Below, in pieces: positions 1-64,000 of a stretch of DNA of 64,000 nucleotides. The position numbers were made by a program, and so were the translations under genes. The stretch is from Stenotrophomonas indicatrix (GTDB lineage Bacteria; Pseudomonadota; Gammaproteobacteria; Xanthomonadales; Xanthomonadaceae), in NCBI RefSeq assembly GCF_002750975.1, contig NZ_PEJS01000001.1, positions 1,426,001-1,490,000 on the forward strand, written 5' to 3'. The notes beneath the pieces are model-generated. The model worked only from the letters and a program-made list of their open reading frames with translations. It was not told where the DNA came from and did no database searches. Positions within the stretch are counted from its first letter, which is position 1, and every line of letters starts with the position of its first letter.

Positions 1-9
1 CCGTGCGCA

Positions 10-1209
10 ATGTCGACTCTGGCTTCTCCCGCCGTATCCGCCCGCCCCGTATCGCCCGGAGTGCTGGCGGCAATCTCCAGCTCCCACATGGTCAACGACA
101 TGATGCAGTCGCTGATCCTGGCCATCTATCCGGTGATCAAGGGCGGCTTCAATCTCAGCTTCACCCAGATCGGCCTGATCACGCTGACCTACCAGCTCAC
201 CGCCTCGATCTTCCAGCCGCTGGTCGGCCTTGCCACCGACCGGCGGCCGGCCCCGTACTCACTGCCGATCGGCATGGCCTCGACCTTGTGCGGCATGCTG
301 CTGCTCGGCTTTGCGCCCAACTACGCGATGGTGCTGCTGGCCGCCGCGCTGGTCGGCATCGGCTCGGCCATCTTCCATCCGGAAGCCTCGCGCATCGCCC
401 GCCTCGCCTCCGGCGGCCGTCATGGCCTGGCGCAGTCGGTATTCCAGGTGGGAGGCAACTTCGGCACGGCGCTGGGGCCGCTGATCGCCGCAGCGGTGAT
501 CGTGCCCTATGGCCAGCATTCCGCATCGTGGTTTGCCGGTGCAGCGTTGATCGGCATTGCCCTGCTGACCTATGTCGGTCGCTGGTACTCGCTGCATCTG
601 GGCGCGCCCCGGCCAGCAGCACATGGTGTGACTGCCGCGCGCCATCCGCCGCGCACGATCGCCCGGGTGCTGGCCATCCTGCTGGTGCTGATCTTCAGCA
701 AGTACTTCTACATGGCCAGCATCGGCAGCTACTTCACCTTCTACCTGATGCATCATTTCGGCATTCCGGTGGCGCAGGCGCAGCTGCATCTGTTCGCCTT
801 CCTGGTGGCGTCCGCCGCGGGTGGATTCTTCGGCGGTCCGCTGGGCGATCGTATCGGTCGCAAGCCGATCATCTGGGCCTCGATCCTGGGCGTGGCACCG
901 TTCGCGCTGATGCTGCCGCATGCCGACCTGCTGTGGACGACGGTGCTGGCGGTGCTGATCGGCTTCGTGCTGTCTTCGGCCTTCTCGGCGATCGTGGTCT
1001 ATGCGCAGGAAATGATGCCGCACCGCATTGGCATGGTGTCCGGGTTGTTCTTTGGCTTTGCCTTCGGCATGGGCGGCCTCGGCGCAGCGGTGCTCGGTCT
1101 GCTGGCTGACAAGACCAGCATCGAATTCGTCTACCAGCTGACCGCGTTCCTGCCGTTGCTGGGCATCGTCGCGGCCTGGCTGCCGCCGTCCAGGCCTGCT
1201 GCGCACTGA
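10..1209 (+). CDS. MFS exporter, fosmidomycin-resistance (Fsr) type
   Basis: A 399-residue integral membrane protein of the major facilitator superfamily, with about 12 hydrophobic segments and a central hydrophilic loop near residues 195-215. It opens with the SSHMVNDMMQS stretch just inside the first helix and continues with IYPVIKGGFNLSFTQIG, a pattern typical of Fsr-like exporters; GDRIGRKP later matches an MFS loop motif. Fsr of E. coli exports fosmidomycin; the substrate here cannot be read from sequence. The start at the window edge looks genuine because the N-terminus has the expected length. It is followed by a composite repeat and pdxY, with no sign of an operon. Confidence 0.85.
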   Translation: MSTLASPAVSARPVSPGVLAAISSSHMVNDMMQSLILAIYPVIKGGFNLSFTQIGLITLTYQLTASIFQPLVGLATDRRPAPYSLPIGMASTLCGMLLLGFAPNYAMVLLAAALVGIGSAIFHPEASRIARLASGGRHGLAQSVFQVGGNFGTALGPLIAAAVIVPYGQHSASWFAGAALIGIALLTYVGRWYSLHLGAPRPAAHGVTAARHPPRTIARVLAILLVLIFSKYFYMASIGSYFTFYLMHHFGIPVAQAQLHLFAFLVASAAGGFFGGPLGDRIGRKPIIWASILGVAPFALMLPHADLLWTTVLAVLIGFVLSSAFSAIVVYAQEMMPHRIGMVSGLFFGFAFGMGGLGAAVLGLLADKTSIEFVYQLTAFLPLLGIVAAWLPPSRPAAH

Positions 1210-1221
1210 GGGGTGTTCTTC

Positions 1222-1772
1222 GGCAGGGCTGCGCCCTGCACCTGCAGAGGCCAGAGCAACGGCAACGGCAACGGCAACGGCAAGAGCGTGCATTTCGTGG
1301 GATGGCGGGGTGGGTCCGGTTGCGGGGGACGCCGTGAATCCATCCCTGGAGGCTTGGCCGCGGCATCCATGCCGCGGACACCCCCGCAACCGGACCCACC
1401 CCGCCTTCGACGGATTTCCGCAATCTGTCGGGATGGCATGACTTGTTGTTGGTGGGTGTCGACCTTGGTCGACACGTCGTGGATGCTCTTCGATTCGAAT
1501 TCGAAATATTCGATTCCGATGGAGATTCATCCACGCATGTCGTGGATCCATAACCATCCGTCACCGGGAAACTGTCGAGGGCGGGGCGGTATGGGGCTGC
1601 AGGACCGTTGGCGCCATGGATGGCGCCATCGAGCCCCCATGGATGGGTTTACGGCGTGTCCTGCAGCCCCATACCGCCCCGCCAAACCACAGAAAAGCCA
1701 GAGCCGGCTGTTGCTGTTGCCTCGGCTTTGGCTGTGGCTGTTGCCTCTGCAGGTGCAGGGCGCAGCCCTGCC
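1222..1772. repeat. composite inverted repeat element, copies A and B
   Basis: This fills the non-coding stretch between the MFS gene and pdxY. Copy A has an outer cassette (GGCAGGGCTGCGCCCTGCA from 1222), four tandem AACGGC hexamers (1258-1281), then a perfect 25-bp stem, 1304-1328 with 1381-1405, whose loop holds a smaller palindrome (1358-1377). Copy B lies in the opposite orientation: a perfect 26-bp stem, 1580-1605 with 1658-1683, then a CTGTTG-rich tract and the reversed cassette (about 1742-1772). Between them sits a GTCGAC palindrome (1451-1475). Arm sequences differ between A and B but pair perfectly within each. No convincing ORF is present. Confidence 0.85.
1451..1475. repeat. short palindromic REP, GTCGAC type
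   Basis: The sequence GGTGGGTGTCGACCTTGGTC followed by GACAC forms a hairpin with GTGTCGACC and GGTCGACAC arms. Close relatives occur at 19767-19790, 19823-19845, 48566-48590, 51040-51065, 53225-53270 and 62241-62265, all outside genes. It sits at the centre of the composite A/B element. Confidence 0.7.
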
Positions 1773-1801
1773 GAAAACCCCCTTGGGCGTAGAATGCGGG
1801 C

Positions 1802-2710
1802 ATGAGCGAATCCCTCGACAACCACCTGGTCCACGGCCGCCGCCAGCGGCCCGACGGCCCTTCGCCGATCGATGTCATTTCGGTCCAATCACAACTGGTC
1901 TACGGCCATGCCGGCAACAGCGCCGCGCTGCCCCCGATGCGTGCGCTCGGCGTGCGCGTGGCCTCGATCCCGACCACGCTGCTGAGCAATGCGCCGTTCT
2001 ACGAGACCACCCGTGGCCGTGTGCTGCCCAGCGACTGGTTTGCCGATCTGCTGCTCGGCACGCATGAACGGGGTCTTCCACAGCGGGCGAAGATGCTGGT
2101 CTCCGGTTACTTCGGCAGCGCTGCCAACGGTGCGGCCTTTGCTGATTGGCTGGACGAGATCCTGCCGGCATGTCCGCAGCTGCGCTACTGCCTGGACCCG
2201 GTGATCGGCGATACCCACACTGGCCCCTACGTGGAGCCGGGACTGGAAGCAATCTTCGCTGAGCGCCTGCTGCCGCATGCATGGCTGGTTACCCCGAATG
2301 CCTTCGAACTCGGTCGCCTGACCGGCATGCCGGCGCTGGCCGAAGCCGATGCCATTGCTGCTTCGCGCGCGCTGCTGGCACGGGGGCCGCAGTGGGTGCT
2401 GGCACACAGCGTCGGCGGCAATCCGGGCGAACTGGTGACGCTGGCTGTGGGTCGCGAGGAAACCTGGCGCTGGACCTCGCCGCTGCTGCCGGTGGATGTG
2501 GCAGGCACCGGCGATGTGCTGATGTCGCTGATGGTGTCCTTCCTGCTGCGCGGTGAGCCGATGCAGATGGCCATCTCGCGGGCCATCGCCGGCACCCATG
2601 CGGCGCTGGAGGCGACCCTGGCCCACGGCTTCGAAGAGTTCGACGTGATCGCGGCCGCACCGGCGGCACTGGCCGACGGCATGCGCTTCCGCGCCGAACG
2701 GCTGGCATGA
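1802..2710 (+). CDS. pdxY: pyridoxal kinase
   Basis: A 302-residue ribokinase-fold kinase that phosphorylates pyridoxal to pyridoxal 5'-phosphate in the B6 salvage pathway. The PdxY/PdxK core is clear: VISVQSQLVYGHAGNSAA near residue 25 (vitamin-binding start), DPVIGD near residue 140, TPNAFEL near 165, and the GTGDVLMSLM anion-hole/catalytic Asp motif near residue 237. The first 22 or so residues precede the usual PdxY N-terminus, so a slightly later start is possible. The stop overlaps the start of tyrA by four bases (ATGA), so the two are probably translated together. Confidence 0.9.
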   Translation: MSESLDNHLVHGRRQRPDGPSPIDVISVQSQLVYGHAGNSAALPPMRALGVRVASIPTTLLSNAPFYETTRGRVLPSDWFADLLLGTHERGLPQRAKMLVSGYFGSAANGAAFADWLDEILPACPQLRYCLDPVIGDTHTGPYVEPGLEAIFAERLLPHAWLVTPNAFELGRLTGMPALAEADAIAASRALLARGPQWVLAHSVGGNPGELVTLAVGREETWRWTSPLLPVDVAGTGDVLMSLMVSFLLRGEPMQMAISRAIAGTHAALEATLAHGFEEFDVIAAAPAALADGMRFRAERLA

Positions 2711-3831
2711 GCGATCTGCACGAACGCACGCCGCGCACGGTCGGCATCGTCGGCAATGCCGGCGCCTATGGACGCTGGCTGACCCAGTTCTTCGAACAGC
2801 ACATGCAGGTGCGCGTGATCGGCCACGATCCAGCCGATCCGGGTTCGCATGCGCCGGAGCAGTTGCTGGAACAGGCCGACGTGCTGGTGTTCTCCGCACC
2901 GATCCGGCACACGTCCACGTTGATCGCCGAGTACGCGCGCCTGTCGGCGGGCCGCGAGCAGGAACGCTTGTGGCTGGACGTGACCTCGGTGAAGGAAGCG
3001 CCGGTGCAGGCGATGCTGGCCTCGTGCGCCGAGGTGGTGGGCCTGCATCCGATGACGGCGCCGCCCAAGGCGCCGACCCTGAAAGGCAGGGTAATGGTGG
3101 TCTGCGAGGCGCGACTGCAGCACTGGCGGCCCTGGGTGGACGCGTTGTGCCTGGCACTGCAGGCTGAGTGCGTGCGGGCCACGCCGCAGCACCACGACCA
3201 GATGATGGCGCTGGTGCAGGCGATGGTGCATGCGACGCACCTGGCCCAGGCAGGTGTGCTGCGCGAATACCAACCGCAGCTGGGCACGCTGGCGGCGATG
3301 CTGCCGTACCGATCGGCTTCGTTCGAACTGGATACCGCGATCATCTCGCGCATCCTGTCGTTGAATCCGGCGATCTACGAAGACATCCAGTTCGGCAATC
3401 CCTATGTGGCGCCGATGCTGCAACGTCTGATCGGCCAGCTGCAGACGCTGCAGGTACAGGTCGGGCAGGGCGACGATGCTGCGCGGGGCGCGTTCCGCGA
3501 TCACCTGCTGGAGGCCAACAGGAGTGCCTTCGGCGATCAGGCGCTGGCTGCGGGCAACTACACCTTCGAGCGCGTCGGCTATCTGCTGGCCGACCTGACC
3601 GAGCGCAATGCACTGTCGGTACATCTGCCTGAAGACCGCGCCGGTTCGTTGCGTGAGCTGCTGAACGTGTTCGAGCAGCATGGCATCAGCCTCGCCTCGA
3701 TCCACTCCTCGCGCACGCCTGCCGGCGAAGTGCATTTCCGCATCGGTTTCGTGGCCGGGAGCGAGCCAAGGGCTATCGCGGCAGCCGCGGCCGAAGTGGA
3801 TGCCAGCGGGATCGGCCGGGTGCTGGCGTAA
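2707..3831 (+). CDS. tyrA: prephenate dehydrogenase with C-terminal ACT domain
   Basis: A 374-residue enzyme expected to oxidise prephenate to 4-hydroxyphenylpyruvate with NAD+ in tyrosine synthesis. A Rossmann glycine motif (GIVGNAGAYGRW) starts near residue 13, and DVTSVKEAP and GLHPMTAPP (roughly residues 90-120) are typical TyrA signatures, with the His of GLHPM close to the substrate site. The last 80 residues (from about LPEDRAGSLRELLNVFEQHGI) form an ACT domain, usually the site of tyrosine feedback. There is no chorismate mutase domain, so this is not the E. coli bifunctional T-protein. It overlaps pdxY by four bases and is followed by a strong terminator at 3920. Confidence 0.88.
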   Translation: MSDLHERTPRTVGIVGNAGAYGRWLTQFFEQHMQVRVIGHDPADPGSHAPEQLLEQADVLVFSAPIRHTSTLIAEYARLSAGREQERLWLDVTSVKEAPVQAMLASCAEVVGLHPMTAPPKAPTLKGRVMVVCEARLQHWRPWVDALCLALQAECVRATPQHHDQMMALVQAMVHATHLAQAGVLREYQPQLGTLAAMLPYRSASFELDTAIISRILSLNPAIYEDIQFGNPYVAPMLQRLIGQLQTLQVQVGQGDDAARGAFRDHLLEANRSAFGDQALAAGNYTFERVGYLLADLTERNALSVHLPEDRAGSLRELLNVFEQHGISLASIHSSRTPAGEVHFRIGFVAGSEPRAIAAAAAEVDASGIGRVLA

Positions 3832-3837
3832 CGCCAT

Positions 3838-3883
3838 TCATCCACAGGGCGTGTGGATGGCTTCTGCGCAAACATGTGGATAA
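3838..3883. promoter_or_regulatory. cluster of DnaA-box-like sequences
   Basis: A perfect DnaA box in reverse orientation (TGTGGATAA, 3875-3883), one single-mismatch box (TCATCCACA, 3838-3846) and one weaker inverted copy (TGTGGATGG, 3852-3860) lie within 46 bases between the tyrA stop and its terminator. No AT-rich unwinding region is next to them, so this is not an origin; a titration or regulatory site is possible, as is chance. Confidence 0.35.
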
Positions 3884-3919
3884 CCCGCGGCAGGCCTTGG
3901 CGTGCAAGGCTGTCAAGAT

Positions 3920-3948
3920 GGTTGGTCAAAAAATGACCAACCTTTTTT
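3920..3948 (+). terminator. rho-independent terminator after tyrA
   Basis: A perfect 9-bp stem (GGTTGGTCA / TGACCAACC) with an A-rich five-base loop is followed by six T residues. It ends the pdxY-tyrA transcript. Confidence 0.9.
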
Positions 3949-3963
3949 CTGTCCCGAACAGCA

Positions 3964-3990
3964 GTAGAGCCGGGGCATGCCCGGCTCTGC
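3964..3990. repeat. SMAG-type REP
   Basis: GTAGAGCCGGGGCATGCCCG continuing into GCTCTGC: a GTAG head and a GC-rich palindrome, typical of Stenotrophomonas SMAG repeats. It lies between the tyrA terminator and the end of the convergent 64-residue gene. Confidence 0.8.
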
Positions 3991-3999
3991 GGTGGATCG

Positions 4000-4194
4000 C
4001 TAGATCGACAACCTGACCTCACCGCCGCTGGTGGTGAACTCGCGGCCGTTGCGCACCAGCTGGCGGCCGTCATCAAGCTCATAACGCGGCGTCGCTTCGG
4101 AGCCATGCCCACTGCCGCTGGCCTCGGGCTTGAACTCGATGATGATGTGGCTTTCGCCATTGCTGTCGACAGCAGGGAACTGACGGAACGACAT
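4000..4194 (-). CDS. small conserved-looking hypothetical protein, 64 residues
   Basis: I do not recognise a family. It reads MSFRQFPAVDSNGESHIIIE at its start, is soluble, and looks like two short beta-hairpins (IIIEFKPEA; RYELDDGRQLV). The case for a real gene is good: the start is preceded by AAGGAGG at ideal spacing, the reading frame has normal codon bias, and it fills the gap before the ABC exporter. Many xanthomonad genomes carry short proteins of this look. No neighbour reveals a function. Confidence 0.6.
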   Translation of the reverse strand: MSFRQFPAVDSNGESHIIIEFKPEASGSGHGSEATPRYELDDGRQLVRNGREFTTSGGEVRLSI

Positions 4195-4262
4195 GCCTGG
4201 CCTCCTTCAGTGGTTCTTCGCTACGCCGACAGAGTGATCCGGCCGGTGTTAGCCGGCCGTCA

Positions 4263-6041
4263 TCAATCGATGAACTGCAGGCGTGCAAGCTCCGCATACA
4301 GGCCGCCTTCAGCCAGCAGCTCCGCATGCGTGCCCTCGGCCACGATACGGCCATGGTCCATCACCACGATGCGGTCGGCCTTCAGCACGGTCGCCAGCCG
4401 ATGGGCGATGACCACCGTGGTGCGCCCGGCCATCAGGCGTTCCAGCGCCTGCTGCACGCCATGTTCGCTCTGTGCATCCAGCGCGCTGGTGGCTTCGTCG
4501 AGCAGCAGGATCGGTGCGTCCTTCAGCAAGGCGCGGGCGATCGCCACGCGCTGCTGCTGGCCACCGGACAGGCGGGCACCGCGCTCGCCCAGTTCGCTGT
4601 CGTAGCCCTCTGGCAGCGCACGCAGGAAGGCGTCGGCCTCGGCGGCACGGGCTGCGTCCTCCACCTCGGCGTCACTGGCCTCCAGCCGACCATAGCGGAT
4701 GTTGTCGCGTGCGCTGGCGGCGAACAATGTCGGCTGCTGCGGCACCAGCGCCAGCTGCGCGCGAAGCTCGGCCGGATCGACCTCGCGCACATCGATGCCG
4801 TCCACGCAGATGCGGCCGCTTGCCGGATCGTGGAAGCGCAGCAGCATCGACAGCACCGTGCTCTTGCCGGCGCCTGACGGGCCGACCAGGGCGACGGTTT
4901 CACCCGGCCGCACGTGCAGGTTGAAATGATCCAGCGCGGCCTGGTCCGGTCGCTGCGGGTAGTTGAACACCACGTCGTCGAAATGGATCTCGCCACGCAG
5001 AGGCTGTGGCAGCGCACGCGGCTTGGCCGGCGCACGGATCTCGATGTCTTCCTGCAGCAGCTCGCCGATGCGGCCCATGCCGCCGGATGCGCGCTGCAGC
5101 TCGTTCCACACTTCGGCCAGCGCACCGACCGAACCACCACCGATCAGTGCGTACAGCACGAACTGGCCCAACGTACCGGCACTGAGCCGCCCGTCGATGA
5201 CGTCGTGCGCGCCCAGCCACAACACCCCGACAATCGCACCGAACACCAGCAGGATGGCGCTGGCGGTCACCAGCGACTGCGCGCCGATGCGCCGGCGCGC
5301 GGCACGGATCGCATCGCCCAGCGCATGGTCGAAACGGCCGCGTTCATAGGGCTCGCGCGCATGCGCTTGCACGGTGCGCACCGCGCCCAGCGTTTCGCTG
5401 GCCAGGCTGTTGGCATCGGCAATGCGGTCCTGGCTGCTGCGCGCGATGGTACGCAGCTTGCGCGCGCCGATGATGATCGGCAGCACTGCCAGCGGGATGC
5501 CGAGCAGCGACCAGGCGGCCAGCCGCGGACTGGTGACGAACAGCATCGCCAGGCTGCCGACCACGGTGACACTGCTGCGCAGCGCCACGGACATGGTCGA
5601 GCCGACCACGCTGCGCAGCAGTTCGCTGTCGGCGGTCAGGCGCGAAACCAGCTCGCCGCTGCGGCTGCGGTCGTGGAAGCCGGCGCCGAGCTGGATCAGG
5701 TGCGCGTACAGCCGGCTGCGCAGATCCGCCACGACCTTCTCGCCGAGCAGCGAAACAAAGTAGAAGCGCGCCGCCGTCGCCAACGCCAGCACCACAGCGA
5801 CCAGCATCAGCAGAGCAAAGGCACGGTTGATCTGGCCCCCGCTGCTGAAGCCGTGGTCGATCATCTGCTTCACCGCCGGCGGCAGGCTCAGGGTCGCTGC
5901 CGAAGAAACGGCCAGGGCCAGCAGCCAGGCGCTGAACAATCCGCTGTGGCGGCGCACGAACGGCCACAGTGTGCGCAGGCTGCCGAGGCGGCGCAGCGGC
6001 GGGGAGGCCGGGTCGGTCGCCGGTGCGTCCTTGTCAGTCAT
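4263..6041 (-). CDS. MsbA-like ABC exporter half-transporter (permease-ATPase fusion)
   Basis: A 592-residue type IV ABC exporter acting as a homodimer in the inner membrane. The N-terminal ~320 residues hold six membrane segments (first near 38-58). The ATPase half has Walker A GPSGAGKST near residue 395, signature LSGGQQQRVAIARAL near 495, Walker B ILLLDEATSALD and an H-loop in VIAHRL. It resembles BmrA/MsbA-type multidrug or lipid exporters, and the substrate is not predictable. Its start overlaps the end of the YigZ-family gene by four bases, so the two are probably cotranscribed. A GGCCGG hairpin (about 4241-4258) follows its stop without a T tract. Confidence 0.88.
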   Translation of the reverse strand: MTDKDAPATDPASPPLRRLGSLRTLWPFVRRHSGLFSAWLLALAVSSAATLSLPPAVKQMIDHGFSSGGQINRAFALLMLVAVVLALATAARFYFVSLLGEKVVADLRSRLYAHLIQLGAGFHDRSRSGELVSRLTADSELLRSVVGSTMSVALRSSVTVVGSLAMLFVTSPRLAAWSLLGIPLAVLPIIIGARKLRTIARSSQDRIADANSLASETLGAVRTVQAHAREPYERGRFDHALGDAIRAARRRIGAQSLVTASAILLVFGAIVGVLWLGAHDVIDGRLSAGTLGQFVLYALIGGGSVGALAEVWNELQRASGGMGRIGELLQEDIEIRAPAKPRALPQPLRGEIHFDDVVFNYPQRPDQAALDHFNLHVRPGETVALVGPSGAGKSTVLSMLLRFHDPASGRICVDGIDVREVDPAELRAQLALVPQQPTLFAASARDNIRYGRLEASDAEVEDAARAAEADAFLRALPEGYDSELGERGARLSGGQQQRVAIARALLKDAPILLLDEATSALDAQSEHGVQQALERLMAGRTTVVIAHRLATVLKADRIVVMDHGRIVAEGTHAELLAEGGLYAELARLQFID

Positions 6042-6637
6042 CGAGGGTCATCTTGGATACGGATACGATCACGGGTGGCGTCGCGCAGGCGGATTTTCAA
6101 TGCGTCGACCTGCTCTGCGGGCAATTCAACCCGCAATCTCACGCCATTGGCATCGAACTGTTCATCGCGCTTTTCGGCCGCGTGGGCCGGCAGCGCAGCA
6201 TGCAGCGCGCCCAGGTCCTCGAATCCAGCCACCAGCTGCAGCCGCGCCATCGCCACCAGTGGCAGGCGCGGCGCGGTGCGCAGGCATTCGGCAGCGGCGC
6301 CGCCGTAAGCCCGGACCAGGCCACCGGCGCCCAGCTTGATGCCGCCGAACCAGCGGGTGACCACCACCATCACCCGGTCGAATCCCTGGCCATCGATGGC
6401 GGCCAGGATCGGGCGGCCCGCGGTGCCGGCGGGCTCGCCGTCATCGCTGGAGCGATAGTCCTGGCCGTGCCGGTAGGCCCAGCAGTTGTGGGTCGCATCG
6501 GCTACCGATACGTCCTGCAGAAATGCCATCGCCGCAGACGCGCTCTTGATCGGCGCGGCATGCGCGATGAAGCGGCTGTGCTTGACGTCCAGGGTGTGGT
6601 TGACCGGTTGGGCGAGGGTGTCGGGCATTCCCTTCAT
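6038..6637 (-). CDS. YigZ/IMPACT family protein
   Basis: About 199 residues of the UPF0029/IMPACT family (E. coli YigZ). The family core appears as SRFIAHAAPI near residue 20 and CWAYRHG, SDDGEPAGTAGRPIL near residues 55-80, followed by VVVTRWFGGIKLGAGGLVRAY. The C-terminal third is the second RNase-PH-like fold. Bacterial members have no firmly established role; eukaryotic IMPACT binds GCN1. The open frame extends upstream into the anti-sigma gene, so the start was set at the ATG giving MKGMPDTLAQ, with a second ATG three codons later. It overlaps the ABC exporter by four bases. Confidence 0.85.
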   Translation of the reverse strand: MKGMPDTLAQPVNHTLDVKHSRFIAHAAPIKSASAAMAFLQDVSVADATHNCWAYRHGQDYRSSDDGEPAGTAGRPILAAIDGQGFDRVMVVVTRWFGGIKLGAGGLVRAYGGAAAECLRTAPRLPLVAMARLQLVAGFEDLGALHAALPAHAAEKRDEQFDANGVRLRVELPAEQVDALKIRLRDATRDRIRIQDDPR

Positions 6638-6662
6638 TCTACGGGCTTGCCGCCGACGTGTT

Positions 6663-7646
6663 TCAGTCGTCCAGCAACGGTCGCACATCCTTTGGCAGGC
6701 GCGCCTCTGGATAGGTCTGCAGATAACGCTCCAGGCTCGCCCGGGCCAGGTCGCGCTGGCCGGCGTCGCGGCGCTCGCGGATCTTCTGCAGCCATTGCCG
6801 GCGTGGCAGCCCGGCATCGGCCTGCACTTCGGCCTGTACCGCGTCCGCAGTGAGGTTCGCGTCGCTTGCGCGGCGCATGACGCCAGGCGCGGTTCTGCCG
6901 GCCGCGTCCTGCTTGGCCGCGGTGAGCGCGACGCGGTCTTCGGCCGTGGCCTGTGCGGAGGACATTGATTCGGCCGCCGCCGCAGTGGCCTTGCGCGCCC
7001 TCATCGTCGCGGCAGGGGCCGCAGGCGCAGGTGCCGAATAGGCTTCGGCCCCGGGGGGCGCTGCCGCTGGCATCGGAGGCGGTGCAAACGCTGTGTCTGC
7101 TGCAGGCGCAGGTGGCGGTGCCGGCGCCATCATCGGCGCGGGTGCTTGCCGGGGTGCGGCAGGCGCGGGTTTCACCACCTCCGCGATGGCTGGTGCCGGA
7201 GCCGGTGCTGCCTTGGCCGCCGAAGGTGCTGGTGCTGCGGCCGGTGCAGGTACCGGTGCGGCTTCGGTGGCCGCGACATCGGCGGCCGCGCTGTCGTAGG
7301 CCGTGCCTTCGGCGCTCGCATCGGCCGCCATTTCCTGTGCAGCCGGCGCGGTGGCAACTGCCTCGGCAGGGGCCGAGGGCGGCTCTGGACGCATCTGCCA
7401 GGCGATGCCAACGGCGAACACCGCCGATGCGGCCACGCCGAATACGGCCGGCCAGCGGCGGCGCGGGCGCGGCGTGCGCGGTGCCACCGGCGCTGGGGCC
7501 GCCTCGCGTGCTGGCGTCTCCACGGCCGCACGCGCAGCGGCGAGGATCGCCGCGTCCAGTGCCGGCGGAGGGCCCTGTTCGGTGCGGCGCCCAAGCAGGC
7601 GTGCCAGTTCGCGTTCTTCCGGCGTCAGTGCATCGTCTCGGTTCAT
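6663..7646 (-). CDS. probable anti-sigma factor, membrane-anchored
   Basis: A 327-residue protein with an acidic N-terminal region, one membrane helix (about residues 65-83), a long Ala/Pro-rich segment (about 88-230) and a charged C-terminal domain ending LQTYPEARLPKDVRPLLDD. It overlaps the ECF sigma gene upstream by four bases. That arrangement and topology (cytosolic N-terminus, one helix, periplasmic C-terminus) are typical of anti-sigma factors; I see no clear zinc-binding HxxxCxxC motif. The low-complexity stretch may span the periplasm. The function is inferred mainly from the operon, not from a recognised domain. Confidence 0.6.
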   Translation of the reverse strand: MNRDDALTPEERELARLLGRRTEQGPPPALDAAILAAARAAVETPAREAAPAPVAPRTPRPRRRWPAVFGVAASAVFAVGIAWQMRPEPPSAPAEAVATAPAAQEMAADASAEGTAYDSAAADVAATEAAPVPAPAAAPAPSAAKAAPAPAPAIAEVVKPAPAAPRQAPAPMMAPAPPPAPAADTAFAPPPMPAAAPPGAEAYSAPAPAAPAATMRARKATAAAAESMSSAQATAEDRVALTAAKQDAAGRTAPGVMRRASDANLTADAVQAEVQADAGLPRRQWLQKIRERRDAGQRDLARASLERYLQTYPEARLPKDVRPLLDD

Positions 7647-8335
7647 GCGTTCAGTCCCGCACGCAGCTTGTCCATCGCATAGCGCAGCCGCGATTTCACG
7701 GTTTCCCGGCCAACGCCGGTGATCTGGCCGATCTCCTCCAGGCTCAGTTCCTGTTCCAGCCGCAGCTGCAGCACTTCGCGCTGTTCTGCGGGCAGTTCTT
7801 CCATCGCCAGCTGGATGCGGCGACGTTGCTCGAATTCGGACAATTCCGCTTCCGGTGTCTGCCCATCTTCCAGCGCGGCCAGGCGCAGATCGGCATCGGC
7901 CGGTGCAGGGGGGCGATGGCGGGCGGCGCGCCAGTGGTCGTTCAGGCGGTTGTGGGCGATGCGGAACAGCCAGGTGCTGAAGGCGGCATCGGCCTGCCAG
8001 CCTGCACGCGCGCTGATCACCCGCTGCCAGACGTCCTGGAACATCTCCTCGGCAAGCGCGGTGTCGCGCAGCTGCCGCAGCAGGAAGCCGAACAGGCGCT
8101 TGCGATGACGGGCATACAGGCTTTCGAACGCGTGCACTTCACCGGCGGCCCAGGCCAGCATCAAGGCTTCATCGGTTGGCAGGGCGCTGGCATCCACGCC
8201 GTACAGGGTAAGCCCTGCAGGCGGTGGCGCATAGCCAGCGATGGGGTGGGACAGGGCGACAGTCACGGCAGGAACCGGGAGGGGATCGAAAGGAAAAACG
8301 CCCGACGGCACGTTTCGGGGTTGCCGGGCTTCCAT
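7643..8335 (-). CDS. ECF (group 4) RNA polymerase sigma factor
   Basis: Up to 230 residues. Region 2 runs from FESLYARHRKRLFGFLLRQL through AEEMFQDVWQRV to FSTWLFRIAHNRLNDHWR, and region 4 from LPAEQREVLQLRLEQELS to GVGRETVKSRLRYAMDKLR, the DNA-reading helix. Region 3 is absent, as expected for ECF factors. The first 50 residues are unusual, so the real start may be later, for example the GTG at 8266. It heads a two-gene unit with the probable anti-sigma factor and is divergent from the GGDEF/EAL gene, with 73 bases between them. Confidence 0.85.
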   Translation of the reverse strand: MEARQPRNVPSGVFPFDPLPVPAVTVALSHPIAGYAPPPAGLTLYGVDASALPTDEALMLAWAAGEVHAFESLYARHRKRLFGFLLRQLRDTALAEEMFQDVWQRVISARAGWQADAAFSTWLFRIAHNRLNDHWRAARHRPPAPADADLRLAALEDGQTPEAELSEFEQRRRIQLAMEELPAEQREVLQLRLEQELSLEEIGQITGVGRETVKSRLRYAMDKLRAGLNA

Positions 8336-8408
8336 TGCCCCCCGGGTGGCGCGTTATGCTCGGTAATTCAGGGGAGGCGGCGCTCAGGCGGCGCCAAGAG
8401 AACGTCAT

Positions 8409-11255
8409 TTGTCCACCGAAGCCGACCGCGCGCTGGAAGCGTCAAACAACGAGCCTGTGCTGAGCGCAGCGCTGGTGCGCGCGCTGCATGCGCTGCTGCC
8501 GGAAACGGCGATCGTGCGCGTCGGCTGGGACGATCCGCAGCTCGGCAGCGGGCAGGGCGGTTGGCCGATCGGCGGCGGCGAGGAGGACATCTGGCAGCCA
8601 CTGGCCGACCACGCTGAAGGCCGCCATGGCTGGGAATACGACGGCGCCCGGCTGCTGCTGTCGGTACGCGGCGCGATGCCTTCCCCGGCCTGGTGGGGGC
8701 TGGCCCGGCAGGCCATGGAGCTGGCCCTGCAGCGGGGCCGCCAGGCGGGGCAGATCAAGGCGCTGGAAGAAGCTGAGCGGTTGCAGCAGGCCCTGTTCCA
8801 GATTGCCGACCTGGCCGGTGCCGACCTGGAAATGAGCGAGATGCTGCGCCACGTGCATGGCGTGCTGGGCACGCTGATGTACGCGCAGAACTGCTACATC
8901 GTCGAGTATGACGATGCCCGCCGGCAGATCCGCTTCCTGTACTTCGCCGACCAGGTCGATGATTTCGTCGCCGATCCTGCCCAAGGCTACGACATCGACC
9001 AGATGCCGCGCAGCCTGACAGTAGCGCTGCTGCGGCATGGCCGGCCGTTGAGCGGGCCTTCGCGCGAACTGCTGGCGCGGGTAGACCAGGAGCACGACCC
9101 GCAGCGCGGCCCGGAGAGCCTGGACTGGCTGGGCGTGCCGATGCTGCGCGATGGCCGGGTGTGTGGTGCGATCGTGGTGCAGAGCTACGAGCATGCCGAC
9201 CGCTACGGCGAGGCCGAACGGGCCCTGCTGGGTTTTGTCGCCCAGCACGTGCAGACCGCCATGGACCGCCGCCAGGCGCAGGTGCGGCTGGAGCAGCAGG
9301 TGGAACGGCGCACGCAGGAACTGCAGCGCGCCAATCTCAGCCTGCAGGATGAAGTGGCCGAGCGCCGCCGCGCCGAGCAGTTGCAGACAGCGCTGTACAA
9401 CATCGCCGAAATGGCGATGTCGGCCGACAGCCTGGCGCAGTTCTACGGGCAGGTACACGGCGTGGTCGGGCGCTTGCTGGATGCGCGCAATTTCTATATC
9501 GCGCTGGTCAATGCCGAGGGCGATGGGCTGGATTTCGTCTACTCGGTCGACGAGCACAACGCGAGTCGTGCACCGCGCGCGTTCAGTCGTGGCCTGACCG
9601 AGTACGTAGTCCGCCATCGTCGGCCCCTGCTGGCCTCGCGTGCGCAGATCGATGCGCTGCTGGAAACCGGCGAGGTGCGCGAATCCGGCGCACGTTCGCA
9701 GTGCTGGCTCGGCGTGCCGTTGCTGCGCGACGACGAAGTGGTCGGTGCGATCGTGGTGCAGAGTTACACCGAGCAGATCGCCTTCAGCGTGCATGACCAG
9801 CGCCTGCTGATCTTCGTTGCGCAGAACATCGGCACCGGTCTTGCGCGCCAGCGCGATCAGCAACGACTGCGCTCGGCGCATGCCGAGCTGGAAAAGCGGG
9901 TGGAGGAGCGCACCCGCGAGCTGGGCGAGGTGAACGAAAAGCTGCTGGGCCAGATCGGCGAGCGCCTACGCGCCGAGCAGCGACTGACCCACCAGGCGAT
10001 GCACGACGCGCTGACCGGACTGCCCAATCGCCTGCACCTGCTGGACAGGCTGCAGGATGCGCTGGCGCTGGCCCGGCGCGAAGGTGGCCCGGTGTTCGCG
10101 GTGCTGTTCCTGGACCTTGACCGCTTCAAGCTGGTCAACGACAGCATCGGTCACGCCGCCGGCGATCGCATGCTGGTGGAAGTAGCCAAGCGCATCGTGT
10201 CCATGGCCGGCGACAATGATGTGGTGGCGCGCCTGGGCGGTGATGAGTTCGCCGTGCTGCTGCACTGTCCGGAGGGCCTGGCGCAGGCACTGGATTTCGG
10301 CCAGCGGCTGTTGCTGGCGCTGCAGGAATCGATGTGGATCGCCGGTCGCGAGCTGTTCCCCTCCGGCAGCCTGGGCATCGCCTTGTGGAACCCGCGCTAT
10401 CGCACCGGCGAGGAACTGCTGCGCGACGCCGATGCGGCGATGTACCGGGCCAAGGCCCAGGGCCACGACCGCTGCTCGATCTTCGATGAGGAAATGCGCG
10501 AGCAGGCGCTGCGCAGCCTGGATCTCGAGGCCGACCTGCGGCGGGCGATCAACAACCGTGATTTCGTGCCGTTCTACCAGCCGATCGTGCGCCTCTCCGA
10601 CGGCGAGGTGGTCGGCCACGAGGCCCTGCTGCGCTGGAAGCACGAGCGCCGTGGACTGCTGCTGCCAGGCGCGTTCCTGGAACTGGGCGAGGAAAGTGGC
10701 CTGATCGAACAGGTCGACTGGCTGATCTATGAGCAGGTCATTGCCGGCCTTGCCGACGGCGGGCGTGGCTATGTGTCGGTCAACGTGTCGCCACGGCATT
10801 TCCGCTCCGCCGAGTTCAGCGGGCGCCTGTATGGCCTGCTGGAGGCGAGCAACGCGGACCCGCGGCGGCTGCGCCTGGAAATCACCGAGGTGGCGCTGCT
10901 CGACGACGGTCCACACACGCTGCGCATCCTGAAGGGCCTGCGTGAACGCGGCATCCAGGTACAGCTGGATGATTTCGGTACGGGCTTCTCGGCGCTGTCC
11001 TACCTGCACCGTTTCCCGATCAGCACGTTGAAGATCGACCAGAGCTTCATTGCCGGCCTGCACGGCCCGGAGGCACAGAGCACGCGCGCGCTGGTCGAAG
11101 GCGTGCTGTCACTGGCACGCACGCTGGGCATCGAGACGATCGGCGAAGGCATCGAGACCGAGGCGCAGCGTGACACGCTGTTCGAGCTCGGCTGCGACTA
11201 CGGTCAGGGCTACCTGCTGGGCCGGCCGGCACCGTGGACGCGCGCGGCAGCCTGA
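8409..11255 (+). CDS. c-di-GMP enzyme with two GAF domains, GGDEF and EAL
   Basis: A 948-residue soluble signalling protein. Two GAF-like modules (about residues 130-290 and 325-480; each contains LGVPxLRDxxVxGAIVVQSY) are each followed by a coiled coil (ERRTQELQRANL; ERTRELGEVNEKL). A GGDEF domain follows with its motif intact at about 610-614, but without an RxxD inhibitory site five residues before it. The EAL domain is also intact (EALLRW near 738, VNVSP, EITE, DDFGTG, EGIETE), so both synthesis and hydrolysis of c-di-GMP look possible. Translation starts at TTG, eight bases after AAGAGA. There are no membrane segments, so the GAF domains probably sense a cytosolic ligand. Confidence 0.88.
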   Translation: MSTEADRALEASNNEPVLSAALVRALHALLPETAIVRVGWDDPQLGSGQGGWPIGGGEEDIWQPLADHAEGRHGWEYDGARLLLSVRGAMPSPAWWGLARQAMELALQRGRQAGQIKALEEAERLQQALFQIADLAGADLEMSEMLRHVHGVLGTLMYAQNCYIVEYDDARRQIRFLYFADQVDDFVADPAQGYDIDQMPRSLTVALLRHGRPLSGPSRELLARVDQEHDPQRGPESLDWLGVPMLRDGRVCGAIVVQSYEHADRYGEAERALLGFVAQHVQTAMDRRQAQVRLEQQVERRTQELQRANLSLQDEVAERRRAEQLQTALYNIAEMAMSADSLAQFYGQVHGVVGRLLDARNFYIALVNAEGDGLDFVYSVDEHNASRAPRAFSRGLTEYVVRHRRPLLASRAQIDALLETGEVRESGARSQCWLGVPLLRDDEVVGAIVVQSYTEQIAFSVHDQRLLIFVAQNIGTGLARQRDQQRLRSAHAELEKRVEERTRELGEVNEKLLGQIGERLRAEQRLTHQAMHDALTGLPNRLHLLDRLQDALALARREGGPVFAVLFLDLDRFKLVNDSIGHAAGDRMLVEVAKRIVSMAGDNDVVARLGGDEFAVLLHCPEGLAQALDFGQRLLLALQESMWIAGRELFPSGSLGIALWNPRYRTGEELLRDADAAMYRAKAQGHDRCSIFDEEMREQALRSLDLEADLRRAINNRDFVPFYQPIVRLSDGEVVGHEALLRWKHERRGLLLPGAFLELGEESGLIEQVDWLIYEQVIAGLADGGRGYVSVNVSPRHFRSAEFSGRLYGLLEASNADPRRLRLEITEVALLDDGPHTLRILKGLRERGIQVQLDDFGTGFSALSYLHRFPISTLKIDQSFIAGLHGPEAQSTRALVEGVLSLARTLGIETIGEGIETEAQRDTLFELGCDYGQGYLLGRPAPWTRAAA

Positions 11256-11274
11256 GCCACCGCGCACGTAGTCT

Positions 11275-11868
11275 TCAACGCAGCGCCGCGCGGCGCTTCT
11301 CGTCGATCCACTTCGAGGCCTGGGCCGGTTGGTAGTTCTTCATCCAAGCCAGCAACTCTTCGATGTCCGAGCCGTACCACAGGTCCTGGCGCTGCTCGGG
11401 GTGCAGGAAGCGCTCTTCCACCATGCGATCGATCATGCCGATCAGCGGCGCATAGAAGCCGTCCACATCAAGGAACGCGCAGGGCTTGTTGCCGATGCCA
11501 AGCTGGCGCCAGGTCAGCATCTCGAAGATCTCTTCCATGGTGCCGAAGCCGCCGGGCAGGGCGACGAAGCCATCGGACAGATCGAACATGCGCGACTTGC
11601 GCTCATGCATCGAACCGACGATCTCCAGTTCGGTCAGGCCGCGATGGGCCACTTCCCAGTCGGCCAGCTGGCGCGGAATCACGCCGGTGACCTCACCGCC
11701 GGCGGCGAGCACGGCATTGGCCACGGTACCCATCAGACCGACATTGCCGCCGCCGTACACCAGGCGCATGCCGTCGCGGGCGATGCGATCGCCCAGCGCG
11801 ATGGCGCGTTCGGTGTAGACCGGCTTGCTGCCAGCGTTGGAACCGCAGTACACACAGATCGACTTCAT
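11275..11868 (-). CDS. LOG family protein (TIGR00730), cytokinin-riboside phosphoribohydrolase type
   Basis: A 197-residue Rossmann-like protein of the LOG family, often misnamed lysine decarboxylase. It begins MKSICVYCGSNAGSKPVY, has LVYGGGNVGLMG near residue 38, and carries the PGGFGTMEE nucleotide-binding and catalytic motif near residue 100. Characterised members release the base from nucleoside 5'-monophosphates, including cytokinin precursors. The open frame runs 27 codons further upstream, but the chosen ATG has AGGAAG at good spacing and gives the family's normal length. Confidence 0.85.
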   Translation of the reverse strand: MKSICVYCGSNAGSKPVYTERAIALGDRIARDGMRLVYGGGNVGLMGTVANAVLAAGGEVTGVIPRQLADWEVAHRGLTELEIVGSMHERKSRMFDLSDGFVALPGGFGTMEEIFEMLTWRQLGIGNKPCAFLDVDGFYAPLIGMIDRMVEERFLHPEQRQDLWYGSDIEELLAWMKNYQPAQASKWIDEKRRAALR

Positions 11869-11974
11869 GGATCTTCCTGTCTTGGCCGGAAACGAAAACG
11901 CCCCGCGGTCAACCAGTGAAGCCGGTCGCAGGGCGGGGTGTCCGGGCAATTATGAGGCTTTGCCGTTGTTCTCT

Positions 11975-12050
11975 GTAGCGCCGGGTCATGCCCGGCGGTC
12001 TTTCGTTCAGATCACGGCCAGCCCTTCAGCCGGGCAGCGCCCGGCTCTAG
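11975..12050. repeat. pair of SMAG-type REPs
   Basis: GTAGCGCCGGGTCATGCCCG followed by GCGG (from 11975) and an inverted relative ending CGCCCGGCTCTAG (12028-12050) lie between the LOG gene and the downstream end of the aminotransferase gene. The head-to-head pair could fold as one long cruciform or hairpin. Confidence 0.7.
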
Positions 12051-12062
12051 AAGGGTCTGGGA

Positions 12063-13559
12063 TTACGCAGCGGCCGCCTGTTCGCGGCGCGGCCCTTCAC
12101 GCAGTGCGCGGCCCACCATGCCTACCAGCAGGTCCAGCTCGCTGCTGTCCATGCCGAAGTGCGGGGTGAAGCGCAGCGAGTTCTCGCCACCATGGATCAC
12201 GTTGATGCCGTGCTGGCGCAACCATTCCTCGGTGGAATTGGCGCCATAGCACTTGAACTGCGGGGCCAGTTCGCAGGAGAACAGCAGGCCGGTGCCCTGC
12301 ACCTTGGTGATCAGGCCGCCCAGTTCGTTCTTCAGTTGCTCCAGCTTGCGCACGGCCTCGGCACCGCGCTCGGCGATGTTGGCGCGGACCTGCGGGGTCA
12401 ACTGGGCCAGGGTGGCGCAGGCCACGTCCAGCGCACGCGGGTTGCTGGTCATGGTGTTGCCGTAGATGCCCTTGCGGTACAGCTGCGCGGCGTGCTCGGT
12501 CACGGCCAGCACCGACAGCGGATACTGCGCGGCGTTCAGTGCCTTGGAGTAGGTTTCCATGTCCGGCGCGTCCAGGCCTTCGAAGCCCGGATAGTCGACC
12601 ACCGACAGCACGCCATGGGCGCGCAGGCCGGCCTGGATCGAGTCCAGCAGCAGCAGGCTGCCGTGGGCGCGGGTCAGTTCGCGGGCCAGCGCATAGAACG
12701 CCGGCGGCACGGAGCGGCCCGGGTCACCTTCGCCCATCACCGGCTCCAGGAACACCGCTTCGATGAACCAGTTGTTGTGCGCGGCATCCTCGAACACCTT
12801 GCGCAGGCCGGCCTCGTCGTACGGGGCGACGGTGATCACCGTCTCCTCGCCACGGTAGCTGGCCAGGTGCTGCATGTAGGTCTTGCGGCTGGAATCGGAA
12901 TACAGCGCCGGTCGGTCGGTGCGGCCGTGGAAGCTGCCCTTGATGACCACGCGCTTGATTGCCGCACCGGCATGGCGGGCACCCGGGTCGGTCTGCAGCT
13001 TGGCGTTGACGTCGGCGATGCGTGCGGCCAGCCCAACCGCTTCAGAGCCGGAGTTCAGGCACATGAAGCGCGTGAACGGGCAGCCGCCACGACGGTGGCC
13101 GATCTCGGCCCGCAGGGCGGTGATGAAGCGCTGCTGGGACAGGCTGGGGGTCATGATGTTGGCCATCACCTGCGGCCGTGACATCGCTTCCATGACGGCG
13201 TCCGGGGTGTGGCCGAAGCCCAGCATGCCGTAGCCGCCGGCGTCGTACAGCACCGCGCCTTTCAGGGTGACCACCCACGGACCGCGCGCGGCCAGCGCCA
13301 CGTACGGGGTCACCGCATCATCGGCGTAGAAATTGACGAAGCCGTCCTGCATGGCATCGATCTGCGCCTGCTCATCCTGTGCCAGCAGCGGCCCCAGCTC
13401 AGCCTGCACGCGCGCGAATTCGGCAGCAGCGGCATCGACCGCGGCGACCAGCTGCGGGTGGTTGGCGGCGAGGGCGGTCAGGGTTGCGTCATCCAGGCCG
13501 TTGGTGAGGCGGGTGCCGGGCTGGGTGCGGAGGGGGGCGAGGCGTTCGATGAAGCTCAT
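12063..13559 (-). CDS. class III PLP-dependent aminotransferase
   Basis: A 498-residue fold-type I enzyme. The substrate-side loop GYGMLGFGH is near residue 115, the phosphate-binding LNSGSEAVGLAAR near 170, HGRT near 215 and the presumed PLP lysine is K339 in TYSKALNA. The usual D-E-x-Q motif reads DSIQAG here: the Asp that pairs with the pyridine nitrogen is kept, but the next acidic residue is Ser. The length exceeds the usual 420-450 because of an N-terminal extension of roughly 70 residues. AGGAG lies eight bases before the start, which rules out the much longer open frame overlapping queA. The amino donor is unknown; omega-amino acids are typical for the class. Confidence 0.8.
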   Translation of the reverse strand: MSFIERLAPLRTQPGTRLTNGLDDATLTALAANHPQLVAAVDAAAAEFARVQAELGPLLAQDEQAQIDAMQDGFVNFYADDAVTPYVALAARGPWVVTLKGAVLYDAGGYGMLGFGHTPDAVMEAMSRPQVMANIMTPSLSQQRFITALRAEIGHRRGGCPFTRFMCLNSGSEAVGLAARIADVNAKLQTDPGARHAGAAIKRVVIKGSFHGRTDRPALYSDSSRKTYMQHLASYRGEETVITVAPYDEAGLRKVFEDAAHNNWFIEAVFLEPVMGEGDPGRSVPPAFYALARELTRAHGSLLLLDSIQAGLRAHGVLSVVDYPGFEGLDAPDMETYSKALNAAQYPLSVLAVTEHAAQLYRKGIYGNTMTSNPRALDVACATLAQLTPQVRANIAERGAEAVRKLEQLKNELGGLITKVQGTGLLFSCELAPQFKCYGANSTEEWLRQHGINVIHGGENSLRFTPHFGMDSSELDLLVGMVGRALREGPRREQAAAA

Positions 13560-13769
13560 TGCAGATCTCCTGAAACGTTGGGTCGCACGGGCCTTCAAAA
13601 GCAAAACGCGCGTCTTCACGCGCGCTTGGGGCGGGCTCGTGCAGCGGACTTCCTCGTCGATGCTAGCACTTGTTTTTTTGCGCGATAACCCCGCAAAAGA
13701 CTGCTGCATAGCAGCATTTTGCGCGACGTTCGGCCTCGCTCGTGCCGGCTCGCAGACGCTGGACGTACA

Positions 13770-14837
13770 ATGCGCGCCATTGTCGACCTGTTGCCGTCCA
13801 CTGCCTTGAAGAAGTCCGATTTCCATTACGAACTGCCGGCCGAACTGATTGCCCAGGCCCCCTTGGCCGAACGCTCGGCGAGCCGCCTGCTGCTGGTGCC
13901 ACCGGCGCCGACCGCCTTCACCGACCTGCAGGTGCGCGACCTGCCATCGCTGCTGCAACCGGGCGACCTGCTGGTGTTCAACGACACCCGGGTGATTCCG
14001 GCGCGCCTGTTCGGGCAGAAGGCCAGCGGTGGCCGCGTGGAGATCCTGATCGAGCGCCTGCTCGGCGGCCAGCAGGCCCGGGCCCAGGTTGGTGCCAGCA
14101 AGTCGCCGAAGGCCGGCAGCCGCATCGCCCTGGATGCCGGTGGCGAAGCCGAAGTGCTGGGGCGCGACGGCGAGTTCTACGTGCTGCAGTTCCATGTGCC
14201 GGAATCGCTGGAGCAGTGGCTGCTGCACGCCGGCCGGCTGCCGTTGCCGCCCTACATCCAGCGCGAGCCCGGTGTGGACGACCGCGAGCGCTACCAGACC
14301 GTGTTCGCGCGCGAAGTGGGCGCCGTGGCGGCACCGACCGCAGGCCTGCACTTCGATGAGGCGCTGCTGGCAGCACTGAAGGACAAGGGCGTGGATTTCG
14401 GCCACGTCACCCTGCACGTGGGCGCAGGCACGTTCCAGCCGGTGCGCGCCGACGACCTGAAGGACCACGTCATGCACCGCGAGTGGCTGAACGTCGGTGC
14501 CGAGCTGGTGCAGCAGGTGCGACGCACGCGTGCGGCCGGTGGCCGGGTGATCGGCGTGGGCACGACCGTGGTGCGCGCGCTGGAAAGCGCGATGCGTGAG
14601 GGCGAGCTGCTGCCGTTCGCGGGCGAAACGCAGATCTTCATCACCCCCGGCTACCGGATCCGCAGCGTCGACGCGATGGTGACCAATTTCCACCTGCCCG
14701 AGAGCACCCTGCTGATGATGATCTCGGCGTTTGCCGGCAAGGAGCGCGTGTTCGAGGCTTACCAGCACGCGATCGAGCAGCGCTACCGCTTCTTCAGCTA
14801 CGGCGACGCGATGCTGCTGTTCCCGCAGGCGGGTTAG
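13770..14837 (+). CDS. queA: S-adenosylmethionine:tRNA ribosyltransferase-isomerase
   Basis: About 355 residues. QueA transfers and isomerises the ribosyl group of AdoMet onto preQ1-tRNA to give epoxyqueuosine. Family landmarks are [24 protein letters not shown] at the start, [13 protein letters not shown] near residue 75, [10 protein letters not shown] near 190, and [17 protein letters not shown] near 315. The E. coli enzyme begins at the position equivalent to KKSDFHYEL, so the TTG at 13806 is an alternative start; neither has a strong ribosome site. It opens the queA-tgt-yajC-secDF series and is separated from tgt by a REP pair. Confidence 0.92.
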
Positions 14838-14849
14838 GGGCGAGGTGGG

Positions 14850-14915
14850 TAGCGCCGGGCCATGCCCGGCGGGCAGCAGTTGCGGGTCATCCGCCGGGCA
14901 TGGCCCGGCGCCACC
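14850..14915. repeat. inverted pair of SMAG-type REPs
   Basis: GTAGCGCCGGGCCATGCCCG plus GCGGG (14850-14874) is mirrored by CCGCCGGGCATGGCCCGGCG plus CCACC (14892-14915). Together they form a long hairpin in the queA-tgt gap, where it could modulate or stabilise the shared transcript. Confidence 0.85.
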
Positions 14916-14974
14916 GGAGCAGGAAGGGCGGTTTTGGGAGACAATGGGCGACTATTTGCCCGAACGACCGCTCC

Positions 14975-16105
14975 ATGTCCCGATTGCAGTTCCAGCTCCA
15001 GACCCGTGATGGCCGCGCCCGCCGTGGCCGCCTGACCTTCCCGCGTGGCACGGTGGAAACGCCGGCCTTCATGCCGGTGGGGACCTATGGCTCGGTCAAG
15101 GGGATCCTGCCGGACCAGGTGCGTGCGCTGGGCGCCGAGATCATCCTCGGCAACACCTTCCACCTGTACCTGCGGCCGGGCCTGGACATCATCGCCGACC
15201 ACGGCGGCCTGCACGGCTTCTGCCGCTGGGATGGCCCGATCCTGACCGACTCCGGCGGCTTCCAGGTGTTCTCGCTGGCCCACCGCCGCAAGATCACCGA
15301 GCAGGGCGTGACCTTCGCCTCGCCGACCGACGGTGCCCGGGTGTTTCTGGGCCCGGAGGAGAGCATGAAGATCCAGAAGGTGCTCGATTCGGACGTGGTG
15401 ATGATCTTCGACGAGTGCACGCCGTACCCGGCCACCGAGGACGTCGCCCGCCGGTCGATGGAACTGAGCCTGCGCTGGGCCCAGCGCAGCCGCAACGCGC
15501 ATGACGAGCTGGGCAACGATGCGGCCCTGTTCGGCATTGTCCAGGGCGGGGTGCACACCGACCTGCGCAGCCGTTCGGCCGAGGCCCTGCAGGGGATCGG
15601 CTTCGACGGCTATGCCATTGGCGGCCTGGCCGTGGGCGAGCCGGAAGACGAGCGCAACGCCATGCTCGACCATCTGGATCCGGAGCTGCCGGCCGACCGT
15701 CCGCGCTACCTGATGGGCGTTGGCCGCCCTGAAGACCTGGTCGAGGGTGTCGCCCGTGGCGTGGACATGTTCGATTGCGTGATGCCGACCCGCAATGCGC
15801 GCAACGGCCACTATTTCACCTCGTTTGGCACCGTCCGCATCCGCAATTCGCAGTACGCGCGGGACATGGACCCGATCGAGCCGGGCTGTGGCTGCGTGGC
15901 CTGTGCCGGCGGCTATACCCGCTCGTACCTGCGCCATCTGGACCGCTGCAACGAGATGTTGGCGCCGATGCTGGGCACCCAGCACAACCTCTTCTATTAC
16001 GAAAAACTGATGGCCGACATCCGTGCAGCCATCGAGGCGGGAACCTTCCTGGCCTTCCGCGAGTCCTTCTACGCAGCACGCGGGGCGGTAGCGCCGCCCC
16101 TGTAA
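14975..16105 (+). CDS. tgt: tRNA-guanine transglycosylase (queuine tRNA-ribosyltransferase)
   Basis: A 376-residue TIM-barrel enzyme that exchanges guanine-34 of GUN tRNAs for preQ1. The start [20 protein letters not shown] is standard. [10 protein letters not shown] (about residues 90-100) holds the general acid Asp, [12 protein letters not shown] (near 265) the nucleophilic Asp, and [19 protein letters not shown] the zinc site, completed by the His of GTQHN (C-x-C-x2-C and His). It provides the step before QueA, which lies just upstream. The frame is open further upstream, but that region is the REP pair. Confidence 0.95.
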
Positions 16106-16241
16106 ACCCGTAGCACCCCCTGCCAAACGGCCCAAGGACGAACGCCCGGGGCCGTGGCATACTTCAAGGCTGACCCAGATCCGCGGTCGACACCTCGTGC
16201 CCGTGAAACGGCCGAAGCGCCGCCCAACCAAAGGACCAACG

Positions 16242-16586
16242 ATGAACCTGCTTGCCTTCCTGATTCCCGCCGCCCACGCCCAGGCCGCTGGCGGCCAACC
16301 GCAGGGCATGGGCCTGACCACGCTGCTGTTCCCGATCATCCTGATCGCCATCATGTACTTCCTGATGATCCGCCCGCAGATGAAGCGGCAGAAGGAGCAC
16401 AAGGCCATGCTGGAGAAGATCAAGCGCGGCGACGAAGTGCTGACCAACGGCGGCATCGCCGGCAAGGTCACCGATATCGGCGACAACTTCGTCACCGTCG
16501 AAGTGGCCGAGAACGTGCGCATCCGCGTGCAGAAGGGCGCTGTCGGCAGCGTGCTGCCGACCGGCACCCTGGATTCGGCCAAGTAA
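16242..16586 (+). CDS. yajC: preprotein translocase subunit YajC
   Basis: A 114-residue single-span inner-membrane protein that associates with SecDF. The membrane helix (about residues 24-42, LLFPIILIAIMYFLMIRPQ) is followed by the basic segment MKRQKEHK and a small cytosolic beta domain (GGIAGKVTDIGDNFVTVEV). The start is fixed by AAAGGA seven bases upstream. It precedes secD with a 61-base gap. Confidence 0.94.
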   Translation: MNLLAFLIPAAHAQAAGGQPQGMGLTTLLFPIILIAIMYFLMIRPQMKRQKEHKAMLEKIKRGDEVLTNGGIAGKVTDIGDNFVTVEVAENVRIRVQKGAVGSVLPTGTLDSAK

Positions 16587-16647
16587 GCCACTCCCTTTCT
16601 GAAGCACAACCGCGGCGCCGGGGATGGCGCCGCGCGGGACCCAAGCA

Positions 16648-18504
16648 ATGCTCGAATTTCCACGCTGGAAGTACGTCGTCATCGTGATCGTACTGGCGCT
16701 CAGCACGCTGTACGCACTGCCCAACATCTACCAGAAGGACCCGGCCATCCAGATCACCGCCAACCGTGGCGGGCAGATCGACGATGCGCTGCGCGACCGT
16801 GTGCTGGCCGACCTGAAGAAGGCCGGTGTCACCACGATCGGTGCAGAGAAGGAAGGGGACAGCCTGATCGTCCGCTTGTCGGACCTGAAGTCGCAGTCTG
16901 CCGCCAGCGATGCGCTGCGTGACAGCGTGGGCGAGAACTACACGGTTGCCCTGAACCTGGCCTCGACCGTGCCGGACTGGCTGGCCAAGCTCGGCGGCCG
17001 CCCGATGGTGCTGGGCCTGGACCTGCAGGGCGGCGTGCACTTCGTGCTGCAGGTCGACCAGAAGGCCGCGCTGGACAAGCGCCTGGACGCCTACACCGAG
17101 GACGTGCGCAGCACCCTGCGTGATGCGCGCATCGCCTACCAGTCGGTCGAGCGTCGTGCCGACAACACCATCGTCGCCAACCTGAGCCCCTCGGCCGGCG
17201 AAGACGCCGGTACCCGAGCCCGCGCCGCGCTGGCCAAGGCGCAGCCGACCCTCGGCTATGACGTCAGTGGCAACCGCATCACGGTCTCCATTCCGGAAGC
17301 GGAAATCACGCAGATCGCCAACGGCGCCATCGAGCAGAACATCAACACGCTGCGCAACCGCGTGAACCAGCTCGGCGTGTCCGAGCCGATCATCCAGCGC
17401 CAGGGTGCTGATCGCGTGGTGGTGCAGCTGCCGGGCGTGCAGGACACGGCCGAAGCCAAGCGCATGATCGGTGCCACCGCCACCCTGGAATACCGGGCCG
17501 TGGTGGAAGGCAACGCGCAGGACGCCATCGCGTCGGGTCGTATTCCGCCGGAAGCGAAGGTCTACCAGCGTCGTGACAACGGCGGTCCGGTGCTGCTGAA
17601 CAAGCGCGTGATCGTCACCGGTGACCAGATGGTGGCCGCGCAGGCGGTGACCGACTCCACCAGCGGCACCCCGGCAGTCAGCGTGACGCTGAACAACGTC
17701 GGTGGCCAGCGCATGTTCGACTTCACCAGCGCGAACGTGAACAAGCCGATGGCGGTGGTCTACACCGAGCGCGTGCCGACCGTGACCGTCGTCGACGGTG
17801 AGGAAGTGCGTGGCTTCAAGGTCAACGAGGAAGTGATCTCGGTGGCCAACATCAACGGCGTGTTCGGCAAGAACTTCCAGACCACCGGTCTGCAGAAGAA
17901 GGAAGCCGAGGACCTGGCCAAGCTGCTGAAGTCGGGCTCGCTGGCTGCGCCGATGGACTTCGTCGAAGAGCGCGTGGTCGGCCCGAGCCTGGGCGCGGAG
18001 AACGTCAAGAACGGCATCACCGCGGTGGTCTATGCGTTCATGTTCACCCTGGTGTTCTTCACCATCTACTACCGCATGTTCGGCCTCATTACTTCGATCG
18101 CGATGCTGTTCAACCTGCTGATCGTGGTGGCGGTGATGTCGCTGTTCGGCGCGACCATGACCTTGCCGGGCTTTGCCGGCCTGGCGTTGTCGGTCGGTCT
18201 GTCGGTCGACGCCAACGTGCTGATCAACGAGCGTATCCGTGAAGAACTGCGTGCCGGCGTGCCGGGCAAGACCGCGATCGTGACCGGTTACGAGCGCGCG
18301 TCGGGCACCATCCTCGACGCCAACCTGACCGGCCTGATCGTCGGTGTGGCGCTGTTCGCATTCGGTACCGGTCCGCTGAAGGGCTTCGCGCTGACCATGA
18401 TCATCGGTATTTTCGCTTCCATGTTCACCGCGATCACCGTATCGCGTGCACTGGCGACGCTGATCTACGGCCGTCGCAAGAAGCTCCAGAACGTGGCCAT
18501 CTGA
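16648..18504 (+). CDS. secD: protein translocase subunit SecD
   Basis: A 618-residue RND-superfamily membrane protein that, with SecF, uses the proton gradient to help pull exported proteins out of SecYEG. It has an N-terminal helix (about 6-24), a large periplasmic domain with GLDLQGGVHFVLQVD near residue 120, and five C-terminal helices including YRMFGLITSIAMLFNLL, with the conserved LSVGLSVDANVLINERIREE near residue 515 holding the functional Asp. Its length matches E. coli SecD (615). An ATG eight codons earlier is the only other start. secF follows after 15 bases. Confidence 0.95.
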   Translation: MLEFPRWKYVVIVIVLALSTLYALPNIYQKDPAIQITANRGGQIDDALRDRVLADLKKAGVTTIGAEKEGDSLIVRLSDLKSQSAASDALRDSVGENYTVALNLASTVPDWLAKLGGRPMVLGLDLQGGVHFVLQVDQKAALDKRLDAYTEDVRSTLRDARIAYQSVERRADNTIVANLSPSAGEDAGTRARAALAKAQPTLGYDVSGNRITVSIPEAEITQIANGAIEQNINTLRNRVNQLGVSEPIIQRQGADRVVVQLPGVQDTAEAKRMIGATATLEYRAVVEGNAQDAIASGRIPPEAKVYQRRDNGGPVLLNKRVIVTGDQMVAAQAVTDSTSGTPAVSVTLNNVGGQRMFDFTSANVNKPMAVVYTERVPTVTVVDGEEVRGFKVNEEVISVANINGVFGKNFQTTGLQKKEAEDLAKLLKSGSLAAPMDFVEERVVGPSLGAENVKNGITAVVYAFMFTLVFFTIYYRMFGLITSIAMLFNLLIVVAVMSLFGATMTLPGFAGLALSVGLSVDANVLINERIREELRAGVPGKTAIVTGYERASGTILDANLTGLIVGVALFAFGTGPLKGFALTMIIGIFASMFTAITVSRALATLIYGRRKKLQNVAI

Positions 18505-18519
18505 CGGGACGACACGCAC

Positions 18520-19500
18520 ATGAAACTGTTTCCGCTGCACATCCTCCCGAACGATACCAAGATCGACTTCATGCGCTGGCGCCATGTCGCGATGGTCGTC
18601 ACGATCATCGTGTTCCTGGCCTCGATCGGCATCATCGGCTTCAAGGGCTTCAACTACGCTCTGGACTTCACCGGCGGCACCCTGATCGAAGCCCGCTTCG
18701 AACACGCGGTGGATGTCGAGGACGTCCGCAGCAAACTTGAGCAGAACGGCTTCGATGGCGCCCAGGTACAGAGCGTCGGTGGCAACACCGACCTGCTGAT
18801 CCGCCTGGCCCCGCACGGTGAGCACGCTCCGGGTACCGGCGGCGCTTCGGCCGAGGACAAGGCGACTGCCGCGGCCGTGGTCAAGGCGGTCTCTTCGGCT
18901 GACAACCAGGCCACCGTGCTGCGCAACGAGTTCGTTGGCCCGCAGATCGGCAAGGACCTGGCGATGAATGGCCTGTATGCCACCATCTTCATGCTGGCCG
19001 GCTTCCTGATCTACATCGCGGTGCGTTTCGAATGGAAGTTCGCGGTCACCGCGAGCATCGTGGCGATGTTCGACCTGATCGTGACGGTGGCCTACGTGTC
19101 GCTGCTGGGCCGTGAGTTCGACCTGACCGTGCTGGCCGGCCTGCTGTCGGTGATGGGCTTTGCGATCAACGACATCATCGTGGTGTTCGACCGCGTCCGC
19201 GAGAACTTCCGCAGCCTGCGCGTGGAGCCGATGGAAGTGCTGAACCGTTCGATCAACCAGACGCTGTCGCGTACGGTGATCACCGCGGTGATGTTCTTCC
19301 TGTCCGCACTGGCCCTGTACCTGTACGGTGGCAGCTCGATGGAAGGCCTGGCCGAGACGCACATGATCGGTGCGGTGATCGTGGTGCTGTCCTCGATCCT
19401 GGTGGCGGTGCCGATGCTGACGGTCGGCGCGCTGCGCGTGACCAAGCAGGACCTGCTGCCCAAGGCCAAGGACGTCGAGGCCCTCGCGCGCCGTCCGTAA
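18520..19500 (+). CDS. secF: protein translocase subunit SecF
   Basis: A 326-residue six-helix partner of SecD. The first helix covers about residues 25-43 (VAMVVTIIVFLASIGIIGF), followed by DFTGGTLIEARF, the periplasmic domain, then five helices with LSVMGFAINDIIVVFDRVREN near residue 220, which carries the conserved Asp pair. The C-terminal tail contains no extra domain. It is the last gene of the queA-tgt-yajC-secDF unit and ends 27 bases before a strong terminator. Confidence 0.95.
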   Translation: MKLFPLHILPNDTKIDFMRWRHVAMVVTIIVFLASIGIIGFKGFNYALDFTGGTLIEARFEHAVDVEDVRSKLEQNGFDGAQVQSVGGNTDLLIRLAPHGEHAPGTGGASAEDKATAAAVVKAVSSADNQATVLRNEFVGPQIGKDLAMNGLYATIFMLAGFLIYIAVRFEWKFAVTASIVAMFDLIVTVAYVSLLGREFDLTVLAGLLSVMGFAINDIIVVFDRVRENFRSLRVEPMEVLNRSINQTLSRTVITAVMFFLSALALYLYGGSSMEGLAETHMIGAVIVVLSSILVAVPMLTVGALRVTKQDLLPKAKDVEALARRP

Positions 19501-19526
19501 GCCTCTGCTGCACGCAGTACACAGAG

Positions 19527-19550
19527 AACCCCGCGCAAGCGGGGTTTTTT
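19527..19550 (+). terminator. rho-independent terminator after secF
   Basis: A 6-bp all-GC stem (CCCCGC / GCGGGG) closed by a GCAA tetraloop, extended by A-T pairs and followed by six T residues. Confidence 0.92.
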
Positions 19551-19553
19551 GTT

Positions 19554-20051
19554 GGCAGGGCTGCGCCCTGCACCCGCAGAGGCCCTAAAGCAACGGCAAC
19601 GTCAAAAGCCACAGCGGCACTGGCTTTCTGCTGGCTGGGCGGGGCCGTATGGGTTGGCAGGACACGCCGTAAACCCGTCCATGGGGGCTCGATGGCGCCA
19701 TCCATGGCGCCAACGGTCCTGCCAACCCACACGGCCCCACCCCCGACAGATTCCTGCGGCTGTTGGTAGGTGTCGACCTTGGTCGACACATCTGTCAGAT
19801 ATCGAATGAACTCATCCGTGTCGACCAAGGTTGACACCTACCAGGCCCGGACGCTGTTCCAACAGATCGCGGGAAACTGTCGAAGGCGGGGTGGGTCCGG
19901 TTGAGGAGGCGTGAGCCGCATGGATGCGGCGACCGAGCCTACATGGACGTACTTGCAGCGTCCCCCTCAACCGGACCCACCCCGCCAACCCACAGGAACC
20001 CGGCTTCTGCCGTCGACGTTGCCTCTGCAGGTGCAGGGTGCAACCCTGCAG
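19554..20051. repeat. composite inverted repeat element, copies C and D
   Basis: This occupies most of the 687-base gap between secF and fabV and has the same layout as the element at 1222. Copy C: cassette GGCAGGGCTGCGCCCTGCA from 19554, a CAACGG-like tract, then a 26-bp stem (19638-19663 with 19716-19741, 24 pairs). Two GTCGAC-type palindromes follow (19767-19790; 19823-19845). Copy D: a perfect 22-bp stem (19885-19906 with 19965-19986) with inner palindrome GCCGCATGGATGCGGC, and the reversed cassette near 20023-20051. The loop of C is the reverse complement of the loop of B. No gene is credible here. Confidence 0.85.
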
Positions 20052-20187
20052 AACAAACTCCACCCTACGCCGCCGTCGGTTGTGCAATCTTCCCCCGCGC
20101 ACTACGATCCTGCGGTTCGCGCGCACGCGCGCGCCACGTATTCCTGCTGAGCGCCCCGCGCGCCGCACCTGCCAACCCGAGGTCTTC

Positions 20188-21447
20188 ATGGTCATCAAAC
20201 CGCGCGTCCGCGGCTTCATCTGCGTCACCACCCACCCGACCGGCTGCGACGCCGCCGTCAAGCAGCAGATCGACTACATCCGTGCGCGCCCGCCGATCCA
20301 GAACGGCCCCAAGCGCGTGCTGGTGATCGGCGCCTCGACCGGCTACGGCCTGGCCGCGCGCATCACTGCCGCCTTCGGCAGTGGCGCGGCAACCCTGGGC
20401 ATCTTCTTCGAGCGCCCGGGCAGTGAAACCAAGCCGGGCACGGCGGGCTGGTACAACTCGGCGGCGTTCCACAAGTACGCCGACGAAGCGGGTCTGTATG
20501 CCAAGAGCATCAACGGCGATGCGTTCTCCGATGAGGTGAAGGCCAAGACCATCGAGATGATCAAGGCCGATCTCGGCCAGGTCGACCAGGTGGTCTACAG
20601 CCTGGCCGCACCGCGCCGCAAGCATCCCAAGACGGGCGAGATCATCAGCTCCACGCTGAAGCCGATCGGCGAGCCGATCACCCTGCGTGGCCTGGATACC
20701 GACAAGGAAGTGCTGACCGAAACCCATCTGCAGCCGGCCACCCCGGAAGAGATCGCCGGCACCGTCGCGGTGATGGGCGGCGAGGACTGGCAGATGTGGA
20801 TCGACGCGCTGGCCGATGCCGGCGTGCTGGCCAACGGCTGCACCACCACGGCCTTCACCTATGTGGGCGAAGAGATCACCCAGGCGATCTACTGGAACGG
20901 CTCCATCGGTGCTGCCAAGAAGGATCTGGACGACAAGGTGCTGGGGCTGCGCGAGAAGCTGGCCAGGATCGGCGGCGATGCGCGCGTGTCGGTGTTGAAG
21001 GCGGTGGTGACCCAGGCCAGCTCGGCCATTCCGACCATGCCGCTGTACCTGTCGCTGCTGTTCAAGGTGATGAAGGAAAAGGGCACCCACGAAGGCTGCA
21101 TCGAGCAGCTCGACGTGCTGTACGACATCCTGTACGGCGCCAAGGCCGATGGCGTGGCGGTCGATCGACTGCGCCACGACCTGGTCGATGGCGATGGCCA
21201 TACCGTTGCGCTGATCGATGAGGAAGGCCGCCTGCGCGCCGACTACAAGGAAATGGCCGCTGACGTGCAGGGCAAGGTGCTGGCGCTGTGGCCGCAGGTG
21301 ACCAACGAGAACCTGTACGAGATCAGCGACCTGGCCGGCTACAAGGCCGATTTCCTGCGCCTGTTCGGTTTCGGTGTCGAAGGCGTCGACTACGAAGCCG
21401 ACGTCAACCCGGACATGAAGATCGACAACCTGGTCGATCTGACCTGA
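20188..21447 (+). CDS. fabV: FabV-type trans-2-enoyl-ACP reductase (NADH)
   Basis: A 419-residue short-chain dehydrogenase relative that reduces enoyl-ACP in the last step of each fatty-acid elongation cycle. The start [20 protein letters not shown] is diagnostic, [15 protein letters not shown] is the dinucleotide-binding loop, and the catalytic pair is Y235-x8-K244 ([10 protein letters not shown]), the spacing that sets FabV apart from FabI (Y-x6-K). FabV enzymes are known to resist triclosan. GAGG precedes the start by seven bases; the open frame extends upstream into repeat D and was rejected. It is monocistronic, ending in a clear terminator. Confidence 0.95.
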
Positions 21448-21456
21448 TCAACGGAG

Positions 21457-21483
21457 AAGGCCGGCGCAAGCCGGCCTTCTTTA
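21457..21483 (+). terminator. rho-independent terminator after fabV
   Basis: A 9-bp stem AAGGCCGGC / GCCGGCCTT with a GCAA tetraloop, followed by CTTT. Confidence 0.88.
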
Positions 21484-21486
21484 TGG

Positions 21487-21555
21487 GTAGCGCCGGGCCA
21501 TGCCCGGCGAGCGCAGCGGTCTGCGGGCCACCCGCCGGGCATGGCCAGGCGCTAC
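21487..21555. repeat. inverted pair of SMAG-type REPs
   Basis: GTAGCGCCGGGCCATGCCCG (from 21487) and its inverted counterpart ending AGGCGCTAC (to 21555) lie between the convergent fabV and fimX genes. Confidence 0.85.
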
Positions 21556-21565
21556 CGGTGAGGTG

Positions 21566-23635
21566 TCAGCCGAACTCGAAGTTCATCGCCGGCGCTGCCG
21601 GGCCGACGAAATCGCCCTGCACGTAGTCCACGCCGGCACTGAACAGCAGTGTCATCGAGTTGGCGTCGCTGACGAACTCGGCGATGGTGCGGATGCCCGC
21701 TTCCTGCGCGCGTGCGGTTATCTGGCTGACCCGGTCGATGTTCTCGCGGGTGGCGGCCAGGTCGCTGGTGAAGCCGCGATCAAGCTTGAGGAACTGCGGC
21801 TGGAAGTGGGCCAGCAGCTGGAACGAGTCCAGACCCGAGCCGAACTGCTCCAGGCCGATCCGGCAGCCGAGCGGTGCCACTTCCGCCAGGAACTGCTGGG
21901 CACTGCGCAGGTGGGTGAACACCTTCGATTCCGGCGCATGCAGCCACAGGCGTTCGCCCGGCACGCCGTGTGCCTGCAGCTGCTGGCGCAGCGTGGCGAT
22001 CATCTTCGGATCATCGAACGATTCCGGCGTCACCTTCACCAGCACCTGGGTGGGATGACCCTCGCGGGCACGCGCGCCCAGCACCGCGATTGCCTGCGAC
22101 ACGACCCAGCAATTGATGTCCGCCAGCAGGCCATGTTCTTCGGCAATGCCGAGGAAGGCGGTCGGGCTCAGCAGCTCTCCGTTGTGTTCCAGCCGCAGGT
22201 AGGCTTCATACAGCTCCAGCGACTCGCCCTGCAGGTTCAGCACCGGCTGGTAATGCAACTGGAAGCCATCGCCTGCCAGGGCTTCGCGGATACGTGCGAC
22301 CCAGCGCTGCACGCGCTCTTCCTCCACGCGATCAACAGCGGCCGGGTCGAAGATGCGGCAGGTATTGCCGAGGGCGGCTGCGGCCTGCGTGCATTCACTG
22401 GCGCGCGCCAGCACCTGGCCGATGCTGGCGATCTTCTCGCCCACCTGCACCCCGCCAATGCTGACGGTCACCGTGGCCGAGCGCGCGCCGATGCTGAAGA
22501 CGTGTGCGGCGTAGGCTTCGCGGATGCGCTCGGCCAGTGCCACGGTCTGCGCATAGGGGCCGGACTGCAGTACGGCGAAACTGTGTTCGCCGAAACGGGC
22601 CAGCTGCGCATCGTCGCCAACAACGTCGGCCAGCAGGGCGGCGAGGGCGCCGATCAGGGCGTCGGCCGAGGCCAGTCCGATATCCGGGAGCAGGCGCGCG
22701 TAATGGTCCGGCTCGACCATCAGCAGGCCGAACTGACCTTCGCTGCGCCCAGCCTGGGCAACCGCGTCCTCGACCTGCAGCATGAAGGTGGGGCGGTTGA
22801 GCAGGCCGGTGACCTGGTCGCGCTGGCGCAGGTCCTCGACCTCGCGCGCCAGCTCCGGGTCGAATTCCATGCGCCGGCGGAACACCACCTGCAGGCAGGA
22901 TTCGCCCTCGTAGGTGGCTGCGGTGAATTCCATCGTCGCCGGGAAGGCGCTGCCGTCCTGGTGGCGGGCGTCCAGCTGGTACTGTGGCGGAGGCGCTTCG
23001 CCGCGGCTGAGTGACTTCAGCAGCTGCTTGAAATCATCCACGTGCTGGGCGGCAACCATGTCCAGCAACGAGATGCCTTCGACCTCCTCGAAATCCTCGT
23101 AACCGAACATTTCCAGGTAGGCATCGTTGGCGCGGATATGCATGCCTTCGTGGACATAGGCAATCGGCTCGCGCGAAGAGGCGATCAGCGCGTCGCAGCG
23201 ACGCTCGGTCTCGCGCATCTGCGCTTCGATCCGGCGCAGGCCGCGGCGCGCCTGCAGGTCGACCCACTGGTCGCGGACCACCGCCAGCAGGTGTTCGGCG
23301 CGCTGACGCAGGGCGAGGGCGCGCACTCCGTTGCTGCTGGCCTGTACCAGTTCGTCCTCGTCGATGCGTTCGGCCAGCAGCACCAGCGGGATGTCCTTGC
23401 CGCTGGCGGCGATGTGCTGGGCCACAAGTGGCAGCGGAATGCTCTGCGAGGGCGCAGCCAGCACCAGGTCGATCGCCTGGCTGGCCAGCACCTGCGACAG
23501 CTCGGCCGAGTCCTGCGGGCGCCATGGGCGCACGGCGATGCCGCTGTTGCGCAGGGTGCTGACGATGGCTTCGGCGTTCTCGCCGCTGTCATCGACGATC
23601 AGCAGGCGGATGGTGATGTCGTTCGCGTTCTGCAT
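21566..23635 (-). CDS. fimX: FimX-type REC-PAS-GGDEF-EAL protein with degenerate catalytic motifs
   Basis: A 689-residue protein, almost the length of P. aeruginosa FimX (691), which binds c-di-GMP and governs type IV pilus assembly and twitching. The REC-like domain (about 9-125) retains IRLLIVDDSGENAE but shows no clear phosphoacceptor site. A PAS domain follows (about 155-255, FGYEDFEEVEGISLLDMV). The GGDEF domain is degenerate (FGEHSFAVL in place of GGDEF). In the EAL domain EAL reads EAY (YEAYLRLEHNG) and the DDFG metal motif reads EQFG, so catalysis is not expected but nucleotide binding is plausible. The ATG has GGGGAG eight bases upstream; the frame's 40-residue extension was dropped. 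Confidence 0.85.
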   Translation of the reverse strand: MQNANDITIRLLIVDDSGENAEAIVSTLRNSGIAVRPWRPQDSAELSQVLASQAIDLVLAAPSQSIPLPLVAQHIAASGKDIPLVLLAERIDEDELVQASSNGVRALALRQRAEHLLAVVRDQWVDLQARRGLRRIEAQMRETERRCDALIASSREPIAYVHEGMHIRANDAYLEMFGYEDFEEVEGISLLDMVAAQHVDDFKQLLKSLSRGEAPPPQYQLDARHQDGSAFPATMEFTAATYEGESCLQVVFRRRMEFDPELAREVEDLRQRDQVTGLLNRPTFMLQVEDAVAQAGRSEGQFGLLMVEPDHYARLLPDIGLASADALIGALAALLADVVGDDAQLARFGEHSFAVLQSGPYAQTVALAERIREAYAAHVFSIGARSATVTVSIGGVQVGEKIASIGQVLARASECTQAAAALGNTCRIFDPAAVDRVEEERVQRWVARIREALAGDGFQLHYQPVLNLQGESLELYEAYLRLEHNGELLSPTAFLGIAEEHGLLADINCWVVSQAIAVLGARAREGHPTQVLVKVTPESFDDPKMIATLRQQLQAHGVPGERLWLHAPESKVFTHLRSAQQFLAEVAPLGCRIGLEQFGSGLDSFQLLAHFQPQFLKLDRGFTSDLAATRENIDRVSQITARAQEAGIRTIAEFVSDANSMTLLFSAGVDYVQGDFVGPAAPAMNFEFG

Positions 23636-23726
23636 GCACTGCTCCCCAATCTGCAAATCTAGATACACGATGCGTGGCGGCGCGTCCATGCGCGCAACGG
23701 TTGCGTGCACGGAACGGCGATGCGGT

Positions 23727-24911
23727 TCACACCACGCCGCCGGCCGCGTGCCCACTGGCCCAGGCCCACTGGAAGTTGTAGCCGCCCAGCCAGCCGGTCA
23801 CGTCCAGCACCTCGCCGACGAAATGCAGGCCGGGTACGCGCTTGGATTCCAGCGTCGAGGAAGAGACCTCGTTGGTATCGACGCCGCCCAGGGTGACTTC
23901 GGCGGTGCGGTAGCCCTCGGTGCCGCTGGCCACCAGTGGAAACGCTGAAAGCACCTGTGCGGCCTTGCGCAGGTCCGGCTCGTCCAGCTGGCGTACCGGG
24001 CGGTCGGGCAGCCAGTGCTCGCACAGGCGCTGCGCCAGCCGCTTGGGCAGCACATCGCCCAGCACCGTGCGCAGTTCCGCGGCGGGGCGTTCGCGTTTCA
24101 TCTGGCGCAGCCATTCGGCGGCATCCTGGCCGGGCAGCAGATCCAGCGACAGCGCGTCGCCGGGCTGCCAGAACGAGGAAATCTGCAGGATGGCCGGGCC
24201 ACTGACGCCACGATGGGTCAGCAGCATGAAGTTGCGGAAGCGGGTGCCGTTGCTGCTGGCCTCGACCGGCAGGGCGACGCCGCTGAGCTCGGCCAGGCGC
24301 TCCTGGTGGGTGCCGCTGAGGGTCAACGGCACCAGGCCGGCGCGGGTGGGCAGCACCTGGTGGCCGAACTGGCGCGCGATCTCATAGCCGAATCCGGTTG
24401 CACCCAGGCTGGGAATGGACAGGCCGCCGGTGGCGACCACCAGCGAGGCGCAATGGAACAGGCCGTGCGTGGTGTGCACGCGGAAGCCGTCAGTGCCGTG
24501 CTCGATGCGCTCCACGCTGCACTGCGTGCGGATCTGCACGCCGGCCTGCTGGCATTCGTCCACCAGCATCTTCACGATCTGCTTGGACGAAACATCGCAG
24601 AACAGCTGGCCCAGTTCCTTCTCGTGATAGGCGATGCCGTGGCGCTCGACCATCTCGATGAAGTGGTAGGGCGAGTAACGCGCCAGTGCCGACTTGCAGA
24701 AATGCGGATTGGCCGACAGGAAGTTGGCCGGGGTGGTGCCGGTGTTGGTGAAGTTGCAGCGGCCACCGCCGGACATCAGGATCTTCTTGCCGATCTTGTT
24801 GGCGTGGTCGATCACCTGCACATGCCGGCCTCGCTGGCCCGCCGTGATCGCGGTCATCAGCCCGGCAGCGCCGGCACCGATGACCAGCACGTCGCAGCGG
24901 ATCGTGCTCAT
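23727..24911 (-). CDS. BaiN/YhiN (HI0933) family FAD-dependent oxidoreductase
   Basis: A 394-residue flavoprotein. The N-terminal dinucleotide motif VIGAGAAGLMTAITAGQRG is near residue 10, the family-specific KKILMSGGGRCNFTNTG near residue 42, VVATGGLSIPSLGATGFGYEIARQFGH near 160-185, and the C-terminal LHFVGEVLDVTGWLGGYNFQWAWASG closes the FAD site. The physiological substrate of these proteins is mostly unknown. It overlaps yaeQ by four bases and is probably translated with it. Confidence 0.88.
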   Translation of the reverse strand: MSTIRCDVLVIGAGAAGLMTAITAGQRGRHVQVIDHANKIGKKILMSGGGRCNFTNTGTTPANFLSANPHFCKSALARYSPYHFIEMVERHGIAYHEKELGQLFCDVSSKQIVKMLVDECQQAGVQIRTQCSVERIEHGTDGFRVHTTHGLFHCASLVVATGGLSIPSLGATGFGYEIARQFGHQVLPTRAGLVPLTLSGTHQERLAELSGVALPVEASSNGTRFRNFMLLTHRGVSGPAILQISSFWQPGDALSLDLLPGQDAAEWLRQMKRERPAAELRTVLGDVLPKRLAQRLCEHWLPDRPVRQLDEPDLRKAAQVLSAFPLVASGTEGYRTAEVTLGGVDTNEVSSSTLESKRVPGLHFVGEVLDVTGWLGGYNFQWAWASGHAAGGVV

Positions 24912-25456
24912 GCCTTGGCGCGCTTTCGCCAGTTGGGGATCACGTCCAGCTGCATCTGATCATTGAGCAGCTGCACTTCGGCGTCCTGGATCAGCACGCT
25001 CCAGCGCATCGCACGCTGGATCTGCTGGCCCCACAGATCGACGAAGCCGCCGTCCAGGTCGACCACCGACAGGTTGTCGAAGCGGGCCAGGCCCTTGCCC
25101 TGCTTCTGCCACCAGATGTCCGATGCATTGCCGCCGTAGTTGACCACCTGCACCTGCCGGCTGCGGTTGCTGGCCTTGCGGATGCGCGACTCGTCCGGAT
25201 GGCCGAGGTCGATCCACTGCAGGATGTCGCCGGTGTAGTCGTGTTCCCACAGGTCCGGCTCGTCGTCGGTGCTCAGGCCGCGGCCGAATTCCAGGCGGTC
25301 GCCAGCGTTCAGCGCGAAGGCGAGCAGGCGCACCATCAGGCGTTCGTCGGTTTCGGACGGATGCTGGGCCAGGGTCAGGTTGTGGGTCGCGTAGTAGCCG
25401 CGATCCATGTCGCTGATCTGCAGTTCGGCCTTGCGGATGGTGGCGGTGAGGGCCAT
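24908..25456 (-). CDS. yaeQ: YaeQ family protein
   Basis: A 182-residue protein that fits YaeQ from end to end: ALTATIRKAELQISDMDRGYY at the N-terminus, HPSETDERLMVRLLAFAL near residue 32, DEPDLWEHDYTGDILQWIDLGHPDESRIRKASNRS in the middle, with the D/E-x-K pattern of a PD-(D/E)xK nuclease-like fold. E. coli YaeQ has been linked to suppression of rfaH loss, without a defined biochemical role. It is the first gene of a two-gene unit with the BaiN-family flavoprotein. Confidence 0.9.
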   Translation of the reverse strand: MALTATIRKAELQISDMDRGYYATHNLTLAQHPSETDERLMVRLLAFALNAGDRLEFGRGLSTDDEPDLWEHDYTGDILQWIDLGHPDESRIRKASNRSRQVQVVNYGGNASDIWWQKQGKGLARFDNLSVVDLDGGFVDLWGQQIQRAMRWSVLIQDAEVQLLNDQMQLDVIPNWRKRAKA

Positions 25457-25584
25457 GAAGATCCAGAGGGGTAAAGACCGTCAATGATAGAGGTTTGCCC
25501 CGGGGGTGTCCGGTATGGGGGGTGTCGGCAGGGCCTGATCGGTGGCACGCTGGCCGCCCTGATGCTTCTGGCGTGTCCTGTCGT

Positions 25585-26454
25585 ATGTCCCTGCCCAGCC
25601 GACTTCAGCTGCCGCCCGGTGACTGGGTTTCCCTGCTGGATGGCCTGTGCGCGCGCTTCCCGCGCATCGACCGGCTGCAATGGGAGAGTCGCTTCGCACG
25701 CGGGCGGATACAGGACGCACAGGGCAGGGCGCTGGCGCCGGACATGCCGTGGCAGGTGGGGCTGGAGATCCGCTACTTCCGTGAAGTGGCCGATGAGCCG
25801 GTGATTCCCTTCGAAGAGAACATCCTGCATTGCGACGCGCACCTGCTGGTGGCCGACAAGCCGCACTTCCTGCCGACCGCGCCGGCCGGTGCTTTTGTGC
25901 GCCAGACCCTGCTGGCACGCCTGGTCGAGCGCACCGGCAACGTCGACCTGGTGCCGTTGCACCGACTGGACCGGCTGACGGCCGGCCTGGTGCTGTTTTC
26001 CACCCAGCCGCAAACGCGCGACGCGTACCAGAGGCTGTTTCGTGAGCGCCGCATCGAGAAGACCTACGAGGCGCTGGCGCCGGCCTTGCCGGACCTGCGG
26101 TTTCCGCTGGAGCGGCATAGCCGGCTGCAGCCGGGGGACTCGTTCTTCCGTATGGCTGAAGTTCCCGGCGAGCCGAATGCGCTGACCCGTATCGAGGTCA
26201 TTGATGCGCACGGCCCGGTCTGGCGCTATCGGCTTGCGCCCGAATCCGGGCGCAAGCATCAGCTGCGCGTCCATATGGCCGCGCTCGGGGCGCCGATCCT
26301 GGGGGACGAGTTTTATCCGCAGCTGCACGTGCGGCCAGAGCGTGCGGCCGAGCCGCCGTTGCAGCTGCTGGCGCAGGCGTTGGCCTTCGATGATCCGTTG
26401 ACCGGCCAGCGACGCAGCTTCCGCAGCACGCGCACCTTGTGCGTTCCCGGCTGA
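25585..26454 (+). CDS. RluA-family 23S rRNA/tRNA pseudouridine synthase
   Basis: A 289-residue enzyme of the RluA family. The catalytic Asp lies in HRLDRLTAGLVLFS near residue 133, with DKPHFLPTAP near 93 and the terminal RHQLRVH-type motif seen as GRKHQLRVHMAALGAPILGDEFYP near residue 230. There is no S4 domain; a short S4-less N-terminal region resembles the TruC/RluA subgroups, and the target uridine cannot be deduced. An in-frame upstream extension of 30 codons lacks family similarity. Confidence 0.85.
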   Translation: MSLPSRLQLPPGDWVSLLDGLCARFPRIDRLQWESRFARGRIQDAQGRALAPDMPWQVGLEIRYFREVADEPVIPFEENILHCDAHLLVADKPHFLPTAPAGAFVRQTLLARLVERTGNVDLVPLHRLDRLTAGLVLFSTQPQTRDAYQRLFRERRIEKTYEALAPALPDLRFPLERHSRLQPGDSFFRMAEVPGEPNALTRIEVIDAHGPVWRYRLAPESGRKHQLRVHMAALGAPILGDEFYPQLHVRPERAAEPPLQLLAQALAFDDPLTGQRRSFRSTRTLCVPG

Positions 26455-26467
26455 CGCACAGCCGGAT

Positions 26468-26956
26468 TCACCTGCCCGGTCGTTGCGCCAGCCAGCGGTC
26501 CAGCTCGGCAGCGAACAACTGGCGGTCACGCGCGCCGAGCGGCGGTGGCCCGCCGGTCTGGACGCCGGCGCCACGCAGTTCTTCCATGAAATTGCGCATC
26601 GACAGCCGCTCGGCCATGTTGTTGGGGGTGTACAGCTGGCCGCGCGGGTTCAGGGCCACGCCCTTCTTCTCCAGCACGAGGGCCGCCAGGGGGATGTCCT
26701 GGGTGACCACCAGGTCGCCGGCAGCCATCCGTTCGACAATGGCGCTGTCAGCCACATCCAGTCCCTGCGGAACCTGGATGGAGCGCAGCCAGCGCGAAGG
26801 CGGGGTGCGGATCCACTGGTTGGCGACCAGGGTCAGCTCCACGCCGACCCGTTCAGCTGCGCGGAACAGGATGTCGCGGATGACAACAGGGCAGGCGTCT
26901 GCGTCCACCCAGATGCGGGGGAGCAGGGGTTCAGCGCGGGTTTCAGCTTCAGTCAT
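26468..26956 (-). CDS. YaiI/YqxD (UPF0178, DUF188) family protein
   Basis: A 162-residue PIN-like protein. [16 protein letters not shown] near residue 15 contains the family's Asp pair, VANQWI follows near 46, and [33 protein letters not shown] (about 80-112) is the second signature with further acidic residues. The function is not established; the fold suggests a metal-dependent nuclease. It converges with the pseudouridine synthase gene, with only 13 bases between stops. Confidence 0.9.
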
Positions 26957-27260
26957 TTACCCAGTGTAGGGTAGGAAAAACCTGAATGGGGGCCCGGGTT
27001 TAGCCTCGATCTGGTGCAACCCCTTGCCCTGTCTAGGGGCTGGCCGTTTGACGCTGAATATCATGGCTATCGCTTTTTGCTCAAAACACGCGTATCGTCT
27101 GGCCCACTGTGTTTGCTAGGGTCACCGTGAATCGTGGCCTGGTGCAGTTGATCTCACGATCCGCTCATCGATCCGCTTTACCAACGCCTGCAACTCAGTC
27201 TCGGCCCCGATACCCGGTGGCTGCGATTTTTTTCAACATGTGTTTCAGGAGTTAGTAAAT
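26957..27260 (+). promoter_or_regulatory. long upstream region and probable leader of the cold-shock gene
   Basis: A 304-base gene-free stretch, clearly more AT-rich than its surroundings. It contains TTGACG at 27048-27053 as a possible -35 element without a convincing -10 at normal spacing, several T-rich runs (27233 region), and CAGGAG just before the start codon. Cold-shock genes commonly have long structured 5' leaders; I did not find an exact cold-box sequence. I see no other gene here. Confidence 0.45.
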
Positions 27261-27470
27261 ATGTCTGATCGTCAGACCGGCACTGTCAAGTGGTTCAACG
27301 ACGCCAAGGGCTTCGGCTTCATCACCCCGGAAAGCGGCCCGGACCTGTTCGTGCATTTCCGCGCGATCCAGGGCACCGGCTTCAAGACCCTGCAGGAAGG
27401 CCAGAAGGTTACCTTCGTCGCCGTCCAGGGCCAGAAGGGTATGCAGGCTGACCAGGTGCAGGCGGTCTAA
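27261..27470 (+). CDS. cold-shock (CspA family) nucleic-acid-binding protein
   Basis: A 69-residue single OB-fold protein that binds single-stranded RNA and DNA. RNP1 reads KGFGFITPE (about residues 15-23) and RNP2 appears as DLFVHFRAI (about 28-36); the usual VFVHxSAI is altered to LFVHFRAI, as in several xanthomonad Csp proteins. The ATG preceded by CAGGAG was preferred over one seven codons earlier. It is flanked by a long leader and a strong terminator. Confidence 0.95.
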
Positions 27471-27496
27471 TCCGTCTGCTACCGTTTGGTAGCCAG

Positions 27497-27527
27497 AACG
27501 CCGGGAGCGAAAGCTCCCGGCGTTTTT
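27497..27527 (+). terminator. rho-independent terminator after the csp gene
   Basis: A perfect 12-bp stem (AACGCCGGGAGC / GCTCCCGGCGTT) with a GAAA tetraloop, ending in five T residues. Confidence 0.93.
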
Positions 27528-27548
27528 CGTTTGCGTCGCACGACGGGT

Positions 27549-27968
27549 TCAACCCGCAGCCAGCGCCCGCTCCAGCAGCTGGGTTATTTCCTGGTACTCG
27601 GCGCGTTCGGCTGCCGGAATGCGCGACAGGATCTCGCGCAGGACATCAACCACCTCCGGACCCACCGGCACTTCCATCCATTGCAGGTGATAGGCCGCCA
27701 GTATCCGGCTGTCGTCATCGCTGGAATGGAGCTGACTGAACAGCAGCGGCAAGGCTTCGGGCTTCATGCATTCACCCAGCGCGTCGGTGCAGCGTTGCTG
27801 CCAGAACGCGGGTTGCGCTGCGATCATCTTCTGCAGGCGCTGCCAATCGTGCGCTTCGAATCTGCGCAGGACGCCCTTGGCAACGTGCTCGCAGATGTAC
27901 TGCGTCCAGTTGTGGTCCTCGGATTGCCCGAGGTAACCAAGCAGTGCATCGAACGGCGGGGTGTCCAT
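27549..27968 (-). CDS. hypothetical protein, 139 residues, helical
   Basis: I do not recognise a named family. The protein is soluble and predicted all-helical: MDTPPFDALLGYLGQSEDHN, then a segment ending CTDALGECMKPEALPLLFSQL, and a C-terminal helix pair (VVDVLREILSRIPAAERAEYQEITQLLERALA), resembling a short HEAT-like repeat array. GGAAGG precedes the chosen ATG by nine bases; the frame is open 33 codons further. It is divergent from the GST gene, with 91 bases between starts. Confidence 0.6.
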   Translation of the reverse strand: MDTPPFDALLGYLGQSEDHNWTQYICEHVAKGVLRRFEAHDWQRLQKMIAAQPAFWQQRCTDALGECMKPEALPLLFSQLHSSDDDSRILAAYHLQWMEVPVGPEVVDVLREILSRIPAAERAEYQEITQLLERALAAG

Positions 27969-28059
27969 GCTGGCAGGCCTTCCACGGCCGGGCAGGGTAG
28001 CAGACACCTGCATGCACCAGGCCGCGCTACCATCGGGCACCTTTCTGCGGAAGCCGCCC

Positions 28060-28749
28060 ATGCGCATCGTCCATCATCTGGAAAATTCCCGTTCGCTTCG
28101 CGTGCTGTGGATGCTGGAAGAGCTGGGGCTGGACTACGAACTGCGACGCTACCCGCGCGACCCGAAGACCCTGCTGGCGCCGCCGGAACTGCGCCAGGTG
28201 CATCCGCTGGGCAAGGCGCCGGTGCTGCAGGATGGCGACCTCATCCTGGCCGAATCCGGCGCCATCCTCGACTACCTGGTTGACCGCTACGACGTGCATC
28301 GCCAGCTGTCGCCGTCGCCGGTACCGGCCGAAGGCAAAGAGCGCATCGATTACCGCTACTGGCTGCACTATGCCGAAGGTTCGGCCATGCCGCCGATGCT
28401 GCTGACCCTGGTGATCAGCCGCATCCGCAGCGCGCCGATGCCGTTCTTCGCGCGGCCGATCGCCCGCAGCATCGCCGACAAGGCCGAGCGCGGTTTCATC
28501 GGCCCGCAGCGGCGCCTGCATCTGGACTGGATGGAACGGCGCCTGGCCGAAAGCCCGTGGTTTGCAGGCGAACGCTTCACCGCTGCGGACATCCAGATGA
28601 GCTTCCCGATCCAGGCGGCGGCCGCACGCGGCGGCGGGCTGGACGACAAGCCGGCATTGCGTGGCTTCCTCAAGCGCATCGGCGAGCGCCCGGCCTACCG
28701 GCGCGCCGAGGCGCACGGCGGGGCATTGCAGGCCCTGCGCGGCGATTGA
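28060..28749 (+). CDS. glutathione S-transferase
   Basis: A 229-residue cytosolic GST. The thioredoxin-like N-terminal domain (1-80) begins MRIVHHLENSRSLRVLWMLEELGLDYELRRY, with Ser11 in the position of the catalytic Ser/Tyr, the cis-Pro loop GKAPVLQDGD, and glutathione-binding ESGAILDYLV near residue 67. The C-terminal helical domain has the N-capping motif FTAADIQMSFPI near residue 176. It resembles the Saccharomyces Gtt1 / bacterial SspA-like branch. The substrate is unknown. selO starts 31 bases downstream, so cotranscription is possible. Confidence 0.88.
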   Translation: MRIVHHLENSRSLRVLWMLEELGLDYELRRYPRDPKTLLAPPELRQVHPLGKAPVLQDGDLILAESGAILDYLVDRYDVHRQLSPSPVPAEGKERIDYRYWLHYAEGSAMPPMLLTLVISRIRSAPMPFFARPIARSIADKAERGFIGPQRRLHLDWMERRLAESPWFAGERFTAADIQMSFPIQAAAARGGGLDDKPALRGFLKRIGERPAYRRAEAHGGALQALRGD

Positions 28750-28780
28750 GGATGGCCGTCGCCGCCCCCATGCTTTGCCC

Positions 28781-30346
28781 ATGGATACCACTGCCCCCCA
28801 GTTCGACAACCGCCTGCTGAATCTGCTGCCGGGCGATCCCGAGTCCGGTCCGCGCCGGCGCGAAGTGCTGGGTGCGGCCTGGTCGCCGGTGATGCCGACG
28901 CCTGTCGCAGCGCCGGTGCTGCTGGCGTGGTCGCCGGAGGTTGCCGGGATGCTGGGGTTCGATCCTGCGCAGGTCGATGACGAAAGCTTCGCCGAGGTGT
29001 TCGGCGGCAACGCGTTGTACGCGGGCATGCAGCCGTGGGCGGCCAACTATGGGGGCCATCAGTTCGGCCATTGGGCCGGTCAGCTCGGTGATGGCCGCGC
29101 CATCTCGCTGGGCGAGGTGATCGCCCCCGATGGCCGGCACTGGGAGCTTCAGCTGAAGGGTGCCGGGCCGACGCCGTATTCGCGCGGCGCCGACGGCCGT
29201 GCGGTGCTGCGCTCGTCGATCCGTGAATTCCTGTGCAGCGAGGCCATGCATCACCTGGGTGTGCCGACCACGCGCGCCCTGTCGCTGGTCGGCACCGGCG
29301 AAGACGTGGTGCGCGACATGTTCTACGACGGTCATCCCCGTGCGGAGCCCGGCGCGATCGTCTGCCGGGTATCGCCCTCGTTCCTGCGCTTTGGTTCGTT
29401 TGAACTGCCTGCTTCACGTGGCGAGACCGCACTGCTGAAGCAACTGGTCGAGGCGTGCATCGCCCGCGATTTCCCGGAACTGACGGGGCAGGGCGAAGCG
29501 CTGTATGGCGACTGGTTCGCACAGATCGCCGTGCGTACCGCAGAGATGATCGCGCACTGGATGCGCGTGGGCTTCGTGCATGGGGTGATGAACACCGACA
29601 ACCTCTCCGTGCTCGGCGTGACGCTGGACTATGGCCCCTATGGCTGGGTCGAAGACTTCGACCCGGACTGGACCCCGAACACCACCGATGCGCAGGGACG
29701 CCGCTATCGTTTCGGCACCCAGCCGCAGGTGGCGTACTGGAATCTCAACCGGCTTGCGCAGGCGCTGTCGCCGTTGTTCGCCGACGTGCAGCCGCTGCAG
29801 GCAGGGCTGGCCGCTTACCAGGCGACCTTGGTCGCCTGCACCCGCCGCGATGTTGCGGCCAAGCTGGGGCTGGCCGCGGCCGACGATGCCGATCTGCAGC
29901 TTTACCAGCGCTGGCAGCAGCTGATGCAGGACGGCGGCATGGACATGACCCTGGCATGGCGTACGTTGATGCGCATCGATGCCAACGCACCCGATGCAAG
30001 CGTATTGGCCGAGGTCTTCTACGACGCCGAGCGCCAGCACGCGGTGCAGGAACCTCTGCAGCAGTGGTTGCACGAGTACGCGGCGCGGCTGCGTGCCGAT
30101 CCGCTGCCGGCAGCCGAGCGTGTCGTGAAGATGGGTGCGGCCAATCCACTGTATGTGCTGCGCAACTGGCTGGCACAGGAAGCGATCGACCGCGCCGAGC
30201 AGGGCGAGCTGGGCGGTGTGCATGCCCTGCAGGACGTACTGCGTGATCCGTACACCGAACGCCCGGGGCTGGAACATTACGCCGGCAAGCGGCCGGCGTG
30301 GGCTGACGACCGCGCAGGCTGTTCGATGCTGTCCTGCAGTTCGTAG
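28781..30346 (+). CDS. selO: SelO/YdiU protein adenylyltransferase
   Basis: A 521-residue pseudokinase-fold enzyme that transfers AMP to redox proteins. Recognisable parts are NYGGHQFGHWAGQLGDGRAISLGE near residues 87-110, the LQLKGAGPTPYSRGADGRAVLRSSIREFL nucleotide-binding segment (about 122-150), HGVMNTDNLSVLG with the catalytic Asp/Asn near 268, and DYGPYGWVEDFDP. The protein ends in Cys-Ser-Ser, the position where eukaryotic selenoprotein O has Sec-Ser-Ser, so this is the cysteine form. It lies just after the GST gene, which fits a redox-linked setting. Confidence 0.93.
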   Translation: MDTTAPQFDNRLLNLLPGDPESGPRRREVLGAAWSPVMPTPVAAPVLLAWSPEVAGMLGFDPAQVDDESFAEVFGGNALYAGMQPWAANYGGHQFGHWAGQLGDGRAISLGEVIAPDGRHWELQLKGAGPTPYSRGADGRAVLRSSIREFLCSEAMHHLGVPTTRALSLVGTGEDVVRDMFYDGHPRAEPGAIVCRVSPSFLRFGSFELPASRGETALLKQLVEACIARDFPELTGQGEALYGDWFAQIAVRTAEMIAHWMRVGFVHGVMNTDNLSVLGVTLDYGPYGWVEDFDPDWTPNTTDAQGRRYRFGTQPQVAYWNLNRLAQALSPLFADVQPLQAGLAAYQATLVACTRRDVAAKLGLAAADDADLQLYQRWQQLMQDGGMDMTLAWRTLMRIDANAPDASVLAEVFYDAERQHAVQEPLQQWLHEYAARLRADPLPAAERVVKMGAANPLYVLRNWLAQEAIDRAEQGELGGVHALQDVLRDPYTERPGLEHYAGKRPAWADDRAGCSMLSCSS

Positions 30347-30356
30347 GGTTTTCCTT

Positions 30357-30720
30357 TGCAGGGCTGCGCCCTGCACCCGCCGAGGCCGGAGCAACGGCGC
30401 TGCGGGCGACCACCGCCCAGCAGCAACAGCAACAGCGGGGATCCTGGGGGATGGCCGGGCACTGTGGGTTTGCGGGGACGCCGTAAACCCCCAGACCGGC
30501 CCAGCCGCTGGCGGCTGTGCGTTCGGGCGCTTACGAAGCAGTGCCTCGCAAGCAAAGCGCCCTCACCCATGGGGGCTTGGTCGCCGCATCCATGCGGCTC
30601 ACACCCCGCAAACCCACAGTGCCCCGCCTTCGATAGTTGGCCGCGATCTGCCGGATCTGCCCCCGATCTGTTTCGAGATCTGTTGCTCTGGCTCCTGGCA
30701 GTGCAGGGCTGCAAGCCCTG
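30357..30720. repeat. single long hairpin repeat element, copy E
   Basis: It fills most of the 605-base gap before the quinate block. The cassette (GCAGGGCTGCGCCCTGCA, 30358 on) is followed by a CAACAG tract, then a 25-bp stem (30453-30477 with 30604-30628, one mismatch). The loop is about 50 bases longer than in the other copies and keeps GCCGTAAACCC, CCCATGGGGGCTTGG and the palindrome GCCGCATCCATGCGGC (30583-30598). A second small palindrome (GCAGGGCTGCAAGCCCTGC, near 30702-30720) closes it. No coding signal is seen. Confidence 0.8.
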
Positions 30721-30757
30721 CAAACACCTCGCCTACAACGATGGTAGTACCCATTCA

Positions 30758-30818
30758 GTGCGATATTCGCACACGCAGTCGATTACCGCACTTGAATGGT
30801 GCAGTGCGATAAATCTAC
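30758..30818 (+). promoter_or_regulatory. PcaR-like operator cluster upstream of the quiC candidate
   Basis: Three boxes resemble the published Pseudomonas PcaR site GTTCGATAATCGCAC: GTGCGATATTCGCAC at 30758-30772 (13 of 15), AGTCGATTACCGCAC at 30777-30791 (11 of 15), and GTGCGATAAATCTAC at 30804-30818 (weaker). The decamer CAGTGCGATA occurs twice (30756 and 30802). The surrounding 100 bases are AT-rich and lie 135-195 bases before the start codon, as expected for a regulated promoter of the first gene of the block. Confidence 0.6.
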
Positions 30819-30951
30819 TTTCATTTCCGCAGTTTCATAGCAGTCCAAGCGATCCACCCCTGGCGGGGCGAGGGCAGCAGCCGGTCCGGTGCTGATGCCA
30901 GGTGCAGGGGGAAGGCCGCCGGATTTTCCTTCCTCTGCGCGGAGTGATCGC

Positions 30952-32463
30952 ATGCGCCGTCGTCTGTCCATTGTTTCCCTGTCCCTGCTTGCCGTGCTGC
31001 CGTCGCTGGCGCTGGCCTACCAGGCCGAACCGCCGCGCGAGGCACTGCAGGTGCTGCGTGTGGACCGCTACGCCGACGACGCCAACGCCGGCTCGCTGCG
31101 CTGGGCGATCACCACTGCCAATGCGGCGCCGGGTCGCTACCGCATCGAGATCGCGGCCGTGGGCGCTGCGCCTTACGTCATCACGCCGGCCACGCCGCTG
31201 CCGGAGATCAAGGGGCCGGTACAGATCATCGGCACGTCCTGGGAACGCGATGGCCAGTACGTCGCCATCGATGGCTCGGCCTACGTGACCGGCACCGGTA
31301 CCGATGCCTGCCCCGGCGCCGAGCCGGGGCAGTCCGGCACCAACGTGCGCACCACCACGCTGCCGGGCCTGGTCCTGCGCGATACCCAGGGCGTGGAGCT
31401 GGCCGGCCTGGAGATCCGCAATTTCTGTATCGGCGTGCTGGTCAACCGCTCCAGCCACAACGAGATCCATGACAACCGCATCGTCGCCAACAAGGGCGGT
31501 GCCGGCATCATGCTCACCGGTGATGACGGCAAGGGCCAGTCCACCGCCACCACCACCGTGCACAACCGCATCGTGCGCAACGTATTCCTCGATAACGGCG
31601 ACGGCCTGGAGTTGACCCGCGGCGCGGCCTGGAACCTGGTGGCCGACAACCTGTTCCAATCCACCAGGGCCAACCCGGAACCTTCGCAGGGCATCGAGAT
31701 CCTGTGGGGCAACGACAACAGCGTGGTCCACAACCGCTTCGTCGATTACTCCGATGGCCTGCAGATCAACTGGGGCAACCGCAACTACATCGCGGCAAAC
31801 ACCTTCACCGGCAATTCGCTGGGCCTGAGCATCACCGGCAGCGGCAACGTGGTCGACGGCAACACCATCAGCGGCAATGGCATCGGCATCGGCGTGCGCC
31901 CGCAGCCGGTCAGTGCGCCGAACCGCTTCACCGGCAACCGCATCTACGGCAACGGCCTGCCGATCGAGCGCTGCGAAGCCGGCGGGGCCTGCGTGAAGGG
32001 CCAGCCGCGTGGCACCATCGTGTTCGGTGTGCCGGGCCTGGAGCACGCCAGCTTCGTCGGCTCCCGTGGCCGTGGCGTGGACAACGATGCGTCCAAGCGT
32101 GCGCGCATCTGCACCGCTGCCGGCCAGGCCGGCTGCCAGCCGCTGCCGAACCTCGGCCAGGCCGCGCCGCAGCTGACCGCAGTGCAGGGCAAGGGTGCGC
32201 AGCGCCTGCTGACCGGTCGTTTCCAGGGCGTGCCTGATGCCCGCTACCAGGTGGAAGTGTTCGGCAACCGCGCCGCCACCGGCAGCGAGGCCGAGTGGGT
32301 GCTGGGCAGTGTGGAAGCACGTACCGACGCGCAGGGGCAGGGCAGCTTCACCTTCCCGCTCGGTGCAGGGACCGACGCTGCCGCTGCCGGCAGCCTGACC
32401 GCCACAGTTACCTCGGCGCAGGGCGCCACCTCCCCGCTGAGTGCGCCGCTGTCGCTGCGCTGA
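30952..32463 (+). CDS. exported right-handed beta-helix protein, candidate 3-dehydroshikimate dehydratase (QuiC type)
   Basis: A 503-residue protein with a Sec signal peptide (MRRRLSIVSLSLLAVLPSLA, cleavage near residue 22). Residues 150-330 carry repeated beta-helix turns built on short N-x-I/F-x-x-N units (NEIHDNRIVANKGG, NRIVRNVFLDNGDG, NSVVHNRFVDYSDG, NTISGNGIG). The last 120 residues form a separate beta domain. The dehydratase call is inference from context: as I recall, Acinetobacter QuiC is an exported dehydratase of beta-helix type, unrelated to fungal or QuiC1 enzymes; the gene is followed by a QuiX-like porin and an exported dehydroquinate dehydratase, and no other dehydroshikimate dehydratase is present. 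GGAG precedes the ATG by eight bases. A polysaccharide lyase is the main alternative. Confidence 0.62.
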   Translation: MRRRLSIVSLSLLAVLPSLALAYQAEPPREALQVLRVDRYADDANAGSLRWAITTANAAPGRYRIEIAAVGAAPYVITPATPLPEIKGPVQIIGTSWERDGQYVAIDGSAYVTGTGTDACPGAEPGQSGTNVRTTTLPGLVLRDTQGVELAGLEIRNFCIGVLVNRSSHNEIHDNRIVANKGGAGIMLTGDDGKGQSTATTTVHNRIVRNVFLDNGDGLELTRGAAWNLVADNLFQSTRANPEPSQGIEILWGNDNSVVHNRFVDYSDGLQINWGNRNYIAANTFTGNSLGLSITGSGNVVDGNTISGNGIGIGVRPQPVSAPNRFTGNRIYGNGLPIERCEAGGACVKGQPRGTIVFGVPGLEHASFVGSRGRGVDNDASKRARICTAAGQAGCQPLPNLGQAAPQLTAVQGKGAQRLLTGRFQGVPDARYQVEVFGNRAATGSEAEWVLGSVEARTDAQGQGSFTFPLGAGTDAAAAGSLTATVTSAQGATSPLSAPLSLR

Positions 32464-32485
32464 TCACCTCCACGAGACCGCGATC

Positions 32486-33775
32486 ATGAATCCTGCGAAA
32501 CCTGTTTCCCTGGGTATGCTGGCCGCCCTGCTGCTGCCAGCCGTGGCCAGCGCGCAGTCCAGCAACCGCTACGAAGGCAAGACGCTTACCGGCGACTGGG
32601 GCGGCACCCGCACCGAACTGTTCGAGCGCGGCGTTGCCTTCCGCGGCGACTACGTGGGCGAGGCCATGGGTGTGGTCGATGGTGGCTACGGCGAAACCGG
32701 CGCGCGCTATGCGCAGCAGGTGCGGGTGGGCGTGGACCTGGACATGGGCAAGCTGGCCGGCTGGGACGGCGGTGCGTTCCACTTCACCCTCAACGATCGT
32801 CGTGGCCGCAGCACCTCGGTGGACTTCGTCGGCAACCGCTTCCCGATCCAGGAGGCGTATGGCGGCCAGTACACGCGGCTGACCGAGCTGAGCTACGACC
32901 AGACCTTCAATGCGGGCCGGTCGTACTACAAGCTGGGGTACTACGCGATGGGCAACCAGTTCGGCCTGCACAGCCTGCTGACCCACTTCGTCAACGCCGC
33001 ATTCTGCGCCCACCCGCTGGCGATGTCCGGCAACAGCGGCTGGTACAACTATCCGATGGCACGCTGGGGTGGTGAGTTCGCCCAGCAGATCAGCCCGGCG
33101 GTGAACGTGCGCACGGGCTGGTTCCAGGTCAACCCGAATCTGGGCGGCAACATCGAACGCAACGCATTCCGTCCGTTCGTTTCGGGCACCACCGGCTCGC
33201 TGTTTCCGGTGGAGGTGACCTGGACGCCGGCCAAGGGCAGCCGCTACGCCGGCGTCTACAAGTTCGGTGGCTACTACGACACGTCGCGCGTGGACAAGCG
33301 CGGCCTCGATACCTCGCCGACCACCGGGCGCCACGGCGCCTACGTGCTGGCCGAACAGCGCCTGACCCAGGAATCGGCCGACCCGAGCCGCGGCCTGACC
33401 GGCTTCGCGCAGTACATGGTGTCCGACACCGATACCGCGCAGATCAAGCGCTGGTACGCGCTGGGCGGCGTCTACCAGGGCATCGGCGCGCGTGCGCAGG
33501 ACAGCATCGCGCTGGGCTACGTCGGCGCTGACATCAACCACCGCCTGGTCGATGCGCGGCGCGCCACGTTGGCCGCCGGGGGCGTGCCCACCGATTCGCC
33601 GCTGTACAACCTCAGCCAGGCCGAGGAGCTGTTCGAGCTGTCCTACAGCTTCCAGGTGAACCCCTGGCTGATGATCCGCCCGGACGTGCAGTACATCGTC
33701 AACCCGGGCACGTTCAATTACAGCGGTACCGACAACGCCTGGGCCGTGGGTGTCCAGGCCAAGGTGACCTTCTGA
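32486..33775 (+). CDS. OprB-type outer-membrane porin (QuiX-like)
   Basis: A 429-residue precursor with a signal peptide ending at ...AVASAQ (about residue 24). The mature protein begins SSNRYEGKTLTGDWGGTRTELFERGV, the N-terminal hallmark of carbohydrate-selective OprB porins, and finishes with alternating hydrophobic strands and a terminal Phe (VGVQAKVTF), as expected for an outer-membrane barrel. Acinetobacter places a porin gene, quiX, in its quinate operon, so uptake of quinate or shikimate is the likely role here. It starts 22 bases after the beta-helix gene and its TGA overlaps the next ATG (TGATG). Confidence 0.82.
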   Translation: MNPAKPVSLGMLAALLLPAVASAQSSNRYEGKTLTGDWGGTRTELFERGVAFRGDYVGEAMGVVDGGYGETGARYAQQVRVGVDLDMGKLAGWDGGAFHFTLNDRRGRSTSVDFVGNRFPIQEAYGGQYTRLTELSYDQTFNAGRSYYKLGYYAMGNQFGLHSLLTHFVNAAFCAHPLAMSGNSGWYNYPMARWGGEFAQQISPAVNVRTGWFQVNPNLGGNIERNAFRPFVSGTTGSLFPVEVTWTPAKGSRYAGVYKFGGYYDTSRVDKRGLDTSPTTGRHGAYVLAEQRLTQESADPSRGLTGFAQYMVSDTDTAQIKRWYALGGVYQGIGARAQDSIALGYVGADINHRLVDARRATLAAGGVPTDSPLYNLSQAEELFELSYSFQVNPWLMIRPDVQYIVNPGTFNYSGTDNAWAVGVQAKVTF

Positions 33776-34662
33776 TGGCCGCGCGCTCCTTCCATGCTGT
33801 GGTGACTGTGATGAAAATTCCGCTCGCTTCCGTTGTCCTCGCCGGCGTGCTCGCCTCCTCCCCCTTGCTGGGCCTGGCCGCGCCGCCACCGGCGGTGCTG
33901 CAGGTCGGCCAACTACGCATCGGCGAGGGCAGCCCGCGCACCATCGTACCGATCACCGGTGCCACCGCAGATGTCGCTCTGCAGCAGGCCGCGGCCATCG
34001 CCGCCAGCAGATCCACCGACATCGCCGAATGGCGCATCGACTACCTGGACATCGCCACCGATGGCAAGGCGCTGGTCGCGCTGGGCAAGCGCATCCAGGC
34101 CACGCTGGGAGGCAAGCCAGCCATCGTGACCTTCCGCACGAAGGCCGAAGGGGGCGCCAAGCCGATCAGCGATGCCGACTACGGCAAGCTCTACGCCGCG
34201 CTGCTGCGCGGTGGTGTCGCCCAGCTGATCGACGTGGAGATGTTCCGCGATCCGAAGGTGGTGCAGGCGCTGGTGGCGCAGGCCCACAAGGCTGGCGTGA
34301 AAGTGGTGATGTCCAGCCATGACTTCCACGCCACGCCACCGCGCGAGGAAATCGTCGCACGCCTGCTCAAGCAGCAGGCCCTTGGCGCGGACGTGCTGAA
34401 GATCGCGGTGATGCCGCGCGACGCTGGCGATGTGCTGGCATTGCTCGATGCCACCTGGCAGGTGCGCCAGCAGAGCGACAAGCCGCTGCTGACCATGTCG
34501 ATGGGCGGCACCGGCGTGGTTTCGCGCCTGGCCGGCGAAACCTTCGGCCAGGCCCTGACCTTCGGCATGATCGGCACCCCGTCGGCACCAGGCCAGGTCG
34601 AGGTTGAGCGCCTCCAGGACGTCCTGCAGGTCATTCATGCATCCAGCCAGGCCGGTCACTGA
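33775..34662 (+). CDS. exported type I 3-dehydroquinate dehydratase (QuiB-like)
   Basis: A 295-residue precursor whose N-terminus is a signal peptide (VVLAGVLASSPLLGLAA), unlike biosynthetic AroD. The type I Schiff-base machinery is intact: EWRIDYL (substrate Arg and Glu) near residue 85, the catalytic His in SSHDFHATP near 182, and the lysine in ADVLKIAVMP near 208. Conversion of dehydroquinate to dehydroshikimate would therefore take place in the periplasm, which marks a catabolic role. The start overlaps the porin stop (TGATG) and has AAGGTGA upstream; a second ATG lies 12 codons later. Confidence 0.88.
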   Translation: MAARSFHAVVTVMKIPLASVVLAGVLASSPLLGLAAPPPAVLQVGQLRIGEGSPRTIVPITGATADVALQQAAAIAASRSTDIAEWRIDYLDIATDGKALVALGKRIQATLGGKPAIVTFRTKAEGGAKPISDADYGKLYAALLRGGVAQLIDVEMFRDPKVVQALVAQAHKAGVKVVMSSHDFHATPPREEIVARLLKQQALGADVLKIAVMPRDAGDVLALLDATWQVRQQSDKPLLTMSMGGTGVVSRLAGETFGQALTFGMIGTPSAPGQVEVERLQDVLQVIHASSQAGH

Positions 34663-34715
34663 GACCTTCCCCGCCGGACGTTCCACCGCACCACGCTGTT
34701 GTAGGAAACCGCACC

Positions 34716-36035
34716 ATGAGCCACGCCTCCGCCGCCGCACCGTCGCTTGTCCTTGAACGGATGAGTCCCTTCCAGTGGACCGCCATCGCCATCTGCGTGC
34801 TGTTGAACATGCTTGATGGCTTCGATGTGATGGTCATGGCCTTCACCGCGCCGCATGTTTCGGCGGACTGGGCGCTGTCGGGCAAGGTACTGGGGCTGAT
34901 GCTCAGTGCCGGCCTGGTCGGCATGGCGCTGGGTTCGTTCCTGCTGGCACCGCTGGCCGACCGCTGGGGGCGGCGGCCGATGATCGTGTGCTGCCTGCTG
35001 ATCCTCACCAGTGGCATGGCGCTGTCCGCGCTGGCCGCCGACGCCTGGCAGCTGGGTGCGCTGCGCGTGTACACCGGCATCGGCATCGGCGGCATGCTGG
35101 CCGGTGTGGGGGTGATCACCGCCGAGTACGCCAACGCCAAGTGGCGCAGCACCGCAGTCGCGCTGCAGGCCACCGGCTACCCGATCGGTGCGACCGCTGG
35201 CGGTCTGCTGGCTGCGTGGATGCTGGAGCACTGGGCCTGGCACAGCGTGTTCCTGGTCGGCGCAGCGGCATCGCTGCTGTGCATTCCGCTGGTGCTCAAA
35301 TGCCTGCCCGAATCGCTGGATTTCCTGGTCGCGCGTCGCCCGGCCAATGCCTTGCCACGCTTGAACGCGCTGCTCTCGCGCATGCGCATGCCAGAGCTGC
35401 AGGCGCTGCCGCCAGCGCCGGTGCGCGACGGCCAGCGCCAGGGTTATGCCGCGCTGTTCGTGGGTGACCTGCGCCGCGTCGCGCTGCTGATCGCACTGGC
35501 GTTCTTCCTGCACATGTTCGCGTTCTATTTCGTGCTGAGCTGGACGCCGAAGCTGCTGGTCTCGGCCGGCGTGTCGGCGCAGCAGGGCATCACCGGTGGC
35601 GTGCTGTTGAACCTGGGCGGCATCGTTGGCGGCAGCCTGTTCGGCTGGCTGGCCTCGCGCTGGTCGCTGTCCAGGCTGACGGCCGGCGCGCTGCTGCTGG
35701 CGATGGTTTCGATGCTGGGCTTTGCGGCCTTCAGCACGCAGCTGGGCGTGGCCTTCCCGCTGGCCTTCGTGATCGGTGCGGCACTGTTCGCAGCGATGGC
35801 CGGCCTGTATGCGGCCGCGCCGGTGGTGTTCGCCGCCGAAGTGCGGACCACCGGCCTGGGCTGGGCCATCGGCATCGGCCGGGTCGGTGCGATCCTCTCG
35901 CCACTCACGGTGGGTGTTCTGGTCGATGGTGGCTGGCAGCCGTCCTCGTTGTACGTGCTGTGCGCTGCGCCGCTGCTGCTGGCGGCATGGGCGTGCCTCG
36001 GCCTGCGCGTGGGCGTGGGTCAGAACCGGCGTTGA
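34716..36035 (+). CDS. pcaK: aromatic acid:H+ symporter, MFS (PcaK-like)
   Basis: A 439-residue, 12-helix transporter of the AAHS family. The helix 1 motif LLNMLDGFDVMVMAF (Asp pair essential in PcaK) is near residue 30, and the loop 2-3 motif GxLADRWGRRP appears as APLADRWGRRPMI near residue 82. PcaK carries protocatechuate or 4-hydroxybenzoate into the cell. Here it would import protocatechuate made in the periplasm by the preceding gene products. It sits between the exported enzymes and the cytoplasmic pca genes, 53 bases after the dehydratase gene. The exact substrate is inferred. Confidence 0.82.
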   Translation: MSHASAAAPSLVLERMSPFQWTAIAICVLLNMLDGFDVMVMAFTAPHVSADWALSGKVLGLMLSAGLVGMALGSFLLAPLADRWGRRPMIVCCLLILTSGMALSALAADAWQLGALRVYTGIGIGGMLAGVGVITAEYANAKWRSTAVALQATGYPIGATAGGLLAAWMLEHWAWHSVFLVGAAASLLCIPLVLKCLPESLDFLVARRPANALPRLNALLSRMRMPELQALPPAPVRDGQRQGYAALFVGDLRRVALLIALAFFLHMFAFYFVLSWTPKLLVSAGVSAQQGITGGVLLNLGGIVGGSLFGWLASRWSLSRLTAGALLLAMVSMLGFAAFSTQLGVAFPLAFVIGAALFAAMAGLYAAAPVVFAAEVRTTGLGWAIGIGRVGAILSPLTVGVLVDGGWQPSSLYVLCAAPLLLAAWACLGLRVGVGQNRR

Positions 36036-36062
36036 ACCGATGGCCGGAGCACGTCACTCAAT

Positions 36063-36098
36063 GTTCGATTATCGAATCGAATGGCCGAATATCGCATT
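36063..36098 (+). promoter_or_regulatory. tandem PcaR-like operator upstream of pcaI
   Basis: GTTCGATTATCGAAT at 36063-36077 (12 of 15 to GTTCGATAATCGCAC) and GCCGAATATCGCATT at 36084-36098 share the CGA-N3-TCG core. The starts are 21 bases apart, two helical turns, so two regulator dimers could bind one face. The pair lies 109-144 bases before pcaI in an AT-rich pocket of the 171-base gap after pcaK. Confidence 0.65.
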
Positions 36099-36206
36099 GA
36101 CCGGGCGACGTGCCATGGCGACCATGTCCGGGTCATGTTTTCCCTTCGCAGTGGCCCTGCAGCGTGGCGGTGATGACCGCCGGCAGGCAGGGCAAGGAGC
36201 AATGCA

Positions 36207-36887
36207 GTGATCGACAAGAGCGTAGCCAGCGTGGAAGCAGCGGTGGCAGATATCCATGATGGCGCGACCGTGATGATCGGCGGCTTTGGCACTGCCGGCA
36301 TGCCCGACGAGCTGATCGATGCGCTCATTGCACAGGGTGCGCGCGAGCTGACCATCATCAACAACAATGCCGGCAACGGCGATACCGGCCTGGCTGCGCT
36401 GATCAAGCACAAGCGCGTTCGCCGCATCGTCTGCTCCTTCCCGCGCCAGGCCGATTCGCAGCACTTCGACGCGGCCTACCGCGCCGGCGAGATCGAACTG
36501 GAGCTGGTGCCGCAGGGCAACCTGGCCGCGCGCATCCATGCGGCAGGTTCCGGGCTGGGCGCGGTCTTCACGCCCACCGGTTATGGCACCGAGCTGGCCC
36601 AGGGCAAGGAAACGCGCGAGATCGACGGTCGCCACTACGTGCTCGAGTACCCGCTGCATGCCGATTTCGCGCTGATCAAGGCCGACCGCGGCGATCGCTG
36701 GGGCAACCTGGTGTATCGCCGGACTGCACGCAACTTCGGCCCGCTGATGGCGATGGCCGCACGCTGCACCATCGTGCAGGTGCGTGAGGTGGTGCCGCTG
36801 GGCGAACTGGACCCGGAGGCCGTGGTGACCCCCGGCATCTTCGTGCAGCGCGTGGTGCCGGTGGCCGCAGAAGGAGTGCAGGCATGA
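36207..36887 (+). CDS. pcaI: 3-oxoadipate CoA-transferase subunit A
   Basis: A 226-residue alpha subunit that, with PcaJ, moves CoA from succinyl-CoA to beta-ketoadipate. The family signature is GATVMIGGFGTAGMPDELIDALI near residue 20, NNNAGNGDTGLAAL follows near 52, and GNLVYRRTARNFGPLMAMAA near 170 is typical of the alpha subunit. It is the first gene of the cytoplasmic pca series, directly downstream of a tandem operator. Its TGA overlaps the pcaJ start by four bases. Confidence 0.94.
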   Translation: MIDKSVASVEAAVADIHDGATVMIGGFGTAGMPDELIDALIAQGARELTIINNNAGNGDTGLAALIKHKRVRRIVCSFPRQADSQHFDAAYRAGEIELELVPQGNLAARIHAAGSGLGAVFTPTGYGTELAQGKETREIDGRHYVLEYPLHADFALIKADRGDRWGNLVYRRTARNFGPLMAMAARCTIVQVREVVPLGELDPEAVVTPGIFVQRVVPVAAEGVQA

Positions 36888-37531
36888 ACAAGCTCAGCCG
36901 CGAACAGATGGCCGCGCGCGTGGCGCGCGATATTCCCGAAGGGGCCTACGTCAACCTGGGCATCGGCCTGCCGACCACGGTGGCCAACTTCCTGCCGGCG
37001 GACAAGGAGATACTGCTGCAGTCTGAAAACGGCCTGTTGGGCATGGGCCCGGCGCCGGCGCCCGGCCAGGAAGACCCGGACCTGATCAATGCCGGCAAGC
37101 AGCCGGTTACCCTGCTGACCGGTGGCTGCTATTTCCACCACGCCGATTCGTTCGCGATGATGCGTGGCGGCCACCTCGACATCTGCGTGCTCGGTGCCTT
37201 CCAGGTCTCGGCGCACGGTGACCTGGCCAACTGGAGCACCGGCGCCTCCGATGCGATTCCCGCCGTGGGCGGTGCAATGGACCTGGCCATCGGGGCCAAG
37301 CAGGTGTTCGTGATGATGGACCTGTTCACCAAGCAGGGTGAAAGCAAGTTGGTGGCCGAATGCAGCTATCCGCTGACCGGCCTGCGCTGCGTGTCGCGCG
37401 TGTATACCGATGTGGCGGTGTTCGACCTCGGCGCCGACGGCGCGACCGTGCTGGAAATGGTCGAGGGCGTGGACATCGATCAACTGCGTGAACTGACCGG
37501 CCTGCCGCTGGCACTGGCCGAGGGAGCCTGA
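36884..37531 (+). CDS. pcaJ: 3-oxoadipate CoA-transferase subunit B
   Basis: A 215-residue beta subunit. The catalytic glutamate that forms the enzyme-CoA thioester is E48 in [13 protein letters not shown]. The N-terminal [19 protein letters not shown] and central [24 protein letters not shown] match PcaJ/ScoB proteins. Start and length agree with pcaI coupling through the ATGA overlap. It is followed immediately by pcaF. Confidence 0.94.
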
Positions 37532-37532
37532 A

Positions 37533-38747
37533 ATGCCGATGCACGAGACCTATATCGTCGATGGCATCCGCACCCCGATCGGCCGCTACGGCGGCGCGTT
37601 GTCCGGTGTGCGCGCCGACGACCTCGGCGCGATTCCGCTGAAGGCACTGCTGGCGCGCCACCCGCAGCTGGACCCGGCGCTGGTGGAGGACGTCTACCTG
37701 GGCTGCGCCAACCAGGCCGGTGAGGACAACCGCAACGTCGCCCGCATGAGCCTGCTGCTGGCCGGCCTGCCGGTGAGCGTGCCCGGCAGCACGATCAACC
37801 GCCTGTGCGGTTCGGGCCTGGATGCGATCGGCACCGTAGCCCGTGGCATTGCTGCCGGCGAGCTCGGCCTGGCCATTGCCGGCGGCGTCGAATCGATGTC
37901 GCGCGCGCCGTTCGTGATGGGCAAGGCAACCTCGCCGTTTGCCCGCGACCAGCAGATCGAAGACACCACCATGGGCTGGCGCTTCATCAACCCGCGCCTG
38001 CGTGAACTGCACGGTGTGGAGACCATGGGCCAGACCGCCGAGAACGTGGCTGAGCGCTACGGCGTCAGCCGCGAGGACCAGGATGCGTTCGCCCTGCGCA
38101 GCCAGCAGCGAACGGCCGCCGCGCAGGCGCGCGGCTTCTTCGACGGCGAGATCGTGGCGGTGGACGTACCGGGCCGCAAACGCGGCGAAACCGTGACCGT
38201 CGAGCGCGATGAACACCCGCGCGGCGATACCACCGCCGAAGCACTGGCCAAGCTGAAGCCGCTGTTCCGCCAGCCGGGCACGGTGACCGCCGGCAACGCC
38301 TCGGGCATCAACGATGGTGCCGCCGCGCTGCTGCTGGCCTCCGGTGCGCAGGTGCAGGCGCTGGGCCTGACCCCGCGCGCGCGCATCCTCGGCTTTGCCA
38401 GTGCCGGCGTGGAGCCGGCGATCATGGGCATGGGCCCGGTGCCGGCCAGCCAGAAGCTGATGGCACGGCTGGGCCTGGCCATCGCCGACTTCGATGCCAT
38501 CGAACTGAACGAGGCCTTCGCCTCGCAGGGGCTGGCCTGCATGCGCCAGCTGGGCCTGGCCGACGATGCCGCGCACGTGAACCCCAACGGTGGTGCCATC
38601 GCGCTGGGCCATCCCCTGGGCATGAGCGGCGCGCGCCTGGCGCTGACCCTGCTGCGCCAGCTGGAGGCCAGCGGTGGCCGCCGTGGCCTGGCCACGATGT
38701 GCATCGGCGTGGGGCAGGGCGTGGCCCTGGCCATCGAGCGCGTGTGA
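37533..38747 (+). CDS. pcaF: beta-ketoadipyl-CoA thiolase
   Basis: A 404-residue thiolase that splits beta-ketoadipyl-CoA into succinyl-CoA and acetyl-CoA, the last step of the pathway. The acyl-accepting cysteine is C92 ([10 protein letters not shown]), the catalytic His lies in [19 protein letters not shown] near residue 360, and the second Cys in TMCIGVGQG near 390. [22 protein letters not shown] at the start is characteristic of PcaF. GGAG lies six bases before the ATG, which sits one base after the pcaJ stop. Confidence 0.95.
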
Positions 38748-38815
38748 ACCATCCCCTGATTCCGTAATCTCAAGACAGCTGCGGCTTCCGGGCCGCTCGC
38801 CAACAGGAGTACGCC

Positions 38816-39526
38816 ATGAGCGATCCCACCCCACTGCGCGGCTACCGCAAGCCGTATCCCGGCAGCCAGCCGCCGCGCGTCCACCTGCCGTATGCCTCCA
38901 CCGCGCTGCGTGGCCCGGGAACCGACCCGATCGCGATCCCGGTGACGCTCTCGGAAGTGACCGGCCCGAGCATCAACCGCATTACCCTCGGTGAGCATGC
39001 CGCCGACCTGACCGCCGGCTTCCCCGGCCAGCCGCAGGGTGAGCGCATCATCGTCAGCGGCCGCGTGCTGGACGAGAACGGCCGCCCGGTGCGCAACACC
39101 GTGGTGGAGGTGTGGCAGTGCAACGCCGCCGGCCGTTACCTGCACAAGGGCGACCAGCACGACGCGCCGCTGGATCCGAACTTCAAGGGCACCGGCCAGG
39201 TGCTGACCGACAGCGAAGGCCGCTACCGCTTCACCACCATCAAACCGGGCGCGTACCCCTGGCGCAACCACTACAACGCCTGGCGCCCGGCACACATCCA
39301 CTTCTCGCTGCATGGCGAAGGCATCGGCCAGCGCCTGGTCACGCAGATGTATTTCCCCAATGATCCGCTGCTGGCGTTTGATCCGATCTACAACTGCGTG
39401 GACGACGCCAAGGCGCGGGAGCGCATGGTGTCCTCGTTCGATTGGGAAAACACCGCCAACGAATTCGCGCTGGGCTACCGTTTCGACATCGTGCTGCGCG
39501 GTCGCAAGATGACCGTCTGGGAGTAA
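38816..39526 (+). CDS. pcaH: protocatechuate 3,4-dioxygenase beta subunit
   Basis: A 236-residue subunit carrying the non-haem Fe(III) site for intradiol ring cleavage of protocatechuate to 3-carboxy-cis,cis-muconate. All four ligands are visible: Y108 (GRYLHKGD), Y147 (GAYPWRN), H160 and H162 (PAHIHFSL), the same numbering as in Pseudomonas PcaH. RGY..PYPGSQPPRVHLPY at the N-terminus is standard. A 68-base gap separates it from pcaF, and a ribosome site CAGGAG precedes the ATG. pcaG follows after four bases. Confidence 0.96.
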   Translation: MSDPTPLRGYRKPYPGSQPPRVHLPYASTALRGPGTDPIAIPVTLSEVTGPSINRITLGEHAADLTAGFPGQPQGERIIVSGRVLDENGRPVRNTVVEVWQCNAAGRYLHKGDQHDAPLDPNFKGTGQVLTDSEGRYRFTTIKPGAYPWRNHYNAWRPAHIHFSLHGEGIGQRLVTQMYFPNDPLLAFDPIYNCVDDAKARERMVSSFDWENTANEFALGYRFDIVLRGRKMTVWE

Positions 39527-39530
39527 CACC

Positions 39531-40094
39531 ATGAGTTTCCAATCCACTCCATGGCAGACTGTGGGCCCGTACTACCGCCTGGGCCTTGAACCGCTGTACC
39601 GCACCGACATCGCCCCGGCCACCGCGCAGGGTGAGCGCGTGGAAGTGCAGGGCCAGGTGTTCGATGGCAATGGCGTGCCGGTGTCCGATGCCGTGCTGGA
39701 AATCTGGCAGGCCGACGCGCAGGGCATCTATGCCCATGGCGAAGACCCGCGCCGGGACGACCACGACCCGGCCTTCGACGGCTGGGGCCGCGTGCCCACC
39801 GACGACCAGGGCCGCTTCGCCTTCACCACCGTCAAGCCGGGCCGCGTGCCGGGCCTGCGTGGCGAGCCGCAGGCGCCGCACCTGGTGGTGCTGGTGTTCA
39901 TGCGCGGCCTGCTGCAGGCCACCCGTGCACGCATCTACTTCAGTGACGAAGCCAGCAACGCCGAGGACGGCATCCTCGCGCTGGTGCCGGCCGAACGCCG
40001 CCACACCCTGGTCGCACAGGCGCAGGGCAAGGGCCTGTACCACTGGGACGTGCGCATGCAGGGCCCGGACGAGACGGTGTTCTTCGCATACTGA
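39531..40094 (+). CDS. pcaG: protocatechuate 3,4-dioxygenase alpha subunit
   Basis: A 187-residue alpha subunit that shapes the active-site pocket with PcaH but holds no metal. It reads FQSTPWQTVGPYYRLGLEPL at the start and has the shared intradiol dioxygenase beta-sandwich (VLEIWQADAQGIYAHGEDPR; GWGRVPTDDQGRFAFTTVKPG). The iron-binding Tyr and His residues are missing at the equivalent positions, as normal for alpha subunits. It is translationally close to pcaH. Confidence 0.95.
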   Translation: MSFQSTPWQTVGPYYRLGLEPLYRTDIAPATAQGERVEVQGQVFDGNGVPVSDAVLEIWQADAQGIYAHGEDPRRDDHDPAFDGWGRVPTDDQGRFAFTTVKPGRVPGLRGEPQAPHLVVLVFMRGLLQATRARIYFSDEASNAEDGILALVPAERRHTLVAQAQGKGLYHWDVRMQGPDETVFFAY

Positions 40095-40184
40095 TTGCGG
40101 CGCGCCCGACGCGCCTTCCGGCCACTCCACGCCCGCGTGCGGCGGGCGCGGGTAAGCTGTGATTACCCAGGATGGACTGCACCG

Positions 40185-41528
40185 ATGAGCCACTTCCCAA
40201 CGCTGCTGGGCGGTCTGTTCGGCGACCCCGCCGTCGACGCCGTGTTCCGCGATGAAGCACGCCTGCAGGCGATGCTCGATGTCGAACGCGCTCTGGCGCG
40301 CGCGCAGGTGCAGTGCGGGGTGATTCCCGCAGCCGCGCTGGCACCGATCGAAGCGGCCTGCAGTGCCGATCTGTATTCGTTGCCGGCGCTGTCGGCAGCC
40401 ACCGCACTGGCTGGCAATCCGGCCATTCCACTGGTCAAGGCACTCACCGCGCAGGTCAAGGCGAACGATGCCGAGGCCGCGCGCTGGGTGCACTGGGGCG
40501 CCACCAGCCAGGACATCATCGATACCGGCGCGGTGCTGCAGCTGCGCGCGGCAGTCAGCCAGGTGCAGGCGCGCCTGCGCGTGCTGTGCATGGCGCTGGC
40601 GCGGCTGGCCGAGGCCGAGCGCGGCACCGGGCTGCCCGGACGCACGCTGCTGCAACAAGCAGTGCCGGTGACCTTCGGCCTGAAGGCGGCCGGTTGGCTC
40701 GACGCCCTGCAGCGCAGCCAGCGCAGGCTGGATGCGTTGGCCGCAGACACCCTGGTGCTGCAGTTCGGCGGTGCCGCTGGCACCCTGGCCTCGCTGCAGA
40801 CGCGCGGGCTGGACGTGGCCGAAGCCCTGGCTGCCGAGCTGCAGTTGCCGCTGCCGGCGTTGCCCTGGCACACCGCGCGTGACCGCATTGCCGAGTTCGG
40901 CAGCGTGTTCGCACTGCTGACCGGCAGCCTCGGCAAGATCGCCACCGACATCGTGCTGCTGATGCAGTCCGAGGTGGCCGAAGCCTTCGAGCCGGCGGGC
41001 GAGGGCAAGGGCGGTTCCTCGGCAATGCCGCACAAGCGCAATCCGGTGGGCTGCGTGGCCGCCATTGCCGCCGCCACGCGCGTGCCGGGCCTGCTGTCCA
41101 CGCTGTTCACTGCCATGCCGCAGCCGCACGAGCGCGCAGCAGGCCAATGGCACGCCGAATGGGACACCGTGCCGGAGATCGTGCGCCTGTGTGCGGGCAG
41201 CCTGGCCCAGGTGGATGTGGTGGTGCAGGGCCTGCAGCTGGACCGCGAGCGCATGCGCCAGCACCTGGACAGTCACGGCGGCCTGCTTTACGCCGAAGCC
41301 GTTGCGGTCACCCTGGGCGAGCGCATCGGCAAGCCCGCCGCGCATGCCTTGGTTGAACAAGCGGCCAGGCAGGCGCTTGCGCAATCGCAGCACCTGCGCG
41401 TGGTGCTGGGGCAGATGCCCGAAGTCACCGCGCAGCTTTCCGCCGCACAACTGGATGCCCTGTTCGCCGCAGACAGCTGGCGCGGCATGGCCGATACCTG
41501 GATCGACCGCGTGCTCGCGCGCGGCTGA
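40185..41528 (+). CDS. pcaB: 3-carboxy-cis,cis-muconate cycloisomerase
   Basis: A 447-residue member of the fumarase/aspartase superfamily that lactonises carboxymuconate to 4-carboxymuconolactone. The superfamily signature is GSSAMPHKRNPVGC near residue 278, HWGATSQDIIDTGAVLQL near residue 104 is the second conserved block, and the C-terminal helices are complete. The frame is open 30 codons upstream through the pcaG gap, but the ATG of MSHFPTLLGGLFGD matches the family start. The gap from pcaG is 90 bases. Confidence 0.95.
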   Translation: MSHFPTLLGGLFGDPAVDAVFRDEARLQAMLDVERALARAQVQCGVIPAAALAPIEAACSADLYSLPALSAATALAGNPAIPLVKALTAQVKANDAEAARWVHWGATSQDIIDTGAVLQLRAAVSQVQARLRVLCMALARLAEAERGTGLPGRTLLQQAVPVTFGLKAAGWLDALQRSQRRLDALAADTLVLQFGGAAGTLASLQTRGLDVAEALAAELQLPLPALPWHTARDRIAEFGSVFALLTGSLGKIATDIVLLMQSEVAEAFEPAGEGKGGSSAMPHKRNPVGCVAAIAAATRVPGLLSTLFTAMPQPHERAAGQWHAEWDTVPEIVRLCAGSLAQVDVVVQGLQLDRERMRQHLDSHGGLLYAEAVAVTLGERIGKPAAHALVEQAARQALAQSQHLRVVLGQMPEVTAQLSAAQLDALFAADSWRGMADTWIDRVLARG

Positions 41529-41553
41529 TCCTACGTTCAACGCTGGAGCACGC

Positions 41554-42339
41554 ATGCCATTCCTCGACCTTCCGCAGCATCGCCTGCACTACCAGACCGA
41601 GGGCCGCGCCGACGGGCAGTGGCTGACCTTCTGCAATTCGCTGGGTACCGACCTGGGCATGTGGCAGCCGCAGGTGGATGCACTCGCCTCGCAGTACCGC
41701 ATCCTGCGCTATGACCGTCGCGGCCATGGCCAGTCCAGCACGCCGCCGGGGCTGTACAGCGTGGCCGAACTGGGCGCTGATGTGCTGGCCCTGTGGGACC
41801 ACCTCGGCATCGCGCGCAGCCATTTCTGCGGGCTGTCGATCGGTGGCCTGACCGGGCAGTGGCTGGGCGTGCATGCTGGCAATCGCCTGCGCACGCTCAC
41901 GGTGGCTGCCACCGCAGCGAAGATCGGCACGCTGGACGGCTGGCAGGCGCGCATCGCCCAGGTCCAGCACGATGGCCTGTTGCCGCTGGTCGATGGCACC
42001 CGCGAACGCTGGTTCACCGCCGCTTTCGCGCAGACCCATGCCAGCCAGGTGGAAGACATCCTGCAGCGCTTCCTCGCCACCAGCGTGGCTGGCTATGCCG
42101 GCTGCTGCAACGCCGTGGGCACGGCCGACTTCCGTGATGCGCTGGGCTGCATTGGCGTGCCGTTGCTGGCCATTGCCGGAGATGACGACCCGGTATGCGC
42201 CCCGGCCGAGCTGCAGGCAATCGCCAACGGCGTGGCCCATGGCCACCATGCCGCCGTGCCGGGCCGCCACATCTGCAACCTGGAATCGCCGCAGGCGTTC
42301 ACCTCCGCACTGGCCGCGCATCTTTCGGCGCAGCACTGA
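41554..42339 (+). CDS. pcaD: 3-oxoadipate enol-lactonase
   Basis: A 261-residue alpha/beta hydrolase that opens beta-ketoadipate enol-lactone. The nucleophile is S95 (FCGLSIGGLTGQW), the acid lies in AGDDDPVCAP near residue 212, and the His in PGRHICNLESP near 240. FCNSLGTDLGMWQPQVDAL near residue 26 supplies the oxyanion loop. The frame extends upstream inside pcaB; the ATG at 41554, 25 bases after the pcaB stop, gives the normal PcaD length. It is not fused to PcaC, unlike in some actinobacteria. Confidence 0.94.
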   Translation: MPFLDLPQHRLHYQTEGRADGQWLTFCNSLGTDLGMWQPQVDALASQYRILRYDRRGHGQSSTPPGLYSVAELGADVLALWDHLGIARSHFCGLSIGGLTGQWLGVHAGNRLRTLTVAATAAKIGTLDGWQARIAQVQHDGLLPLVDGTRERWFTAAFAQTHASQVEDILQRFLATSVAGYAGCCNAVGTADFRDALGCIGVPLLAIAGDDDPVCAPAELQAIANGVAHGHHAAVPGRHICNLESPQAFTSALAAHLSAQH

Positions 42340-42362
42340 TCCCGCACAACAGGTAGACCACG

Positions 42363-42749
42363 ATGGACGAACAGGAACGCTACGAAGCCGGCCTTGCGGT
42401 GCGCCGCCAGGTACTGGGCGAGGCACACGTCGAACGCTCGCTGCAGGCGCGCACCGGGTTCACCACCGAATTCCAGGAATTCATCACGCGCACGGCGTGG
42501 GGCACGGTGTGGACGCGCGAGGGCCTGCCGCGGCATACGCGCTCGCTGCTGACCATCGTGATGATGGTGGCGCTGGGCCACGACGAGGAGTTCAAGCTGC
42601 ATATCCGTGCCGCCCGCAACAACGGGGTGACGCCGGAGGAGATCAAGGAAGCGCTGCTGCAGGCCGCGATCTACTGTGGCGTGCCCGCGGCCAACCACGC
42701 GTTCGCGCTGGCCAAGCCGATCCTGGAAGAGCAGGCCGCAGAGCGCTGA
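42363..42749 (+). CDS. pcaC: 4-carboxymuconolactone decarboxylase
   Basis: A 128-residue helical enzyme of the AhpD/CMD fold that converts 4-carboxymuconolactone to the enol-lactone used by PcaD. RHTRSLLTIVMMVALGHDEEFKLHIRAARNNG (about residues 57-88) and EEIKEALLQAAIYCGVPAANHAFALAKPIL (about 91-120) are the defining stretches. It closes the pca operon; a REP pair follows. Confidence 0.95.
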   Translation: MDEQERYEAGLAVRRQVLGEAHVERSLQARTGFTTEFQEFITRTAWGTVWTREGLPRHTRSLLTIVMMVALGHDEEFKLHIRAARNNGVTPEEIKEALLQAAIYCGVPAANHAFALAKPILEEQAAER

Positions 42750-42759
42750 CGCCGAACAT

Positions 42760-42822
42760 CCGCCGGGCATGGCCCGGCGCTACCAGCGCGCGGTCCCGGA
42801 AGCGCCGGGCCATGCCCGGCGG
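42760..42822. repeat. inverted pair of SMAG-type REPs
   Basis: CGCCGGGCATGGCCCGGCGC plus TACC (to 42784) and AGCGCCGGGCCATGCCCGGC plus GG (42801-42822) lie between the ends of the convergent pcaC and pcaR genes and probably act as the transcript barrier for both. Confidence 0.85.
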
Positions 42823-42829
42823 CTGCACC

Positions 42830-43699
42830 TCAATTCAACAACGTGCCCAGCCGCTGTGCGGCCTCGCGCAGGCGCGGCAACAGCTGGGTCTGCATCACGC
42901 CCAGGCCGATACGGCCCGCCTGGGTGCCGATGTTCAGCGCGGCCACGACATCGCCGCTGCGCGAACGCACTGGCACGGCGATCGAGCGCAGGCCGATCTC
43001 CAGTTCCTGGTCGACCAGCGACGCGCCTTCGCGGCGCACCTTTTCCAGCAGGTCGAGGAAGTCATCCATGCGGGTGACCGTGCGTTCAGTGCGCGGCCGC
43101 AGCGGGTTGCGTTCCAGGTAGCCTTCCAGCGTGTCGCGCGGCAACGAGGCCAGCAGCACGCGGCCCATCGAGGTGCAGTAGGCCGGCAGGCGGCTGCCTG
43201 CGCGCAGGCCGATCGACATGATGCGTACGGTTTCCGCGCGCGCCACGTACAGGATGTCATCGCCATCGAGCACGCCCAGCGAGCAGGATTCGTGCACGGC
43301 ATCGCGCAGGGCATCCAGCACCGGTTGTGCAGCAGCGGTCATCGACGACGACGCGACATAGGCGCCGCCCATGCCCAGCACGCGCGGCAGCAGCACGAAG
43401 CCGCGGCCCTGTTCACCCACGTAGCCGAGCTTTTCCAGCGTGTACAGCACGCGCCGTACCGCTGCGCGGGAAATGCCGGTATCGCTGCTGATCTGTGACA
43501 TCGTCACTTCGCGCGGGTGCTGCGAGAACACGCTCAGCACGGCCAGGCCGCGGCCGAGCGACGTCATGAAGTCCGGATCGCCCTGGTTGTCCTGGATCTG
43601 CTGCATCAGCTCATGGGCCAGGCCACGATCCTGCGGTGGGGCAGGGGGGCGCTTGGGTCGACGGCTGGGAGGAACGGCAGGCATGGCAGCAGCTTTCAT
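42830..43699 (-). CDS. pcaR: IclR-family regulator of the pca/qui genes (PcaR/PcaU-like)
   Basis: A 289-residue regulator. After a 30-residue basic, Pro-rich tail comes a winged helix-turn-helix (about 48-105: SLGRGLAVLSVFSQHPREVT, SDTGISRAAVRRVLYTLEKLGYV) and the IclR effector domain, with LDGDDILYVAR, RAGSRLPAYCTSMGRVLLAS and GLRSIAVPVRSRSGDVVAALNI. This is the PcaR/PcaU/PobR branch, activated by beta-ketoadipate or protocatechuate. GAGG lies eight bases before the chosen ATG. The gene faces the pca operon and lies downstream of quiA on the same strand. Operator-like boxes in front of four units support its role. Confidence 0.87.
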   Translation of the reverse strand: MKAAAMPAVPPSRRPKRPPAPPQDRGLAHELMQQIQDNQGDPDFMTSLGRGLAVLSVFSQHPREVTMSQISSDTGISRAAVRRVLYTLEKLGYVGEQGRGFVLLPRVLGMGGAYVASSSMTAAAQPVLDALRDAVHESCSLGVLDGDDILYVARAETVRIMSIGLRAGSRLPAYCTSMGRVLLASLPRDTLEGYLERNPLRPRTERTVTRMDDFLDLLEKVRREGASLVDQELEIGLRSIAVPVRSRSGDVVAALNIGTQAGRIGLGVMQTQLLPRLREAAQRLGTLLN

Positions 43700-43702
43700 C
43701 GG

Positions 43703-43717
43703 GTTCGACCTCGCATG
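43703..43717. promoter_or_regulatory. weak PcaR-like box at the regulator's own start
   Basis: GTTCGACCTCGCATG matches 11 of 15 positions of the PcaR consensus and covers the ribosome site of the pcaR gene. It may allow autorepression, but a single weak box could be coincidence. Confidence 0.3.
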
Positions 43718-43744
43718 GTAAGGGCTCGAACCAGCAACCGGTAC

Positions 43745-43779
43745 CCACGCGGCGCAGCCTGCGAGGCTGCGCCGCGTGG
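43745..43779 (-). terminator. perfect 16-bp hairpin between quiA and pcaR
   Basis: CCACGCGGCGCAGCCT pairs without mismatch with AGGCTGCGCCGCGTGG around a GCG loop, six bases after the quiA stop. There is no T tract on the minus strand, so it may be a processing or stability hairpin and not a full terminator. Confidence 0.5.
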
Positions 43780-43785
43780 CGCCGG

Positions 43786-46209
43786 TCACTTGCGCTCGGG
43801 CAGCGCGTAGGCGATCACGTAGTCGCCACGGTCCGGTGACTGGCGTGCGCCACCGGCGGAAATCACCACGTACTGGCGACCGGTCTTCGGCGAGACGTAG
43901 GTCATCGGCGTGCCTTGGCTGCCAACCGGCATGCGGGCCTTCCACACTTCCTCGCCGGTGCGGCTGTCATAGGCGCGAAGGTAGTAATCCTGCGTACCAG
44001 CGAAGAACAGCAGGCCCGACTGCGTGGCCAGCGAACCGCCCAGGGTCGGCATGCCGATCGGAATCGGCAGGCCCATCTTGATGCCCATCGGCCCGGTGTC
44101 CTTCACCGTGCCCACCGGCACCTGCCAGACCAGCTGGCGGGTCGCCAGGTTGATTGCCGACATGGTGCCGAACGGCGGTTTCTGGCAGGGAATGCCCAGC
44201 TTGGACAGGAAGCGGTCGCGCAGCGAGCCGTACGGCGTACCGGTCTGCGAGGCCGCTCCCATTTCCACGCCACCGTCGCCGCTGGTCATCTGCGCGCGCG
44301 GGATCAGCTTGGTCCACAGGCCCAGGCGCATGTCATTGACGAACAGGTAGCCGGTGGTGGGGTCGACCGAGGCGCTGCCCCAGTTCATGCCACCCAGCGA
44401 ACCGGGCCATTGCAGCGCGAGGTCTTCGCCCGGCGGCGTGTACATGCCGTCGTAGCGGAACTGCTTGAACTGGATGCGGCACAGCATCTGGTCGATCGGG
44501 GTGGCGCCCCACATGTCCGACTCGGTCAGCGTCTGCGCGCCGATCTGCGGCAGGCCAACCGACAGCGGCTGGGTGGCGGCATAGCGTTCGCCCTGCGCAT
44601 TGCCCTGCGGCGCGGGGATGTTGCGCACTTCGCTGATCGGCACGCCGGTCTGGCGATTGAGCATGAAGATCTGCCCGGCCTTGGTGATCTGCAGCAGGGC
44701 CGGCAGCGTGCCGCCCTTGCCGTCGGGCACGTCGGTCAGGGTCGGCTGCGCGGGCAGGTCGTAGTCCCACAGATCGTGGTGCACGGTCTGGTAGACCCAG
44801 CGCTCCTTGCCGGTGGCCACGTCCAGCGCAACCACCGCCGAACTGTACTTGTCATCCTGCGGGGTGCGCTCGCCGGCCCACTGGTCCGGGGTGGTGTTGC
44901 CGGTGGGCAGGTAGACCAGGCCCAGCTGCGGGTCGTAGGCCATCGAGGTCCACACGTTCGGCGTGGCGCGCGTGTAGTGGGTCGACGGATCCAGCGGCAC
45001 GTCCGGGGTTTCCCTGGAAAGATCCCAGACCCAGGCCAGTGCGCCGGTGCGCACGTTGTAGGCACGCACCACGCCGGACGGCTCACCCACTTCGATGTTG
45101 TCGGCCACACGGCCACCGACCACGATAAGTTCGCCCGCCACCAACGGTGCGGCGGTGAGCGTGTAGAAGCCCGGCTTGATCTCGCCCATGCCGGCCTTCA
45201 GGTCGACCACGCCGTTGCTGCCGAAGTCCGGGCACAGCGCGCCGGTCTTCGCATCCAGCGCGAACAAGCGCGCATCGATGGAGGTCATCAGGATGCGCTT
45301 CTCGCACAGCGCCGGGCCCGTGCTGGCCGTTTCGGCGGCCGGCAGCGGCGCAGGTGCCGGAGCGGCTGCATCTGCCGCAGACGGTGCCGTGGTTGCGTCG
45401 AAATAGCCCAGACCGCGGCAGCGTTGCCAGTTCGGCGCGGTGGCCTTGGGGTCGAAGGCCCAGCGCTGCTTGCCGGAATCGGCATCGATGGCGATCACCT
45501 GGTTGTGCGGGGTGCACAGGAACAGGGTGTCGCCGATCTGCAGCGGGGTGTTCTGGTCCTCGGCACCGAAACCGTTGCTTTCCGGCACATCGCCGGTGCG
45601 CGCCGTCCAGGCAACCTGCAGTTCCTTCACGTTGGCCGGGGTGATCTGGTCCAGCGCGGCAAAGCGGGTGCCGGCGGTGGTGTTGCCCCAGTGCATCCAG
45701 TCGCGCTGTTCAGCGCCCTTGGCCACCGGCACCACCGGCGGCGTGGTGCCCTGCGCGGTCTGTACCGGGCGCGGCTGGAACGCCGACACCGCAGTGCCCA
45801 GCAGGCCAACCAGCAGCACGGCGGCCACGCCATAGGCGCCGCGGCCGGCAACCTGGCCTCGGCTGCGGCGCAGCACCGGCCAAGCCAGGGCGACCAGCAG
45901 GGCCAGCACCGCCGGCATCACCAGCCGCGACACCAGCGGCCAGAAATTCCAGCCGGCATCCACCAGTGCCCACAGCAGCGTGGCCAGGAAGGCCAGGCCG
46001 TACAGCAGCGCACCGTTCGGCCGGCGCATCGCCAGCAGTACGCCGGCTACCGCCGACACCGCACCCATCAGCAGGAAATACCAACTGCCCCCCAGCTGCA
46101 CCAGGCGTACACCGCCGACCAGCAGAGCCAGGCCGAACAGGGTCACCAGGATGCCGAGCAGGACCACCAGCACACGGCACAGGGCCGGAACTCTCGTCGT
46201 CTCGTCCAC
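43786..46209 (-). CDS. quiA: membrane-bound PQQ-dependent quinate/shikimate dehydrogenase
   Basis: An 807-residue enzyme of the glucose/quinate dehydrogenase family. Five N-terminal membrane segments (residues 10-140) anchor a periplasmic eight-bladed propeller beginning DWMHWGNTTAGTRFAALDQITPANV. W-motif repeats (VWDLSRETPD, GKERWVYQTVHHDLWDYDLPAQPTL, GEEVWKARMPVG) and the PQQ-binding DYDLPAQP stretch are present. Electrons would pass to ubiquinone. Glucose dehydrogenase is the alternative, but the neighbours favour quinate. The start is GTG with GAGG about 11 bases upstream. A terminator-like hairpin lies in its leader and operator boxes lie further upstream. Confidence 0.85.
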   Translation of the reverse strand: MDETTRVPALCRVLVVLLGILVTLFGLALLVGGVRLVQLGGSWYFLLMGAVSAVAGVLLAMRRPNGALLYGLAFLATLLWALVDAGWNFWPLVSRLVMPAVLALLVALAWPVLRRSRGQVAGRGAYGVAAVLLVGLLGTAVSAFQPRPVQTAQGTTPPVVPVAKGAEQRDWMHWGNTTAGTRFAALDQITPANVKELQVAWTARTGDVPESNGFGAEDQNTPLQIGDTLFLCTPHNQVIAIDADSGKQRWAFDPKATAPNWQRCRGLGYFDATTAPSAADAAAPAPAPLPAAETASTGPALCEKRILMTSIDARLFALDAKTGALCPDFGSNGVVDLKAGMGEIKPGFYTLTAAPLVAGELIVVGGRVADNIEVGEPSGVVRAYNVRTGALAWVWDLSRETPDVPLDPSTHYTRATPNVWTSMAYDPQLGLVYLPTGNTTPDQWAGERTPQDDKYSSAVVALDVATGKERWVYQTVHHDLWDYDLPAQPTLTDVPDGKGGTLPALLQITKAGQIFMLNRQTGVPISEVRNIPAPQGNAQGERYAATQPLSVGLPQIGAQTLTESDMWGATPIDQMLCRIQFKQFRYDGMYTPPGEDLALQWPGSLGGMNWGSASVDPTTGYLFVNDMRLGLWTKLIPRAQMTSGDGGVEMGAASQTGTPYGSLRDRFLSKLGIPCQKPPFGTMSAINLATRQLVWQVPVGTVKDTGPMGIKMGLPIPIGMPTLGGSLATQSGLLFFAGTQDYYLRAYDSRTGEEVWKARMPVGSQGTPMTYVSPKTGRQYVVISAGGARQSPDRGDYVIAYALPERK

Positions 46210-46229
46210 GTTGCATGAACCTCATTGCG

Positions 46230-46250
46230 AAAAACCCGCGCGGAGGCGGG
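46230..46250 (-). terminator. terminator-like hairpin in the quiA leader
   Basis: Read on the minus strand, a 5-bp stem CCCGC / GCGGG with a six-base loop is followed directly by five T residues, about 20 bases before the quiA start codon and downstream of the operator boxes. This fits an intrinsic terminator, possibly an attenuator. The opposite strand has no T tract. Confidence 0.5.
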
Positions 46251-46367
46251 GAAAGCCCCGCGCGCGCCAGGCGTGGCGGGGGCCAACGGCATCCCGGGCG
46301 GCTGCGGGCCGTGACGGCGGGCAGGCGTCGGCCTGCTTATGACGCAGGCTGGGTGAATGACCGGTTA

Positions 46368-46401
46368 GGGCGATTATCGCACGCATGTGCGATTTTGGCG
46401 T
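46368..46401. promoter_or_regulatory. PcaR-like operator pair between quiA and apt
   Basis: GGGCGATTATCGCAC at 46368-46382 (12 of 15 to the PcaR consensus) and the weaker GTGCGATTTTGGCGT at 46387-46401 lie in the 300-base gap between quiA and apt. Their facing halves form TCGCAC-N4-GTGCGA. The 19-base offset equals that of the first two boxes upstream of the quiC candidate. The rest of the gap shows no gene. Confidence 0.6.
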
Positions 46402-46509
46402 GATGCCCCACGGCGCCATCGGTGGAACGCAGCGGCGCAGTGGTGCCTGGAACGGGCAGGGCAGGGGCGAACCGGTTACCCTATGCCGCCATACATGCTG
46501 GTAGCTGCA

Positions 46510-47049
46510 ATGACCGACGCCACCGTGGCCGTCCCCGCCTGGGCCTCACGCCTGCGCGACATCGCTGATTTCCCGAAGCCGGGCATCCTGTTCAAGGACA
46601 TCATGCCGCTGCTCGCTCACAGCGAGGACTTCCGTGGCGCGATCGTGGCGATGGCCGATCGCTGGCGCGATCAGAAGCTGGACGCGGTGGTCGGCATCGA
46701 ATCGCGCGGCTTCATCCTCGGTGCGGCCATGGCGCTGGAACTGGGCGTGGGCTTCGTGCCGGTGCGCAAGCCGGGCAAGCTGCCGGGCAAGGTGCTGCGC
46801 GAGGAATACACGCTGGAATACCGCAGCGACTGCATTGAAGTGCATGCCGACGCGCTGCCCGCCGGTGCGCGTGTGGCGATCATCGACGACGTGCTGGCAA
46901 CCGGCGGTACGCTGGTTGCTGCGTTGTCGCTGGTGCGCCGCCTGGGCGTGGACGTGGTCGGCGCCGGCGTGCTGGTCGAACTGGATGGCCTGGGCGGCCG
47001 TGGCCGCTGGGAAGCGGATCTGCCGCTGCACACCGAACTGGTGTTCTGA
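46510..47049 (+). CDS. apt: adenine phosphoribosyltransferase
   Basis: A 179-residue purine salvage enzyme that makes AMP from adenine and [19 protein letters not shown] near residue 22, [34 protein letters not shown] near residues 60-95, and the PRPP loop [14 protein letters not shown] near 122 are all present. The frame is open another 41 codons upstream, but [11 protein letters not shown] begins at the normal family position; ATGs at 46483 and 46495 are alternatives. It is divergent from quiA and unrelated to it in function. Confidence 0.95.
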
Positions 47050-47055
47050 TTGCGT

Positions 47056-47114
47056 CGCCGGGCATGGCCCGGCGCTACCTGCTTGCCGTGGGTAGCGCCG
47101 GGCCATGCCCGGCG
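47056..47114. repeat. inverted pair of SMAG-type REPs
   Basis: CGCCGGGCATGGCCCGGCGC plus TAC (47056-47078) and GTAGCGCCGGGCCATGCCCG plus GCG (47092-47114) sit between the convergent apt and dbpA genes. Confidence 0.85.
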
Positions 47115-47127
47115 GATGGCCTGCCCG

Positions 47128-48504
47128 TTACATCATCCGCACGCGGAAACGGCGGCCCTTGATCTTGCCCGCTTCCAGCTTCGCCACCGCCTTGTTGACC
47201 TGCTCGCGGGCGATCGCCACGTAGGAACGGGTCGGGAAGATCGCGATCTTGCCGATGAACTTGGCCGACAGGCCGGCATCGCCGGTGAGGGCGCCGAGGA
47301 TGTCGCCTGCGCGCAGCTTGTCGGTCTTGCCGCCATCGATGCGCAGGGTGCGCATCGCCGCCTGCGGCAGCTCGGCCGGGCGCGACGTCGCCAGCGGCGT
47401 CTTCTGCCAATCCAGCGGCTCGCCGCGCTGTGCTTCGATGGCGTCGGCGCGGTTCTTTTCGCGGCCCGCCACCAGACTGATCGCCAAGCCACTGGCGCCG
47501 GCACGACCGGTACGGCCGACACGGTGCTGGTAGCTCTCGACGTCGGTCGGCAGCTCGTAGTTGATCACCGCGGCCAGTTCTTCCACATCCAGCCCGCGTG
47601 CGGCGACGTCGCTGGCAACCAGCACGTTGCAGCTGCGGTTGGCCAGGCGCAGCAGCACTTCCTCGCGGTCGCGCTGTTCCATGTCGCCATGCAGGGCGAG
47701 CGCGGAGAAGCCGAACTGCTGCAGCGAGTTGGCCACTTCGTCCACGTCCTTGCGGGTGTTGCAGAACACCACGGCCGATTCGGGTGTGTACTTCAGCAGC
47801 AGGCCGGCCAGTGCCTTCTGCCGGTGTGCCGGTTCGACTTCGCAGAACAGGTGGCGGATGGCCGGGGCCTGGTCGGCGCCTTCCACAGTCACTTCCACGG
47901 CATCGCGCAGCAGGTCGCGGGCCATGGCGCGGATGGTGTCGGGGAAGGTTGCCGAGAACAGCAGGCTCTGGCGATCGCGGTGGGTACGGCCGGCGATCTC
48001 ACGGATCGGTTCCTCGAAGCCCATATCGAGCATGCGGTCGGCTTCATCCAGCACCAGCGTGCGCACGGCGCCCAGATTCAGTGCGCGCTTGCGCGCCAGT
48101 TCCTGCACGCGGCCGGGCGTGCCGACCACCACGTGCGGGTCGTGGCTTTCCAGCGACGCCAGCTGCGGGCCCAGCGGCGTGCCGCCGGTCAGCAGCAGCA
48201 GCTTCAGGTTGGGGATGCCGGTGGCCAGCTTGCGGATCTGCTTGGCCACCTGGTCGGCCAGCTCGCGGGTGGGGCACAGCACCAGCGCCTGTACGCGGAT
48301 CAGGCTGGGGTCGATGGACTGCAGCAGGCCAAGACCGAAGGCGGCGGTCTTGCCGCTGCCGGTCGGGGCCTGGGCGATCACATCGCGGCCATCGAGGATG
48401 GCGGGCAGGCTCTGCGCCTGGATCGGCGTGAGGGTGGTGTAGCCGAGGGCATCCAGGCCGGGCTGCAGGGCCGGGCTCAGCGGCAGGGTCGAGAAATCAG
48501 TCAT
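47128..48504 (-). CDS. dbpA: ATP-dependent RNA helicase DbpA
   Basis: A 458-residue DEAD-box helicase that acts in 50S ribosome assembly on 23S rRNA hairpin 92. The Q motif TLTPIQAQSLP, Walker A APTGSGKT (near residue 46), PTREL, TPGR, DEAD, SAT, and HRVGRTGRAG are all present. The C-terminal 75 residues (RTLRIDGGKTDKLRAGDILGALTG, then KIKGRRFRVRMM) form the RNA-recognition domain that gives DbpA its specificity. The start MTDFSTLPLSPALQPGL follows the family. Confidence 0.94.
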   Translation of the reverse strand: MTDFSTLPLSPALQPGLDALGYTTLTPIQAQSLPAILDGRDVIAQAPTGSGKTAAFGLGLLQSIDPSLIRVQALVLCPTRELADQVAKQIRKLATGIPNLKLLLLTGGTPLGPQLASLESHDPHVVVGTPGRVQELARKRALNLGAVRTLVLDEADRMLDMGFEEPIREIAGRTHRDRQSLLFSATFPDTIRAMARDLLRDAVEVTVEGADQAPAIRHLFCEVEPAHRQKALAGLLLKYTPESAVVFCNTRKDVDEVANSLQQFGFSALALHGDMEQRDREEVLLRLANRSCNVLVASDVAARGLDVEELAAVINYELPTDVESYQHRVGRTGRAGASGLAISLVAGREKNRADAIEAQRGEPLDWQKTPLATSRPAELPQAAMRTLRIDGGKTDKLRAGDILGALTGDAGLSAKFIGKIAIFPTRSYVAIAREQVNKAVAKLEAGKIKGRRFRVRMM

Positions 48505-48565
48505 GGCGCATTGTACCTGCGCGCGCGCCCGGTCCCGCCGTCGTTCACGATTGTGGGGGCGCCCG

Positions 48566-48590
48566 GTAGCGGGCGACCTTGGTCGGCACC
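48566..48590. repeat. short palindromic REP
   Basis: GTAGCGGGCGACCTTGGTCG plus GCACC: a GTAG head joined to a GACC/GGTC hairpin, a hybrid between the SMAG and GTCGAC types. It lies in the 102-base gap downstream of the 90-residue gene and upstream of the dbpA start. Confidence 0.5.
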
Positions 48591-48606
48591 TTGGCCGAAC
48601 GTTCCC

Positions 48607-48879
48607 TCAACCCAGCCCGATGACCACCAGCCGCGCAGCCATCGCCTGCAACTGCTCCGGGGTGGCCGGTTTTCCAGCGACCCGGGACTCCAGCAGCAGC
48701 TGGTGGAACCACGGGTTGGCGTGCCGCGTGTCGACGTCGAACGAACAGGTTGCCTGCACGCCCATCACCGCCTGAACGATCTCGACCAGCGTGTCTTCGG
48801 CTTCATCGACATTGCCCCGCCCATATCGATCATCCAGCAGGCGCAGCGGGATCTGCAGCAGGGCGGGGGAGACTGGCAT
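48607..48879 (-). CDS. hypothetical protein, 90 residues
   Basis: I cannot assign a family. The protein begins MPVSPALLQIPLRLLDDRYG and has a helix VDEAEDTLVEIVQAVMGVQ, a probable strand-rich middle (CSFDVDTRHANPWFHQLLLE) and a C-terminal helix (TPEQLQAMAARLVVIG). Codon usage is normal for the region and no overlapping frame is a better gene. It lies between dbpA and the YeiH gene on the same strand; a ribosome site is not obvious, so the start may differ. Confidence 0.5.
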   Translation of the reverse strand: MPVSPALLQIPLRLLDDRYGRGNVDEAEDTLVEIVQAVMGVQATCSFDVDTRHANPWFHQLLLESRVAGKPATPEQLQAMAARLVVIGLG

Positions 48880-48907
48880 GCCTCAAGTCTAACGATCCAC
48901 GTTGCCC

Positions 48908-49987
48908 TCAGCCCAGCACCGCCAGCACACCCTGGTGGATCGCCAGGCCACCCAGCAGCAACCAGGCGAACAGGATCGATGCCAGCAGCAGCGGCTTCAA
49001 CCCGGCCTGGCGCAGCGCAGACACATGGGTGGTCAGGCCCAGCGCGGCCATCGCCATGGCCAGCAGCACGGTATCCAGCTGCACCAGCCCGGCCTGCACA
49101 CCCACCGGCAGCAGATGCAGCGAGTTGAGCCCGGCAACTGCCACGAAACCGAACGCGAACCACGGCACCACGATCCGGGCCTTGCCACCGTCCGCCGCCG
49201 CCTTGCCACCACGGGCCAGCCACAGCGACAGTGCGATCAGGAACGGTGCCAGCAGCATCACCCGCACCATCTTGGTGATGACCGCGGTATCGGCGGCTGA
49301 CTCGCCCACCGCACGTCCGGCAGCCACCACCTGTGCCACTTCATGCACGGTGGCGCCGGTGAACAGGCCGTACTGCCGCGCGTCCATTGCCAGCCAGCCG
49401 TGCGACTGCACCAGCGCATACAGCGCCGGGTACAGGAACATGGCCAGCGTGCCGAACACCACCACCGTCGATACCGCCACCGTCACCTGCGCAGCGCGGC
49501 CGCGCACCACCGGCTCTGCGGCCATCACCGCCGCTGCACCGCAGATCGCGCTGCCGGCACCGATCAGCATGGCGGCCTCGCGCTCCATCCTGAACACCCG
49601 TACACCCAGCCAGCACGCCAGGCCGAAGGTGCTCGCCACCACCAGCACGTCCATCAGCACGCCGGCGACGCCGACGTGGCCGATGTCCTGGAAGGTCAGC
49701 CGCAGGCCATACAGCACGATGCCCGCACGCAGCAGCCAGTGCTTGGAGAAGCCCACGCCCGCCGCGCTGGCGGGGGCCAGTCGCGGGTACACGGTGTTGC
49801 CGACCACGATGCCGGCGACGATGGCGACGGTCAGCGCACTCAGGCCATGCGCCTGCAGCCAGGGCAGCTCGGCCAGGTACAGCGACGCCGCCGCCACCAG
49901 GCCGACCAGCAGCAGGCCGGGCAGGCGTAGTTGCCAGCGCTGGCGCAGGGCGGGCAGGGACCAGGGGGACAGGGCAGGCGCGTTCAT
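48908..49987 (-). CDS. yeiH: YeiH family (UPF0324) putative sulfate/sulfonate exporter
   Basis: A 359-residue protein with about 10-11 membrane helices. LPGLLLVGLVAAASLYLAEL opens the first helix, AIVAGIVVGNTVYP follows, and the family's LRAGIVLYGLRLTFQDI, GAGSAICGAAAVMA and GATVHEVAQVVAAG are all present. Homologues are annotated as sulfate exporters without direct proof. The gene is divergent from a YeiE-like LysR gene (96-base gap), the same pairing as E. coli yeiE/yeiH, where YeiE responds to sulfite. The ATG giving MNAPALSPW was preferred to one 14 codons earlier. Confidence 0.85.
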   Translation of the reverse strand: MNAPALSPWSLPALRQRWQLRLPGLLLVGLVAAASLYLAELPWLQAHGLSALTVAIVAGIVVGNTVYPRLAPASAAGVGFSKHWLLRAGIVLYGLRLTFQDIGHVGVAGVLMDVLVVASTFGLACWLGVRVFRMEREAAMLIGAGSAICGAAAVMAAEPVVRGRAAQVTVAVSTVVVFGTLAMFLYPALYALVQSHGWLAMDARQYGLFTGATVHEVAQVVAAGRAVGESAADTAVITKMVRVMLLAPFLIALSLWLARGGKAAADGGKARIVVPWFAFGFVAVAGLNSLHLLPVGVQAGLVQLDTVLLAMAMAALGLTTHVSALRQAGLKPLLLASILFAWLLLGGLAIHQGVLAVLG

Positions 49988-50083
49988 GGCGGGTGGGATG
50001 CGGGAGAGAGGCGTACAGCCTGCATCCATGTGATCGACCCGTAAAACGAATAATATCGGTGAAACCTACCCATAACACAGGTA

Positions 50084-50965
50084 ATGGACATGCGCCTGAC
50101 GCTCCGCCAGCTGCAGGTCTTCGTTGCCATCGCCGACCAGGGCAGCACCACCGCCGCAGGCCAGGCCATCGCGCTTTCCCAGTCCGCCAGCAGCGCGGCC
50201 CTGCAGGAGCTGGAAGCGCACTTCGGCACGCCGCTGTTCGACCGCATCGGCCGTCGCCTGGCGTTGAACGGCCACGGCCGGGCCTTGCTGGAGCCGGCGC
50301 GCGCGCTGTTGGTCAATGCCGCCGATCTGGAGCGGCAATTGGCGGCGGGCGGTGACCCGTCCCAAGGCGCGCCGCTGCGGCTGGTGTTGGCGGCCAGCAC
50401 CACCATCGGCAACTACCTGCTGCCGCCGCGTATCGCCGAGCTGCTGCGGCAGGCACCGCAGGCCGAGGTCGATCTGCGCATCGACAACAGCGCAGGCGTG
50501 GTGGCGGCCGTTCAACGGCTGGACGTGGATGCAGGACTGATCGAAGGCCCATGCCACGAACGCGGGCTGCAGGTGACCGCCTGGCAGCAGGACCCGCTGG
50601 TGATTGTGGCGGCTGCGGATGCGCCCCCGCGCTGGTCCCTGGATGAACTGCGCGCAGCGCGCTGGCTGTTGCGCGAACCCGGCTCAGGTACCCGCGAGGC
50701 TGTCGAACAGGCATTGCTGCCGCATCTGCGCGGCTTCGCCCAGACCCTGCAGCTGGGCAATACCGAAGCCATCAAGCAAGCCGCCATCGCCGGCCTCGGC
50801 CTGGCCTGCCTCTCGCGCCACGCCCTGCAAGAACCCTTGGCCCTCGGCCGCCTGCGCGTGCTCGAGACCCCGCTTCCTATCCTGCAGCGCACCCTCTGGC
50901 TGGTACGCCACCCCGGCAAGCAGTGGTTGCCGGGTTTGCAGGCGTTGCTGGGGGAAGTGCAGTAG
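50084..50965 (+). CDS. LysR-family regulator, YeiE-like
   Basis: A 293-residue LysR protein. The N-terminal winged helix-turn-helix covers residues 4-63 (LRQLQVFVAIADQGSTTAAG, LSQSASSAALQELEAHFGTPLFDRIGRRLAL). The effector domain starts near 95 (LRLVLAASTTIGNYLLPPRIAELL), as in the CysB/YeiE branch. It likely controls the divergent YeiH transporter and itself; the 96-base shared gap is AT-rich (TAAAACGAATAATATCGGTG). A second ATG lies two codons in. Confidence 0.85.
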   Translation: MDMRLTLRQLQVFVAIADQGSTTAAGQAIALSQSASSAALQELEAHFGTPLFDRIGRRLALNGHGRALLEPARALLVNAADLERQLAAGGDPSQGAPLRLVLAASTTIGNYLLPPRIAELLRQAPQAEVDLRIDNSAGVVAAVQRLDVDAGLIEGPCHERGLQVTAWQQDPLVIVAAADAPPRWSLDELRAARWLLREPGSGTREAVEQALLPHLRGFAQTLQLGNTEAIKQAAIAGLGLACLSRHALQEPLALGRLRVLETPLPILQRTLWLVRHPGKQWLPGLQALLGEVQ

Positions 50966-51000
50966 CCGGGATCCATCTTCCACAGCGTGAATTCCACGTA

Positions 51001-51270
51001 GGGGTCAGAGCCTATTGCGCAGCAACGGGATCCGACCCCGTGCCGACCAACGGTCGGCACCCACCAACAGCAGCGGAGATCTGTCGAAGGCGGGGTGGTG
51101 TGGGGCTTCAGGACCGTTGGCGCCATGGATGGCGCCATCGAGCCCCCATGGATGGGTTTACGGCGTGTCCTGAAGCTCCACACCACCCCGCTATCCCTCC
51201 AGCAAGTCTGGGTTGGCTGTTGCTGTTGCTGCGGCCGTGGCCTCTGCGGGTGCCGGGCGCCGCCCGGCCA
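51001..51270. repeat. single long hairpin repeat element, copy F, with flanking palindromes
   Basis: This fills the 332-base gap before uup. A GGGGTC / GACCCC hairpin (51001-51039) and a GTGCCGACC palindrome (51040-51065) precede a 26-bp stem (51089-51114 with 51167-51192) in which the only two non-Watson-Crick pairs are G-T, still paired as G-U in RNA. The 52-base loop is identical to that of copy B. A CTGTTG tract and a diverged reversed cassette (about 51239-51270) follow. No gene is seen. Confidence 0.82.
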
Positions 51271-51297
51271 GGCCCCGCAACCCGCTACAATGGCCGG

Positions 51298-53175
51298 ATG
51301 CCTCTGATTACTCTGCAAAACGTCGACTTCAGCGTCGGCGGCCCGCTGTTGCTGGAAAAAGCCGAACTGTCGATCGAGCCGGGCGAACGCATCGCCCTGA
51401 TCGGCCGCAACGGCGCCGGCAAATCGACCCTGCTCAAGCTGCTGTCCGGCGACCACAAGCCCGATGACGGTGAAGTGCGCGTGCAGCAGGGCGTGCGCGT
51501 GACCCGCCTGGAGCAGGAGGTGCCGCATGGCGCCGCTGGCAGCGTGTTCGACGTCGTCGCCGACGGCCTGGGCGAACTGGGCCAATGGCTCGCCGAATTC
51601 CATCACCTCAGCCACGCCGACGTGTTCGATGGTGAAGCGCTGGGCAACGTCCAGGCCAAGATCGATGCCGCCAACGGCTGGGGCCTGGACCAGCGGGTCA
51701 GCGAGACCCTGACCAAGCTCGACCTCGATGGCGACGCGGAGTTTGCGCGCCTGTCCGGCGGCATGAAGCGCCGCGTGCTGCTCGGCCGCGCGCTGGTCTC
51801 CAGCCCCGACCTGCTGCTGCTGGACGAACCGACCAACCACCTCGACATCGAAGCCATCGACTGGCTCGAAATGTTCCTCAAGAACTGGAACGGCAGCGTG
51901 GTGTTCGTCACCCATGACCGCCGCTTCCTGCGTGCGCTGGCCACCCGCATCGTCGAGATCGACCGCGGCCAGGTCACCAGCTGGCCGGGCGACTGGGCCA
52001 ACTACGAGCGCCGTCGCGAAGAACGCCTCAACGCGCAGGCCCAGGAAAACGCACGGTTCGACAAGCTGCTGGCGCAGGAAGAAGTGTGGATCCGCCAAGG
52101 CATCAAGGCACGCCGCACCCGCGACGAAGGCCGCGTACGCCGCTTGAAGGCGATGCGCAACGAGCGTTCCGCGCGCCGCGACCTCAGCGGCAACGTCAAG
52201 ATGGAAGCGGCCCAGGGCGTGAGCTCGGGCAAGAAGGTCATCGACATCAAGGACATTTCGTTCGCCTTCGGCGATCGCACGATGGTCCGCGATTTCTCCA
52301 CCACCATCCTGCGTGGTGACCGCATCGGCCTGATCGGCCCCAACGGCAGTGGCAAGACCACGCTGTTGAAGCTGCTGCTGGGCGAACTACAGCCGCAGAA
52401 GGGTGAGGTCAACGCCGGCACGAATCTGCAGGTCGCGTACTTCGACCAGTACCGTGCAGTGCTGCGCGAAGACTGGAGCGCGATCGAGAACGTGGCCGAA
52501 GGCCGCGATTTCCTCGAGTTCAACGGCAAGCGCAAGCACGTGCACGCCTACCTTCAGGACTTCATGTTCACCCCTGAGCGCGCGCGCGCGCCGATCACCC
52601 GCCTGTCCGGTGGCGAACGCAACCGCCTGCTGCTGGCCAAGCTGTTCGCGCAGCCGTCCAACCTGCTGGTGATGGACGAACCGACCAACGATCTGGACGT
52701 GGAAACCCTGGAGCTGCTGGAAGAGCTGCTGGGCGAATACAACGGCACGTTGCTGCTGGTCAGCCATGATCGTGACTTCATCGACAACGTGGTGACCTCC
52801 ACGCTGGTGATGGAAGGCGATGGCGTGATCGGCGAGTACGTGGGCGGCTACAGCGACTGGCAGCGTTACGCGGCCAGCGTGGCCGCTGCGCCTGCGGTTG
52901 CTGCCGCCAAGCCGGTGGTCGCCGCCCCGGCGGCTGCTGCGGAACCGGCAGCGCCCAAGCGCAAGCTCGCCTACAAGGAAGCGCGTGAGCTGGAACAGTT
53001 GCCGAAGACGATCGAAAAGCTGGAAGGCGATGTCGAAGGGCTTACCTCGGCAATGAACGATCCGTCGTTCTACACGCGCAGCAGCGCCGAAGTGACCGCG
53101 CACACCCAGCAGCTGGCCAAGGTGCAGGCTGAACTGGATGCCGCGTACGCACGCTGGGAAGAGCTGGAAGGCTGA
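51298..53175 (+). CDS. uup: ABC-F ATPase Uup
   Basis: A 625-residue soluble protein with two ATPase domains and no membrane part. The first has Walker A GRNGAGKST (near 38) and LSGGMKRRVLLGRAL; the second has GPNGSGKTT (near 350) and LSGGERNRLLLAKLF, with the ABC-F linker rich in Arg/Glu between them (about 235-310). The final ~90 residues form the Uup coiled-coil domain (ELEQLPKTIEKLEGDVEGL) after an Ala/Pro stretch (about 525-555). Uup proteins act on ribosomes and influence transposon excision. The long upstream frame is repeat F. Confidence 0.92.
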   Translation: MPLITLQNVDFSVGGPLLLEKAELSIEPGERIALIGRNGAGKSTLLKLLSGDHKPDDGEVRVQQGVRVTRLEQEVPHGAAGSVFDVVADGLGELGQWLAEFHHLSHADVFDGEALGNVQAKIDAANGWGLDQRVSETLTKLDLDGDAEFARLSGGMKRRVLLGRALVSSPDLLLLDEPTNHLDIEAIDWLEMFLKNWNGSVVFVTHDRRFLRALATRIVEIDRGQVTSWPGDWANYERRREERLNAQAQENARFDKLLAQEEVWIRQGIKARRTRDEGRVRRLKAMRNERSARRDLSGNVKMEAAQGVSSGKKVIDIKDISFAFGDRTMVRDFSTTILRGDRIGLIGPNGSGKTTLLKLLLGELQPQKGEVNAGTNLQVAYFDQYRAVLREDWSAIENVAEGRDFLEFNGKRKHVHAYLQDFMFTPERARAPITRLSGGERNRLLLAKLFAQPSNLLVMDEPTNDLDVETLELLEELLGEYNGTLLLVSHDRDFIDNVVTSTLVMEGDGVIGEYVGGYSDWQRYAASVAAAPAVAAAKPVVAAPAAAAEPAAPKRKLAYKEARELEQLPKTIEKLEGDVEGLTSAMNDPSFYTRSSAEVTAHTQQLAKVQAELDAAYARWEELEG

Positions 53176-53191
53176 TCGCCGGCCGGATTCA

Positions 53192-53270
53192 GTAGATCCA
53201 CGCCATGCGTGGATATCCGGATACGTGCGGACCAACGGTCCGCACCCACCAACCAACGGTCCGCACCCAC
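53192..53270. repeat. cluster of short palindromes
   Basis: GTAGATCCACGCCATGCGTG plus GAT (53192-53214), then two copies of an ACCAACGGTCCGCACCCAC unit, the first preceded by GTGCGG (53225-53270), fill the gap between the uup stop and the first cytochrome gene. Confidence 0.65.
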
Positions 53271-53286
53271 TGGGGCGGGCCGCCGG

Positions 53287-53748
53287 TCATTTGACCCCGT
53301 GCAGATCCCGCAGCTGGCTCGGCCGGCTGCCGAAGTACGCGGCCAGATCGGCGATGTCCTGATCGCTCAGGTCCTTCGCCTGCGGTGTCATCAGCGCATG
53401 CTGGCGATCACCGGCACGGTAGGCCTGCAGCGCATGCGCCAGGTAATCGCCGTATTGACCACCCAGCTTCGGATAGGTCGGATCGATCGGCGCATTGCCG
53501 TCGGCACCGTGGCAATCGATGCAGCTCTGGCTGGTCGCCTTGCTCTTGACCTTGGCGCGGGCCTCGCCGGCGGCTTCACGCCCGGCAGGCAGGCCCGCGG
53601 AGGAAGACGATCCGTGCTCGCCGCTGGCGTGGCCGGGATCGCCGGCGGATTTCTCGCTGTTCTCCACCTGTGACTGCGAGCAGGCCGCCAGCAGCAGGGC
53701 GACGGACAGGGCGATGGCGTGACGCAGTGGATGCGCGGCTTTCGACAT
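53287..53748 (-). CDS. lipoprotein-type cytochrome c
   Basis: A 153-residue mono-haem cytochrome. The N-terminus has a lipobox (ALLLAACS, Cys near residue 23), so it is probably lipid-anchored on the periplasmic side. A Ser/Gly/Glu-rich linker (25-70) leads to the haem site CIDCH near residue 76; the distal ligand is probably the Met of HALMTPQA near 120. The fold resembles one half of cytochrome c4. It follows the next cytochrome gene on the same strand with nine bases between; the partner oxidase is not in the window. Confidence 0.85.
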   Translation of the reverse strand: MSKAAHPLRHAIALSVALLLAACSQSQVENSEKSAGDPGHASGEHGSSSSAGLPAGREAAGEARAKVKSKATSQSCIDCHGADGNAPIDPTYPKLGGQYGDYLAHALQAYRAGDRQHALMTPQAKDLSDQDIADLAAYFGSRPSQLRDLHGVK

Positions 53749-53757
53749 GGGCGGGCC

Positions 53758-54153
53758 TTACTTGACGGTGGACAGGTAAACAGCGAGATCGGCGATCTCC
53801 TGTTCGCTGAAACTCATCGACTGCGCCTGCATCGTCGGATGCCGGCGCTTGCCCTGGCGGTACTCGGTCAGGGCCTGGGTCAGGTACTGCTCGGTCTGGC
53901 CACCGATCTTCGGTACCCGGTAACTGGGGTAGGCGTTCTTGTAACCGGTGATGCCGTGGCAACCCTGGCAGGTGTAGGCCAGCACACGGCCATTGTCGAA
54001 ACTGCCGGTGGGCGTGGCAGCCGCCGGCACAGGGGCCGGAGCCGGTGCCGGGGCGGGTGCTGCAGGAGCAGAAGCAGGTGCGGGCTGTGCGGCGGCCCCG
54101 AGGGGCAGGAGGACGGCCAGAGCGAGACAAGCGGCGAGCGGCTGCGGGCGCAT
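53758..54153 (-). CDS. periplasmic cytochrome c
   Basis: A 131-residue mono-haem cytochrome c with a Sec signal peptide (CLALAVLLPLGAAAQ, cleavage near residue 22), an unusual Ala/Pro-repeat linker (about 24-48), and the haem site CQGCH near residue 62. The distal Met is probably in TMQAQSMSFSEQE. It resembles the C-terminal half of cytochrome c4; with the following lipoprotein gene it forms a two-gene pair that may work like a split di-haem c4. GGAAAAGA precedes the ATG; the longer frame was rejected. Confidence 0.85.
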   Translation of the reverse strand: MRPQPLAACLALAVLLPLGAAAQPAPASAPAAPAPAPAPAPVPAAATPTGSFDNGRVLAYTCQGCHGITGYKNAYPSYRVPKIGGQTEQYLTQALTEYRQGKRRHPTMQAQSMSFSEQEIADLAVYLSTVK

Positions 54154-54358
54154 GGTGTCTTTTCCGGGGATTCGGGTCTGGTCGTTCCGGCGTGGGGTAC
54201 GGAACGACCTGAGTATAGCCTCAGGTTTCATCTAGCTGAAATGGGGTCGGCCCGACCGGCGGCGTGAAGACACCATGACCTTTGGGATATGGTGTTGCCG
54301 TGAAGTGGTGCATTACTTTGCTACCACACCTGCCCACGCATCCTCCAGGGATCTGACG

Positions 54359-55510
54359 ATGTCGCACCAAACCTTCCTGCCCGGCCCCCGCAGCGGACTC
54401 TGCGCTGCCGCGCTGCTGCTCTCCACCTCCCTGCTGCTGAGCGGTTGCGCCGCTGGGCCCAACAACGAGGCCAAGGCGGCCGAGACCAAGGACGAGAAGA
54501 AGGTCGACGCGGTGCCAGTCGAAGTGGCCGTGGCCAGCCATCGTGCGGTGGCCGCCAGCTACACCGGAACGGCGGCACTGGAGCCGCGCGCTGAATCGCA
54601 GGTGGTCGCCAAGACCTCGGGCGTCGCGCTGGCGGTACTGGTCGAGGAAGGGCAGCGGGTCAGCGCCGGGCAGCCTCTGGTGCGGCTGGATCCGGACCGC
54701 GCACGCCTGGCCGTTGCCCAGAGCGAGGCGCAGATGCGCAAGCTGGAGAACAACTACCAGCGCGCACAGAAGCTGGTCGGCCAGCAGATGGTCAGCGCTG
54801 CCGATGTCGACCAGCTGCGCTACGACCTGGAAAACGTGCGCGCGCAGTACCGCCTGGCCACGCTGGAACTGTCCTACACCACCGTGGTCGCACCGATTTC
54901 CGGCGTGATCGCCTCGCGATCGATCAAGACCGGCAACTTCGTGCAGATCAACACGCCGATCTTCCGCATCGTCGACAACTCGCGGCTGGAAGCCACCCTC
55001 AACGTGCCCGAGCGCGAGCTGGCGACCTTGCGTGCGGGCCAGCCGGTCACGCTGTCGGCCGATGCGCTGCCGGGCCAGACCTTCACTGGTGTGGTGGACC
55101 GTATCGCGCCGGTGGTGGATTCGGGCAGCGGCACCTTCCGTGTGGTCAGTGCTTTCGATGGCGCCGCGCAGTCGCTGCAGCCGGGCATGTTCGGCCGTAT
55201 CCGCATCGACTACGACCAGCGTGCCGATGCACTGGTGGTGCCGCGCCTGGCGCTGCTGGACGATGGTGAGCCGGCAGTGTTCCGCGTGCGCGGGGGCAAG
55301 GTCGCGCGGGTGCCGGTCAAGCTTGGCTACGCCGAAGGGCCGTGGGTGGAAATCCGTGAGGGACTGGCGGCGGGTGACCAGATCGTCACCGCCGGCAAGG
55401 TCGCCCTGCGCGACGGCACCGCGGTGCAGGTGATCGCCGATCCGAAGGCCAAGGCGAAGACCGTAACCGCCTCGGCCAAGCCGGCAGAGAAGGCCGGGAG
55501 CACGCAATGA
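54359..55510 (+). CDS. RND efflux periplasmic adaptor lipoprotein
   Basis: A 383-residue membrane-fusion protein. The signal peptide ends in a lipobox (LLLSGCA, Cys near residue 33). A barrel-sandwich domain begins at VVAKTSGVALAVLVEEGQRVSAGQPLVRLD (about 82-110), followed by a coiled hairpin (MRKLENNYQRAQKLVGQQMVS), a second lipoyl half (VVAPISGVIASRSIKTGNFV) and a beta-barrel. CAGGG lies nine bases before the ATG. It is the first gene of a three-gene operon, overlapping the next by four bases (ATGA). Confidence 0.9.
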   Translation: MSHQTFLPGPRSGLCAAALLLSTSLLLSGCAAGPNNEAKAAETKDEKKVDAVPVEVAVASHRAVAASYTGTAALEPRAESQVVAKTSGVALAVLVEEGQRVSAGQPLVRLDPDRARLAVAQSEAQMRKLENNYQRAQKLVGQQMVSAADVDQLRYDLENVRAQYRLATLELSYTTVVAPISGVIASRSIKTGNFVQINTPIFRIVDNSRLEATLNVPERELATLRAGQPVTLSADALPGQTFTGVVDRIAPVVDSGSGTFRVVSAFDGAAQSLQPGMFGRIRIDYDQRADALVVPRLALLDDGEPAVFRVRGGKVARVPVKLGYAEGPWVEIREGLAAGDQIVTAGKVALRDGTAVQVIADPKAKAKTVTASAKPAEKAGSTQ

Positions 55511-58500
55511 CCGCGCCCGGCCACGATCACGGTGCCTCGCCCGGGAGCGATGGCGCCGCCGCAGGCATGCGTGGCGGCCTGGTGGAGTTCGCCACCCGCC
55601 GCCGCGTCACCATCGCCATGTGCACGGTTACCCTGCTGCTGTTCGGCCTGATCGCACTGGGCAACCTCAAGGTCAACCTGCTGCCCGACCTGAGCTATCC
55701 GACGCTGACCGTGCGCACCGAGTACACCGGTGCGGCGCCGACGGAAATGGAAACCCTGATCACCCAGCCGGTCGAAGAAGCCGTGGGCGTGGTCAAGAAC
55801 CTGCGCAAGCTGAAGTCGGTCTCGCGCACCGGCCAGAGTGATGTGGTGCTCGAGTTCGCCTGGGGCACCAACATGGACCAGGCCAGCCTGGAAGTGCGCG
55901 ACAAGATGGAAGCGCTGAACCTGCCCCTGGAAGCCAAGGCGCCGGTGCTGCTGCGCTTCAATCCCTCCACCGAGCCGATCATGCGCCTGGTGCTGTCGAC
56001 CAAGGCCGCGCCTGCGACCGACGAAGAAGCGATCCGTGAACTGACCGGCCTGCGTCGCTATGCCGACGAAGACCTGAAGAAGAAGCTGGAGCCGGTTACC
56101 GGCGTGGCGGCGGTGAAGGTTGGTGGTGGCCTGGAAGACGAGATCCAGGTCGACATCGACCAGCAGAAACTGGCCCAGCTCAACCTGCCGATCGACACCG
56201 TCATCAAGCGGTTGAAGGAAGAGAACATCAACATTTCCGGCGGCCGCCTGGAGGAGGGCTCGCAGCGCTTCCTGGTGCGCACCGTCAACCAGTTCGCCGA
56301 TCTGGAAGAAATCCGCAACCTGCTGGTCACCACCCAGTCCGCCAACGGCAGCGCGGCCGACTCGGCGCTGCAGCAGATGTTCAACATCGCTGCCTCCACG
56401 GGCTCGGCTGCAGCCGTCGCCGCCGCTTCCGCTGCACAGAGCGCTTCCTCTGGCGGCGCCTCCAGCCTGGTCGCCAACGGCGTGCCGGTGCGCCTGAAGG
56501 ACGTGGCCACCGTGCGCCAGGGCTACAAGGAACGCGAAGCGGTCATCCGACTGGGCGGCAAGGAGTCGGTCGAACTGGCGATCTACAAGGAAGGCGACGC
56601 CAATACCGTGGCCACCGCCGAAGCGCTGCGCAAGCGTCTGGAGCAGATCAAGGCAACGTTCCCGGCCGATGCCGAACTGACCACGATCGAAGACCAGTCG
56701 CGCTTCATCGAGCACGCCATCGCCGACGTCAAGAAGGACGCGGTGATCGGTGGCCTGCTGGCGATCCTGATCATCTTCCTGTTCCTGCGCGACGGCTGGA
56801 GCACGTTCGTGATCAGCCTGTCGTTGCCGGTCTCGATCATCGCCACGTTCTTCTTCATGGGCCAGCTTGGCCTGAGCTTGAACGTGATGTCGCTGGGCGG
56901 CCTGGCACTGGCCACCGGCCTGGTGGTGGATGACTCGATCGTGGTGCTGGAGAGCATCGCCAAGGCGCGCGAACGCGGCCTGGGCATCCTGCAGGCGGCG
57001 ATCGCCGGTACCCGTGAAGTGAGCATGGCCGTGGTCGCCTCGACCCTGACCACCATCGCGGTGTTCCTGCCGCTGGTGTTCGTCGACGGCATCGCCGGCC
57101 AGCTGTTCCGCGACCAAGCGTTGACCGTGGCCATCGCCATCGCGATTTCGCTGCTGGTGTCGATGACCCTGATTCCGATGCTGAGCTCGCTGAAGGGTCG
57201 GCCGCCGCTGGCCTTCCCGGAAGAAGCCGCAGCCGAGCCGTGGCAGCCGCAGAGCCGCTGGCAGAAGCCGGTCGCACTCGGCCGTCGTGGTGTGGTGGCG
57301 ACGATGCGCTGGAGTTTCTACGCGCTGGCATGGCTGGTGGTGCGCCTCTGCCGTGGCGTGGCTGCAGTGGTCGGCCCGGTGATGCGCAAGGCCAGCGACA
57401 TCGCCATGAAGCCGTACGCGGGTGCCGAACGTGGCTACCTGCGGCTGCTGCCGGGTGCGTTGGCCCATCCCGGCAAGGTGCTGGGGCTGGCCGCACTGGC
57501 ATTCGTCGGCACGATGGCGCTGGTGCCGATGCTCGGCGCCGACCTGATCCCGCAGCTGGCGCAGGACCGTTTCGAAATGACGGTCAAGCTGCCGGCCGGC
57601 ACGCCGCTGAAGCAGACCGATGCGCTGGTGCGTGAGCTGCAGTTGGCGCATGGCAAGGGCGAAGGCGTGGCATCGCTGTACGGTGTCAGCGGCAGCGGTA
57701 CCCGCCTGGATGCCAGCCCGACCGAGAGTGGCGAGAACATCGGCAAGCTGACCATCGTGATGGAAGGCGGCGGCAACCCGCAGACCGAAGCGGAGATCAC
57801 CGAGCGCCTGCGCGACACCATGGGCCAGCACCCGGGTGCGCAGGTCGACTTCGCGCGGCCGGCATTGTTCAGCTTCTCCACGCCGCTGGAAATCGAACTG
57901 CGTGGGCAGGACATGGCGACCCTGGAAGTGGCAGGCCAGCGCCTGGCGGCGCTGCTGCGCGGCAATGTGCACTACGCCGACGTCAAATCCACCGTGGAAG
58001 AGGGCTTCCCGGAAATCCAGATCCGCTTCGACCAGGAGCGAGCCGGTGCACTGGGCCTGACCACGCGCCAGATCGCCGATGTGGTGGTGAAGAAGGTGCG
58101 CGGCGATGTCGCCACCCGCTACAGCTTCCGCGACCGCAAGATCGACGTGCTGGTGCGCGCGCAGGAAACCGATCGTGCCAGCGTGGAGAGCATCCGCCGG
58201 TTGATCGTCAATCCGGGCAGCACCCGTCCGGTCACCCTGGATGCGGTTGCCGACGTGGTGGCCACCACCGGCCCCAGCGAGATCCATCGTGCCGACCAGA
58301 CCCGGGTGGCCGTGGTCTCGGCCAACCTGCGCGACATCGACCTGGGCGCGGCCATGCGCGAAGTACAGCAGATGGTGTCCGAACAGCCGCTGGGCGCTGG
58401 CGTGGGCCTGCACATCGGCGGCCAGGGCGAGGAACTGGCACAGGCGGCGAAGTCGCTGATCTTCGCCTTCGGCCTGGCGATCTTCCTGGTCTACCTGGTG

Positions 58501-59028
58501 ATGGCCTCGCAGTTCGAATCGCTGCTGCATCCGTTCGTGATCCTGTTCACCATCCCGCTGGCGCTGGTCGGCGCGATCCTGGCGTTGATGCTGACCGGCA
58601 AGCCGATCTCGGTGGTGGTGTTCATCGGCCTGATCCTGCTGGTCGGCCTGGTCACCAAGAACGCGATCATCCTGATCGACAAGGTCAACCAGCTGCGCGA
58701 GGCCGGCGTGGCCAAGCACGAGGCACTGGTGGAAGGTGCGCGTTCGCGCCTGCGGCCGATCATCATGACCACCCTGTGCACGCTGTTCGGCTTCCTGCCG
58801 CTGGCGGTGGCGATGGGCGAGGGCGCCGAAGTGCGCGCACCGATGGCGATCACCGTGATCGGTGGCCTGCTGGTGTCGACCCTGTTGACCCTGCTGGTGA
58901 TCCCGGTGGTGTACGACCTGATGGACCGCCGCGGCGATGCCTACTACCGCGAACGCGGTCGCAAGCATGCCGGTGAGGGCCTGCACGGTGCCGAGGGCAG
59001 TGCGTCGGGTGCGGAGGAACCGGCATGA
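55507..59028 (+). CDS. RND efflux pump, first inner-membrane subunit, proton relay intact
   Basis: A 1173-residue RND transporter with 12 helices and two large periplasmic loops. It is longer than AcrB (1049) because of an N-terminal tail of about 40 residues and an insert near 560-640. The helix-4 Asp pair is present (D475, D476 in LVVDDSIVVLES), as is the helix-10 Lys (K1051 in GLVTKNAIIL) and RPIIMTT in helix 11. LLPDLSYPTLTVRTEYTGAAPTEMETL marks the first periplasmic entry. It overlaps both neighbours by four bases. The substrate is unknown; drug or solvent export is typical. No outer-membrane channel gene is adjacent. Confidence 0.9.
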   Translation: MTAPGHDHGASPGSDGAAAGMRGGLVEFATRRRVTIAMCTVTLLLFGLIALGNLKVNLLPDLSYPTLTVRTEYTGAAPTEMETLITQPVEEAVGVVKNLRKLKSVSRTGQSDVVLEFAWGTNMDQASLEVRDKMEALNLPLEAKAPVLLRFNPSTEPIMRLVLSTKAAPATDEEAIRELTGLRRYADEDLKKKLEPVTGVAAVKVGGGLEDEIQVDIDQQKLAQLNLPIDTVIKRLKEENINISGGRLEEGSQRFLVRTVNQFADLEEIRNLLVTTQSANGSAADSALQQMFNIAASTGSAAAVAAASAAQSASSGGASSLVANGVPVRLKDVATVRQGYKEREAVIRLGGKESVELAIYKEGDANTVATAEALRKRLEQIKATFPADAELTTIEDQSRFIEHAIADVKKDAVIGGLLAILIIFLFLRDGWSTFVISLSLPVSIIATFFFMGQLGLSLNVMSLGGLALATGLVVDDSIVVLESIAKARERGLGILQAAIAGTREVSMAVVASTLTTIAVFLPLVFVDGIAGQLFRDQALTVAIAIAISLLVSMTLIPMLSSLKGRPPLAFPEEAAAEPWQPQSRWQKPVALGRRGVVATMRWSFYALAWLVVRLCRGVAAVVGPVMRKASDIAMKPYAGAERGYLRLLPGALAHPGKVLGLAALAFVGTMALVPMLGADLIPQLAQDRFEMTVKLPAGTPLKQTDALVRELQLAHGKGEGVASLYGVSGSGTRLDASPTESGENIGKLTIVMEGGGNPQTEAEITERLRDTMGQHPGAQVDFARPALFSFSTPLEIELRGQDMATLEVAGQRLAALLRGNVHYADVKSTVEEGFPEIQIRFDQERAGALGLTTRQIADVVVKKVRGDVATRYSFRDRKIDVLVRAQETDRASVESIRRLIVNPGSTRPVTLDAVADVVATTGPSEIHRADQTRVAVVSANLRDIDLGAAMREVQQMVSEQPLGAGVGLHIGGQGEELAQAAKSLIFAFGLAIFLVYLVMASQFESLLHPFVILFTIPLALVGAILALMLTGKPISVVVFIGLILLVGLVTKNAIILIDKVNQLREAGVAKHEALVEGARSRLRPIIMTTLCTLFGFLPLAVAMGEGAEVRAPMAITVIGGLLVSTLLTLLVIPVVYDLMDRRGDAYYRERGRKHAGEGLHGAEGSASGAEEPA

Positions 59029-62000
59029 GCGTTGCCGAGTTCTCCATCCGCCGCCCGGTCACCACCATCATGTGTTTCGTGTCGCTGGTGGTGGTCGGCC
59101 TGATCGCCTCGTTCCGGCTGCCACTGGAAGCGCTGCCGGACATCTCCGCACCGTTCCTGTTCGTGCAGATTCCCTATACCGGCTCCACCCCGGAAGAAGT
59201 CGAGCGGACCATCATCCGGCCGGTGGAGGAGTCGCTGGCGACGATGACCGGCATCAAGCGCATGCGGTCGTCGGCGACCTCCGAAGCTGCGTCGATCTTC
59301 ATTGAGTTCAGTGACTGGGATCGTGATATCGCCATCGCCGCTTCAGATGCGCGCGAGCGCATCGACGCGATCCGCAGTGACCTGCCTGACGATGTGCAGC
59401 GCTACAACGTGTTCAAGTGGTCCAGCAGCGACCAGCCGGTGCTGAAAGTGCGCCTGGCCAGTACCACCGACCTGACCACCGCCTATGACATGCTCGACCG
59501 CGAATTCAAGCGGCGTATCGAGCGGATTCCGGGCGTGGCCCGGGTCGAGATCACCGGCGCGCCACCGAACGAGGTGGAGATCGCGATCGATCCGAACCGC
59601 CTGAACGCCCACGGCCTGAGCATCAACGAGCTGAGCGATCGCCTGCGCACGCTGAACTTCTCGATCTCGGCCGGGCAGATAGACGACAACGGCCAGCGCG
59701 TGCGCGTGCAGCCGGTGGGCGAGATCACCGACCTGCAGGAAATGCGTGACCTGGTGATCAATGCCAAGGGACTGCGCCTGGGTGACATTGCCGATGTGCG
59801 GCTGAAGCCGGCGCGGATGAGCTATGGCCGCCGCTTGGATGGCAATCCTGCCGTCGGCCTGGACATCTACAAGGAACGCAGCGCCAACCTGGTGGACGTC
59901 TCGCGCGGCGCGCTTGCCGAGGTTGAGGCGATCCGCGCGCAGGCATCGATGCGCGACGTGCAGATCAAGGTGATCGACAACCAGGGCAAGGCGGTGACCT
60001 CGTCCCTGCTGGAGCTGGCCGAGGCCGGCGGTGTCGGCCTGATCCTGTCGGTGACGGTGCTGTTCTTCTTCCTGCGCCACTGGCCGTCCACGTTGATGGT
60101 GACCCTGGCCATTCCGATCTGCTTCACCATCACCCTGGGCTTCATGTATTTCGCCGGGGTCACGCTCAACATCCTGACCATGATGGGCCTGCTGCTGGCC
60201 GTGGGCATGCTGGTCGACAATGCCGTGGTGGTGGTCGAGAGCATCTACCAGGAACGTGAGCGGCTGCCGGACCAGCCACGCCTGGCCTCGATCATCGGCA
60301 CCCGCAACGTTGCCATCGCGCTCAGCGCCGGCACCTTGTGCCACTGCATCGTGTTCGTGCCCAACCTGTTTGGTGAAACCAACAACATCAGCATCTTCAT
60401 GGCGCAGATCGCGATCACCATCTCGGTCTCCCTGCTGGCCTCGTGGCTGGTGGCGGTCAGCCTGATCCCGATGCTGTCCGCACGCATGGCCACGCCGAAG
60501 CTGGTGCACTCGCAGACCGGCGTGATCGCGCGCCTGCAGCGCCGCTACGCGCAGCTGCTGGACTGGTCACTGCGCCATCGCGGCTGGAGCCTGCTGGGCA
60601 TCCTGCTGGTGGTGCTGGTCAGCCTGGTGCCGATGAAGCTGACCAAGATCGACATGTTCGGTGGCGACGGCGGCAAGGACATCTTCATCGGCTACATGTG
60701 GAAGGGCGCCTACACCTACCGGCAGATGTCCGAGGAAGTGGCCCGTGTCGAAGGCTGGATCGAGCAGAACCGCGAGCGCCTGCACGTGCAGCAGGTCTAT
60801 TCCTGGTACAGCGAACAGGAAGGCAGTTCCACCGTGGTCACCCTGGACGAGAAGTATGCCAAGGACATCAAGGCGCTGCAGGAAGAACTGCGCAAAGGGC
60901 TGCCGAAATCCGCGCGTACCGACTACTTCGTCGGCAACCAGGGCGGTGATGGCGGCGGTGGCGGCAACCAGGGCGTGCAGGTGCAGCTGGTTGGCGACTC
61001 CAGCGCGATGCTGCAGGAGATCGGCCAGGAAGTGCTGCCGCTGCTGGCACAGCGCGCCGAGCTGCGCGATGTGCGCATCGACAACGGCGAGAAGGGCGGC
61101 GAGCTGAAAGTGCACGTCGACCGTGAGCGTGCAGCGGCGTTCGGATTCAATGCCGAGCAGGTTGCCAGTTTCGTTGGCCTGGCGCTGCGTGGTGCGCCGA
61201 TGCGCGAGTTCCGTCGTGGCGACAACGAAGTGCCGGTATGGGTGCGCTTCGCCGGTGCCGAACAGAGCAGCCCTGAAGACCTGGCCGGTTTCAGCGTGCG
61301 CACCGGCGATGGCCGCAGCGTACCGCTGTTGAGCCTGGTCAGTGTCGACGTGGGTTCCTCGGCGACCCAGATCGGCCGCACCAACCGCCAGACCACGTTG
61401 ACCATCAAGGCCAATCTGGCCGAGAAGATCACCGCGCCGGACGGCCGCAAGGCCATGGAAGCCGTGCTCAAGCCGATGAACTTCCCGGCCGGCTACGGCT
61501 TCACCTTCGACGGAGGCGACTACGGCGATGACAACGAGGCGATGCAGCAGATGGTGTTCAACCTGCTGATCGCGCTGGTGATGATCTACGTGGTGATGGC
61601 TGCGGTGTTCGAATCGCTGCTGTTCCCGGCGGCGATCATGAGCGGCGTGCTGTTCTCGATCTTCGGCGTGTTCTGGCTGTTCTGGATCACCGGCACCTCG
61701 TTCGGGATCATGTCCTTCATCGGCATCCTGGTGCTGATGGGCGTGGTGGTGAACAACGGCATCGTGATGATCGAGCACATCAACAATCTGCGCCGGGGCG
61801 GGATGGGCCGTACCCAGGCGCTGGTGGAGGGCTCACGCGAGCGTCTGCGCCCGATCATGATGACCATGGGCACGGCGATCCTGGCGATGGTGCCGATCTC
61901 GCTGACCGATACACAGATGTTCGGCAACGGGCCGGAGTACTCGCCGATGGCGCGTGCGATTGCCGGTGGCCTGGCGTTCTCTACCGTGGTCAGCCTGCTG

Positions 62001-62105
62001 TTCCTGCCGACGATCTACGCGGTGCTTGATGACCTGCGCAATGCGGTGGTGCGGCTGATCCAGCGCGCTCGCGGCCGCGAGGTCGTGGCGGGAACCCCGG
62101 TGTAG
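59025..62105 (+). CDS. RND efflux pump, second inner-membrane subunit, altered proton relay
   Basis: A 1026-residue RND transporter. It starts SVAEFSIRRPVTTIMCFVSL and has the standard 12-helix layout. The helix-4 pair reads D398-N399 (MLVDNAVVVVES), and the helix-10 lysine position reads N910 (GVVVNNGIVMIE) by eye alignment to AcrB. RPIMMT in helix 11 is kept. Pairs of unlike RND pumps with one adaptor occur as in MdtABC and the Stenotrophomonas SmeIJK system; whether this is one of the named Sme pumps cannot be settled here. Its ATG lies inside the end of the first pump gene. Confidence 0.9.
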   Translation: MSVAEFSIRRPVTTIMCFVSLVVVGLIASFRLPLEALPDISAPFLFVQIPYTGSTPEEVERTIIRPVEESLATMTGIKRMRSSATSEAASIFIEFSDWDRDIAIAASDARERIDAIRSDLPDDVQRYNVFKWSSSDQPVLKVRLASTTDLTTAYDMLDREFKRRIERIPGVARVEITGAPPNEVEIAIDPNRLNAHGLSINELSDRLRTLNFSISAGQIDDNGQRVRVQPVGEITDLQEMRDLVINAKGLRLGDIADVRLKPARMSYGRRLDGNPAVGLDIYKERSANLVDVSRGALAEVEAIRAQASMRDVQIKVIDNQGKAVTSSLLELAEAGGVGLILSVTVLFFFLRHWPSTLMVTLAIPICFTITLGFMYFAGVTLNILTMMGLLLAVGMLVDNAVVVVESIYQERERLPDQPRLASIIGTRNVAIALSAGTLCHCIVFVPNLFGETNNISIFMAQIAITISVSLLASWLVAVSLIPMLSARMATPKLVHSQTGVIARLQRRYAQLLDWSLRHRGWSLLGILLVVLVSLVPMKLTKIDMFGGDGGKDIFIGYMWKGAYTYRQMSEEVARVEGWIEQNRERLHVQQVYSWYSEQEGSSTVVTLDEKYAKDIKALQEELRKGLPKSARTDYFVGNQGGDGGGGGNQGVQVQLVGDSSAMLQEIGQEVLPLLAQRAELRDVRIDNGEKGGELKVHVDRERAAAFGFNAEQVASFVGLALRGAPMREFRRGDNEVPVWVRFAGAEQSSPEDLAGFSVRTGDGRSVPLLSLVSVDVGSSATQIGRTNRQTTLTIKANLAEKITAPDGRKAMEAVLKPMNFPAGYGFTFDGGDYGDDNEAMQQMVFNLLIALVMIYVVMAAVFESLLFPAAIMSGVLFSIFGVFWLFWITGTSFGIMSFIGILVLMGVVVNNGIVMIEHINNLRRGGMGRTQALVEGSRERLRPIMMTMGTAILAMVPISLTDTQMFGNGPEYSPMARAIAGGLAFSTVVSLLFLPTIYAVLDDLRNAVVRLIQRARGREVVAGTPV

Positions 62106-62107
62106 GT

Positions 62108-62133
62108 GTAGCGGTCGAGCTTGCTCGACCGTA
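62108..62133. repeat. short GTAG-headed palindrome
   Basis: GTAGCGGTCGAGCTTGCTCG plus ACCGTA: a REP variant with CGGTCGAG / CTCGACCG arms, directly after the stop of the second pump gene. Confidence 0.6.
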
Positions 62134-62156
62134 GGGGCGGAAACGTGTTGTGGTGG

Positions 62157-62196
62157 GGGGAGACCGGTCGTAGTGGGGCGGTCTCCCCTTTTTTTT
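62157..62196 (+). terminator. rho-independent terminator after the RND operon
   Basis: A 10-bp perfect stem, GGGGAGACCG with CGGTCTCCCC, around a 12-base loop is followed by eight T residues. Confidence 0.9.
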
Positions 62197-62290
62197 GCCG
62201 GGCATGGCCCGGCGCTACCATCGCCGTGGATGTAAATGACGTGCCAACCAAAGTTGGTACCTACCGGTAGCGCCGGGCCATGCCCGGCGG
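62197..62290. repeat. REP cluster between convergent genes
   Basis: Two SMAG-type units in opposite orientation (62197-62219 and 62267-62290) flank a GTGCCAACC/GGTTGGTAC-type palindrome (62241-62265). The cluster fills the space between the RND terminator and the end of the TraB-family gene. Confidence 0.8.
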
Positions 62291-62298
62291 GGCAGCGA

Positions 62299-63519
62299 TC
62301 AGCTCGCCACCTTGCTCCAGACCTTGCCTGCAGTCAGCCACAGGCCCAGCATGCTGCCCAGGTTGGTCAGCATGAAGGTCAGCACCACGCGGGTGACACG
62401 GTTGCGGTACCAGCCCTTCAACGACTGTGCATCGTCACGCAGCTTGAGGAAATCCTCGTAGGTCGGCTTGCGCAGGCGCGCTTCCACCAGTGCCGCGAAT
62501 GCGCCGGTGGGGATGCTCAGGCGGAACGGCTTGAACGGCGCCACCACGATCGCGGTGAGGATGCTCAGCGGGTGGCTGCCGGCCACCAGGCAGCCCAGGC
62601 CAGCCAGGCCGCCGGTATACATCGCCCAGGTCGCCAGTAGTTCGGTGCCCACGCCCAGTCCACCACGATAGAAGCCGACACCGATGCCGGTGGCCACGAT
62701 GGCGAGGATCGCCAGGGTGAACCACGGGATGTTGCGCTTCTTCGGCACCGCTTCCAGCTGCTCGCGCAACGGCGCAGGCGCCTCGGTATCGGTTTCCAGG
62801 TAACGCGCCAGGCCGGCCAGATGGCCGGCGCCGACCACCGCCAGCACTTCGCGCTGCTGCGGATCATGCGCTTCGCGCAGGCGCGTGGCCATGTAGCGGT
62901 CGCGCTCGCCGATGATGGTTTCGTACAACGCCGGGTTCTCGCTGGCGAACTCGCCGAAGCTCGATTCCAGCATGTCGCCCTGCTTCAGCTTCTCGATCTC
63001 GTCTTCGCCGACATCCTCGGACGAGAACAGGCCGGCGCCAAGCCCGGCCACCAGCTTCAGCTTGCCGAAGAAGCCCAGTCGCTGCGAAGCACGGCGGAAT
63101 GTCAGGCCGACTTCGCGGTCGATCAGGTGCACCGGCAGGTTGCGCTCGCGCGCCAGGTCCACCGCACGCTTGAGTTCCGCGCCCGGCTCGATGCCGAGCT
63201 GTTCGGCCAGTCGGCGCTGGTAGGCCGACAACGCGAGGTTGGCGGCGAACAACGCGACGCGGCCCTTGCGGATCACTTCCACCAGGTCCAGTTTGGCCAG
63301 CGTGTCCGGGTCGCTCAGCGCCTGCAGGCGCTGCGGGTCCAACTCGACGGCCACCGCATCGAATCGTCCGCTGTCGATGGCTTTCTCCACCGCCTCGACG
63401 CTGGCATGGGAGACGTGGGCAGTGCCCAGCAGGGTGTAGCGCACGCCATCGCGCTCGACGACGCGCACTGGCTGGCCGGCGAACAGATCGTCGCCGGTTT
63501 CGGGAAGGGTTTCGGTCAT
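62299..63519 (-). CDS. TraB/PrgY family membrane protein
   Basis: About 406 residues. The N-terminal TraB domain has YTLLGTAHVSHASVEAVEKAI near residue 30 (the GTAHVS motif), VAVELDPQRLQAL, and VVGAGHLAGLARYL near residue 235, thought to form a metal-binding or protease-like site. The C-terminal 150 residues hold three or four membrane helices (WFTLAILAIVATGIGVGFY and later). Enterococcal TraB/PrgY reduces pheromone activity; the role in Gram-negatives is unknown. An ATG at 63531 overlapping the GNAT gene is the alternative start; neither has a clear ribosome site. Confidence 0.82.
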   Translation of the reverse strand: MTETLPETGDDLFAGQPVRVVERDGVRYTLLGTAHVSHASVEAVEKAIDSGRFDAVAVELDPQRLQALSDPDTLAKLDLVEVIRKGRVALFAANLALSAYQRRLAEQLGIEPGAELKRAVDLARERNLPVHLIDREVGLTFRRASQRLGFFGKLKLVAGLGAGLFSSEDVGEDEIEKLKQGDMLESSFGEFASENPALYETIIGERDRYMATRLREAHDPQQREVLAVVGAGHLAGLARYLETDTEAPAPLREQLEAVPKKRNIPWFTLAILAIVATGIGVGFYRGGLGVGTELLATWAMYTGGLAGLGCLVAGSHPLSILTAIVVAPFKPFRLSIPTGAFAALVEARLRKPTYEDFLKLRDDAQSLKGWYRNRVTRVVLTFMLTNLGSMLGLWLTAGKVWSKVAS

Positions 63520-63523
63520 GGAA

Positions 63524-64000
63524 TCATTCATTGGAAGGAGCGGAATCGGCGCCATCGCCGAGCGCGCGCTGCATCTGTACGGTGTCCAGCCAGCGGCCGT
63601 GCTTGCGGCCGAGGCCACGGAACACGCCCACCAGCTGGAAACCGAAGCGTTCGTGCAGCTTGATGGAGGCCGTGTTGGTCGGCTCGCCGATCACCGCCAC
63701 CATCTGTCGATGACCGCGCGCGGTGCACGCATCGATCAGTGCCTGCAGCAGGCTGGTGCCGACGCCACGGCCCTGGAAACGGGCATCGACGTAGACCGAG
63801 TTCTCAACGGTCCACTGGTAGGCGATACGCGTGCGGTAGGTATTGGCATACGCATAGCCGGCAACCTGGCCGTCGACCTCGGCCACCAGGTAGGGGAAGC
63901 CGCGGTCGATGATGTCGCGCATGCGGCGCAGCATCTCGGCCTGGTCAGGGATCTCGTACTCGTAGGTATTGACGAAGTCGGTCACTTCCACCGCGTAGAT
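63524..64000 (-). CDS. GNAT acetyltransferase, phosphinothricin N-acetyltransferase type (5' end outside window)
   Basis: At least 158 residues; the reading frame stays open to the window edge (residues IYA precede VEVTDFVNTYEYEIPD), so the true start is beyond it. The acetyl-CoA-binding motif is RFQGRGVGTSLLQALIDAC, preceded by YLVAEVDGQVAGYAYANTYR, and FQLVGVFRGLGRKHGRWLDTVQMQRAL near the C-terminus matches the Pat/Bar/YncA group. Such enzymes acetylate phosphinothricin or methionine analogues. Four bases separate its stop from the start chosen for the TraB-family gene, so they are probably one operon. Confidence 0.85.
   Translation of the reverse strand: MYAVEVTDFVNTYEYEIPDQAEMLRRMRDIIDRGFPYLVAEVDGQVAGYAYANTYRTRIAYQWTVENSVYVDARFQGRGVGTSLLQALIDACTARGHRQMVAVIGEPTNTASIKLHERFGFQLVGVFRGLGRKHGRWLDTVQMQRALGDGADSAPSNE

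Follow-up and report, generated by a model that had tools for sequence, protein, structure and literature searches.

Hairpin copies and composites in the window

The interval 1222-1772 of the window (the whole 64,000-nucleotide stretch of Stenotrophomonas indicatrix DNA that was analysed) is a composite element, A-B, in which two copies of a long hairpin stand head to head between two GCAGGGCTGCGCCCTGC cassettes (1223-1239 and 1755-1771). CAACGG/GTTGC tracts lie on the outer side of the copies and a SMAG-type REP lies between them. A second composite, C-D (19555-20049), has two cassettes enclosing a head-to-head pair. Strands are given for the F strand, i.e. the strand whose hairpin loops read CANGGANG. 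Copy A (1301-1408, minus strand) has an outer stem and two hairpins with the loops CATGGATG (first) and CAGGGATG (second), while copy B (1578-1685, plus strand) has CATGGATG in both loops. Copies C (19636-19743, minus strand) and D (19882-19989, plus strand) carry CATGGATG and CATGGACG, the first hairpin of D being of the tandem G.A/A.G type as seen in the sequence. Copy E (30451-30630, minus strand) has CATGGATG as its first loop, its second loop is interrupted by an insertion of approximately 72 nt, and its arms are retained (28 nt, 93% complementary). Copy F (51087-51194, plus strand), with CATGGATG in both loops, is single and unpaired. Read along the F strand, each copy opens with an outer arm of approximately 26 nt and a brief junction, which lead into hairpin 1 (loop CATGGATG in the window copies). 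A linker in which one A is nearly invariant separates this from hairpin 2, which has a loop of the CANGGANG form (interrupted in E) and a five-base bulge; GT or a similar sequence then precedes the complementary arm. In both A-B and C-D the F strands face outward, with palindromic GCAGGGC...GCCCTGC cassettes outside the pair.

All six copies described in the sequence-only reading were located, and they are members of a genome-wide family. Its observation that B and copy F share 52 loop bases is exact, as is the deviation of the arms of copy F by two G-T pairs: the outer 26 pairs are 24 Watson-Crick and two G-T in copy F, 26 Watson-Crick in B, 25 with one mismatch in A, 24 with two G-T in C, and 24 with one A-C and one other in D. 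The CAACGG tract and the cassette are present beside the hairpins as reported, the cassette far above chance expectation (exact at 1223, 1755, 19555 and 30358 and with 2 mismatches at 20033, against 0.25 expected by chance in the window). Two copies do lie inside 1222-1772, but as a composite in opposite orientation and not as one hairpin; the earlier description also made no mention of the two CANGGANG loops, of the arrangement in inverted pairs or of the insertion that E carries. Folding z-scores of -8.3 to -10.2 in eight folds made from one or other strand of window copies, together with the 143 or more hits of a covariance model in the genome, exclude chance.

Family size, distribution and covariation

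The family fold consists of an outer stem of approximately 26 bp, a three-way junction and two small hairpins. In an alignment of 46 copies from the own genome, gathered with a pattern that demanded ANGGAN loops, standard pairs filled 97.3% of pair cells, compared with 74.8% after shuffling and 38 to 48% when the partner was slid. Both sides had changed at 32 of 41 pairs, and none of 500 shuffles matched any of five measures, kinship being ignored. All four helices are variable, with double changes in helix 1 at 23 of 26 pairs. The covariation is very strong, and the earlier statement that the arms change together is borne out far beyond the shuffled and slid controls.

A loop-blind covariance model, R1, was built from 21 copies of the 46-copy set with both hexaloops masked by N. 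A search of this kind, suggested with the original observation, returned matches throughout the own genome, in Stenotrophomonas and in the wider family. The own genome yielded at least 143 matches with E up to 0.01 (150 of 6007 candidates scored). Under strict filters, and with the own genome included in each sample, matches were obtained in 49 of 61 genomes of the genus, in 51 of 198 genomes and 16 of 54 genera of the bacterial family, and in 38 of 274 genomes and 36 of 221 genera of the class. An exact pattern that fixes parts of both loops retrieved, among the matches listed, named Stenotrophomonas and Xanthomonas species in addition to Vulcaniibacterium gelatinicum, MAGs and one record labelled Haliea.

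GGA loops and the RsmA/CsrA motif

Among the 143 own copies found with the loop-blind model, CANGGANG occupies loop 1 in 139, loop 2 in 136 and both loops in 133; both loops conform in 88 of 98 own copies outside the loop-selected starting alignment. The corresponding figures for copies from relatives are 82, 83 and 80 of 85. At the level of the class, in 20 rows that leave out five loci found by the loop-fixing pattern, the motif is found in loop 1 of 16, loop 2 of 18 and both loops of 15; of the five failures, three have a loop 1 of 7, 9 or 10 bases, one reads GTGA in loop 2 and one is a truncated match. The hexaloop, of the form ANGGAN, is closed by C-G in each hairpin. Its second base takes all four letters and its sixth varies, whilst A, G, G and A are nearly invariant; in loop 2 the first N is T, A, G or C, and the last base is usually a pyrimidine (T or C) and only rarely A or G. 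The spacing between the two GGA cores is 23 nt in almost every own copy collected with the pattern.

A single csrA match was found in the own genome, and the encoded protein is very like CsrA of E. coli. Of 37 class-level genomes bearing the element, 33 have csrA; the four in which it was unmatched include three that are 67-88% complete and one (G445) that is 98% complete. The CANGGANG loops correspond to the published RsmA/CsrA motif, with GGA presented in hairpin loops. The consensus in print for RsmE is A/UCANGGANGU/A, and RsmA, RsmE and RsmI of Pseudomonas putida bind a site containing CATGGATG (PMC5864733, PMC6849547).

Among the own copies that miss the motif, three in loop 2 and one in loop 1 have large insertions in the loop. 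Copies approximately 70-80 nt longer than the remainder were seen at L139 (1455-1636), L024 (1816-1997), L027 (1743-1929) and L160 (1421-1602) and in the window at 30451-30630. These insertions are partly palindromic and sit within the GGA loops, as read from the letters of four own copies and E, and they would destroy an RsmA-type site. In the Haliea-labelled record (L255), one copy has both loops enlarged.

Pairs and gene context

With seven further matches added, the own copies number 150 and are arranged as 48 close pairs and 54 singles. The order is head to head in 47 of the 48 pairs (40 of 41 prior to the addition). Head-to-head pairs also occur in the Haliea-labelled record and in genomes carrying TwoAYGGAY RNA, where three close pairs were inspected. 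An array of six alternating copies of two subtypes was seen in a genome of approximately 5.2 Mb (L117, 754-1608). By eye, partners within pairs (L001-L023) often differ in subtype, one being of the GGACCGTT type and the other of the GGTGTCC or GGCGTGAG type, a difference that resembles the left and right ends of a unit. The gaps between paired hairpins (A-B, C-D and other own-genome pairs, by eye) host other repeats, namely SMAG-type REPs (GGTGTCGACC...), ATCCACGC...GCGTGGAT units and GGGGTCAGATCC palindromes.

Flanking genes, called by an own codon-position heuristic at 100 of 102 clusters, are convergent at 37, codirectional at 51 and divergent at 12. Singles between codirectional genes are sense in 11 cases and antisense in 16, and so give no sign of selection for sense cotranscription. 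Upstream of the F strand, base composition as an indicator of an own promoter gives only a diffuse AT-richer stretch.

The gene orientations at these sites, by these heuristic gene calls, would fit an element that acts as an RNA stem at 3' ends, halting exonucleases or terminating transcription, RsmA having no role. The same may be said of the C-D orthologues, which sit directly after terminator-like sequence, and of the Yersinia repeat YPAL, which according to a review might affect the stability of upstream transcripts (PMC2229807). This account is possible but doubtful, as it leaves unexplained why two CANGGANG loops are conserved, why the junction is fixed and why a mismatch is retained, and no consistent U-run follows the stems (20/143 own flanks; 24 class-level rows; L365 has TTTT).

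Orthologous sites and the search for a transposase

R1 was run over all 60 orthologous loci of the A-B and C-D sites. At the A-B site, at least one match was obtained in 10 of the 12 closest genomes (gene identity at least 85%, own included). L187 had no R1 match, yet two copies with large insertions were evident by eye; L182 is empty, with no R1 match and a single cassette. None of 18 more distant loci had an R1 match. At the C-D site, 9 of the 12 closest (at least 91%) were matched; inspection by eye shows a copy with an insertion in L213, L217 stops inside a copy, and L220 is empty, with no R1 match and one degenerate cassette. Four of 18 more distant loci (L223, L231, L235, L236) have copies in the same gap, whose arms are unrelated and beside which no cassette was seen by eye.

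Composites lie between two palindromic cassettes of 17-19 bp and empty sites keep one, although a deletion between cassettes would look identical. The lone palindrome retained at L182 and L220 is of the GCAGGGCTTGCAGCCCTGC type, degenerate in L220. The cassette may be a target duplicated at insertion, or a deletion scar. The CAACGG/CAACAG (GTTGC) tract (approximately 1255-1285 and 1710-1745) differs greatly in length among orthologues, with more than 10 CAACAG units in L210, and could be a contingency-type repeat.

SMAG/GTAG REPs and the TIRYT repeats of S. maltophilia are likewise palindromic, partly paired and present in the same genomes; REPs are only 20-40 bp, and REPs and TIRs adjoin RAYT or TIRYT genes (PMC3733652). 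The hairpin was not found beside the RAYT/TIRYT genes inspected here. The own genome has four Y1_Tnp genes (L031, L032, L033, L034), each with REP-type palindromes of its own; that of L033 is associated with the ATCCACGC unit seen between paired hairpins. The proteins of these four genes had no match in 234 other loci at E 1e-4. In six relatives, R1 found nothing credible at 23 Y1_Tnp loci (a single match had E 0.048), and the eight inspected have terminal repeats of other kinds; in one relative, the Y1_Tnp genes L406 and L412 have ends of the GGGGTCAGATCC and AAAAGGGGACGGAGGGG types. In the genes inspected, the hairpin does not show the association of a GTAG-type repeat with a Y1_Tnp gene that marks REPs and BIMEs with RAYT, and it was rejected as a RAYT/TIRYT transposon end, the Y1_Tnp genes of the own genome and six relatives having other repeats or no R1 match. 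An autonomous gene was also looked for inside two widely spaced pairs: the 863-bp pair L136 encloses an aldolase-like ORF and the 1.6-kb pair L398 a HigA-like ORF (both by eye), with nothing transposase-like in either.

The absence of a transposase beside any copy, for the Y1_Tnp family in the own genome and six relatives, also tells against the element being selfish palindromic DNA only. On that reading, a transposase supplied in trans would recognise folded single-stranded or cruciform DNA, as RAYT does for REPs, and the RsmA-like loops would be its recognition loops. The near-strict head-to-head order of close pairs (47/48), orthologous sites both filled and empty, the lack of sense bias relative to genes and the patchy occurrence in the class (38/274 sampled genomes) are all consistent with this. 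It is nonetheless unlikely, and leaves unexplained why the free positions of the loops match those of CANGGANG.

Which strand folds

Pairs of G-T outnumber those of A-C on the F strand in the own genome (79:23), in relatives (69:6) and in 20 class-level rows (17:1), the cells of the first two sets not being independent, which indicates that one strand is the folded strand. In hairpin 1, 36 of 143 own copies have a tandem G.A/A.G where two Watson-Crick pairs would otherwise stand; a Y.Y mismatch persists at one position in 139 of 143. The reverse-strand equivalents of the G-T, G.A and Y.Y features would destabilise the fold. Minimum energies differ little between strands, so the strand call rests on substitutions and not on energies. 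Against the RsmA reading proposed below, folded single-stranded DNA could give like preferences for G-T and G.A.

The sequence-only reading took compensatory change to imply selection for the paired structure. That view is supported in that the pairing of one strand is favoured; it had left unweighed gene conversion between copies and replicative correction of palindromes, both of which can keep arms alike. Arms kept complementary without selection, by template switching in the palindrome and gene conversion between copies, would agree with the many copies that have near-perfect arms of unrelated sequence (e.g. L026 and L030) and with different subtypes at orthologous sites, but this is improbable, since repair should ignore strand whereas each of the three sets has more G-T than A-C, since correction should erase the Y.Y mismatch and the tandem G.A/A.G, and since orthologues of site B show, in an order not established, G-C (L190), G.A (L183, L184, L188, L189) and T-A (L181) at one outer pair.

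Relation to known families

The core aligns with that of YPAL/RU-2 of Yersinia (the 168-nt RU-2 of PMC2759123, Table 1b) on the F strand only, and the latter folds to the same junction. For one RU-2 sequence and five cores, alignment scores were 43 to 61, compared with 14 to 17 for the other strand and maxima of 22-25 in 500 shuffles per core. YPAL/RU-2 likewise has CAAGGATG and CATGGATG loops, a GAGCCTACATGGATGTATTTACGGCGT stretch and a long palindromic outer stem; it is likewise intergenic and multicopy with filled and empty sites, the YPAL targets having dyad symmetry (PMC2229807, PMC2759123), and filled and empty sites occur for the Stenotrophomonas element at L182 and L220. Unlike YPAL/RU-2, the unit described here frequently consists of two head-to-head copies flanked by palindromic cassettes, and its arms are unrelated in sequence and GC-rich. 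There are at least 143 copies here, compared with 60 intergenic regions for RU-2 in Y. pestis (PMC2759123). The target site duplication of YPAL is 3-26 bp. The YPAL texts, in the portions available, do not name RsmA/CsrA, and no literature joining YPAL to CsrA/RsmA was found in searches whose coverage largely excludes subscription journals.

The reverse strand of the same core has a clear residue-by-residue alignment to Ysr224 (RF02770, Yersinia sRNA 224), which differs in strand and over much of its 5' half; the score of 32.1 bits lies below the gathering score of 70. In TwoAYGGAY RNA (RF01731), too, a junction bearing two GGA hairpins sits on a long stem of low conservation. Tandem GA has been noted in this RNA and CsrA binding proposed (PMC4333381), and its clan, CL00106, also contains RsmW. 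It is multicopy in several genomes, with head-to-head order in L378, L400 and L401. Two AYGGAY-like terminal loops on a junction are present in the Stenotrophomonas element in a looser form, the second base here also being A or G. The window copies gave no match to RF01731 at the gathering score and passed no Rfam threshold, and the own genome (G000) gave no RF01731 match at E 0.001 (9 candidates scored). Among 13 R1-type loci compared with RF01731 in E-value mode, the best reached 35.3 bits (L374) where 43 are required, and one class-level copy was matched below threshold. Conversely, 2 of 20 RF01731 loci match R1: L383 and L387 are above the TwoAYGGAY gathering score and match R1 at the same place on the same strand. 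Other Rfam families retrieved in E-value mode, many of them long hairpins and mostly miRNAs, were set aside as generic; only the TwoAYGGAY and Ysr224 alignments share the core.

Since the RU-2 core aligns, Ysr224 aligns on the reverse strand, L383 and L387 match both models and CsrA binding has been proposed for TwoAYGGAY, the element is filed as YPAL-like and as a putative Csr/Rsm-binding RNA in its mode of action, without being assigned to the curated families RF01731 or RF02770. The sequence-only reading knew of no described family that matched and held that a match to one would tell against it; the homology of the core to YPAL/RU-2 and to the reverse strand of Ysr224, together with the resemblance to TwoAYGGAY RNA, overturns that statement. 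The observation itself is confirmed, and its interpretation is partly supported.

Proposed explanation

At a probability of about 60%, the element is a YPAL-like palindromic repeat of mobile type, scattered through the genome, and one of its strands, if transcribed, displays two RsmA/CsrA-type loops. This reading draws on the family, its structure and covariation, the favoured strand, the loop motif, the homology to YPAL, orthologous sites with and without the element, and the one csrA. Transcription of the F strand would yield a long stem, a three-way junction and two short ANGGAN hairpins. As the GGA cores are 23 nt apart, a single RsmA dimer could clamp both loops. Many copies might jointly titrate RsmA, or they might serve as marks at message 3' ends. 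A transcript entering an outward-facing pair from either side would cross one F copy, so the supply of sites would be independent of direction. Counted against a role for RsmA are the missing sense bias, the csrA unmatched in 4 of 37 genomes, the ANGGAN-selected starting copies, the looser fit at class level (one or both loops off the motif in 5 of 20 rows) and the modelling on the other strand of Ysr224, which alone among the relatives found bears a published sRNA name.

RsmU of Xanthomonas, a member of the same bacterial family, is a 3' UTR RNA with GGA motifs that has been reported as one RsmA-binding RNA; it differs in being processed from one mRNA, comEA, and is likened to the element by description only, not by sequence (PMC7694677). 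Alteration of all four predicted GGA motifs in RsmU left RsmA binding intact (PMC7694677), so GGA loops alone prove little.

If the loops bind RsmA/CsrA, the genome would carry a built-in sponge for that global regulator, and a mobile element could set its free level. With two RsmA-type sites per copy and more than 100 copies, the question of an RsmA antagonist is directly testable. A more speculative extension, offered tentatively, is that hairpins with two RsmA/CsrA-binding sites each have been carried through gammaproteobacterial genomes by a mobile repeat, and that in Stenotrophomonas and Xanthomonas the summed copies, at transcript ends, form the missing distributed RsmA sponge in place of an RNA of the RsmB/RsmY type.

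Three separately named things are linked here: the DNA repeat YPAL, the sRNA entry Ysr224 and the candidate CsrA RNA TwoAYGGAY. Within the searches made, their joining looks new, as do the Stenotrophomonas expansion, the near-strict head-to-head pairs, a candidate RsmA antagonist for xanthomonads and a putative RsmA link for a class of dispersed repeats. The RF02770 entry for Ysr224 appears to be modelled opposite to the strand with the RsmA-type loops and may merit a strand check.
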